From Parachlamydiales bacterium (GTDB taxonomy: Bacteria > Chlamydiota > Chlamydiia > Chlamydiales > Rhabdochlamydiaceae): a stretch of 39,384 bases of DNA. Of the stretch, positions 1 to 39,384 are shown one piece after another. The first letter of the stretch is position 1. Each line of letters opens with the position of its first letter. The position numbers were made by a program, and so were the translations under genes. A model generated the notes under the pieces. That model searched no databases, had not been told where the DNA came from, and saw nothing but the letters and a program-made list of their open reading frames with translations. Location of the stretch: positions 1 to 39,384 of the forward strand of contig DAIDHO010000011.1 of the NCBI GenBank assembly GCA_027459675.1, written 5' to 3'.

Positions 1-100
1 CAGCCTCCTAGTAGGGAGGTTAGCATCTGCTATCTGGTAGCATGAATGTCAACTAAAAAAATTGTGAAACGGCCCTGCCCCGTCATTTGAATAACGTTGC

Positions 101-1111
101 GTGTTTAAAATTACACTTTCTTCTAGAATGAAGGAGATGATTTCATGGAGAGAAATTCAGAGAAATAATTTTGTTCAGTGGAAGCCTCTTGTTGAGTTTC
201 TGGAGCTCGATGAACAAAATGCGCAGCAGCTCTTGCAAAAAAGCCTTTTTCCGCTCTACCTTCCTCGAAGGCTGGCCGAAAAAATTGAAAAAAATAAGCT
301 GGACGACCCTATTTTAAAACAATTTATTCCTCTACAAGAAGAACACGTCGCCACACAGGGATTTTGCCTCGATCCCATCGGGGATAGAGCGGCTCAAAAA
401 GAAGGAAAGCTGTTACAAAAGTATGTAGGAAGAGCTCTCCTTGTTTGCACCAGCAGCTGTGCCATGCATTGCCGCTACTGTTTTCGAAAACATTTCCCTT
501 ATATGAGCGAACGAAAATTGTTCCAACAAGAACTCGAGATGATTAAGCAAGACTCTACCCTTGAAGAAATTATCTTAAGTGGAGGGGACCCGCTGTCTTT
601 ATCCGACCAGGTTTTAGAACAACTTCTTCAAGGCTTAACTTCGATCACACATGTCCAGCGCATCCGCTTTCATACGCGCTTCCCTATTGGCATTCCGGAA
701 CGGATTGACTCCTCTTTTTTAAAAATCCTCTCTTTGACAAGGGCGCAGCTCATCTTTGTAATCCACGTCAACCATCCCAGAGAGCTGGATGAGGAAGTGA
801 TTGCGAGTTTAAAAAAGATTCAACAACTGAGAATCCCCGTCCTGAATCAAGCTGTTCTTCTGAAAGGAGTGAATGACGACCTGCTGACTTTAAAAACTCT
901 TTTGGAAGCTCTTATCAATATCGGAGTCCTTCCCTACTATCTTCATCAACTCGATCGGGTTCAAGGGGCAGCCCATTTTGAAGTGTCAGAAGAAGTAGGG
1001 CTATCGCTTCTGCAGCAGCTAAGAAACTCTCTTCCGGGTTATGCTATTCCTCAATATGTGCGAGAAATTGCAGGCGAGCCTTCTAAAACTGTCATTGCAC
1101 CCTCTCTCTAA
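101..1111 (+). CDS. epmB: EF-P beta-lysylation type lysine 2,3-aminomutase (EpmB/KamA family radical SAM)
   Basis: A 336-residue radical SAM protein. The cluster-binding motif CAMHCRYC (CxxxCxxC), near residue 120, is followed by the family signature LSGGDPL. The C-terminal half holds an LNQAVLLKGVND stretch and ends in a PGYAIPQYVRE segment typical of lysine 2,3-aminomutases. The length is close to E. coli EpmB (about 340) and shorter than clostridial KamA (over 400), so EpmB is the better match. That enzyme isomerises lysine to beta-lysine for attachment to elongation factor P. Neither epmA nor efp is in the window, so the role is inferred from family. The start is uncertain: GTG at 101 has no clear ribosome binding site. 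ATG at 128 or 137 is possible; AAGGAG abuts 137 too closely to decide. Confidence 0.8.
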   Translation: MFKITLSSRMKEMISWREIQRNNFVQWKPLVEFLELDEQNAQQLLQKSLFPLYLPRRLAEKIEKNKLDDPILKQFIPLQEEHVATQGFCLDPIGDRAAQKEGKLLQKYVGRALLVCTSSCAMHCRYCFRKHFPYMSERKLFQQELEMIKQDSTLEEIILSGGDPLSLSDQVLEQLLQGLTSITHVQRIRFHTRFPIGIPERIDSSFLKILSLTRAQLIFVIHVNHPRELDEEVIASLKKIQQLRIPVLNQAVLLKGVNDDLLTLKTLLEALINIGVLPYYLHQLDRVQGAAHFEVSEEVGLSLLQQLRNSLPGYAIPQYVREIAGEPSKTVIAPSL

Positions 1112-1256
1112 AAAAGGGTGGATACATCATCTCAATCACGCATTTAAATTGATATGTGCATCGATTTCACCCATCTTTTAAAATAGACCTCAGTGACGAG
1201 AAATTTGACTTTTTAATGGAAATCCGATTTTTTAAGAGAAAATAAGACTATCCTCT

Positions 1257-3083
1257 ATGACAAAAAAATACGATGAAAGCGCCGTTCAAACTCTAGATGC
1301 TTTAGCACACATCCGACTCCGCTCAGGGATGTACATCGGTCGGCTAGGAGATGGCTCTCATGCCGATGATGGAATCTATATCATGCTGAAAGAAGTCATC
1401 GACAACTCTGTTGATGAATTCATCATGCATCATGGGCCTAAAATTGAAATTGAGCTGAGCGAGAAAAGCTCCCAGATCTCTGTTCGAGACTATGGAAGGG
1501 GGATTCCGCTAGGAAAAGTGATCGAATGTGTCAGCCAAATTAATACAGGAGCAAAGTATAACGACGACGTGTTCCAATTTTCGGTGGGATTGAATGGGGT
1601 AGGGACCAAAGCGGTGAATGCTCTTTCTTCTCATTTTCTTGTGAGAAGCTACCGAGACGGAGAGTTTGTGGAAGCCCGCTTTGCGCGGGGAGTCCTGAAA
1701 GATAAAAAGAAAGGCAAAACCAAAGAGCCCAACGGCACGTATGTCGAATTTATCCCAGATACGGAGATTTTTAAAAGATTCCGTTTTCAAAAAGAGCTGA
1801 TCACGAAACGGCTTTGGAATTATGCCTATCTTAACACAGGCCTTACCCTCCTTTTCAATGGAGAAACTATCTGGTCTGAGCATGGACTTCTGGACCTTTT
1901 AAAAACCGAGCTCAAAGATGATCGGCTGTACGAGCCTCTCCATTATAAAGGAAAGTCGCTGGAGTTTGCCTTTCTTCACTCTTCTAGCTATGGAGAAACC
2001 TATTTTTCATTCGTGAATGGTCAATATACACAAGACGGAGGCACTCATTTATCCGCTTTTCGGGAGGGGATTTTAAAAGGGGTGAATGATTTTGCTAAAA
2101 AGAACTTTCAAGGGGTCGATGTGCGGGAAGGGATTGTAGGGGCTATTCTGGTTAAAGTGAAAGAACCTCTGTTCGAATCGCAAACTAAAAACAAGTTATC
2201 CAACACGGATATCCGAGGGCCCCTTGTGCAGGAGGTGAAAGACGCTGTCCAAAACTTGCTTTATAAATTTCCTGAAACCGGCAAAAAAATCCTCGAGAGA
2301 GTCCTATTTAATGAAAAGCTTCGAAAAGAACTCGCTGCTGTTAAAAAAGATGCTAAAGAGAAACAGAGAAAAATTTCTTTTAAAATTCCTAAATTGCGAG
2401 ATTGTAAATACCATTTGGGCGATGAAGGCAAAGAAGAAGCTAAAATGGGGGAGCAGACCATGATTTTTCTGACAGAAGGAGAATCGGCTTCCGCTTCGAT
2501 TGTGATGACACGCGATCCTCTCACGCAAGCTGTTTTCTCTTTAAGGGGCAAGCCTTTAAACGTCCACGGAATGAAGCTGGATCAAATCTATAAAAACGAA
2601 GAAATGTACAACCTCATGTCAGCCTTGAATATCGAAGACGACATTGCCAACTTGCGCTATAATAAAGTGATTTTAGCAACCGACGCCGACGTGGATGGCA
2701 TGCACATTCGAAATCTTTTAATTACTTTTTTCCTGACATACTTCGAAGGGCTTGTGTTAAATGGTCATCTTTTCATCTTAGAAACCCCTCTTTTCAAAGT
2801 TCGAAATAAAGAGCAAACTCTGTATTGTTATTCTGCTGAAGAGAAAGAAGAAGCGATTACCACCCTTAAAAAAGGGGTCGAAATTACGCGCTTTAAAGGA
2901 CTCGGTGAAATCTCTCCTGAGGAATTTAAACAGTTTATCTCAAAAGATATTCGACTGGTCCCCGTCACGATTCAAAACCTATCTGATATCAAGTCGACTC
3001 TCGAATTTTACATGGGGAAAAATACGCCAGAGCGAAAGAATTTCATCATGACCAATCTAAAGAGTGACGCATGGACAATTTAA
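1257..3083 (+). CDS. parE: DNA topoisomerase IV subunit B (ParE/GyrB-like)
   Basis: The ATPase subunit of a type IIA topoisomerase, 608 residues. The GHKL ATPase domain shows EVIDNSVDEF near residue 46 and GLNGVGTKAVNALS near residue 119. The TOPRIM domain has LTEGESASAS near residue 402 and the DADVDGMHI metal-binding DxD near residue 473. The EGESASAS form, rather than the usual EGDSAGGS, recalls the Bacteroidetes/Chlamydia branch of ParE. It overlaps parC by 13 bases, which suggests translational coupling and equal subunit supply. The start ATG at 1257 follows a weak purine tract. It could be called GyrB2, as in older chlamydial annotation. Confidence 0.9.
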   Translation: MTKKYDESAVQTLDALAHIRLRSGMYIGRLGDGSHADDGIYIMLKEVIDNSVDEFIMHHGPKIEIELSEKSSQISVRDYGRGIPLGKVIECVSQINTGAKYNDDVFQFSVGLNGVGTKAVNALSSHFLVRSYRDGEFVEARFARGVLKDKKKGKTKEPNGTYVEFIPDTEIFKRFRFQKELITKRLWNYAYLNTGLTLLFNGETIWSEHGLLDLLKTELKDDRLYEPLHYKGKSLEFAFLHSSSYGETYFSFVNGQYTQDGGTHLSAFREGILKGVNDFAKKNFQGVDVREGIVGAILVKVKEPLFESQTKNKLSNTDIRGPLVQEVKDAVQNLLYKFPETGKKILERVLFNEKLRKELAAVKKDAKEKQRKISFKIPKLRDCKYHLGDEGKEEAKMGEQTMIFLTEGESASASIVMTRDPLTQAVFSLRGKPLNVHGMKLDQIYKNEEMYNLMSALNIEDDIANLRYNKVILATDADVDGMHIRNLLITFFLTYFEGLVLNGHLFILETPLFKVRNKEQTLYCYSAEEKEEAITTLKKGVEITRFKGLGEISPEEFKQFISKDIRLVPVTIQNLSDIKSTLEFYMGKNTPERKNFIMTNLKSDAWTI

Positions 3084-4999
3084 AACACCAAATGAAGGAT
3101 CATTTCCTTCAATATGCTTCGTATGTCATTCTCGATCGAGCCATTCCCCATGTGGTCGATGGACTTAAACCTGTTCAACGCCGTATCTTAGAAACTTTAT
3201 GGAAACAAAACGATGAGAAACTCCATAAAGTCGCCAATATTGTCGGCCAAACCATGCAACTCCACCCTCATGGAGATGCGCCCATCTATGAAGCTTTAGT
3301 CAACCTCGCCAACAAGGGCCACCTCTTGGATCGGCAAGGCAATTTTGGGAACATCTACACAGGTGACCCCTCCGCTGCCGCTCGCTACATAGAAACCCGG
3401 CTTTCACCGCTAGCTCGCGAAACCCTTTTCAACCCCGATATTACGGAGAAAATTCCTTCTTATGATGGACGGAATATGGAGCCTGTCACCCTCCCCGCAA
3501 AAATTCCGCTTCTTCTCATACAAGGCGCAACGGGCATCGCTGTGGGGATGTCTACGTATATCTTTCCTCATAATTTCACAGAGCTGCTTGAAGCAGAAAT
3601 CGCCTATCTCGAAGGAAGAGATTTTAAAATTTATCCTGACTTTCCGACGGGGGGAATCATGGATAAAAGCGAGTACGATAAAGGACGTGGGAAAATCAAG
3701 CTGCGCGCTAAAATCGACATCCAAGATTCTAAAACCCTTGTGATCCGCGATATTTGTTATGGAACTACGACAGAAAGTCTCATTCGCACAATTGACGAAG
3801 CTGCAAAAAAGGGCAAAATTAAAATCGAATCGATTAACGATTATACGGCCAAAAATGTAGAGATAGAGATTAAACTGCCCCGGGGTCAATATGCCGAAGA
3901 GATGATCGACGCGTTGTATGGATTTACAGAATGCGAAGTCTCTCTCACATCGCAAGTTATTGTGATTAAAGATGGACATCCCTGGGAAACAGATGTCCAT
4001 GAAATTCTCAAATATAATGCCAATAAACTGATCGAGTTTTTGAAGCAAGAGCTTGAAATCGAACGGCATAGGCTTCTTGAGAAAATTTTCTATAAGACAC
4101 TGGAGCGTCTTTTCATTGAAAATCGACTCTATAAAAAAATAGAAACAGTAAAAACTCTCGAAGGCATCCATAAAACTCTTCAAGATTCACTCCAGCCCTA
4201 TAGTAAAGAACTGTTGCGCTCCCCGACCCAGGAAGATCGAGAGCGACTCTTGCAAATCCCTATCCGCAGGATTTCTCAGTTCGATATCGATAAAAACCAC
4301 GAAGAAATTGCCCAGCTTGAAAAAAACCTTCAACAGATTGAAAAAGATCTTAAAAATGTCAAAAAATTCACCATTCAGTATCTCCAAAAGCTTATTGAGA
4401 AATATGGAAAAGAGTTTCCCAGAAAAACGCGCATTAAGTCGATCGAAGAGATCGATCGTAGAGCCATCGAGACCAAACAAATTAAAGTCGGCTATGATCC
4501 TAAAACTGGTTTTGTAGGAACCAAAGTGACAGGTGCTGTTCAATTCACCTGTACTAATTTCGATAAGTTGCTCCTCTTTTTTCAAGATGGCACCTATAAG
4601 GTCATTACCATCCCTGAAAAACAATACCTAGAAAATATCGTATGGGTAGGAGTAGCTGACAAGAAGACCGTCATCAATGTAATCTATAAAAATATCGAGA
4701 ATAAGCAAAGCTGGGCTAAACGGTTTATCGTCGATAAATTCATTCTCGATAAAAGCTATCCTTATGTAGATGAAAAATCGAAGCTTCAATATATTTCTTC
4801 CGACATTGAACCGACAGTTCAGCTAGAACTTGCTTCTAAACCCAAACAAAAACATTCCATTCTCACCTATTCCTTTAAAGAGGTCCTCATCAAAGGAGCC
4901 CAAGCCCGGGGTGTTCGAGTAGCCCCTCAGGAAGTGAAGAAAATTTCGATTGGTAAAGTCTCCGGAGGAAAAGTCCAACAACTTTCCTTTTTGGAATAA
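3071..4999 (+). CDS. parC: DNA topoisomerase IV subunit A (ParC/GyrA-like)
   Basis: The DNA-cleaving partner of the gene just upstream, 642 residues, shorter than E. coli ParC (about 750) or GyrA (about 875). The active-site tyrosine is Y106 in SAAARYIETRL. The quinolone-determining segment reads HPHGDAPIYEALV: Ala70 sits where GyrA has Ser83 and ParC has Ser80, and Glu74 sits where E. coli ParC has Glu84. The missing length is in the C-terminal DNA-wrapping region, so this looks like a ParC with a reduced tail rather than a truncated gene; the reading frame is intact. The GyrA2 of Chlamydia is shorter still, as I recall. Confidence 0.9.
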   Translation: MDNLKHQMKDHFLQYASYVILDRAIPHVVDGLKPVQRRILETLWKQNDEKLHKVANIVGQTMQLHPHGDAPIYEALVNLANKGHLLDRQGNFGNIYTGDPSAAARYIETRLSPLARETLFNPDITEKIPSYDGRNMEPVTLPAKIPLLLIQGATGIAVGMSTYIFPHNFTELLEAEIAYLEGRDFKIYPDFPTGGIMDKSEYDKGRGKIKLRAKIDIQDSKTLVIRDICYGTTTESLIRTIDEAAKKGKIKIESINDYTAKNVEIEIKLPRGQYAEEMIDALYGFTECEVSLTSQVIVIKDGHPWETDVHEILKYNANKLIEFLKQELEIERHRLLEKIFYKTLERLFIENRLYKKIETVKTLEGIHKTLQDSLQPYSKELLRSPTQEDRERLLQIPIRRISQFDIDKNHEEIAQLEKNLQQIEKDLKNVKKFTIQYLQKLIEKYGKEFPRKTRIKSIEEIDRRAIETKQIKVGYDPKTGFVGTKVTGAVQFTCTNFDKLLLFFQDGTYKVITIPEKQYLENIVWVGVADKKTVINVIYKNIENKQSWAKRFIVDKFILDKSYPYVDEKSKLQYISSDIEPTVQLELASKPKQKHSILTYSFKEVLIKGAQARGVRVAPQEVKKISIGKVSGGKVQQLSFLE

Positions 5000-5004
5000 A
5001 TAGT

Positions 5005-5023
5005 CCTCTTGCTTAAGCTAAAG
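5005..5023 (+). repeat. Copy 1 of the dispersed CTTGCTTAAGC element
   Basis: CCTCTTGCTTAAGCTAAAG lies six bases after the parC stop, in the gap between the convergent parC and argS. The first 18 bases match the reverse complement of 10611-10628 and the left arm at 25322 exactly. The core GCTTAAGC is a perfect 8-base palindrome. Confidence 0.75.
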
Positions 5024-5049
5024 CTCAGTTGATTTTATGAGAATTTTTG

Positions 5050-5068
5050 GCCTATTTTCAAAATAGGC
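5050..5068. terminator. Hairpin between convergent parC and argS
   Basis: GCCTATTT pairs with AAATAGGC across a three-base TCA loop, just before the argS stop at 5070. On neither strand is the hairpin followed by a clear T run, so it is at best an imperfect terminator shared by parC and argS. Confidence 0.4.
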
Positions 5069-5069
5069 G

Positions 5070-6815
5070 CTACATCCTTTCAAGCGTCTTGAGACCTAAG
5101 ATTTGCAGTCCTTGGCGTAAGATACGGGCAGCAATCTCGCAGAGGAGAAGACGACTCCTTTCTTGAGCAGAGCCTTCGACGCGACAATCTCGAAAGAAAG
5201 CATGGAATTTTTCTGCTAAGGTATAAAGATACTCGACGAGGCGGTTGGGAAGAAGGTCTTCGGCAACCGCTTCTAAAGTCTCCCCCAACTGCCTCAAATG
5301 CAAGGCAAGATCGATTTCAGTGGAGTGGTCGAGAATAATGGAATCTTTTTTGATAAGTTCTTCCATCGACTTGCCCACCTTCCGCTGAATACTTCGTATC
5401 CTGACATAGGCATAGAGTAGAAAAGCGGCTGTATTCCCTTCAAAGCGGAGCATGCGATCATAACTAAAGCTATAATCTTTGATCCGATGAGAAGCTAAAT
5501 CTGCATATTTTACCGCATCAATCCCTAAGATGATCGCTGTTTGATGGAGTTCTTTTTCTGTAAGCTCTGGGAGACGCTCTCTTAAAACTTTTTCTGCATG
5601 GGTCACAGCTTCTAGAAGAAGGTCAATGAGTTTTTCGGTGTTTCCAGAGCGGGTTTTAAATTTTTTTCCATCCGGTCCTAATACCACTCCGAAAGGAACA
5701 TGATCTACGCGCACTTTGGTACGATCGAGATATCCTGCTTTTTCAGCTGCTTTAAAAATCATCTCAAAATGCAAGGCTTGCCCCGCATCTGTAACTACAA
5801 TGATACGGTCTGCTTTTTCCACTTCTATGCGATGCCGAATAGCAGCCATATCCGTGGTATCATAATTGTATCCGCCGTCGGCTTTTTGAATGATGATGGG
5901 AAGAGGCTTTTTATCGCGCCCCACATACCCTTCAAGATAGATGCATTTTGCACCTTCTGAAAGCGTAATCATCTGTCGCTTTTCAAGATTCGCTACCACT
6001 TCGGAAAGATAAGGGTTGTAGAAAGACTCTCCTCGTTCCACGATTTTCACATCTAAGAGATCATAAATCTCTTGATAAGCTTTGCGAGAAATATCGCAAA
6101 TCATCTGCCATGCCGCAAGCGCCGTTTCATCTCCCCCTTGCAGCTTGACCACTTGAAGCTGGGCTTCTTTCTTGAAGGCAGGATCTTCATCGAAAAGCTT
6201 TTTTGAATCTCGATACCATCCCATGAGGGTAGGAAGATCTGTCGACACGGTGCCTTCCAGGACCTCCGGTACATGAGCCCGCATATAAGCGATGAGCATT
6301 CCAAACTGCGTTCCCCAATCTCCAATATGATTGAGCCTTAAAACATCATGCCCTAAAAATTCAAACAGCCTTGCTAAACAGTCCCCAATAATAGTCGATC
6401 GTAAATGACCCACATGGAGCTCTTTGGCAATATTGGGGGAGGAAAATTCAACAATGATACGCTGTACATGAAGAGGAAAAGGAACCCCTAATCGAGGATC
6501 CTGCAGCACCTGCATCATCTGTTCTGAAAGAAACTTTATATCTAGAAAAATATTAATAAATCCGGGTCCTGCAATCTCCAGCTTGGCAATCATAGAGGAA
6601 TAAGTCGGTAGCTTGTGCCAAGCTGTGACCATCTGTTGCGCTACTTCGCGGGGATTTTTTTTCAGTTCCTTTGCGAGCTTTAAGGCATTATTACATTGGT
6701 AATGCCCAAAGTGAGGCTGTGTAGAAAGAGTCACTTCCGGATGAACGGGGTTAGGGGCGATCTCTTTCAAGATTTCACATACTTGATCTTCAAGAATATG
6801 AATCAAATTCTTCAT
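5070..6815 (-). CDS. argS: Arginyl-tRNA synthetase
   Basis: A class I aminoacyl-tRNA synthetase that charges tRNA-Arg, cytoplasmic, 581 residues and close to family length. The HIGH-type motif is HVGH, in the segment SSPNIAKELHVGHLRSTIIGD. The KMSK-loop position reads KKFKTRSG, and weak KMSK motifs are usual in ArgRS. The N-terminal domain (about residues 1-110) binds the tRNA D-loop, and the C-terminal helical DALR domain starts near residue 455 and ends with LGLKTLERM. Its ATG overlaps the stop of the upstream dehydrogenase gene by four bases (ATGA), so the two are co-transcribed. Confidence 0.95.
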   Translation of the reverse strand: MKNLIHILEDQVCEILKEIAPNPVHPEVTLSTQPHFGHYQCNNALKLAKELKKNPREVAQQMVTAWHKLPTYSSMIAKLEIAGPGFINIFLDIKFLSEQMMQVLQDPRLGVPFPLHVQRIIVEFSSPNIAKELHVGHLRSTIIGDCLARLFEFLGHDVLRLNHIGDWGTQFGMLIAYMRAHVPEVLEGTVSTDLPTLMGWYRDSKKLFDEDPAFKKEAQLQVVKLQGGDETALAAWQMICDISRKAYQEIYDLLDVKIVERGESFYNPYLSEVVANLEKRQMITLSEGAKCIYLEGYVGRDKKPLPIIIQKADGGYNYDTTDMAAIRHRIEVEKADRIIVVTDAGQALHFEMIFKAAEKAGYLDRTKVRVDHVPFGVVLGPDGKKFKTRSGNTEKLIDLLLEAVTHAEKVLRERLPELTEKELHQTAIILGIDAVKYADLASHRIKDYSFSYDRMLRFEGNTAAFLLYAYVRIRSIQRKVGKSMEELIKKDSIILDHSTEIDLALHLRQLGETLEAVAEDLLPNRLVEYLYTLAEKFHAFFRDCRVEGSAQERSRLLLCEIAARILRQGLQILGLKTLERM

Positions 6816-7924
6816 CGCGCTGTTTCTTGGTGATGGTACCGCGGAGGGTGCTGACGTTTTCCTATGCCATATTTAATACGGTAATCGCCTAGAGAAAGAG
6901 CTGCTTGATGCGTGGAACAACTGTTTTGCTCTGAAATCTCAAAGAGCCGAATGAGCTGATCATAGAGCTTATCGACTTTTGCACGCGCTTTGCTGGGCTG
7001 GTACCCTTCTTCTTCAATCTCCACGCTTACGTTAATGAGCCCCCCTGCATTAATCACAAAATCAGGAGCATACAAGATCCCTTTTTGTTTAAGTAAAAGA
7101 GCATCTTCATCGCTTAGAAGTTGGTTATTGGCACTGCCTGCAATACCACAGCAATGCAGCTGAGGAATGGTGTCAGGATTGATAATACCTCCCAATGCAC
7201 ACGGGGCTAGGATATCGCACTCCACACTTAAAATGTCATCTGCAGGACATGCTATAGCTCCCCATTTTTTTGCATACCGCTGAGTTTTTTCCCAGTCGAT
7301 ATCACTGATAATGAGTTTTGCTCCCTGCCAAAATAAGATTTCGGCAAGATGCCCTCCCACGCTCCCGACTCCTTGGATAGCGATGGTCTTGCCAGCGACT
7401 GAAGAGTTGCTGTACAAGGTCTGAAGAACTGCTTGAATTCCTCGGAAGGTCCCAAAGGCTGTATAAGGAGCCGGATTACCGCTTCCTTTTTCGCTCGCAG
7501 TTCCCACCACATAGGGGGTATATTTTCCAATAAGGGTCGCATCTTCGACCGAGCAGCCGACATCTTCTGCGCAGGTATAAAGCCCTTGAAGTCGATCCAC
7601 CGCTTCTGCAAAAGCGATCAACATCTCCGGTGTTTTATTTTTAGGGCTGCACATAATGACACTTTTCCCTCCCCCTAAACCGACTTCTGCTAAGGCAGAC
7701 TTATACGTCATGCCCCGCGCAAGTCGCTTGGCATCTGTGAGGGCAGCCTCGAAAGTGGGGTAAGAATGAATGCGAATTCCCCCGAGGGCTGGACCTAAAG
7801 TGGTGTCATGGATGCAGATAAGGGCTTTCAACCCACTTTTCTCCTCAGAGACGAAAATAACCTTTTCATAACCCTCAATATTTATTTCTTTAAGGGAAAG
7901 AGAATCGGCTGTAATGGGCTTCAT
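6812..7924 (-). CDS. Leucine/valine-type amino acid dehydrogenase (Glu/Leu/Phe/Val family)
   Basis: A cytoplasmic NAD-dependent amino acid dehydrogenase of 370 residues, the length of leucine dehydrogenases and shorter than glutamate dehydrogenases. The catalytic region reads LGGIRIHSYPT, then GMTYKSALAEVGLGGGKSV, giving the two conserved lysines (substrate carboxylate and catalytic). The NAD-binding Rossmann motif is GVGSVGGHLAE near residue 205. It probably interconverts branched-chain amino acids and 2-oxo acids. Coupling to argS by an ATGA overlap looks like shared transcription rather than a shared pathway. The substrate cannot be fixed from sequence; phenylalanine or valine dehydrogenase are alternatives. 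Confidence 0.85.
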   Translation of the reverse strand: MKPITADSLSLKEINIEGYEKVIFVSEEKSGLKALICIHDTTLGPALGGIRIHSYPTFEAALTDAKRLARGMTYKSALAEVGLGGGKSVIMCSPKNKTPEMLIAFAEAVDRLQGLYTCAEDVGCSVEDATLIGKYTPYVVGTASEKGSGNPAPYTAFGTFRGIQAVLQTLYSNSSVAGKTIAIQGVGSVGGHLAEILFWQGAKLIISDIDWEKTQRYAKKWGAIACPADDILSVECDILAPCALGGIINPDTIPQLHCCGIAGSANNQLLSDEDALLLKQKGILYAPDFVINAGGLINVSVEIEEEGYQPSKARAKVDKLYDQLIRLFEISEQNSCSTHQAALSLGDYRIKYGIGKRQHPPRYHHQETAR

Positions 7925-8099
7925 AAAAATCCTTATTTAAAAAAAGAAATCATACCACACCCTCAAGGCGAAAACAATCGTTTTTCAAATGAGCCACGTC
8001 CCCCAGAACGGGGACTATTAAAGAAATTAATAATACGTTGAAAATTATCTGGAGCTGAAGTAACCTTAATGGCTTAAACCATGAATGGGCGGATGTTTC

Positions 8100-8837
8100 A
8101 TGTCGAATATAATAATTTCAGACAATTTAAAAGACGAAATCATTAAATTCTTAAAAAGAGAGAAAAAAGCCGACTTGATTACGACTTATCTTTATTTTTT
8201 AGAAAAAAAATTTAATATCCACCCTGTTCTTTTTCTAAGAGAAAAAAAGATTTTTCAAAGCCAAGATGAACTCATCCATAAGCTCGAGAAAGAAGGAAAA
8301 CTTTGGCGCGAGACCGAAATCAAAATTCAGATGGGGCAGCCCAGTGTCAACGAGCAAACCAAAAAAATCTATATTTGCCCCTTTACCGGGAAGGTTTTTG
8401 GCGATAATACCCATCCCAATCCTCAAGATGCAATCTATGATTGGGTCTCTAAATGTCCTGAAAATACAGAAAGACTTGATGGGCTTCGAGTGAAACGTTT
8501 CTTTGTATCAGAAGATCCCGAAGTGATTAAAAATTACATTGGCAAACATAAAGAACCGATTACAAAAATCGTCTTCTCTTCCATCGTCACTGGAAAGCTT
8601 TTTAACTCCAAGCAAGCGGTGATTGAAGATTTCATAAAAAATCAACTAAAACCGCTCGAACTGGTTGAAGTTCCCAACCAAAACCGATTTCAAATTGAAG
8701 ACCACTTCCTTCAATTTATTCAAACTCACCTGGAGGAAAGTAAAATCTCCTCCTTTGTGGAAGTCGCCTCCAAGATCGAAGAGCTCTCTCCTTACTTAGA
8801 TCAATGGCTCGAAGATGCAAGTGAAGGAAATAGTTAA
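8100..8837 (+). CDS. Chlamydiales-type conserved protein with TGK(V/L)F repeat (possibly DUF2709)
   Basis: A 245-residue soluble, charged protein without signal peptide or membrane segment. It contains two related segments, ICPFTGKVFGDN and FSSIVTGKLFNS, each followed by an AI/AV-x-D-W/F helix, so it seems to be an internally duplicated fold. The first copy has a single CPFTGK cysteine and another cysteine (SKCP) 28 residues later. The position directly before tsaE and dnaQ matches, from memory, the order CT538-CT537-CT536 of Chlamydia trachomatis. I place the start at ATG 8100, seven bases after GGA; an in-frame ATG at 8085 lacks a binding site. Function is unknown. Confidence 0.75.
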   Translation: MSNIIISDNLKDEIIKFLKREKKADLITTYLYFLEKKFNIHPVLFLREKKIFQSQDELIHKLEKEGKLWRETEIKIQMGQPSVNEQTKKIYICPFTGKVFGDNTHPNPQDAIYDWVSKCPENTERLDGLRVKRFFVSEDPEVIKNYIGKHKEPITKIVFSSIVTGKLFNSKQAVIEDFIKNQLKPLELVEVPNQNRFQIEDHFLQFIQTHLEESKISSFVEVASKIEELSPYLDQWLEDASEGNS

Positions 8838-9255
8838 GAACATCTCTTCCCCTGAAGAAATGTTTCAATACGGGGTTACAATGGCCCATAGGCTCCAATA
8901 CCCTCCGCTCATCCTCGGTTTAAAAGGAGACTTGGGAGCGGGCAAAACCACTTTCCTCAAAGGATTTATCTCTACTGTGGCGAACATCGACCCTCGCGAA
9001 ATTCAGAGTCCCACCTTTACTTACCTTCAAATCTACGCAGATTCTATTTACCATTTCGATCTCTATCGAATTGAAGTCGCAGAACAGTTTACATCGGCTG
9101 GTTTTGGGGATTATTTAAAGGCGGACGGTATTTGCTGTATCGAATGGGCTGAAAAAATTGAATCCCTTCTCCCCCCTGCCTCACTTTTCATGGAAATTAC
9201 CTATGAAGGCCCCTCGCTTCGGCAATGCTCTTTGTACCCAAAGGATGCGGAGTGA
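8815..9255 (+). CDS. tsaE: tRNA threonylcarbamoyladenosine biosynthesis ATPase TsaE (YjeE)
   Basis: A small P-loop ATPase of 146 residues, the family length. It works with TsaB and TsaD to make the t6A modification on tRNAs reading ANN codons. The Walker A is GDLGAGKTT near residue 40, with the family's SPTFTYLQIY and HFDLYRIE segments after it and the CIEWAEKIE motif near residue 110. The start overlaps the previous gene by 23 bases and the stop overlaps the next start (GTGA), so it lies in a tightly packed operon. tsaB and tsaD are not in the window. Confidence 0.92.
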   Translation: MQVKEIVKNISSPEEMFQYGVTMAHRLQYPPLILGLKGDLGAGKTTFLKGFISTVANIDPREIQSPTFTYLQIYADSIYHFDLYRIEVAEQFTSAGFGDYLKADGICCIEWAEKIESLLPPASLFMEITYEGPSLRQCSLYPKDAE

Positions 9256-9851
9256 AAAAAATTCTCTTTCGCTCTGCAGAATTCTTAGGCTCTATGTTGG
9301 ACCCAAATGAATTCATTCGAGACCAGCAAGGTGATTTTTTGGCTGAAATTGCTTTTGTAGGACGCTCCAATGTGGGTAAGTCATCTCTCATCAATCACCT
9401 CTTAAAAAGTAAAGGACTCGCCCACGCTTCTTCTAAGCCCGGGAAAACCATAATCTTAAATTTTTATAAGGTGGATGAGGCGCTTGTTTTAGTCGATTTT
9501 CCTGGATATGGGTATGCAGCCCGTTCACAGACAGATCAACTCGCATGGAGCCAGTCCATTGATAAATACTTTACGCAGCGCAAAACCCTTAAACTCATCC
9601 TCCTCCTTGTGGACAGCCGAAGAGATTTAACCCAAGAAGATGTAGAAATCATAAAATGGGCCCTCCATCATCAAAAACCTCTCTTACTCATATTTACAAA
9701 ATCAGATACACTGAGTACCAAAGAAAAGCAGCAGGTGACAAAAAAAATTGCTTCTTTCCATCCGACCGTCTCATCCATGTACTATACTATCAAAGAAAGC
9801 CTTTCGAGAGATTTACTCATTTCTAAAATCAACCAAGTGGTAGCAGGATAA
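9252..9851 (+). CDS. engB: Ribosome biogenesis GTPase EngB (YihA/YsxC)
   Basis: A small GTPase needed for large ribosomal subunit assembly, about 199 residues. G1 is GRSNVGKSS, G3 is DFPGYGYA and G4 is TKSD; the switch region SKPGKT is typical of the family. I chose the GTG at 9252, whose GTGA overlaps the tsaE stop and has GGA about eight bases upstream. The longer reading from ATG 9225 adds nine residues (MLFVPKGCG) that merely translate the end of tsaE and look spurious. Confidence 0.92.
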   Translation: MKKILFRSAEFLGSMLDPNEFIRDQQGDFLAEIAFVGRSNVGKSSLINHLLKSKGLAHASSKPGKTIILNFYKVDEALVLVDFPGYGYAARSQTDQLAWSQSIDKYFTQRKTLKLILLLVDSRRDLTQEDVEIIKWALHHQKPLLLIFTKSDTLSTKEKQQVTKKIASFHPTVSSMYYTIKESLSRDLLISKINQVVAG

Positions 9852-9853
9852 AA

Positions 9854-10603
9854 ATGGGGCTTTTGAATCAACAAACCTTTATCTGTCTCGATTGCGAAAC
9901 AACAGGGCTCGACTCTAAAGCCGATCGGATCATTGAAATCGCTGTGGTAAAGTTTACGTTTTCGGAAACCTTAGAGAGTTTTGAAACCCTGGTGGACCCT
10001 GAATCGCCTATTTCTGCGACTTCTATGTCGATTCATCATATTACTCCGCAAATGGTAGAAGGAAAACCCAAAATCCAAGAGGTGCTGCCCAAAGTTCTTT
10101 CCATGATCGACTCTCTTATTATTGTGGGCCATGGAATTCGACTCGATCTTGCCTTCATCGCCGAGGCTGCTAAAAGATATGAGATCCCTTTCAATATGGA
10201 CAAGCTTACCACTATAGATACCTTAAGGCTGGCCCGACTCTATGGAGAAAGTCCCACTAATTCCCTGGAAAAACTTCGGCAACATTTTAACATTGAAGAA
10301 GAAGGAGCTCATCGCGCAATGAGCGATGTCACCGTCAATATTCATGTGTTTAAATATCTTTCCACCACCTTTAAAACGATCGAACAGCTCTTAGAACGTC
10401 TTAAAAAGCCGATTCTTCTTCGCACAATGCCACTGGGGAAATATAAAGGACGCCTTTTTAGTGAAATTCCTCTTGAATATCTCAGGTGGGCCCTACGCGG
10501 AGATTTTGACCAAGACCTTATCTTCTCTATCAAGACAGAGCTCCAAAAGCGAGGCAAAGGCAACCGCTTCGAACAATCTGCAAATCCTTTTTTGCAACTT
10601 TGA
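9854..10603 (+). CDS. DnaQ-family 3'-5' exonuclease with C-terminal DUF3820-like module
   Basis: A DEDDh exonuclease of 249 residues. Exo I is CLDCETTGL (Asp and Glu ligands) at residues 11-19, Exo II is GHGIRLDLAFI, and Exo III is HRAMSDVTVN with the catalytic His and Asp. The stand-alone size and lack of polymerase suggest an epsilon-like proofreading or repair nuclease. Residues from about 193 on (MPLGKYKGRLFSEIPLEYL...) match the short module seen in DUF3820/QSregVF proteins and at the ends of other DnaQ-like nucleases. It follows engB by two bases with AGGA before the ATG, so it is in the same transcript. A Chlamydia counterpart would be CT536 (recall). Confidence 0.88.
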   Translation: MGLLNQQTFICLDCETTGLDSKADRIIEIAVVKFTFSETLESFETLVDPESPISATSMSIHHITPQMVEGKPKIQEVLPKVLSMIDSLIIVGHGIRLDLAFIAEAAKRYEIPFNMDKLTTIDTLRLARLYGESPTNSLEKLRQHFNIEEEGAHRAMSDVTVNIHVFKYLSTTFKTIEQLLERLKKPILLRTMPLGKYKGRLFSEIPLEYLRWALRGDFDQDLIFSIKTELQKRGKGNRFEQSANPFLQL

Positions 10604-10610
10604 TAAGAGT

Positions 10611-10628
10611 TTTAGCTTAAGCAAGAGG
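10611..10628 (-). repeat. Copy 2 of the dispersed CTTGCTTAAGC element (inverted)
   Basis: TTTAGCTTAAGCAAGAGG is the exact reverse complement of the first 18 bases of the copy at 5005. It fills the 28-base gap between the convergent exonuclease and translocase genes and is followed by TCTTT. With GCTTAAGC as palindromic core it could act as a weak two-way terminator. Confidence 0.75.
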
Positions 10629-10631
10629 TCT

Positions 10632-12161
10632 TTAAGATAGGACAATAGGACGCTTTTCTTCCGTTTGAGAGACCGCTTCTGTAGTAAGGATATTGAATTG
10701 CTTACCTAGCGAGCGGACAGACATAATCCAGCCTCCAATGGCGAAAAGAAGCAAAAAAGCAACAATGGGAATGCTTCCTACAATAGTCCCACAAGCAATG
10801 AGAAGGAGTTGATACATAATTGCTCCACCCGACTTTCCAAGACGAGACCCAACGCCATCAATAGCAGCTTTCCCCTTAATACGCTCTTCACGAGGAAGAG
10901 GAATAAAAGCCAGTTCCTTGGTGGCATCCACTAAGCTATATTTTGTTCCACGGACGACACAATTTTGGAGTGAGCCTAAGAAAACAGCTAACGCTAGCGG
11001 ACTTGTGCCAAACGACAGACAAATTCCAAGGAGAGATTCTTGGGGAAGAAGAAGAACTGCAAAGAAGAGGATGCCGGTTAGGAGGGTCAAGACGGGAGAA
11101 ATAAGCGCGCTTTTAGTCCATCCCAAGGCCCGGATGACGTTGCCCGATATGAAAAATGAAATGACAACCGCAATGAGGGCAATCCAAAAATTGACATAAG
11201 CCATATAACCATTAAAATCAGCAGTCGCAGGGTAGAGTTGTTTCACTTGATCTTTCCAGACCACTTCAGCGAGGTTAATTACAATATTATATGCAAAGAC
11301 CAGGATAGCAATTAACATCAGGTAAGGAGACTTGACAAGCGATTGGAAGCTTTTTCTCATCCCCATTTTTATAGGAGAGTCTCTATGAGCTTTTAAAGTC
11401 TCTTCGGTGTATCCTCTCCCGGCTTTATTCATCATCCAGTAAAGGCCCATACACAGAAGGCCTGAACCCATGACCATTAAGCCCAAATAAAAAATATATT
11501 GATCCCAGGCTGTTGTCCCAAAGGGAATGGAGGGATTAAATTGATTCGCCGATAAATAAGAAGCTAAGAAACCAGCAATGACTCCCGATAAATTCGTGCC
11601 CACTCCAAATAAACCATAAAATCTTTTTGCATCTTTCACTGAAGTGATGTCATTAGCAAATCCCCAAAAAAGAATGGTCATGATCATTGTACTCCACATC
11701 TCTGACATCACATAGAAAGTCGAATAGGTCCAATTCCGGATAATGGCAATCAGGCCTCTAAAGCCTTGCGGAAGCGCTCCTTGGAGCTGGTCAGCAAAGG
11801 TATGGGGATGCAGCATGTCTCGATTCGGATAAAGAATAAATGTGAAAAGAGCGAAATACCCTATGAAGAGGCACAACATCGCATAAAAGACCGTGCGGCG
11901 ATTGAGCCAGTTGGAAAACCGTGTGAAAAGAAAAGTCATTAGAATAGCTGTGGGCAAAATGGCCCACACTTTAATAAACGGGATAGCCTCTGCCCCTGAT
12001 TCAGGAGCTGTGATTAAAACAGCGTCTTTAGAAATTCGAAGCAAGTAATAATTGAAACAGATCAAAAAAGAAATCAAAAACATCGGGATGAATTTGGGAT
12101 ATTCTTCCCGGTAAACAGGCCATAAAAAGGCACGTAGCGCGCCAAACGGCTTGGTACTCAT
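10632..12161 (-). CDS. ATP/ADP nucleotide translocase (NTT/TLC family)
   Basis: A polytopic inner-membrane nucleotide transporter of 509 residues. In energy parasites this family exchanges host ATP for bacterial ADP, or imports other nucleotides. The N-terminal signature RISKDAVLITAPESGAEAIP near residue 47 and the following PTAIL segment are diagnostic, and about eleven or twelve hydrophobic helices can be counted. The late motif KYSLVDATKELAFIPLP near residue 405 is also typical. Chlamydiales often carry several paralogs; which substrate this one uses cannot be read from sequence. It is convergent with the exonuclease gene and upstream of nothing co-directional within 90 bases. Confidence 0.95.
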   Translation of the reverse strand: MSTKPFGALRAFLWPVYREEYPKFIPMFLISFLICFNYYLLRISKDAVLITAPESGAEAIPFIKVWAILPTAILMTFLFTRFSNWLNRRTVFYAMLCLFIGYFALFTFILYPNRDMLHPHTFADQLQGALPQGFRGLIAIIRNWTYSTFYVMSEMWSTMIMTILFWGFANDITSVKDAKRFYGLFGVGTNLSGVIAGFLASYLSANQFNPSIPFGTTAWDQYIFYLGLMVMGSGLLCMGLYWMMNKAGRGYTEETLKAHRDSPIKMGMRKSFQSLVKSPYLMLIAILVFAYNIVINLAEVVWKDQVKQLYPATADFNGYMAYVNFWIALIAVVISFFISGNVIRALGWTKSALISPVLTLLTGILFFAVLLLPQESLLGICLSFGTSPLALAVFLGSLQNCVVRGTKYSLVDATKELAFIPLPREERIKGKAAIDGVGSRLGKSGGAIMYQLLLIACGTIVGSIPIVAFLLLFAIGGWIMSVRSLGKQFNILTTEAVSQTEEKRPIVLS

Positions 12162-12254
12162 GAACCTTAACTATAGTGGACTTTTATCATAATATCAATG
12201 AAATGTTCCTTTCTTCAAATAGATCCAATTATTTTTTTGAAATTTTTCAAAATT

Positions 12255-13460
12255 TTATTCCTTTTTATTACTCAATGCATCGATCCCGGGTAGATGCCCT
12301 TTTTCCAGATACTCTAGGGAAGCGCCTCCTCCTGTCGATAGGTGGGTAAATTTCTCTCCCAAGCCGATCTTTTGAATCGCCGCTACGGAATCTCCTCCTC
12401 CAATAATAGTCGTAGCTTTGAGGTTTGAAAGAAAGTGAGCAACCCCCTCGGTGCCTTTAGCAAAATGAGGAAATTCATACACCCCCAGCGGACCATTCCA
12501 AAAAATAGTTGATGCCTTTTGAAGATGCTCACACCATACTTGAACGGTAGCCTCTCCGATATCCATTCCCCTCCATCCAGAAGGGACAGGCGTAGGAAGA
12601 ACAAGAGTTTTATAGGTGGCATCATTCCTAAATTGATCGGCAATCACCAGATCGACGGGCAGGTAGATGGGAATTTTTTTTTCACGTGCTCTCTGCATAA
12701 AGGTTCGAGCCTCTTCTAAAAATGCAGCTTCAATAAGACTGGAACCTGTCTCTTGCCCTTGCACTTTTAAAAAAGCAAGTCCCATCCCCCCTCCAATGAA
12801 AAAAGCATCCACATGGCCCAGAAGAGCTTTCAGAACTCCCATCTTAGATGAAACCTTGGCTCCTCCAAGAATAAGGTAAAAAGGATGAGGAGGATTTTCG
12901 AGCAGAGGATTTAAAAAACGGACTTCTTTTTCCATGAGAAGGCCCATGGCAGCCTTTCCCGGGAAGTAGTGTTCAATCATGGCAATCGAAGAATGCGGTC
13001 GATGCGCGGCAGCAAATGCATCGTTCACATAGTAATCAATCCCCTTGGCAATTTCTTTAGCAAAATTAGGATCCAACGAAGGATTTTCTTCGGCCGGATA
13101 AAAGCGAAGATTTTCGAGGAGAAGCACTTGCCCTCCTTTTAAATCGTGGATCATTTTATCGACTTCTTTTCCAATACAATCGGTTGCAAAAAGAACAGGA
13201 GCTGCAATCAGTTGAGACAGTTTTTTTGCACAAATTCCTAGAGAAAATTGAATATCTTGTTTGGATTGAGGACGACCGAGATGACTCATGAGAATCACAG
13301 CTGCGCCCTCTTGCAAGGCTTTTTGAATAGTAGGAATCGCTTCTCGAATCCGCGTTTCATCGGCAATCGTGCCGTCTTTATTCAAAGGAACATTAAAGTC
13401 CACCCGAATGAGGACTTTTTTCCCATTGAGAGGTAGATCTTTCAGCGTTAGCTTAGGCAT
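12255..13460 (-). CDS. pgk: Phosphoglycerate kinase
   Basis: A glycolytic enzyme of 401 residues, the usual length, making ATP from 1,3-bisphosphoglycerate in the cytoplasm. The N-terminal signature is KVLIRVDFNVPLNKDG (residues 14-29), the substrate loop SHLGRPQ follows near residue 60, and ILGGAKVSSKMGVL is near residue 198. The C-terminal nucleotide site is TTIIGGGDSVAAI, near residue 352, followed by STGGGASLEYLE. It lies 94 bases upstream of the translocase on the same strand; the intervening bases are AT-rich with no obvious hairpin, so read-through is possible. Confidence 0.97.
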   Translation of the reverse strand: MPKLTLKDLPLNGKKVLIRVDFNVPLNKDGTIADETRIREAIPTIQKALQEGAAVILMSHLGRPQSKQDIQFSLGICAKKLSQLIAAPVLFATDCIGKEVDKMIHDLKGGQVLLLENLRFYPAEENPSLDPNFAKEIAKGIDYYVNDAFAAAHRPHSSIAMIEHYFPGKAAMGLLMEKEVRFLNPLLENPPHPFYLILGGAKVSSKMGVLKALLGHVDAFFIGGGMGLAFLKVQGQETGSSLIEAAFLEEARTFMQRAREKKIPIYLPVDLVIADQFRNDATYKTLVLPTPVPSGWRGMDIGEATVQVWCEHLQKASTIFWNGPLGVYEFPHFAKGTEGVAHFLSNLKATTIIGGGDSVAAIQKIGLGEKFTHLSTGGGASLEYLEKGHLPGIDALSNKKE

Positions 13461-13666
13461 TTAGGCTTAATATAAATAAACCCGAAAAATAAATATATAT
13501 TTCATCAAAAAGGACGAGAGTTGGTAGAAATTGAGAAGGACTTAGATGTCTACTGCTCAATGTGGGTTAATAGAGCTTGAAATTACCTTTTGCTCTTAAG
13601 ATTTTTGTTGAGCCAATCCCATCATTCATTCATACTTTTTTAGAATTCCTACAAAAAGGTGAAAGG

Positions 13667-16375
13667 ATGAAATACATATTCTTTTTGGCTCTGTTATGGG
13701 GACAGTTATTCGGAGATTTTTCAGAGGACCACGGCATTTTAAAAGGAAAGCTAGAAAATGGTCTGACGTATTTGGTAAAACAGCATACATATCCTCCAAA
13801 ACAGGCTTTTTTAGAACTCGTCGTTAAGGTCGGATCGCTTCATGAAAATGAAGAAGAGAAAGGATATGCGCATTTTGTAGAACATATGGTATTTCGTGGA
13901 TCTGAAAATTTCAAAGATGGAGAAGCGATTCAATACATGCACTCTTTGGGTGCATGGGATGGAGAAGATTCTAATGCGAAAACAACTTTCAATTCGACGT
14001 CTTATCATTTTTCAATTCCTATAGAGGATAAAGAAGCTCTTCGAAAAGCTCTCATGATTTTAAGCGATTTTGCCTCCAAGGCGACTTTTGAGGAGAACCT
14101 AGTGCAAAGAGAAAAGGGAGTGATATTAGATGAGTATTACAAGAACCAAGACGATGAGGAAGAAATGGAATTCCTTCAAAAGCTCAAAGAGCTCCTTTCT
14201 TTCACTCCTTTCCCAGATCATTTACCCATTGGGACCCAAGCTTCGATTCAAAACGTACTCTCTACAGACCTCCAAAAGTTTTATAAAAAATGGTACAAGC
14301 CCGATCTGATGACAGTGGTTGCAGTAGGAGATTTTGAACCGAACACCGTTGTAGAAATGATTCAAGAACTGTTCGGAAACATTCCCCCCCCTGAGACAAA
14401 AACTCCTCAACCTATTTTTGATATCCACCTACCTCAGACCTCCAAAGCACGGATTTATGTAGACCCGAAACTGAAGGATACAAGCTTTGAAATCTGCGCT
14501 TTTAAAATCGATAAAAGAGCATGGAATGCTGAAGAGGATTTCCAAAAAAATCTTTTTACTGCTTTGATGAAACATCGATTAAAAGAATCTGTCCTTCGTT
14601 CTAGCAACTATTTCGATTCGTTAAATATTGCCTACAATTTTATAGGATTAGACTTATTTGCATTCAATATAAGCGCCTCCATTCAGGAAAATGTTCCAAT
14701 AGCGATCAGAACGATAGCTCGTGCCTTGAAGAATATAGAAAAAAATGGTTTTAAAAACTGGGAATTAGAAAATGTTCGGAGCCAGCTTAAAAGAAAATGG
14801 AGCGAAAGGCTAGATAATACAGAAATAAGCCACCCCACTCAAGTCGGCCAAAGGCTCGAATTTCATCTTATAGACCATGGACCCCTGGCCCCAGAAGCAG
14901 AGATATTAGAGCATCACCTAAAAGCTCTCAGTAAAATCTCTCTTGAGGAAGTCAACGACTGGTACAAAAAAACTCTCAATCCTATCTACATGCTTTTCTT
15001 ATCTTCTCCTCAAGAGATTAATCTCGATGAGGAAGAGCTTTTGAATTATTTTGGAGAATCTTCCTATCCTGCTGGAGAAGTTGTTTCAACAGAATTTGAA
15101 ACAAACTATGGCATCAAGACATGGAATTTAAGTAATGGAATTTCGGTCTCTTTTAAACCGACCAAAAATCAAAAAAATCAAGTGCTTATCCATGCAGTGG
15201 CTCCAGGAGGACTATCCTCTACGACATCTCCCGAGGAATATATGTCAGCGCAACTCCTAGTTCCTTACACTTTCATTTCAGGATTCGGTCCCTTTAATCT
15301 GAATATGCTGAAAGAGAATGAAAAACTCTTTTTCCAAGTATCTCTTGAACACGATAGACGCTCTGTGATTGCCAATGGATATCGACAAGACATGGAAACA
15401 ATGTTGGAGATCTTTCATGCATTTTTCACCACCCCCTTTCCCTCCTGCTTATCCACCTCTTGCTTATCCAATTGGAACATCTTAAAAATGAGGATGCAAC
15501 AAGTCTATGCACGAGCTTTAAGCGAGCCCCGTGCGCAATTTAAGTATTACATTGATCAGGTATATTCGAATAGAGATTACAGAATGGAATCTTTTGATAG
15601 TGAGCTGGTATTCGAAAGTTTGGCTCCCTCCTTATATACCCGTTTTTTCGGTGCACCCACTGCCTTTCACTTTACAATCGTAGGCGATATTGCGACTGAG
15701 GATATAGAGCCGTTAATAAAAAAATATTTCGGATCTCTTCCGAATCGATCTCCAGAAAAGTTATTCTCCTCCAATATCATTGATTTCCCTAAGAAGAAAA
15801 TTCAAAATGAGTTTAAATGTGGGAAAATATCCACGACCCAAACCGTGATGGGCTTTACATACAATACCCAAGAAATAGAGTCTCATATCAAAAGCCTATA
15901 TGCATTTCAGACCATGAGCTATATTTTACAGCACCGGTTGCAAACTGTTTTAAGAGAAGAACTAGGCCATACTTATCATGTGGATGTTCAATCATATAGC
16001 CCTAAAGATACGAACGAAAGAAATGGGGTTTTGCAAATTTTTTTTACCTCTCAGGAAGCTCACCGAGAAATGATGATCGAATCTACCCTCGATGTTATCG
16101 ATGAATTCAAAAAAAGGGAGATTCTTCCAGAAGAAGTTTCCAAAGCTGTTCAGACTCTTCTAAATATAATTAAGAAACTAGAGCATACAAATATCTACTG
16201 GGCATCTCAAATCGAAAAAACTAAAATCTATTCTCTTCCTATCGGGGATGTTTTAAATTACTCAGCTATCATCTCCTCCATCACAGCAGACGATGTGAAA
16301 GAGATCATCCACAAAGTGTTTGAGGCTCCTCCTATTATTTTGAGCCACCTCCCCGAGGGAGGATATGACGATTAG
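13667..16375 (+). CDS. Secreted M16-family zinc metallopeptidase (pitrilysin/PqqL-like)
   Basis: A large zinc peptidase of 902 residues. The inverted zinc site HFVEH (HxxEH) lies at residues 69-73, and the third ligand is probably Glu149 in QREKGVILDEYY. The C-terminal inactive half keeps the substrate-binding motif REELGHTYHVDVQSY near residue 770. I start at ATG 13667: AAAGG lies seven bases upstream and the resulting N-terminus (MKYIFFLALLWGQLFG) is a clean signal peptide. The longer reading from 13577 would bury that signal behind 30 extra residues. It is probably periplasmic or exported. Its substrates are unknown; degradation of imported peptides is one option. Confidence 0.85.
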   Translation: MKYIFFLALLWGQLFGDFSEDHGILKGKLENGLTYLVKQHTYPPKQAFLELVVKVGSLHENEEEKGYAHFVEHMVFRGSENFKDGEAIQYMHSLGAWDGEDSNAKTTFNSTSYHFSIPIEDKEALRKALMILSDFASKATFEENLVQREKGVILDEYYKNQDDEEEMEFLQKLKELLSFTPFPDHLPIGTQASIQNVLSTDLQKFYKKWYKPDLMTVVAVGDFEPNTVVEMIQELFGNIPPPETKTPQPIFDIHLPQTSKARIYVDPKLKDTSFEICAFKIDKRAWNAEEDFQKNLFTALMKHRLKESVLRSSNYFDSLNIAYNFIGLDLFAFNISASIQENVPIAIRTIARALKNIEKNGFKNWELENVRSQLKRKWSERLDNTEISHPTQVGQRLEFHLIDHGPLAPEAEILEHHLKALSKISLEEVNDWYKKTLNPIYMLFLSSPQEINLDEEELLNYFGESSYPAGEVVSTEFETNYGIKTWNLSNGISVSFKPTKNQKNQVLIHAVAPGGLSSTTSPEEYMSAQLLVPYTFISGFGPFNLNMLKENEKLFFQVSLEHDRRSVIANGYRQDMETMLEIFHAFFTTPFPSCLSTSCLSNWNILKMRMQQVYARALSEPRAQFKYYIDQVYSNRDYRMESFDSELVFESLAPSLYTRFFGAPTAFHFTIVGDIATEDIEPLIKKYFGSLPNRSPEKLFSSNIIDFPKKKIQNEFKCGKISTTQTVMGFTYNTQEIESHIKSLYAFQTMSYILQHRLQTVLREELGHTYHVDVQSYSPKDTNERNGVLQIFFTSQEAHREMMIESTLDVIDEFKKREILPEEVSKAVQTLLNIIKKLEHTNIYWASQIEKTKIYSLPIGDVLNYSAIISSITADDVKEIIHKVFEAPPIILSHLPEGGYDD

Positions 16376-16379
16376 GGAA

Positions 16380-16397
16380 GCTTTTAGGGTGAAAAGC
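16380..16397. terminator. Hairpin between convergent M16 peptidase and 16403 gene
   Basis: GCTTTT pairs with AAAAGC across the loop AGGGTG, followed on the plus strand by CTTTCTT. The stem is only six base pairs, so this is a weak intrinsic terminator candidate. Confidence 0.35.
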
Positions 16398-16402
16398 CTT
16401 TC

Positions 16403-17644
16403 TTAAAAAAAGCTAAATCCTAGCCGAAGAATCACAGAAGGAGTCAAGGTTTCTCCTGGGAGAAAACCGGTTGTTTTACCCCCTAATTGAAGAAAAAGCG
16501 CGCTCCCATTGGAGATTTTTATATGGCCCAAAAGGGAAATAGCTCCTCCAAAACGATTTTTGTAATGTTGTTGCTTGGCGTAGTCAAAGGTTAAAAGATT
16601 TGTGGAAGCATGGGCTTTATAAGGAACATTCGGTTGATACCACACATCTGCCCGAAATCCCCAGGGCACCCCATCCACGGATCCTATATATGCATGTTCG
16701 ATTCCTAATCCACAAGAGGAAAGTCCCGCATATCTTCCTCCCCGGAGATAAAAATAAATCGGCTTTTTATCCTGAACAAGAAAATTCTCAACATAATACT
16801 CCGGTCCAAACGGAGTAAGACCCATCCTAAGACCCGGTAGATAGCCATATGAGCCCATAGAAAAAAGAGGGATGTCCATTTGCTTGCCTGTAATGAGATA
16901 CAGCCACCACGCGTAAAAGGCATAATAGGTAAAAGGCTCAGCATAGTTGATAAGCGCCCACCGTCTGATCTGGTGGGTAGTAAGATGTCCTTTCGGAAGA
17001 GTTGCATGGAGAATATGGACATAACTTTGAATGTCTCCTTCAGAGTCTGCTATGCCTTGATACGACACCTTATCCTTCGTCGCTAAAATATAATGCGTCA
17101 GATCGTGCTGAGAGTATTGATAAAGAGAAGCTTGGCTGGGATTGATGCATCCTGCTTGCAACCACTGGAGCTTTAAGCGAATTGCTAAAATGGAGGTCGC
17201 TTCAACACCGGCACTCGACATTGCACTGAGTTGAAAAGGAGTCAGTCTCTGGGGTTGAAAGGACAGATATGTCACTCCCCCTCCAGGTCCAAAAGGAGGT
17301 GGAAAGCCAAACTTATATTTTCTGACACGGACACCTTCTTTACGAAAAGATCTTGCACGATAGCCGTGTCCAAACACTTCATGTTGAACTACCCCTGACA
17401 TATAGTTATAAGGCTCCCAACATAAAAGCAGCTCTCCTAGCCTTTCAAGGCTGGGAGTCCATCCGCGGTGAGGAGGATTCGGTTTTTTGACGGCCCAATT
17501 TTCCACATATTGAATACCCTGACTAAGGGTTAACAGGCTTTCTGCTCCTGTGTAGGGCGAATAGTAAAGATCACCTATCAGATTGAGTGTAGGAGGTTCA
17601 GCCAAAAGAAAAAGAGGAGCCAAAAATAGAGTAAACTTCTTCAT
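16403..17644 (-). CDS. Exported outer-membrane-like protein with HEVFGHG motif
   Basis: A 413-residue protein I do not recognise. Residues 1-16 form a signal peptide (MKKFTLFLAPLFLLAEP). Near residue 87 is QHEVFGHGYRAR: His-Glu followed by a His four residues after the Glu, resembling a metal site but not the canonical HExxH. A hydrophobic SSAGVEATSILAIRL stretch follows near residue 145, then DKVSYQGIADSEGDIQSY, then a series of aromatic alternating strands. The chain ends LRLGFSFF, with a terminal Phe as in outer-membrane beta-barrels. It may combine a periplasmic helical, possibly enzymatic, half and a barrel half. A hydrolytic role is speculation. Confidence 0.7.
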   Translation of the reverse strand: MKKFTLFLAPLFLLAEPPTLNLIGDLYYSPYTGAESLLTLSQGIQYVENWAVKKPNPPHRGWTPSLERLGELLLCWEPYNYMSGVVQHEVFGHGYRARSFRKEGVRVRKYKFGFPPPFGPGGGVTYLSFQPQRLTPFQLSAMSSAGVEATSILAIRLKLQWLQAGCINPSQASLYQYSQHDLTHYILATKDKVSYQGIADSEGDIQSYVHILHATLPKGHLTTHQIRRWALINYAEPFTYYAFYAWWLYLITGKQMDIPLFSMGSYGYLPGLRMGLTPFGPEYYVENFLVQDKKPIYFYLRGGRYAGLSSCGLGIEHAYIGSVDGVPWGFRADVWYQPNVPYKAHASTNLLTFDYAKQQHYKNRFGGAISLLGHIKISNGSALFLQLGGKTTGFLPGETLTPSVILRLGFSFF

Positions 17645-17710
17645 AACACTTCTTTCGAAATAAAAGGTTCATTGACTGTGTAGTTCGTTTGAATCCCCGA
17701 CATTCTTTAG

Positions 17711-17725
17711 ACCTCTTGCATAAGT
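17711..17725 (+). repeat. Diverged relative of the CTTGCTTAAGC element
   Basis: ACCTCTTGCATAAGT shares ACCTCTTGC and TAAG with the copy at 25321 but has lost the palindromic core. It lies upstream of the minus-strand gene at 16403-17644. Confidence 0.35.
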
Positions 17726-17803
17726 AGGAAACCCTCTACCCAGATTATCGACAAGAAATTCAAAAGAACCACAAAATAATTTTGAAAAAGGTCTATAAAA
17801 GAC

Positions 17804-17837
17804 CAAGCCTCTCTATTTGAAAATTGAGAGAGGCTTG
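17804..17837 (-). terminator. Intrinsic terminator of the 17847 barrel gene
   Basis: CAAGCCTCTCT pairs with AGAGAGGCTTG (11 base pairs, 12-base loop) ten bases past the stop. Read on the minus strand it is followed by GTCTTTTAT, so it fits a rho-independent terminator. Confidence 0.75.
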
Positions 17838-17846
17838 TTTAAGATC

Positions 17847-18572
17847 TTAGAATCGATATCCAATTGTATTTCGTAAACCGAAAAAGTTCACATGAACATT
17901 TTTTCCATTTAGATAAATATCAAAGGGTTCAATGCGAAAATCCCAGTGTCTACGATGTCCAAAACGGAAGGTAAGAGGAACACTTACATCAAATCCATAG
18001 ACAGGATTTCCCCAATTAAAATGCTTTTTATTGACTCCTCCACCAATCATTCCTTTGAGGTTAACACCTAAATTAACCACTGTGTTGAACTCGTGATCAT
18101 AAAGAGCTCCAATCACTCCATACGCAACGGCTGGGAGTTGGGCATGTCTCTTTTTAACGCGGTGTCTACCCCAGTTCCAGCTATCTTCCCACCAGGATTG
18201 ATAACGGTGTTCTCGTAGGTCTTTGACAATCCCCACGCCGGCAAAAGGAGTAACATGATCTCTTCCATTGTAAAAATAGTTATATCCCATACGAAGTTCT
18301 GCTTCGCAAAGTGCTGAAGCTCCTTTGCTTCCACCCACTGGAATAAGCCATGTTTCAACTCCAGCATAGAAGGCGTCTGTTTCAATTCTTTCATACACTT
18401 GATGCAATGAGCCAAAAACAGCCATTCTGTTGTGATATTCAATAAAAGAAGGTGTTTCAGTTTGTTTTTCTGTAATGACAACTTTTTTGCTTGTTTTTGT
18501 TTCAGCAATAAATTCGCCATCGGCATGAATAAAGATAGGTAGTAGTGTTAATGACAGTAAGGCTTTTTTCAT
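17847..18572 (-). CDS. Small outer-membrane beta-barrel protein, paralog A
   Basis: A 241-residue exported protein with a signal peptide (MKKALLSLTLLPIFIHADG). Alternating aromatic strands run through the second half and it ends NTIGYRF, a C-terminal aromatic typical of outer-membrane insertion. The segment GYNYFYNGRDHVTPFAGVG near residue 93 matches GYNLFYNGCDHFTPLFGAG of the divergently transcribed neighbour at 18728. The two also share HYH/EFN- and RFxxGRHWD-like segments near their ends, so they are paralogs. An AAGGAGTATCAT leader gives a strong ribosome binding site. Function is unknown; a structural or small-pore role is possible. Confidence 0.75.
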   Translation of the reverse strand: MKKALLSLTLLPIFIHADGEFIAETKTSKKVVITEKQTETPSFIEYHNRMAVFGSLHQVYERIETDAFYAGVETWLIPVGGSKGASALCEAELRMGYNYFYNGRDHVTPFAGVGIVKDLREHRYQSWWEDSWNWGRHRVKKRHAQLPAVAYGVIGALYDHEFNTVVNLGVNLKGMIGGGVNKKHFNWGNPVYGFDVSVPLTFRFGHRRHWDFRIEPFDIYLNGKNVHVNFFGLRNTIGYRF

Positions 18573-18715
18573 ATGATACTCCTTTTCAACACTAATGATT
18601 TTATTCCTCTTTTCGATTTAAGTATAGGGAATTATCATGCAAAAAAAGAAATCATTGCTATACTGCGCCCAACTCGAAATTAAAATTTCAAGCTGCTCGC
18701 AGCATAAAATTATTC

Positions 18716-18720
18716 AGGAG
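18716..18720 (+). promoter_or_regulatory. Ribosome binding site of paralog B
   Basis: AGGAG, seven bases before ATG 18728, fixes the start of the gene that follows. Confidence 0.6.
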
Positions 18721-18727
18721 AAAAAGT

Positions 18728-19399
18728 ATGAAATATGGGATTGCGCTGGCTACTCTGCTTGTGATAGCTACGGTCTATGCAGATGAGGAATTAGAAGGGG
18801 TTGTTGCCTACATAAAAAAGCCCGAACCACGAGAAAAGGTCCCTGCAGCCCTGGAACCGATTGCTCCCCAATATGAAAACCGTTTTGGCTTTTCTTTCGA
18901 TCGTTTAGTCTTCGATCATAATAAAGCCGACTGCATCTACTTTGCTCTCGATTTTTGGATGCCCTATTTTTTTAGTAACTCCCGCAACGACCATTATGGC
19001 GCTCTTTATGAAGGCGAAGTGCGTTTAGGTTATAATCTCTTTTACAATGGGTGCGATCATTTCACCCCTCTTTTTGGCGCAGGATATCAATACAATAATG
19101 TCGGAGAATTTAAGAAAGCTAAATTCGCCTATACGGAGGCTGGCTTCCGATATTACCACGAAATCAACTCCGTTTTGGGATGGGGTCTGTACCTCAAAGG
19201 ACTTGCCGGACATCAATTTGGATCCTACGAAGCTAAAAAGTTTGCCTGGGGGGTGGATTTGAGCATGCCTTTTGTCTTCCGTTTTTCTCGCGGTCGTCAT
19301 TGGGATATAACTCTAGAACCTTTTTATCTTTATATGGAATCCAACCACAAGCATCAAGCTGTCTTTGGAGGACGCGGAAATCTGGGATATCAATTTTAA
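18728..19399 (+). CDS. Small outer-membrane beta-barrel protein, paralog B
   Basis: A 223-residue exported protein with a signal peptide (MKYGIALATLLVIATVYADE) and a terminal GNLGYQF. It shares the GYNxFYNGxDHxTP core and a SRGRHWDITLEPFYLY segment with the 17847 protein (RHWDFRIEPFDIYL there). The middle is rich in Tyr, Phe and Gly with alternating strands. It has two cysteines (DCIYF and NGCDH) where paralog A has none at those positions. The 155-base gap between the pair should hold both promoters. Function is unknown. Confidence 0.75.
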   Translation: MKYGIALATLLVIATVYADEELEGVVAYIKKPEPREKVPAALEPIAPQYENRFGFSFDRLVFDHNKADCIYFALDFWMPYFFSNSRNDHYGALYEGEVRLGYNLFYNGCDHFTPLFGAGYQYNNVGEFKKAKFAYTEAGFRYYHEINSVLGWGLYLKGLAGHQFGSYEAKKFAWGVDLSMPFVFRFSRGRHWDITLEPFYLYMESNHKHQAVFGGRGNLGYQF

Positions 19400-19497
19400 A
19401 TATCTCTATGGCAACTGCCTTAAAAGCGACGAACCTTTAGTTACCCAACAGGTCTAATAAGACTAGGGATACGACTGATGCCAGGCGTACAAGAAAA

Positions 19498-19521
19498 AAC
19501 CCAGCTTGGGAAAGCTGGGTT
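19498..19521 (-). terminator. Intrinsic terminator of the porin gene
   Basis: AACCCAGCTT pairs perfectly with AAGCTGGGTT across a GGGA loop, 30 bases past the porin stop. On the minus strand the stem runs into a six-T tract (TTTTTTCTTG), a textbook rho-independent terminator. Confidence 0.9.
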
Positions 19522-19551
19522 AGAAAATTCGTTTCTTTCTCGCAAAGAGAA

Positions 19552-20664
19552 TTAGAAGTCGAAGCGGGCTTCAAATGTGACACCACTGATAGCAAGATCA
19601 CCTTGGTTAAAGTTAAACTTGCCTTGTACATTTGCGCTATTGAAGTTCATATCTTTATCAAATCCATTGAGGATGTGTTGCTCCCAACCAAGTTGAAGGC
19701 GTATTCTGTACGCATCATCATAGAACAGATGATCCCATCGCAATCCAAGCCCCAGATCGGTCATGGTGCGGACGATACTCCAAGCATCATACGCATGGCC
19801 TAAACGAGATGCATTGCCACTGCCATCATAGCTATCTTGTTTTTCATGTAGACGTTGCTGTCCGTAGATTAAAGATAGAGCAAACTGTCCGTAGAAGCTC
19901 CATCCTTGCCCGAGTCCCCACTGCGTATCTGCCCCAGCTAAAAGACCGGCGCCCCGGAAGCGATTATTAAACTTCTCTTTGAGTTTTACAGTGTTTGCAT
20001 AGGTAGGACCTGATCCTAATTGACCCCCTCGATATTTAACTACGATATCGCGGTGAGCCCAAAGGCCTCTTGCCCCTACATAAGGACGGAGAATGAGCCA
20101 CTTACTGACGAAGAACTCACGTCCTAATTGGAGATCGAGGTAATCAAATTTCAGCACCGTATTTCCATGGGCATTTGCAACAAGGGCTTGAGCCACGTTG
20201 TTCGTTGGGTTTGTCCATGTTTGGTAGATAGTTTCTGGAGTGTCTGTTTTAGAAGATTTGTCTTCGCCTGATCGGAACCATGTATAGTTTGCAAGCAGGT
20301 CCCATCCATCGTGAGGAAGGTTATAACCCATTCCAGCGCGCCATCCCCAACTCCAGTCGTAGGAAATATTTTTTACGCTACCATCAAAAGGAGCAGAGCT
20401 ATTTTCTTGCTTAATCCCATAATGGACCCCATCTTCTGTAGCATGTAAATAGATAGCATCAGCCTGGAACCAAACATCGGCTCCATCTTTCACCACTGGA
20501 CGTGCAGGTGGATTGATCATCCCATTAGCACCGCGGCGTTGCTCGAGGGCATTCACGCGGTTTTCGAGGTTGCGAACTTGCATATCGTCTACAGCTGAGA
20601 CAACAGATGTCATTCCAACCAGTGACAGTGCCATAAGTGGCAGTAATTTATTCAGTTTTTTCAT
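19552..20664 (-). CDS. MOMP-like porin, cysteine-free (Lpg1974-family-like)
   Basis: A major outer-membrane porin-like protein of 370 residues. The start is ATG 20664, preceded by GGGGGAT; the in-frame ATG at 20688 would put eight residues before the signal peptide. After the signal (MKKLNKLLPLMALSLVG...VSA) comes a short coiled-coil, VRNLENRVNALEQRRG, then a barrel ending FEARFDF with a terminal Phe. Segments such as GWRAGMGYNLPHDGWDLLANY and RFRGAGLLAGAD recall the Legionella Lpg1974-type porins, which MOMP-like proteins of Simkania and Waddlia resemble. It has no cysteine at all, unlike the disulfide-linked MOMP of Chlamydia. Probably a general diffusion pore. Confidence 0.82.
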   Translation of the reverse strand: MKKLNKLLPLMALSLVGMTSVVSAVDDMQVRNLENRVNALEQRRGANGMINPPARPVVKDGADVWFQADAIYLHATEDGVHYGIKQENSSAPFDGSVKNISYDWSWGWRAGMGYNLPHDGWDLLANYTWFRSGEDKSSKTDTPETIYQTWTNPTNNVAQALVANAHGNTVLKFDYLDLQLGREFFVSKWLILRPYVGARGLWAHRDIVVKYRGGQLGSGPTYANTVKLKEKFNNRFRGAGLLAGADTQWGLGQGWSFYGQFALSLIYGQQRLHEKQDSYDGSGNASRLGHAYDAWSIVRTMTDLGLGLRWDHLFYDDAYRIRLQLGWEQHILNGFDKDMNFNSANVQGKFNFNQGDLAISGVTFEARFDF

Positions 20665-20709
20665 AAGATCCCCCTGGGTTTGGATCATTTTTCATTTCAT
20701 TTTCATTCC

Positions 20710-20771
20710 CCTATGTCTTACTAGGAAATAGAGATGTCATTTGCTCTCAGATCAGCCAAGAGAGACATAGG
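20710..20771 (-). promoter_or_regulatory. Inverted repeat in the porin leader
   Basis: CCTATGTCT at 20710-20718 and AGACATAGG at 20763-20771 are perfect 9-base inverted repeats 44 bases apart, 46 bases upstream of the porin start. They could fold in the 5' untranslated RNA or bind a dimeric regulator. No clear -10/-35 pair was seen nearby. Confidence 0.35.
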
Positions 20772-20862
20772 AAAAAGAAACAGCTATTTTCAACTTTAAA
20801 CGCTTATAAGCGAGTTGATAGATCCCAATCTACGAAGAAAATCCATTTCGAGTCAAACAAAA

Positions 20863-21714
20863 TCATGTGGTAGGAAAAGCGCGAATAAGACGATCAAGTG
20901 AATCTAACCATATTTGAGACTGGACGGAGAGTTGTTGTAAAATGAAATACCACCCCATCCATAGAAGCGCAAGTCCTACTAGAGATTTGAGTGACATCCC
21001 CAAAAATGCAATTTGGACTTGCTGAGCGAGACGATTAGCAATTCCGAGAAACATATCAGTCATCAAAATTGCAACAAGAGAGGGAGCTGCCAGCTGCATG
21101 GAAATGGCGGTGAATTTTGTAAGAAGCACCATGATAAATTTCCAAAAGCCGTGCTGAATGTGGAAGAAAAGAAGCGGCATGAAGGCGTCAGCGGGGATGA
21201 CGGTGTAGGAAGTGATCACAGCTTGAAGAAAGAGAAGCAAGCCGCCGATTTCGAAAAAAAGCACGATATAAACGTAATTGTAGAGCTGTCCTAAAGGAGA
21301 GACTTGGGTGGATAGAATAGGGTCAAAGACTTGAAGCGCAGAGGATCCTCTTTGAAAATCGATGAGAACCCCCGCTGCTTGCGCCATGTAAAAAGGGACA
21401 TTGATTAGAAATGCTAAAATAAAACCAATGAAAAGCTCTTTTAAACCGTAAGCAATAAAGAGCAGATCAAATGTAGGACGGGGAATTTTAGAGGTTGCAA
21501 TGACGTGAGGAAGTAACACAGCAGCCAGTGCAATAGCAAGTCCAATTTTTACTCCATTAGGCAGCTTAGATCCTAAAAAAGGAGCAAGTGCGACAACGGG
21601 TGCAATGCGCATGAGGGCAAGAAAAAAAAGGGTCAACGCCGAAATAGGAGGAAGGTCAGGCAGACTTAAGACAAAGCTCAGGTAGTCTGTTGTATCCACG
21701 ATGGCTAGAGCCAT
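20863..21714 (-). CDS. sctT: Type III secretion export apparatus protein SctT
   Basis: Inner-membrane export-gate protein of the injectisome (YscT/SpaR/FliR family), 283 residues with about six to eight hydrophobic segments. The N-terminal FFLALMRIAPVVALAPFLGSKLP and the FIGFILAFLINVPFYMAQAAG segment near residue 97 are characteristic, as is IDFQRGSSALQVFDP. It joins SctR and SctS in the export-gate complex at the base of the needle. It is the last gene of the SctJ-to-SctT run, 12 bases after sctS. The 200 bases after its stop lead to the porin start and show no strong hairpin. Confidence 0.93.
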   Translation of the reverse strand: MALAIVDTTDYLSFVLSLPDLPPISALTLFFLALMRIAPVVALAPFLGSKLPNGVKIGLAIALAAVLLPHVIATSKIPRPTFDLLFIAYGLKELFIGFILAFLINVPFYMAQAAGVLIDFQRGSSALQVFDPILSTQVSPLGQLYNYVYIVLFFEIGGLLLFLQAVITSYTVIPADAFMPLLFFHIQHGFWKFIMVLLTKFTAISMQLAAPSLVAILMTDMFLGIANRLAQQVQIAFLGMSLKSLVGLALLWMGWYFILQQLSVQSQIWLDSLDRLIRAFPTT

Positions 21715-21726
21715 ACCAATACCCTC

Positions 21727-21996
21727 TCAAGGATTCCATTTATAAAAATTTTGGAAAATGGCATTTGCATATTGCAAAATTTGGCTTCCCAGCCATCCTC
21801 CCATGAGCAAAAGTGTAAAAATAACGGCGATCAATTTGACTGTAAAAGAAAGAGTTTGTTCTTGGATCTGGGTTGCAGCTTGCATGACAGCGACAAAAAG
21901 CCCTACACACATGCTGATCAAAATAGGGGGGCCTGAGAGAATCAAAATCAATAAAAGAGCTTGGTAAGCAAATTGGTAAATTTCATTTGTAAACAT
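21727..21996 (-). CDS. sctS: Type III secretion export apparatus protein SctS
   Basis: An 89-residue inner-membrane protein with two transmembrane helices (YscS/FliQ family). The motif GPPILISMCVGLFVAVMQAATQIQEQTLSF covers the first helix end and the conserved QAATQIQEQTL loop. The length is exact for the family. It lies five bases after sctR and 12 before sctT, the universal R-S-T order. Confidence 0.95.
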   Translation of the reverse strand: MFTNEIYQFAYQALLLILILSGPPILISMCVGLFVAVMQAATQIQEQTLSFTVKLIAVIFTLLLMGGWLGSQILQYANAIFQNFYKWNP

Positions 21997-22001
21997 CTAT
22001 T

Positions 22002-22778
22002 CTACCTAAATGTTAAGACCAAATTTTGGATTAAGATAGTCCATCCATCGACCATGACCAGAAGCAAAAGTTTGAGAGGCAACGCGATTGTAAGGGGCGA
22101 AAGCATCATCATCCCCATTGCAAGCAAAATGTTGGACACCACCAAGTCAATGACGAAAAATGGAAGATAGACGACCACCCCAATCTCAAAGGCTGCTTTG
22201 AGCTGGGTGGTAATGAAAGCAGGGATCAAAACGAGAAAATCTGTGGGTTGAAGCGAGGAGCGGTATTCTTCGGGATAGGAACGATAGGCCAGCTGATAAA
22301 ACCCTGTCATATGTTTTCCTAAACTATTGCGTTGGAGAAATTCTTTTAGAGGTTCTTTTCCTGCATTGATCACATTGATAAGATAAGGGGCAGTGGAGCT
22401 TGTGAAAAGCTGTTGGGGAGGATTGGTATTAATAGCTTTGGAAGCCGCATTATACATCGCAAGGCCCGTAGGGAACATCACATAAATGGTCATGAGAAGC
22501 GCAATACCATTCAACACTTGATTTGGAGGAGATTGCTGAACGCCTAGTGCGTTTCTTAAAAGTGAAAGAACCACGACGATTTTAACATAGGAAGTGAGAA
22601 GCATAACTGCATAAGGCAGGAGAGAAAGTCCTGCTAAGATCGCAAGCTCAGAAACGAGCTGCGGCGGTTTTCCTGCTTCTCCGTGGGCAATCTCAGCAGG
22701 AAGTTGAATGTCTTGGCCGAAAATAGAGATAGACCCCAATAAGAGGACCATCCATAAAAAATACTTTATCCATTTCAT
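22002..22778 (-). CDS. sctR: Type III secretion export apparatus protein SctR
   Basis: An export-gate protein of the YscR/FliP family, about 258 residues. It carries a signal-like first helix, as in FliP, then the conserved LLTSYVKIVVVLSLLRNALGVQQSPPNQVLNGIAL block. The C-terminal helices include the PAFITTQLKAAFEIGVVVYLPF and GMMMLSPLTIALPLKLLLLV segments. I start at ATG 22778, eight bases after GAG; a GTG at 22787 would add three residues. With SctS and SctT it forms the secretion pore entrance. Confidence 0.94.
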   Translation of the reverse strand: MKWIKYFLWMVLLLGSISIFGQDIQLPAEIAHGEAGKPPQLVSELAILAGLSLLPYAVMLLTSYVKIVVVLSLLRNALGVQQSPPNQVLNGIALLMTIYVMFPTGLAMYNAASKAINTNPPQQLFTSSTAPYLINVINAGKEPLKEFLQRNSLGKHMTGFYQLAYRSYPEEYRSSLQPTDFLVLIPAFITTQLKAAFEIGVVVYLPFFVIDLVVSNILLAMGMMMLSPLTIALPLKLLLLVMVDGWTILIQNLVLTFR

Positions 22779-22791
22779 GGAAAACACTCGC

Positions 22792-23418
22792 TTACTGTTT
22801 TAAATACCGGTCAAACGCAGCTTCAATCCCGCGCCATTGATTCTCGATGGTCGCATTGATAATCCCTGTTTCCGTTTCAATCATACAGCCACCGGGAGAA
22901 ATATCTTCACGCTCTTTGATCATGAGCAATTCGAGCTGTTCAAGTTTTTCTTTTAGGCGTGGTTTTTCTGTTTCTAAAATCTCTTTATCCGCCTTATTGA
23001 CATAGATCGTAATTTTACGGTTTTGGAGGACAGGGGCGATTGCTTGAAGAACGATATCTACAATCGTCTCAGGGTTTGCTTTGAGCTCACCGGCTACGAT
23101 TTTTTTAGCGGCCTTTAGAGCCAAAGGCAAGATAAGTTGATTCATTTCATGACGAAGGCGTTTCTTTTCATTATCAAGAGCTAAAATGTTCTCGTTGAGC
23201 TGAGTTAACCCTTCCTGATAGCCCTCCTCATACCCTTTTTTCTTCAACTCTTCGGCCTCTTTTTCTGCTCTCTCTTGGAGGGCGACCCTATCATTGCGTG
23301 TTTTTTCTAAAAGATCATGGGCTGAGACAAGCGTGCTAAAATCTTCGGAATGGATCACTTTTTTATTGGATGCAGGATGGACTTGACCGCCTTCAATCAA
23401 AGCAAATAACCTACTCAT
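22792..23418 (-). CDS. sctL: Type III secretion stator protein SctL (CdsL, FliH-like)
   Basis: A cytoplasmic regulator and tether of the SctN ATPase, about 208 residues. After an N-terminal NKKVIHSEDFSTL stretch comes a long charged coiled coil (about residues 30-95, including EEAEELKKKGYEEGYQEG with the GxxxG-like repeat of the FliH/YscL family). A globular C-terminal domain resembling the V/F-ATPase stalk follows. I choose ATG 23418, with AAGGGG upstream; the frame open to 23577 adds 53 residues that overlap the previous gene and have no family likeness. It overlaps the preceding stop by eight bases. Confidence 0.88.
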   Translation of the reverse strand: MSRLFALIEGGQVHPASNKKVIHSEDFSTLVSAHDLLEKTRNDRVALQERAEKEAEELKKKGYEEGYQEGLTQLNENILALDNEKKRLRHEMNQLILPLALKAAKKIVAGELKANPETIVDIVLQAIAPVLQNRKITIYVNKADKEILETEKPRLKEKLEQLELLMIKEREDISPGGCMIETETGIINATIENQWRGIEAAFDRYLKQ

Positions 23419-24277
23419 GGGATCCCCTTGTGTAATTGATGAGTTCAACCACTTGTTGAATAAGAAGCTGTGTAGCACGTGGATTGTCAATGGATGTAGA
23501 AAGTTTGCGGACGAGGAGCGCTTTTTCGACATCGAGGCGGTGTAGGACATACCATGTAAGGCTCGCATCTTGACCATAAAGCGCTTTAGCGAGTCGGTTG
23601 GCTCCGCGTTGTCGAATCAAAGCTTTGAGTTTTTCTTTTTCTCCATTCCAGTTCAAAAGACCCATTTGCGTGAAAGCCACAGGCTCGTGGCTCTGAATTA
23701 ATATTTTTAAATAAAGAAGTTGATCGGACGTCAAATTTTCTTCGATTTTAATAAGCTTTTGTTTATCGATAATTTGTTTCATTTCAATCGCTACATCATG
23801 GAGCCCTAAGAGGTCTAAAAAACTGATGAGGGTTTCGATGGGAAGTAAAGCGAGATCATTCAAAGGCGATAAAGGTAGGCACTCAATAGGAAGTAAGTCG
23901 TCTACTTCCGAGGTCAAATAAAGGAGAAGGGTGGCTCTCAGAAAAGTTTTACCAAGAGAAGATAGGGAAGGTATTTTTCCAGCAAATAGGAGGTCTTTTC
24001 CAACAACTGTTATTTTTTCTGGGCTCAGGGCTGCTAGAAATAGGCCAATTTCTTTTTCAGATAAAGTTCTTAAAAAAGGAGTAATCCACGACGCATGGAT
24101 CCAGCTCAGAAGCTGCTCGGGATTTATCTGAAGGTTTAAGGGATTTCCAAAAGTGCCAGGTATCGCAGCAACAGCTTGTCGCTCTTTAGGAGCCAAACAC
24201 TTCATCAGCCTTTGATGCTCCTCCGTAGGACATTTTTGTAAAAGCGCGTGAAGAATGATCCGGGTTGAAGAGGTCAT
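23411..24277 (-). CDS. Chlamydial type III secretion operon protein (SctK-like position, CT560-like)
   Basis: A 288-residue, mostly helical soluble protein between sctJ and sctL. No motif is recognisable. It is leucine-rich, has no signal peptide or membrane helix, and shows repeated short helices (KIEENLTSDQLLYLKILIQ; FLDLLGLHDVAIEMKQII). Its slot equals CT560 of C. trachomatis in the J-560-L-R-S-T order (recall). In other injectisomes that slot holds the sorting-platform adaptor SctK, so an SctK role is a reasonable inference. The start overlaps the sctJ stop by four bases, so the genes are translationally coupled. Confidence 0.75.
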   Translation of the reverse strand: MTSSTRIILHALLQKCPTEEHQRLMKCLAPKERQAVAAIPGTFGNPLNLQINPEQLLSWIHASWITPFLRTLSEKEIGLFLAALSPEKITVVGKDLLFAGKIPSLSSLGKTFLRATLLLYLTSEVDDLLPIECLPLSPLNDLALLPIETLISFLDLLGLHDVAIEMKQIIDKQKLIKIEENLTSDQLLYLKILIQSHEPVAFTQMGLLNWNGEKEKLKALIRQRGANRLAKALYGQDASLTWYVLHRLDVEKALLVRKLSTSIDNPRATQLLIQQVVELINYTRGSHE

Positions 24278-25173
24278 TCTTCTTTCGGCTTCTCTTCTTC
24301 AGGTAAAATGATAGGAGCTGCTTGAAAGAGGCTACGGAGCCCCCCCTTTGTTTTCAAGACAGGATACACTTTCCAAAGCATCCACATGACCAATACTAAA
24401 AGAAAAATATTAGCCAAGATGAGCGAAACGAATAAAAAGCGAAAACGGAGAACCGATTCTTTATTTATAATAATCGACCAAATACTGGTGTATTCGGGGG
24501 ATTGGAAGGGGCCTGCCTCAAGAGCTGCTCCAATTGAAATGTCTGTAAATCGAGAACGGTCAGAAATCACGGTGACATCATTGATATCCAATCCGTTCAC
24601 ACTGCCTGCTACAAGGCGTTTGATTTTTGAGACAAGGTGGCTATTGGGATCATCGACAATTCCTTGGTGCTTCACATATACCGCAGCAGTCGTCCTGGAA
24701 GGAGCTAGCGACTGACCGGGGGTCGCAATCGCATTTGTTTCGGTAGGAAAAGAAAGTTGAACATCGGCATCGATGACGCCATCAATTTTTCGTATTGTAT
24801 TGGCGATTTGTTGTTCAAGACCGGCTTGATAACGGATGGTCTCTTCCTTTTCACTTGTCATCAACCCTTGCTTAGCAAAAAGTTCCAGAAGATTGGTTCC
24901 TTTTTTTCTGGGAAGGCCATTTTGATTTAAGATCGCCATCGCATCGGTCATCAAACCTTCCGGAACAGAAATATTCCACATAGAAGGTCCTGTATCACCG
25001 CCTACATTAGACGACTTAGCTGCGACTTTTTCTGCATCGATGCCTCGGCTGGCCAGAAAAACAATGATCTCATTGGCTTCTCTCTCTTCAACACCATTGA
25101 CAATCACCCGACTGTTTTCACAACCGGCTAAGATTAAAAGAAGGGGCACAAATAAGGATAACACTTTTCGCAT
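24274..25173 (-). CDS. sctJ: Type III secretion inner-ring lipoprotein SctJ
   Basis: The inner membrane ring lipoprotein of the injectisome (YscJ/FliF family), 299 residues. The lipobox LILAGC gives a lipid-modified Cys18. The periplasmic ring-building motifs include VEEREANEIIVFLASRGIDA near residue 28 and the LEQQIANTIRKIDGVIDADVQLSFP stretch near residue 114. A transmembrane helix (FLFVSLILANIFLLVLVMWMLW) near residue 250 anchors the C-terminus. It is the first gene of the secretion run; the 214 bases upstream hold the long repeat hairpin that probably ends the preceding transcript. Confidence 0.94.
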   Translation of the reverse strand: MRKVLSLFVPLLLILAGCENSRVIVNGVEEREANEIIVFLASRGIDAEKVAAKSSNVGGDTGPSMWNISVPEGLMTDAMAILNQNGLPRKKGTNLLELFAKQGLMTSEKEETIRYQAGLEQQIANTIRKIDGVIDADVQLSFPTETNAIATPGQSLAPSRTTAAVYVKHQGIVDDPNSHLVSKIKRLVAGSVNGLDINDVTVISDRSRFTDISIGAALEAGPFQSPEYTSIWSIIINKESVLRFRFLFVSLILANIFLLVLVMWMLWKVYPVLKTKGGLRSLFQAAPIILPEEEKPKEE

Positions 25174-25321
25174 AAACTACCTTTAGTGGCGTGAGAAGCG
25201 GCCAAAATAGATTTAACACGACCCCGATTTTTTTCGCTACATATACTGGCGATGATCTGAAACTTTAATGTGATAAAGGTGTCTATTTCATACACTTTTC
25301 TTCAGAGAATGATGGAAAAGA

Positions 25322-25369
25322 CCTCTTGCTTAAGCTAAAGTTTCGTCTGAACTTTAGTTTAAGCAAGAG
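25322..25369. repeat. Copy 3 of the dispersed element, as a 20-bp inverted repeat
   Basis: The arms at 25323-25342 and 25350-25369 pair over 20 bases with one G-U pair and a seven-base loop (TCGTCTG). The left arm repeats the 18-base unit of 5005 exactly and the right arm carries one change (AGTTTAAG for AGCTTAAG). It sits 18 bases past the stop of the minus-strand glycosyltransferase and upstream of sctJ, so it can serve as a terminator or a transcript-end stem. Confidence 0.85.
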
Positions 25370-25387
25370 TTACGCAAGTAGTCTAAA

Positions 25388-26338
25388 CTATTTTTCAAAT
25401 AACCAGGAAGGGCCTACTCCGAACTCTCCTTGGAGATAATCCCGAAGGCCTTGAATAATAGCCCGATATTGTTTGAGTTTTTCTTCCTTCTCTTGGATTT
25501 TTTCTTTTCGTATTATTTTTAACAGTTGGACTTGGACTTTTTTGATCCATAAGAGCTTTTGATAGTGCCACAGTTCAGGGTGGATGAGCTGACGAAAGAG
25601 CCTCTTTTTTTCTGCAGGCGAGCAGTTGCGCTCAATCCAGAGAAGGCGACCACGCCACCAAAAGTATTTTTTGTGAGGACTTCCGCCGATAAAGGAAGCA
25701 GAGACTTTATGGAAGAGTCGAGCATTATAACACACTTCCACCCCAAATCCTGCTTTTTTTGCCCGCATGGCAAAGTCTGCTTCCTCCCAGAATAAAAAAA
25801 ACTTTGTTTCTAAAAGACCAATTTTTTCAAACACTTCGCGTCGAATAAAAAGGGCACAGCCACAGACATAGTCCAACGATTCAGAAGTTCTAAATCCTTT
25901 TTTAGATCCCAGTCCTATGAGTTCAAAATCGCCCTTTTCGCTTTTCCATATTCCCCCTAAATGATCCAGACATTCAGGATCGGAAAATCGAAGAGGATAG
26001 CCCCCCCACAGGCCTACCTGAGGATTATTTTCCGCACTTTGGATAAAGGCTTGTATCATTTCGGCATCTGCAATGGTATCATTATTGAGCAACAGAATAG
26101 CATCGGCTTTGCTTTTTAGAGCTCTTTGAATTCCCACGTTATTCCCACCAGCATATCCTAAATTCCTACCCGTCTCAATCACGAGGACGTGAGGAAACTG
26201 GTTTCGAATGGCTGAAGCCGATCCATCATGAGAACCATTATCGACTACAATGATCTCTGGATGCCCTTTTAATGAATCAAGGCAGGCAAGAGTATCGGAT
26301 TTTCCGTTCCAATTTAAAACCACTACCATCACCTTCAT
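25388..26338 (-). CDS. GT2-family glycosyltransferase (rhamnosyltransferase-like)
   Basis: A cytoplasmic or membrane-associated GT-A glycosyltransferase of 316 residues. The N-terminal VVVLNWNGKSDTLACLDSL and the ETGRNLGYAGGNNVGI segment near residue 55 are typical of the WbbL/rhamnosyl group. The metal-binding acidic site is LLLNNDT at residues 82-88, and FFLFWEEADFAMRAKKAGF near residue 180 holds the acceptor-site ED pair. The C-terminal 60 residues are strongly basic and helical, probably membrane-contacting. Its start overlaps the heptosyltransferase stop by four bases, so both act on the same envelope polysaccharide or lipooligosaccharide. Confidence 0.87.
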   Translation of the reverse strand: MKVMVVVLNWNGKSDTLACLDSLKGHPEIIVVDNGSHDGSASAIRNQFPHVLVIETGRNLGYAGGNNVGIQRALKSKADAILLLNNDTIADAEMIQAFIQSAENNPQVGLWGGYPLRFSDPECLDHLGGIWKSEKGDFELIGLGSKKGFRTSESLDYVCGCALFIRREVFEKIGLLETKFFLFWEEADFAMRAKKAGFGVEVCYNARLFHKVSASFIGGSPHKKYFWWRGRLLWIERNCSPAEKKRLFRQLIHPELWHYQKLLWIKKVQVQLLKIIRKEKIQEKEEKLKQYRAIIQGLRDYLQGEFGVGPSWLFEK

Positions 26339-27384
26339 ATAGAAACCTTTATTTTCTCTAAAGCCGCTTGAATCACCTCGTTAGGTCCTATTTGTCGCAT
26401 ACAAAAGGCATCTTGGCATTTTTTCTTAAGACAAGGAAAACAGGTAGCAGGCGCCTGAATCACTTGAGCAGAGGAGGAGGTCCGATAAGGACCACAAACC
26501 GCTGGATTAGTGGGAGTAAAAAGGGCGAGAGTCGGAGTTTGCATAGCCAAGGCAAGATGGAGAGGTCCTGTATCGTTTGTGATAAAAAGCGTTAACTTTT
26601 CTAAAACAGCTGCCATGATTTTGAGGGGTTCAATGATAGCCCGCGCGCCCTTTACTTCAGCACAAATTGTTTCAACAAGTTTTTTTTCTGATAGACTTCC
26701 TGTAATGAGGATGGTACATCCGAGTTTTTCTTTTAGTTTCTGTGCAACTTGAATGAAATGCGATACAGGCCACTGCTTATAGACATCTTTAGCCCCTGGA
26801 TGAATTCCAATAATGAAAGGTTCGAAAGCAAGCTTTTTAGCATGCTGGCGATGCGCTTCTTCGATGATAAAATCTAATTCGTATGTGTCGGGATAGGCGC
26901 CGACTTGTTTGACAACCTCGAGCCTTCGCTCGATTTCATGACTCTTCTCCCCTGAACAGGCGTCGGTTAAAAGTATGTCGAGCTCTTTCTGTAAGCCTTG
27001 GGTGCCAATGCGGCGAGAAGCTCCAATGACGGAACAGAGAGGAAGCATAGCCCTTTGAGAAGCATGAAAGAGAAGCACTGTTCCGATCTTTCTTTTTTTG
27101 AGTTGGAAGTAAAGTTTTAGGAGGGATAAGGTGTGATTGAAAATAAGCACTTCATTGAGATGAGGATTGGATTTAAAAACTTCTCCTCCCATGCGACTCG
27201 TTAAACATCCAATATAGGAGTTAGGATATGCCTTGCGAAGGGCTCGTATCGCAGGTGTAGCCCAGAGAGAGTCCCCCAGTCCTGTGGTGGAAACGATCAA
27301 AAAATGATTCGATTTTCCGCAGCCTTGAAACAATCTAAGAAAGCCGACTACTCTAAGTATAAAATAATTTTTCCAATGCGACAT
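26335..27384 (-). CDS. GT9-family ADP-heptose:LPS heptosyltransferase-like protein
   Basis: A 349-residue GT-B glycosyltransferase. TTGLGDSLWATPAIRAL at residues 33-49 holds the catalytic-type Asp, and a sugar-nucleotide segment (FIIGIHPGAKDVYKQWP) follows near residue 186. FITNDTGPLHLALAMQTPTLALF near residue 275 is the GT9 hallmark. A CFPCLKKKCQDAFCM cysteine cluster near the C-terminus resembles that in several GT9 proteins (WaaF/RfaQ group). It likely adds heptose to lipooligosaccharide core. It sits nine bases after the solute-binding lipoprotein gene and overlaps the GT2 gene, giving one operon. Confidence 0.87.
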   Translation of the reverse strand: MSHWKNYFILRVVGFLRLFQGCGKSNHFLIVSTTGLGDSLWATPAIRALRKAYPNSYIGCLTSRMGGEVFKSNPHLNEVLIFNHTLSLLKLYFQLKKRKIGTVLLFHASQRAMLPLCSVIGASRRIGTQGLQKELDILLTDACSGEKSHEIERRLEVVKQVGAYPDTYELDFIIEEAHRQHAKKLAFEPFIIGIHPGAKDVYKQWPVSHFIQVAQKLKEKLGCTILITGSLSEKKLVETICAEVKGARAIIEPLKIMAAVLEKLTLFITNDTGPLHLALAMQTPTLALFTPTNPAVCGPYRTSSSAQVIQAPATCFPCLKKKCQDAFCMRQIGPNEVIQAALEKIKVSI

Positions 27385-27393
27385 GAAGCTATT

Positions 27394-28149
27394 TTAACTG
27401 TCGGTTTTATCTTCTTTCAATCTCCATTTTTGGGCGATTTTCGAGTAGACTCCATTGGATTTTAATTTTGAAAGGCTTCGATTGAACCGACGGATAAGTT
27501 CCTCTGATTTGCCTCGGATTCCAATCAGTCGGAGCCCTTCTTGCGTCAAAGGATCTGATGAAATTTTTAATTGACTTTGAAAGAGATCTTGAACAAAAGA
27601 CTGAGCCGTCAGATTATCTAAAAGGGCCCCATCTACTTTCCCTTTGGTGAGATCATAGAGCATAGAAGGGATGGAATCATAGGTTCTTTGAATGATTTGG
27701 GGATATTTTTCTAGAATCAGGGCATACGAAGATCCCCGCAGAATGCCCATTTCCATGTCTGCGAGCTGTTCGAGTGACTGGATCGTTGAATTTTTTTCGA
27801 CCACAATCACGGGTCCTGTTTTTAAATAGATGTCTGAAAAAACATACAGCTTCTCATAGAAAAGATAAGGTTGCATTGAAGTGCAGATGGCTTGGTAGTG
27901 GCCTTCTTGCATCCCTAACATTAAATTGCTCCAGCTTTTCTGAAATATCCCGATCTTGAGTTTTTCTAAAGTGGCGCAGGCTTCAATCAACTCTGTCGTA
28001 AACGCTGTAAGAGAAGTGGACCTTCCTGGGATGTTCAGTGAAAACCATTGAGCATCCAACGCCACTTTATAATCATAATGCAATTTCCGCCCGCAGCTTC
28101 CAAGGAGAAGCGAGCATAAAATACCTAAAACAGCTATAATTTTGTACAT
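27394..28149 (-). CDS. Amino-acid-type solute-binding lipoprotein (SBP family 3, ArtJ-like)
   Basis: A periplasmic lipoprotein of 251 residues with a lipobox LLGSC (Cys19). The SBP_bac_3 fold is indicated by TELIEACATLEKLKI, GHYQAICTSM, FSDIYLKTGPVIVVE and MEMGILRGSSYALIL, in the usual order. In such proteins an Arg or Lys and an Asp contact the ligand amino group; the DGALLDNLTA segment near residue 190 supplies the Asp. The chain resembles arginine-binding ArtJ of Chlamydia. No ABC permease or ATPase gene is near, and it starts the glycosyltransferase operon. The ligand is unknown. Confidence 0.82.
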   Translation of the reverse strand: MYKIIAVLGILCSLLLGSCGRKLHYDYKVALDAQWFSLNIPGRSTSLTAFTTELIEACATLEKLKIGIFQKSWSNLMLGMQEGHYQAICTSMQPYLFYEKLYVFSDIYLKTGPVIVVEKNSTIQSLEQLADMEMGILRGSSYALILEKYPQIIQRTYDSIPSMLYDLTKGKVDGALLDNLTAQSFVQDLFQSQLKISSDPLTQEGLRLIGIRGKSEELIRRFNRSLSKLKSNGVYSKIAQKWRLKEDKTDS

Positions 28150-28189
28150 AGTAGGCTTTAAATTTCAAAATGCAGAGAGTCTTTTATTG

Positions 28190-29170
28190 ATGTCAACAAA
28201 AACAGCGCTCGTTTTAGTTAACTTCGGAGGCCCTCGAAATTTAAGTGAAATCGGCCCCTTCTTAACGGAACTGCTTACAGATGTGGATGTGATTCGGACT
28301 CCCTTTCCCCGATTTTTTGAAAAATGGTTTTTTAAAAAAATTGCCTTGAAAAGGGTGGATAAGATTTCTAAAGACTATGAAATTATTGGCGGAAAATCGC
28401 CTTTATTCGAAGACACAGAGCTTATTGCGGCCAAACTCCGGCAAAAAACCGACCTTCCTGTGATCACTTTCCACAGGTATCTCCCGGCAACCCATATTCA
28501 CTTTTTCGATGCACTCACCTCTCTTCAAGTGGAGAAACTAGTGATTCTTCCTATGTATCCCCAGTTTAGCTACTCAACGACTGGCAGCATTGCCCGCTTT
28601 TTTGCAAAAAATCTTCCTGCCTCCTCCCTGGAAAAAATGGAGTGGATCCGCTCATATGCGGATCACCCTTCCTATATTGAAGCTATGCAAAATTGCATCC
28701 GCGATTTTCTGCATGCTCAGCAATTAGAACAAAAAGAGGTGTGTCTTTTTTTTAGTGCACATGGACTTCCTCAAGAATTTGTAGATCAAGGAGATCCTTA
28801 TCAGAGAGAATGTCGTTTCTCCTTTGAAGGAATCAAAAAAGCATTTCCCCTCTCCTCTTCTCTTCTTGCTTTTCAGTCCAAATTTGGACCAGGAGAGTGG
28901 TTACGCCCCTATACCAGCGAGTTAGCTGACAATCCTTTCCGTTGGAATGAAGGGAAGCAACATATCGTATTTGTCCCACTCACTTTTACTTCTGATCACC
29001 TCGAGACGTTATATGAGATTGAGTATACCTATCTTCCAAGTATCCGGTCTAAAGGGCTCTGCGCCTATCGATGCCCCGCTCTCAATCAGCGCTACGACTG
29101 GATTGATACTCTTATCTCCCTCATCCCTACAGCAAAAACAGCCAATCAAGCGCTCATCCGAGATGAATAA
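28190..29170 (+). CDS. hemH: Ferrochelatase
   Basis: The last enzyme of haem synthesis, inserting Fe2+ into protoporphyrin IX, 326 residues. The N-terminus is ALVLVNFGGPRNLSEIGPFL; the metal-site His is in FFSAHGLPQEFVDQGDPYQ near residue 183, and the Glu ligand in PLTFTSDHLETLYEIEY. SKFGPGEWLRPYT is also a family hallmark. I start at ATG 28190; an in-frame ATG at 28142 would overlap the divergent lipoprotein gene and add 16 non-family residues. Terminal haem synthesis fits a chlamydial respiratory chain. Confidence 0.95.
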   Translation: MSTKTALVLVNFGGPRNLSEIGPFLTELLTDVDVIRTPFPRFFEKWFFKKIALKRVDKISKDYEIIGGKSPLFEDTELIAAKLRQKTDLPVITFHRYLPATHIHFFDALTSLQVEKLVILPMYPQFSYSTTGSIARFFAKNLPASSLEKMEWIRSYADHPSYIEAMQNCIRDFLHAQQLEQKEVCLFFSAHGLPQEFVDQGDPYQRECRFSFEGIKKAFPLSSSLLAFQSKFGPGEWLRPYTSELADNPFRWNEGKQHIVFVPLTFTSDHLETLYEIEYTYLPSIRSKGLCAYRCPALNQRYDWIDTLISLIPTAKTANQALIRDE

Positions 29171-29355
29171 TACCAATTGTAACTCGTGCTCTGTGAAGAA
29201 AATTAAGAGTCTGCTATTCAAGCCTTGAAAATTCATTCCCCCCTCTTTCTTGAAGGTTTGCAGTTAGTGAAAAATTAAATTATTATAATTTCTACGCTTA
29301 TATATAAAATTTATTAAAAAATAAATTTACTAACAAAATAATTACAATTTTATGA

Positions 29356-29361
29356 TATAAT
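29356..29361 (+). promoter_or_regulatory. Candidate -10 box before the leader RNA
   Basis: TATAAT at 29356-29361 lies in an A/T-rich run after the hemH gene and would place transcription start near 29368-29373, just before the G-rich structured leader. The -35 position has no good match to TTGACA (only AACAAA-like bases), so the promoter is a candidate. The gap 29171-29355 otherwise shows nothing I can name. Confidence 0.45.
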
Positions 29362-29377
29362 TTATGTATTTTAAACA

Positions 29378-29501
29378 GGGCAGTCCTAAATACGTTATGC
29401 TAAGGGGGTGGGGCCAACAACCTCTAAAACCGTAGGGGACAGGTAAGGAGGAGGATCAACTTCTCCTAACTAGGTTTTTAGGACTTCTCCAAAAATAGGA
29501 G
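29378..29501 (+). ncRNA. Candidate structured leader RNA (possible riboregulator)
   Basis: The 130 bases before ATG 29507 can fold into a three-way layout. The closing stem P1 pairs AGTCCTAAA (29382-29390) with TTTAGGACT (29477-29485), a perfect nine. P2 pairs CCTCTA (29421-29426) with TAGGGG (29433-29438). P3 pairs AGGAGGA (29446-29452) with TTCTCCT (29461-29467). A fourth hairpin pairs CTCC (29487-29490) with GGAG (29498-29501), the likely Shine-Dalgarno of the next gene. CTTCTCC occurs twice (29460, 29484), so the purine strand and the Shine-Dalgarno have alternative partners. It does not match an RNA family that I recognise. Confidence 0.55.
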
Positions 29502-29506
29502 TTTTT

Positions 29507-29968
29507 ATGGCAATTCCCCAATATGTAATTGCAGCAAATCTGATTTCATCTTGTATATTTGATATCGTTACACCTACCCTTCTTGCAGGAATCGGAGGGG
29601 GGGTAGTAGGGAAATTGGATAACCGTAAGTACACATATGCAATTTCGGCCGTATGCATAGATTGGATTCATAAATTTATATATCCTTATTTAATCAAACC
29701 AGTTTTTATGAATGAAAAAAGCAATTTCCAAACAAAGATAATGGGGATTGGAGTAGGGTATGGCACAATGTGTGTGATTTCTTGGCTCGTCATTTATAAG
29801 ATCGTGCCCCGCATATTTAATGAAATCCAACAAAAAAGCTTCTCACAGGTTAGCGCAATCATGAAAGAGAATCCAATAGAAACTCTTACACTGCACAAGT
29901 TAGCTCTTCTTACAGCAACCCCTTCCCTTCTAGCAGTACTCAGGGAAATGAAGATTATCTCTTTTTAG
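29507..29968 (+). CDS. Orphan small membrane protein
   Basis: A 153-residue protein I do not recognise. Hydrophobic segments lie near residues 7-32 (ending in TLLAGIGGGVVGKL), 44-65 and 78-105 (MGIGVGYGTMCVISWLVIYKIV), and the last 25 residues are moderately hydrophobic. That suggests three or four membrane passes. There is no signal peptide motif beyond the first helix. It stands alone between hemH and the sufS end (opposite strand), with its own promoter-like site and a structured leader whose last hairpin covers GGAG five bases before the ATG. It could be a chlamydial inclusion-membrane-like or inner-membrane protein; neither can be shown. Confidence 0.65.
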   Translation: MAIPQYVIAANLISSCIFDIVTPTLLAGIGGGVVGKLDNRKYTYAISAVCIDWIHKFIYPYLIKPVFMNEKSNFQTKIMGIGVGYGTMCVISWLVIYKIVPRIFNEIQQKSFSQVSAIMKENPIETLTLHKLALLTATPSLLAVLREMKIISF

Positions 29969-30045
29969 CAAGTGCTTGAGGATACAAATGAGATGGAAGG
30001 GATCCACCTCAATCTTTCTGGTTTTAGCGACTTTATTCAAGGCAC

Positions 30046-31248
30046 CTATTTAGATAAGCGGGAGATGCTTTCAAAGAGCTTACTGCAAAAATAATGGATT
30101 TCCTCTTCTGTGTTATAAGGAGCAATGGAAAGGCGCAGAGCTGATCTGAGTCCAAAATGATGCAAAAGCGGCTGGGCGCACAAATGGCCCGAGCGGACTG
30201 CGATTCCTTCTAAATCTAAAAAAGTGGCTAAATCGAGGGGATGCATTTGGGGGATATGAAAGGTGATGAGAGAGGTGCGCCCTGTATGAGGACCTAGGAT
30301 ATGTGTAGTGGGAGGTAGATGTTGAAGTGCCAGATTTATCAGTTTCTTTTCATGCACTAGAGCGGCTTGCCTCGAATGGGATGCAAGATAATCAAGCGCA
30401 GCACCCAGGCCTATCACTTCTGCAATCATAGGCGTTCCTGCTTCAAAACGCAGAGGGGGTTCTTGATAAGTGGTTTTTTCAAATGTTACTGATTGAATCA
30501 TGTCTCCGCCGCCTTGATAGGGCGGCATTTGTTTTAGGAGTTCTTTCTTTCCATACAAAACCCCTACTCCGGTGGGGCCATAAATTTTGTGGGATGAAAA
30601 AACGAGAAAATCGCAATTGAGTTTTTGAACATTGAGGGGAAGATGCACTACGCTTTGTGCAGCATCGATCACCACATGCGCGCCCACGTCATGGGAGGCT
30701 TTAATAATCTCTTCAATGGGGTTGACACTTCCTAGCACATTGGACACATGGACCACGGAAACCAGTTTAGTTTTAGAGGTAACCAATGCCTGAAACTTCT
30801 CCAAATCGATCTGTCCATCGGGATGTAAAGGAATGATTTTCAGAGATGCCCCTTTTTTTTCACAGGCCAGTTGCCAAGGTACAATATTGGAGTGATGTTC
30901 TTGGCCTGAGATAATAATTTCGTCTCCTTTCTCAATCGGATAGCACTGAGCAATGAGGTTGAGGCTTTCGGTGGCCCCTCTTGTAAAAATAATTTCATCG
31001 GAAGAAGCTGCCCCGATAAACTCTCCTACCCTTTGTCGAACCTCGTTGTAACGCTGAGTGGCTTCCAGAGAAAGCTCGTATACTGTCCGATGCACTGTCG
31101 CGTACGAATTTTGATAAAACTGTGACATCGCCTCGATGACGCATGAGGGCTTACAAGAGGTGGCAGCGGAGTCTAGATAAACCAGCGGCTTTCCCTGCAT
31201 TTTTTTCTTAAAAATAGGAAAGTCTTCTCGATTAAAAACGGAATTCAT
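30046..31248 (-). CDS. sufS: Cysteine desulfurase SufS
   Basis: A pyridoxal-phosphate cysteine desulfurase, about 400 residues, supplying sulfur for Fe-S cluster assembly. The PLP lysine lies in FSSHKIYGPTGVGVLYG near residue 226, the PLP-binding SGQEHHSNIVPWQ segment near residue 115, and the catalytic cysteine in RSGHLCAQPLL near residue 360. I start at ATG 31248 (MNSVFNREDFPIF), overlapping the sufD stop as ATGA; an in-frame start 25 codons earlier lies inside sufD. It is last in a sufB-C-D-S operon. Confidence 0.94.
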   Translation of the reverse strand: MNSVFNREDFPIFKKKMQGKPLVYLDSAATSCKPSCVIEAMSQFYQNSYATVHRTVYELSLEATQRYNEVRQRVGEFIGAASSDEIIFTRGATESLNLIAQCYPIEKGDEIIISGQEHHSNIVPWQLACEKKGASLKIIPLHPDGQIDLEKFQALVTSKTKLVSVVHVSNVLGSVNPIEEIIKASHDVGAHVVIDAAQSVVHLPLNVQKLNCDFLVFSSHKIYGPTGVGVLYGKKELLKQMPPYQGGGDMIQSVTFEKTTYQEPPLRFEAGTPMIAEVIGLGAALDYLASHSRQAALVHEKKLINLALQHLPPTTHILGPHTGRTSLITFHIPQMHPLDLATFLDLEGIAVRSGHLCAQPLLHHFGLRSALRLSIAPYNTEEEIHYFCSKLFESISRLSK

Positions 31249-32459
31249 TTGAAACACTTGTATGAAGGAATCTGATCTAAAATTTCTTGCATAAATCCTC
31301 GGATGAGAAGAGTGCGACCCCACTCTTGCGATATTCCTCGACTTTGAAGATAGAAAAGCTGCTCATCATCCACTTGTGAGACCGTTGCTCCGTGAGAAGC
31401 TTTCACATCATCTGCCAAGATTTCTAAATTAGGTTTTGCATAAGCAAGGGCCGCATCACTCAGAAGCAGATTATGATTCACCTGGTAAGCTTCGATCTTT
31501 TGCGCTTCAGAATGTACATAAATTTTTCCCTCAAAGCTCGACCTAGATGTATCCCTCAGCACTCCCTTAAATTTCTGCAAGGAGCGGGTATGGGGAGCTA
31601 CATGTTCAACATGGACATGGGTATGACACTGATGATTCTCTGCAAGATTCCAAAGTCCTTGCATGAGTGCGTCTGCTTTTTCCCCTAAAAGAGTCATTCG
31701 AAGTCGATGCCGATTGAGAAGACCTTCTGCTGTAAGGGCAAGGTGCTTAAGAGAGGCGCGCGATTTTAAAGTTGCGTTGAAGTCACTGAGCAAAACTGCG
31801 GCACTAGAACTCTCCAAATGACTATAGATCGCCTGATCTTCTAGCGCTACATCCATGGAAACATGATGCACTCCCTCTCCTACGACCGTCGCAATTGTTT
31901 TAAATTCCGACTCTTTAGAACAAAAAACATGCACGCGCGCAGGGTTGTAAGCCTTCTCCCCTTGTCCATATAAGAGAATTTGAAGAGGTTTTTCACATTT
32001 TAGGTAGGGAGGAAGATAACAAAAAACTCCTTCTTGCTGCAGCGCAAGATTTAACACTGCAAAAGGGTCTGTCTCTTCTTTGATTTGTTTGGAAAGACGC
32101 CCTTGAAAAAAGGAACCATAGGTTTTGAAAGCTTCTTGGAGAGGGAGGATCACCCCTTGGGAAGGAAGCTTTGAAAGCTCGGGAATATATCTTCCATTTG
32201 CAAAAACAAGGTAGCTCTCTTGGGACTCGGGAAGGATGTGGGGACGGATGATCTCCCAGGTTGGGGTGAGGGGGTTTAAAGAGAGCTTGAGATCATACAA
32301 CCTTTTAAGGGGCACATATTTGAAAGCATCCGATGATTGTGTTGGAAGGCCTAACTCTAAGAAATGGTCCCATGCTTTTTCTCTGAGGCTACTCGATCCT
32401 ATTTTAGAGAAAATTTCTTGGAGTGAAGCAAAGAAAGGGGTCGCCTCAGCTATAGACAT
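31245..32459 (-). CDS. sufD: Fe-S cluster assembly scaffold protein SufD
   Basis: A beta-helix scaffold partner of SufB, 404 residues. The C-terminal half carries the family signature: KFKGVLRDTSRSSFEGKIYV near residue 293, LLLSDAALAYAKPNLEILADDVKASHGATVS near residue 331 (with the conserved His), and the terminal [13 protein letters not shown]-type segment. The N-terminal 130 residues are variable, as usual for SufD. The SufBC2D complex is the Fe-S assembly scaffold. It overlaps sufC by 14 bases. Confidence 0.93.
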   Translation of the reverse strand: MSIAEATPFFASLQEIFSKIGSSSLREKAWDHFLELGLPTQSSDAFKYVPLKRLYDLKLSLNPLTPTWEIIRPHILPESQESYLVFANGRYIPELSKLPSQGVILPLQEAFKTYGSFFQGRLSKQIKEETDPFAVLNLALQQEGVFCYLPPYLKCEKPLQILLYGQGEKAYNPARVHVFCSKESEFKTIATVVGEGVHHVSMDVALEDQAIYSHLESSSAAVLLSDFNATLKSRASLKHLALTAEGLLNRHRLRMTLLGEKADALMQGLWNLAENHQCHTHVHVEHVAPHTRSLQKFKGVLRDTSRSSFEGKIYVHSEAQKIEAYQVNHNLLLSDAALAYAKPNLEILADDVKASHGATVSQVDDEQLFYLQSRGISQEWGRTLLIRGFMQEILDQIPSYKCFK

Positions 32460-33168
32460 TGTATCCTTGGTCCTCTAGCTGCATCGCCAGTTCTGCGGTG
32501 CCTGTTTGGACGATTTGACCCTCCACCACCACATGGACAAAGTCAGGTTTAATATAGTCGAGAAGGCGCTGGTAATGGGTTACGATGAGAACCGCTCTCT
32601 CTTGAGTGAGAAGCGATTTAACTCCACTGGCAACATCCTTCATGGCATCGATATCAAGCCCTGAATCGATTTCATCAAGAATTGTGAATTTAGGCTCTAA
32701 AACTGCCATCTGCAGGAGTTCATTCTTTTTTTTCTCCCCGCCTGAAAAGCCTTCATTGAGATTACGCATTTTAAATGCGGGCTTAAAGTGCACCTGTTCC
32801 ATTTTGATTTGGAGAAGCGCTTCAAAATCTTGTTCCGAAATCTTCCTACGACAGGCTTCATAGGAGGCATGGAGAAATTGGAAATTCGTAAGCCCGGGAA
32901 TTTCAATCGGATATTGAAAACTCAAGAAAATGCCTAGTTGAGCTCTCTCTTCAGGATCCATTTCAGTGATGTTATGCCCCTCAAACCAAATTTCACCTCC
33001 TGTCACTTCATAGGAGGGGTGTCCTGCTAATACTTTGGCAAGGGTTGATTTTCCAGCCCCGTTGGGACCCATCATCGCATGCACCTCTCCTGAATGAATC
33101 TTGAGAGAAAATTTCTTTAAAATGGGCTTACCCTCTACAGAAACCTCTAAATCACGTATTTCTAACAT
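32446..33168 (-). CDS. sufC: Fe-S assembly ATPase SufC
   Basis: An ABC-type ATPase of 240 residues that powers SufBC2D. Walker A is GPNGAGKSTLAKVLAG near residue 35, the Q-loop LSFQYP near residue 83, the signature FSGGEKKKNELLQM near residue 140 and Walker B FTILDEIDSGLDID near residue 160, all as in SufC and not in transporter ATPases. No permease accompanies it. It lies three bases after sufB and overlaps sufD. Confidence 0.96.
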   Translation of the reverse strand: MLEIRDLEVSVEGKPILKKFSLKIHSGEVHAMMGPNGAGKSTLAKVLAGHPSYEVTGGEIWFEGHNITEMDPEERAQLGIFLSFQYPIEIPGLTNFQFLHASYEACRRKISEQDFEALLQIKMEQVHFKPAFKMRNLNEGFSGGEKKKNELLQMAVLEPKFTILDEIDSGLDIDAMKDVASGVKSLLTQERAVLIVTHYQRLLDYIKPDFVHVVVEGQIVQTGTAELAMQLEDQGYNVYS

Positions 33169-33171
33169 TTT

Positions 33172-34587
33172 CTAACCTACAGAATTTTCAAGTTTTAGAG
33201 CGAGCAGCTTTTGAGCTTCAATCGCAAACTCCAGCGGAAGCTCCCGGATGACATCTTTACAAAAACCACTCACGACAAGATTAATTGCATCTTCACGGGC
33301 GATTCCGCGCGATTGGAGATAAAAAAGCTGCTCTTCGTTCATTTTCGAAGTGGAAGCTTCGTGCTCTAATTGCGCAGACGGGTTTGCAACTTCAATATAA
33401 GGGAAGGTATTGGCAGAACATTTGTTCCCAACGAGCATCGAGTCGCATTGCGTATAATTTCTTGCTCCCTTAGCTCGAGGCGCCATTTTTACAAGTCCTC
33501 GATAAGTGTTATGCGATTCATCTGCCGAGATGCCTTTGGATACAATGGTTGAGCGCGTCTTTTTTCCCAAATGGATCATTTTTGTACCTGTATCCGCTTG
33601 CATTTTCCCGTTGGTAAGTGCGACAGAATAAAATTCTCCTACCGACTCATCTCCTTGCAAGATACAGCTCGGATATTTCCACGTGATCGCAGCCCCTGCT
33701 TCAACTTGCGTCCAACAAATTTTGGAGCGGTATCCTGCACAGCGGCCTCGCTTTGTCACAAAGTTGTAGATACCCCCTTTGCCTGTTTTAGAATCTCCTG
33801 CATACCAATTTTGAACTGTCGAGTATTTAATCTCGGCACGCTCGTGGGCAATCAGCTCAACCACTGCCGCATGGAGTTGATTTTTATCAAATGCCGGGGC
33901 CGTACATCCTTCTAGATAGCTGACATACGATCCTTCTTCGGCAATGATGAGAGTTCTTTCAAACTGCCCTGTTTCTTTGTCGTTGATCCGAAAATACGTC
34001 GACAATTCCATCGGCGAGCGAACCCCTCGGGGAATATACACGAATGATCCATCCGAAAAAACCGCTGAATTAAGCGCTGCATAGTAATTGTCGCCGATAG
34101 GAACCACACTCCCCAAATATTTCTCGATAAGATCTGGATATAATTCCACCGCTTCCGAAATAGAGCAGAGCACAACTCCTGCTTTTTTCAATTCATTTTG
34201 AAACGTGGTTCCTAAAGAAACCGAATCAAACACCACATCAATGGCCACATTTGCGAGGCGTTTTTGTTCGTCGATAGGAATGCCCAGTTTTTCAAACGTT
34301 TTTAAAAGTTGAGGATCGACCTCATTCAAGGAAGCGAGCTGCTGCTTTTTCTTAGGGGCCGAATAATAACAAATATCTTGATAATCAATCGCAGGAAAAT
34401 CGAGATGAGCCCATACCGGTAGCTTCATCTCTTTCCAGCGATCATAGGCTTTCAAGCGAAAATCGAGAAGAAAAGGAGGCTCTTTTTTTTTCTCTGAAAT
34501 TAAACGAACAGTCTCTTCCGAAAGTCCTTTCGGAATGGACTCTGTTTCAATTTCGGTGGTAAACCCATATTTATATTCTGTTGTCAT
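33172..34587 (-). CDS. sufB: Fe-S cluster assembly scaffold protein SufB
   Basis: The 471-residue scaffold of SUF Fe-S assembly, close to family length. Diagnostic stretches are [26 protein letters not shown] near residue 190, [26 protein letters not shown] near residue 221 and [25 protein letters not shown] near residue 390, with the active-site Cys region ([17 protein letters not shown]) present. First gene of the operon; 71 bases separate it from the divergent OPT transporter gene, so the promoters lie there. SufA, SufE and SufU are absent from the window. Confidence 0.96.
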
Positions 34588-34658
34588 TAGGGGGGATTAT
34601 ACCATAACAAAAAATTAATCTTGGATTAAAAATCTGTTTTAGAATAGATATCAGTTTT

Positions 34659-36506
34659 ATGTTTAAACCCTATGTCTCCTCGAGTTCTAAAATTGCCGAA
34701 TTTTCAACCAAATCTATCGTATTAGGAATTATTTTAGGTCTAATTTTTGGAATTGGAAATGCCTACTTAGCCTTGAGGATAGGAACGACGGTTTCGGCCT
34801 CTATCCCAGCCGCGGTCCTTTCGATGGCTATTTTACGCACTTTCTTTAAACGGGTCACCATCTTAGAAAACAATCTAGTTCAAACCATTGCATCGGTGGG
34901 TGAAGGGCTTGCGGGAGGGGTGGTTTTTACCGTCCCTGCTCTTTTTCTCTTGGGAGAGTCAATTTCGCCCATGCGAATTTTTATTTTAGCAGCTTTGGGA
35001 GGTATTTTAGGTGTGCTCTTCATGATCCCTATGCGTCGCTATATCATTGTCAAAGAGCACGGAAAACTTCCCTTTCCCGAAGGAACCGCCTGTGCAGAAA
35101 TTTTAAAATCGGGTGAGACTTCCGGCTCGCGTGCTTGGATGGCCCTCATCGGCATTGGGGTAGGAGCGCTTTATAAAATTCTTTCTAATGGAATCCACCT
35201 TTTTAGAGAAACATTCACTTGGATTATCCCAGGATATGAAAAAACAGAGCTGAGTGTGGATGCAACCCCTTCTCTGCTAGGAGTCGGTTATATCATTGGA
35301 CCGCGGATTTCTGCAGTGATTTTTGCAGGAGGCGCCTTTGGATGGTGGATCTTGATTCCTCTTATCAAGATGTTTGACATCTCGATAGAAGCCATTTATC
35401 CCGCTACCATTCCCGTCTCTCAAATGACTGCTGATGATGTATGGTCCAACTATATTCGCTATATTGGAGCAGGGGCTGTTGCAACAGGAGGCCTTCTCTC
35501 GTTGTTCAACATCATCCCCTTGATTGCAAAAACAATTCACCATGGCATGAAAGAACTCTTTCAAAAGCCCACCTCCGATCACATTGCAAGAACAGATAAA
35601 GACATTTCCCTTAAGTGGCTCATCTTAGGATCTATCGCCATCATCTTGGCTTTGTGGTTGATGCCCAACTCCCAAATGAACTTTTTCACCATTTTACTCC
35701 TGTTGGTCTTGGGATTTTTCTTTGTGGCCGTGACTTCTCTTACTGTCGGTATTGTCGGAAGCACGTCGAATCCTGTTTCAGGAATGACCATTACGACTCT
35801 TCTAGTCACCTGCTTGATTTTCGTGGCTCTAGGATGGACAGAACGTTTTTATTTAATCGCAGCTTTGACCATGGCCATTGTGGTCAATGTAGCGATTTGC
35901 CTGGCTGGAACCACTTCCCAAGATTTAAAAACAGGATACATCATTGGCGCCACTCCACGCTCGCAACAAATTGCAGAAATTCTCGGGGTCATTCTTCCAG
36001 CCCTTGCAATCGGAGGGGCTATTTTCCTTTTGAGCAACGCCTATGGCTTTGGATCCAAAGAGCTCCCTGCACCTCAAGGGACAATGATGGCTCTGATTGC
36101 TCAAGGGGTGATTGAAGGCAACATTCCCTTTACTCTGGTCTTCATTGGCGTTGTGACCGCCCTCCTGCTTGAAATCCTTTCGATTCCTATTCTTCCATTT
36201 GCCGTGGGGCTCTACCTCCCTCTCTCTTTAAGTACTCCCATTATCCTCGGAGGACTTGTTTCGTATTTCGTACGTGAAAAATCGAAAAAAGAATCCATTG
36301 TTGAAAGGGGAATTTTAACCTCTTCAGGACTTGTCGCAGGAGATGCATGCATGGGAGTTTTAATTGCCCTTCTTTCTGTTATGGGTTGGATGAATAATGA
36401 TAAAGCACCTCTTTTATCCGACAACATAGGAATAGCCTTTTTCATCTTACTTGCAATCGGCTTAGGATGGTTCACCCTCTTCCCTCCAAAAAAAATGAGA
36501 GATTGA
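34659..36506 (+). CDS. OPT-family oligopeptide transporter
   Basis: A polytopic inner-membrane transporter of 615 residues with about 14-16 hydrophobic helices. The N-terminal NAYLALRIGTTVSASIPAAVLSMA segment near residue 35, the VKEHGKLPFPEGTACAEILKSGE motif near residue 130 and the STSNPVSGMTITTLL motif near residue 370 mark the prokaryotic OPT (EspB-like) group. It probably imports short peptides by proton symport, supplying amino acids to an intracellular parasite. The gene stands alone, 34 bases before the pseudopilin-like gene. The substrate is not readable from sequence. Confidence 0.9.
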   Translation: MFKPYVSSSSKIAEFSTKSIVLGIILGLIFGIGNAYLALRIGTTVSASIPAAVLSMAILRTFFKRVTILENNLVQTIASVGEGLAGGVVFTVPALFLLGESISPMRIFILAALGGILGVLFMIPMRRYIIVKEHGKLPFPEGTACAEILKSGETSGSRAWMALIGIGVGALYKILSNGIHLFRETFTWIIPGYEKTELSVDATPSLLGVGYIIGPRISAVIFAGGAFGWWILIPLIKMFDISIEAIYPATIPVSQMTADDVWSNYIRYIGAGAVATGGLLSLFNIIPLIAKTIHHGMKELFQKPTSDHIARTDKDISLKWLILGSIAIILALWLMPNSQMNFFTILLLLVLGFFFVAVTSLTVGIVGSTSNPVSGMTITTLLVTCLIFVALGWTERFYLIAALTMAIVVNVAICLAGTTSQDLKTGYIIGATPRSQQIAEILGVILPALAIGGAIFLLSNAYGFGSKELPAPQGTMMALIAQGVIEGNIPFTLVFIGVVTALLLEILSIPILPFAVGLYLPLSLSTPIILGGLVSYFVREKSKKESIVERGILTSSGLVAGDACMGVLIALLSVMGWMNNDKAPLLSDNIGIAFFILLAIGLGWFTLFPPKKMRD

Positions 36507-36539
36507 AGTTAATTTCCTCCTCTAGCCAACATAGAAAGG

Positions 36540-37043
36540 ATGAGAGAAAAACTGCGACGCTCTCCTGCCCTTCTTCTTGAAATGATGATTGCGCTTGTCC
36601 TCATGTCAGGCGTGATGGGAATCCTTTTTACAGGGTTCTACAATGCCATTAAAGCTAAAAATTTTATAAAGAAAGAAAAAGAAAAAACATTAAATCTCCA
36701 GCGGCTCAAACTCCGCTTCACCCTTCTTTTTAAAGAGGTGCTAGACGTTAAAAAATTAACAACGGGGGGCTATTATCTCCATTACCATGCGGGGATCGAT
36801 CCTAATCCTCATTTCCGCACTAACGTCGAAGCTGTTTTAAAAATCCGTAACCGCGTTTTGAGTTTAACCTCATGGCCTCCAAAAGAAGCTCCTCGATCCG
36901 AAGTCCTGAGTGAAAACATAGAATCGTTTCACGTAGAATTTTTTGATGAAACAGCAGGAGTATTTTTAGAAACGTATCCTAATGAAAAACCTTTTATGAT
37001 GAAAGTATTTATTAACCAAGAAGTTATTCCCCTCTTTTTATGA
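36540..37043 (+). CDS. Pseudopilin-like protein (type II secretion, CT567-like position)
   Basis: A 167-residue protein with a short basic leader and then SPALLLEMMIALVLMSGVMG at residues 8-27. The glutamate at position 12 followed by a 20-residue hydrophobic helix is the pattern of type IV pilin and minor pseudopilin N-termini, though the usual Gly before the cleavage point is missing. The rest is a mixed soluble domain (LSLTSWPPKEAPRSEV). In Chlamydia the end of the type II secretion cluster holds similar small proteins (CT567, CT566; recall only). It overlaps the next start by four bases, so the two are coupled. Confidence 0.65.
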   Translation: MREKLRRSPALLLEMMIALVLMSGVMGILFTGFYNAIKAKNFIKKEKEKTLNLQRLKLRFTLLFKEVLDVKKLTTGGYYLHYHAGIDPNPHFRTNVEAVLKIRNRVLSLTSWPPKEAPRSEVLSENIESFHVEFFDETAGVFLETYPNEKPFMMKVFINQEVIPLFL

Positions 37044-37915
37044 ACTTTTTGCCTTTTGTTTTTACTTTTTTATTAATTCTAAGTTTTATCAGTTCCTTCC
37101 TTTTTTCATCTCTACGCGGAACTGCCCGCGAAAATAAAGTCATTCTAGTCCAACATAAAACCTATTTACATCTTATATCGGAGCAGAATAAGAAATTATT
37201 CAAGAAATATCAAAAATCCCAACCTCAGGATGCAGAAAAAAATTTAAAGCCTCATCCTCCCAAAGACAAAAAAACTCAAAAAAAAAGGCAGGAGCCAAGG
37301 CTGTCTCACGAAGGTTATGAGAAAAGTAAACTCAATTTAATCCCCCTCATCCACGGAGATGTCTCGGCCCTTAAACCCCTTTTAGAGCGTACAGCCATTC
37401 GACTGATTGAAATCCTTTATGGAGGGTGCGCGTTTTACACTTCCTCTTCCGTCAAAGATATTGCCCGGACCATTGTCAAGCATATGATGGAGGAGAAAAT
37501 CGAGTCGTTAGAAGAATTGACATTTAAAAATAATAAACCTCTCGAGCAAGTCTATTATAAAATGCTCAAAGGAACCAACACCGGATATCCTTCGCTGAGC
37601 GAATATATCTGTTTCAACAAAAAAGAAAAAACGACTCCCATTTTTTTCTATTATGCAAGTAAGCCTGTCCTTCGAGCAGCCCTAGGAGAAGAGTTTGCAA
37701 AGAAAGTCTTTGACCTGGAGATGAAGAATTGGTTGGAGGACTCAAAATGCAAGGCGCTTAACCGCTCCCAATTCACTGCCCTTCTTACCTCTTCTAAGTT
37801 GGATAGCCAGATCGAATCTCTTATGAATTTTAACCGCAGAAACAAAGGACTACGACAAATCGGCCAGGCAGAAAAAGAAAAGATTCGGGCACTACGTCAC
37901 ATCGATGACACCTAA
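37040..37915 (+). CDS. Membrane-anchored conserved protein after the pseudopilin gene
   Basis: A 291-residue protein that I cannot name. An N-terminal hydrophobic segment (residues 4-25) could anchor it. A lysine/glutamine-rich linker follows (residues 50-90), then a soluble helical domain with YGGCAFYTSSSVKDIARTIVKHMM near residue 130. It probably acts with the pseudopilin-like protein just upstream in a secretion or surface apparatus, by analogy with CT566 of Chlamydia (recall). The stop codon lies exactly at the edge of a transposase remnant on the other strand, so the C-terminal residues may be altered by the insertion. Confidence 0.6.
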   Translation: MNFLPFVFTFLLILSFISSFLFSSLRGTARENKVILVQHKTYLHLISEQNKKLFKKYQKSQPQDAEKNLKPHPPKDKKTQKKRQEPRLSHEGYEKSKLNLIPLIHGDVSALKPLLERTAIRLIEILYGGCAFYTSSSVKDIARTIVKHMMEEKIESLEELTFKNNKPLEQVYYKMLKGTNTGYPSLSEYICFNKKEKTTPIFFYYASKPVLRAALGEEFAKKVFDLEMKNWLEDSKCKALNRSQFTALLTSSKLDSQIESLMNFNRRNKGLRQIGQAEKEKIRALRHIDDT

Positions 37916-38199
37916 GTATTAGACCGCTCTAAAATTCCTACCCACGTGTAAATGACACCGAGCATCACAAATCCAGACCAGATTTGCACTTTCTGCTGCC
38001 AGCGCATTAACAGCCGTCGACAACGCCGCTTAATCCATGCAAAAGCTCTCTCAACTTTCCATGGCTTTTTGTCTAAATGGAAAGTCTCTATTATTTCTTC
38101 TGTCTTAGGAAAAACTCGTCCTTGTGTCTTCCTATAGGGAATAAAAGGAAAAATCCCCCGAATCAGAAGAGTTTGTCTCAGCCAACCACAATCATATCC
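37912..38199 (-). pseudogene. 3' remnant of an IS5-type transposase
   Basis: Read on the minus strand from 38199, an open stretch of about 95 codons ends at a TAG (37912-37914). It starts GYDCGWLRQ, then RGIFPFIPYRKTQGRVFP, then KKPWKVERAFAWIKRRCRRLL and WSGFVMLGVIYTWVGIL. The GYD-WLRQ opening and the VERAFAWIKRRCRR stretch with its catalytic Glu are the last third of IS5-group DDE transposases. A stop lies one codon upstream (38200-38202), and the N-terminal two thirds are missing. The stop overlaps the end of the 291-residue gene. Confidence 0.75.
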
Positions 38200-38471
38200 T
38201 CAAGGCGGTCTTGGCAAGTTCATATTTGGAATCGTGGGTTAAAAATCACAAAAAAGCAATTGAGCTGTTTTTTCTGCCCTCCTATGCTCCCGAATATAAC
38301 CCTGATGAGTATCTAAACAACACGGTAAAACACAGAACACACACTGAGAAAATGTCGAAGAATCAAGAAGAGCTTTCCAAGCATTTACGGTCGACGTTGG
38401 CAAGGCTACAACAAGAACCAGAAATGATCCGAAATTTATTTCAAGCGCCTTCGGTTCGTTATGCTGCCTGA
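38199..38471 (+). pseudogene. 3' remnant of an IS630-type transposase
   Basis: The open frame from about 38199 (LKAVLASSYLESWVKN...) carries HKKAIELFFLPSYAPEYNPDEYLN near the middle, the third catalytic acidic motif of IS630/Tc1-like DDE transposases. It ends APSVRYAA and a stop at 38469. Only the last 90 or so residues remain; the helix-turn-helix and the first two catalytic residues are gone. The open frame begins at the same base where the IS5-type remnant on the other strand begins. Confidence 0.75.
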
Positions 38472-38531
38472 GTCACCTGTTTGCGTAGCGGAGTAATAAC
38501 GCAGTTGATAAAGCGGCGTAACCTCAAAATG

Positions 38532-39384
38532 TTAAGCAGCAGATCTGATCATTTTATTCAAAAGAACAAATTTTAACCGATTTTCTAGGATTATCCTCTC
38601 ATGAGTTCTAGAAAATGCACGCTCTCCAAACATCTTCTTGTATCTTGAAAATGTTGTTTCTACCAATGCTCTCCTGCTGTAGCCAGATAGCTTTCCCCAG
38701 ATTGATTTAGCTACCTTATCACCGCCAAAAGCTCGAATCACTTTGATAGCGTCGTCTCGTTCAAAATCTGTGCCGTGACTCACTGCATTACTGGGTGGAG
38801 GTATCAAACATTTCCCCCCTTGTTTCCGAATCAAATCCCGTACATCGCGATCATCATCCATCCCCAATCACAGTTTTAGGACGGCCCCTTACCTGCTGTA
38901 CGACCTTCGGGAACGCCTTCCCGTCATCGATGCTTGCTTCTGTCGATATTTCTCCCACAATTTCTTGAGTTCGTTCGTCAATAGCTACATGTATCTTGAT
39001 CCATTTTCTAGGGCGTCCCTTCCCATGGACTTTTACTTTCCACTCGCCCTCTCCTTGAACCTTGATTCCCCTTGCATCAACAATGACGGTCTTAGGTCTG
39101 CAAGAGGATAGATTGGGTAGTTTTGTCAATAATCCCTTGGCTCGCTTACACGTCAGTGAATAGGTAGGTACCTTCATTTTTTTGAACCGCTCGAAGAAGA
39201 ATCGAGTGAATCCTTCTAGCATTCGGTACGGCATCTTGTAGTGAATTTTGATCATCAAGAGGAGTAGATCAGCTGGTCTGAGAATTCTAAGGGACGCCCT
39301 TTTCTCTTTTTTTGTGCCTTAACTTCTAGAGTCTTCATGATTTTGGGATCGATGAGAAAAGTGAGGCTTCCCCTTTTGAACTAA
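38532..39384 (-). pseudogene. IS5-family transposase broken by two frameshifts, 5' end beyond the window
   Basis: Three pieces in different frames join to one IS5-group transposase. The 5' piece (39255-39384) reads KRGSLTFLIDPKIMKT and ends FSDQLIYSS then stop. The middle piece (38854-39258) has LLMIKIHYKMPYRMLEG, then VDARGIKVQGEGEWKVKVHG with the first Asp, and TVIGDG with the second Asp. The 3' piece (38532-38867) has DDDRDVRDLIRKQG, then LVETTFSRYKKMFGER with the Glu. The break at GDG looks like loss of about five bases from a GDGAYDD motif. It is inactive unless frameshifting rescues it, which the deletion makes unlikely. Confidence 0.8.

Follow-up and report, generated by a model that had tools for sequence, protein, structure and literature searches.

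A structured leader before an orphan chlamydial gene as the probable remnant of a mobile palindromic element

The leader and its orphan gene

The stretch of DNA analysed here (the window, 39,384 nt) is contig 11 of the 1.25-Mb draft genome of a Parachlamydiales bacterium. A 336-nt gap in it, flanked on one side by hemH (ferrochelatase) and on the other by an orphan open reading frame (ORF) of 153 amino acids, holds the leader that is the subject of this report; beyond the orphan ORF, in convergent orientation, lies sufS. The features of the leader and its gene are as follows.

29353–29361 (+): extended -10 promoter-like site TGATATAAT, a consensus match only
29371–29378 (+): TTAAACAG, a candidate left-hand copy of an 8-bp target duplication, identical to 29491–29498 at 5 of 8 positions and alone not significant
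29379–29402 (+): putative left terminal inverted repeat GGCAGTCCTAAATACGTTATGCTA, placed by arm matrix score, including the P1 5' strand (29382–29390)
29421–29438 (+): hairpin P2, -5.2 kcal/mol, whose strands pair otherwise in the full-leader fold
29446–29467 (+): hairpin P3, AGGAGGAG-GATCAA-CTTCTCCT, -11.4 kcal/mol
29465–29488 (-): putative decayed right terminal inverted repeat AGAAGTCCTAAAAACCTAGTTAGG, placed by arm matrix and family model alignment, including the P1 3' strand (29477–29485)
29487–29501 (+): 4-bp hairpin CTCC-AAAAATA-GGAG covering the Shine-Dalgarno (SD) sequence, -3.3 kcal/mol
29491–29498 (+): AAAAATAG, the 8 nt from the element edge to the SD core and a candidate right-hand copy of the target duplication
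29498–29501 (+): SD sequence GGAG, 5 nt 5' of the ATG
29507–29968 (+): orphan ORF of 153 amino acids, predicted to encode a membrane protein (two or three hydrophobic segments)

The motifs on which the first-pass annotation built its reading are all where it placed them: the TATAAT at 29356, which is in fact an extended -10, the P1 strands AGTCCTAAA at 29382 and TTTAGGACT at 29477, CTTCTCC at 29460 and 29484, and GGAG at 29447 and 29498. Extended -10 sites number three in the window against 1.3 expected, and no -35 element for TGATATAAT was reported by the promoter scan; transcription of the leader, as judged from the promoter-like site, would begin near 29368. No intrinsic terminator made of P3 and the downstream GTTTTT was reported by the terminator scan. 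A candidate attenuator peptide from an upstream ORF, MLRGWGQQPLKP (29397–29433), was dropped, being without an SD and without conservation.

The orphan ORF, which starts at the ATG at 29507, has a weak coding signal (0.099, against 0.125–0.263 in the other genes), yet the best of its six frames. Its product has no match in Pfam, NCBIfam, PHROGs, the PDB or the phage, plasmid and viral collections, and no homologue in the relatives and the roughly 100 genomes of the order that were searched, where matches at E 0.009–0.5 were short, contained stops in most cases and were not counted as homologues; a single-sequence AlphaFold model was poor (pLDDT 47.8). Nor was a homologue of the leader and orphan gene as a pair found in those genomes. 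Among the relatives compared, sampled at one genome per species, no synteny is conserved downstream of hemH, even within the genus, and the closest relative, whose hemH is 71% identical, has different genes 3' of it. Because no gene order is kept there, no orthologous leader is available to align. That closest relative also carries, at L018 1511 and 2595 (G001:C43), a tandem pair of paralogous genes with hydrophobic segments whose upstream 130 nt are nearly identical and which possibly encode inclusion-membrane-type proteins.

Folding of the leader

The P1 helix lies beyond chance: one of 300 dinucleotide shuffles equals its nine Watson-Crick pairs across more than 80 nt. The overall stability of the fold is unremarkable: the whole leader has a z of about -1.8 to -2.5, and values equally low or lower occur in 34 of 600 contig windows of the same size. 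The contig scan reaches its lowest folding z, -4.8, elsewhere, in the 131 nt at 25284–25414 (+), which contain a strong inverted repeat, CTCTTGCTTAAGCTAAAGTT ... AACTTTAGTTTAAGCAAGAG, at 25320–25370 between two minus-strand genes.

When the leader is folded alone, P1 is nearly always formed and is worth about 10 kcal/mol. Once coding sequence is included it competes with other pairings, with a probability of 0.2 to 0.9 depending on the 3' end, and the SD is paired in both of the competing folds. P3, by comparison, has a probability of 1.0 at every transcript length that has both of its arms. The SD itself is covered only by the 4-bp CTCC/GGAG hairpin or, in longer transcripts, by coding sequence, and the cost of opening the start region, 4.2 kcal/mol, is the ninth lowest of 33 genes in the window. 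The earlier proposal that the SD is free only in some folds is therefore true but ordinary. Its companion claim, that the SD can pair with either copy of CTTCTCC, fails in the energy model, where pairing with the copy at 29460 was 0.0 at the transcript lengths modelled. Given a constant P3 and an ordinary SD accessibility, the exchange of anti-SD strands on which a translational switch had been postulated is not predicted.

Whether the leader might nevertheless be a cis-acting RNA switch (a riboswitch, a thermosensor or an sRNA target) that uncovers or masks the orphan gene's SD has to be weighed against these results. A stable closed domain directly 5' of the SD speaks for such a switch, and added coding sequence does lower SD accessibility while setting P1 against its competitors. 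The lack of predicted strand exchange and the low opening cost speak against it, however, as do the lack of a conserved leader-gene pair and of an Rfam family, and the terminal repeats of a mobile element, described below, already explain P1. A switch is accordingly regarded as quite improbable. An Rfam search of the leader at both thresholds returned only a chance match of 15.9 bits. Like the leaders of translational riboswitches and RNA thermometers, the leader is a structured 5' untranslated region (UTR) adjoining an SD, but it is without their conserved core, conserved gene context or predicted switch.

A dispersed family of palindromes in related genomes

A DNA search with the leader in the 47 relatives gave mostly short AT-rich or SD-ATG matches; a match to AATAGGAGTTTTTATG in several genomes was set aside as a common start context with unrelated genes downstream; and the pattern GGAGGAG..CTTCTCC..TTTAGGAC had two matches in a contig scan, the chlamydial one inside a cytochrome oxidase subunit gene, and was attributed to chance. 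A covariance model of the lone leader, by comparison, gave a weak match in the same genus (G002:C9:151122–151294), a site where a 26-bp inverted repeat (GGGTAGTCCTAAATATGTAATGCTGG ... CCAGCATTACATGTTTAGGACTACCC) ends in sequence that matches positions 29378–29401 of the window. A search of the 47 relatives for the arm pattern then found 21 sites, against seven with a reversed control, many of them as inverted pairs, and BLAST added further copies. The result is a family, GGTAGTCCTAAACATGTAATGCTR, that is dispersed, palindromic and MITE-like. Inverted pairs of the 24-nt arm, 79–178 nt from end to end, occur in G002, G004, G008, G031 and G022 (87 nt in the last), and the folds of the extracted elements run from one end to the other, with energies of -35 to -101 kcal/mol.

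Judged by their sequences, these GGTAGTCC palindromes bear the marks of a MITE family. Perfect 8-bp target duplications flank three of them (L125, L127 and L129: CTTTTTCG, AATTTTTT and TGAGTTTT), and the flanks of four more match at 6 of 8 positions. Three copies in G004 are 91–94% identical at unrelated loci, and related genes that lack the element occur in that genome, namely a GroEL-like gene (68% identical) and acpP (80%). No complete autonomous element with the family ends was found in the genomes searched. Sister palindromes of about 160 nt with ends GCGCAACTTCTCATAAAGTTGAGG and a partly shared interior were also seen (L110, L118 and L093 in G010, and L102 525–684 in G007); the same interior is matched eight times in G010 and once in G007, there upstream of acpP.

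Several observations link the family to the insertion sequence IS1. A single arm in the genome to which the window belongs (G000:C5:31919–31943, 37 bits) lies 23 nt outside a remnant of an IS1 transposase (PF03400, G000:C5:31966–32079; E 2.7e-4 in the genome search and 5.8e-5 for the fragment alone), arm and remnant having been found by independent searches. The transposase remnant has the same terminal repeat as the window element, which itself is without a transposase. A 309-nt element in G002:C9 (L121 2693–3001) has both GGTAGTCC-type ends and a C-terminal fragment of an IS1-like transposase, the Pfam match being weak (E 0.07), and may be a transitional form linking an insertion sequence to the short palindromes. 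Target duplications of 8 bp are within the known size range for IS1. Better-preserved IS1 copies in G003 and G013 carry different ends, so an autonomous partner is not established.

The placement of the palindromes is distinctive. A start codon lies 5–33 nt from one element edge in 10 of the 11 other paired copies (such proximity holds for 27% of the intergenic bases of the window), and 8 of 12 have their first SD-like motif starting 5–9 nt beyond the edge, compared with 9.7% of control positions (p about 3e-6), figures that come from post hoc tests with base rates from the window only and with related copies treated as independent. All eight scorable aligned members with one clear neighbour turn the same strand toward that gene, and in the relatives' members the SD lies outside the hairpin. 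The window element has the same geometry, with the SD at 7 nt and the ATG at 16 nt past its edge. Single IS-type arms have no such placement. A blind search of about 0.8 Mb with the family model brought in 13 new, more diverged palindromes: a start follows downstream within 36 nt in about four of them and within 54 nt in another two, and seven have none. Within the GGTAGTCC subfamily the placement is therefore strong; outside it, the tendency is weaker.

Short, non-coding elements dispersed in several copies, with terminal inverted repeats and palindromic over nearly their full length, are known as the Correia elements (PMC10969869), the QMITEs of Coxiella (PMC5896051) and the REPINs (PMC3116915), and the Correia elements of Neisseria have been mapped mostly immediately upstream of genes (reviewed in PMC10969869). 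The present family shares these traits but differs in its end sequence, in its 8-bp duplications with an IS1-type link and in the setting of its edge 5–9 nt from an SD. It is apparently undescribed, no report of a GGTAGTCC family in Chlamydiota having been found in the open-access literature.

The two ends of the element change together. In the 24-bp closing stem of ten aligned elements 95% of the pairs are standard and nine pairs are changed on both sides, a result that none of 500 shuffles matched; double changes number 13 against 3.3 expected, and sliding the partner strand abolishes the signal. This much of the earlier proposal is supported: a structured 5' UTR element, with P1 as its closing helix, that stops just short of the SD; and in the family with which it shares ends the closing stem covaries. 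Covariation of this kind could come from RNA-level selection as well as from terminal repeats correcting one another, and does not decide between the two. Related genes in G008 (L160 5525–5690) and G031 (L132 1829–1907), which are 42% identical (MDG..KEG.SVKE...), each have a palindrome at the same place before the SD with different arm sequences, a situation that reflects either more than one insertion at a single site or arms that have changed in concert. The differing arms are hard to read as plain decay.

Origin of the leader

The case for the window copy as a family member is carried by its ends. An arm matrix built from 31 arms and scored at 78,722 window positions ranks the left end (29379–29402) first, with 21.3 bits against 4.7 for the next position, and the arm agrees at 17 of 20 bases. 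The right end (29465–29488, minus strand) ranks 23rd of the 78,722, with the nine core bases AGTCCTAAA intact and scattered matches around them. Run on 301 bases, the family model aligns to 29379–29488 by the ends alone, with 11.5 bits; in an 850-kb search at E 0.5 the window was not among its matches. Between the ends, P2 included, there is no similarity to the interiors of other members, and the element (112 nt) contains no open frame of note. The candidate target duplication, TTAAACAG/AAAAATAG, matches at 5 of 8 positions, against 8 of 8 in three relatives, and in the window's own genome the family is represented only by this element and the one IS1-linked arm. MITE families often share their ends only. 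With the interior unrelated and only the ends kept, membership of the window copy in the GGTAGTCC family is likely, not proven.

A rival account would make the left arm alone homologous, a lone decayed IS end, with the right strand of P1 a product of chance. Single arms are indeed common in G026, one exists in the window's genome, and the right arm here is weak. Set against this are an exact 9-base inverted core at the expected distance and an SD 8 nt beyond it, which fit a two-ended element, together with the rarity of such a helix among the shuffles (1 in 300). A lone end would then be an improbable source of the leader.

In a further account, the palindromes may be a domesticated or mobile 5' UTR RNA module kept for an RNA function, be it mRNA protection, ribosome standby or insulation, with the window copy a diverged member still doing that job. 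Stem covariation at nine pairs, the positions adjoining SDs, the shared strand toward the gene in all scorable members and the related genes of G031 and G008 with different arms at one place all speak for such a module. Near-identical terminal repeats could, however, covary by transposition or gene conversion alone, more than half of the diverged blind matches (7 of 13) are without a nearby start, and the interior has been lost in the window copy. As an account of the window leader, retention for an RNA function seems unlikely.

The best explanation is that a short, palindromic mobile element, a MITE with IS1-like ends, inserted between the promoter and the SD of the orphan gene and that the leader is what decay has left of it; this origin is considered probable. 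On this account a palindromic MITE would have inserted between the two signals, the insertion being tolerated because both were left intact; the element would then have decayed, leaving P1 as the remnant of its terminal inverted repeats. If transcribed in the 5' UTR, it would form a closed hairpin domain in which P1 encloses P2 and P3 and which ends 8 nt before the SD, so that the SD would stay largely usable. What remains of the hairpin may be an inert or mildly mRNA-stabilising 5' UTR, a passive effect with no switch. Leaders of more than 100 nt are not rare in chlamydiae, having been mapped for 111 of 437 mRNAs in C. pneumoniae (PMC3333780).

In light of this origin, a puzzling orphan leader becomes one example of a dispersed family of mobile hairpins in Chlamydiota. 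Its position next to ribosome-binding sites, mostly in the sense orientation, is the interesting and unexplained part. A bolder reading, possible though rather doubtful, is that of a transposable, sense-oriented hairpin with a preference for inserting one target duplication 5' of an SD and with a stem maintained by RNA-level selection. Such a hairpin would supply unrelated genes in intracellular chlamydiae with ready-made leaders as it spreads, and the window element would be an old and diverged copy. More broadly, if further genomes show the same precise placement next to ribosome-binding sites, it would point either to an unusual target preference or to a selfish element that hands out 5' UTR structures.
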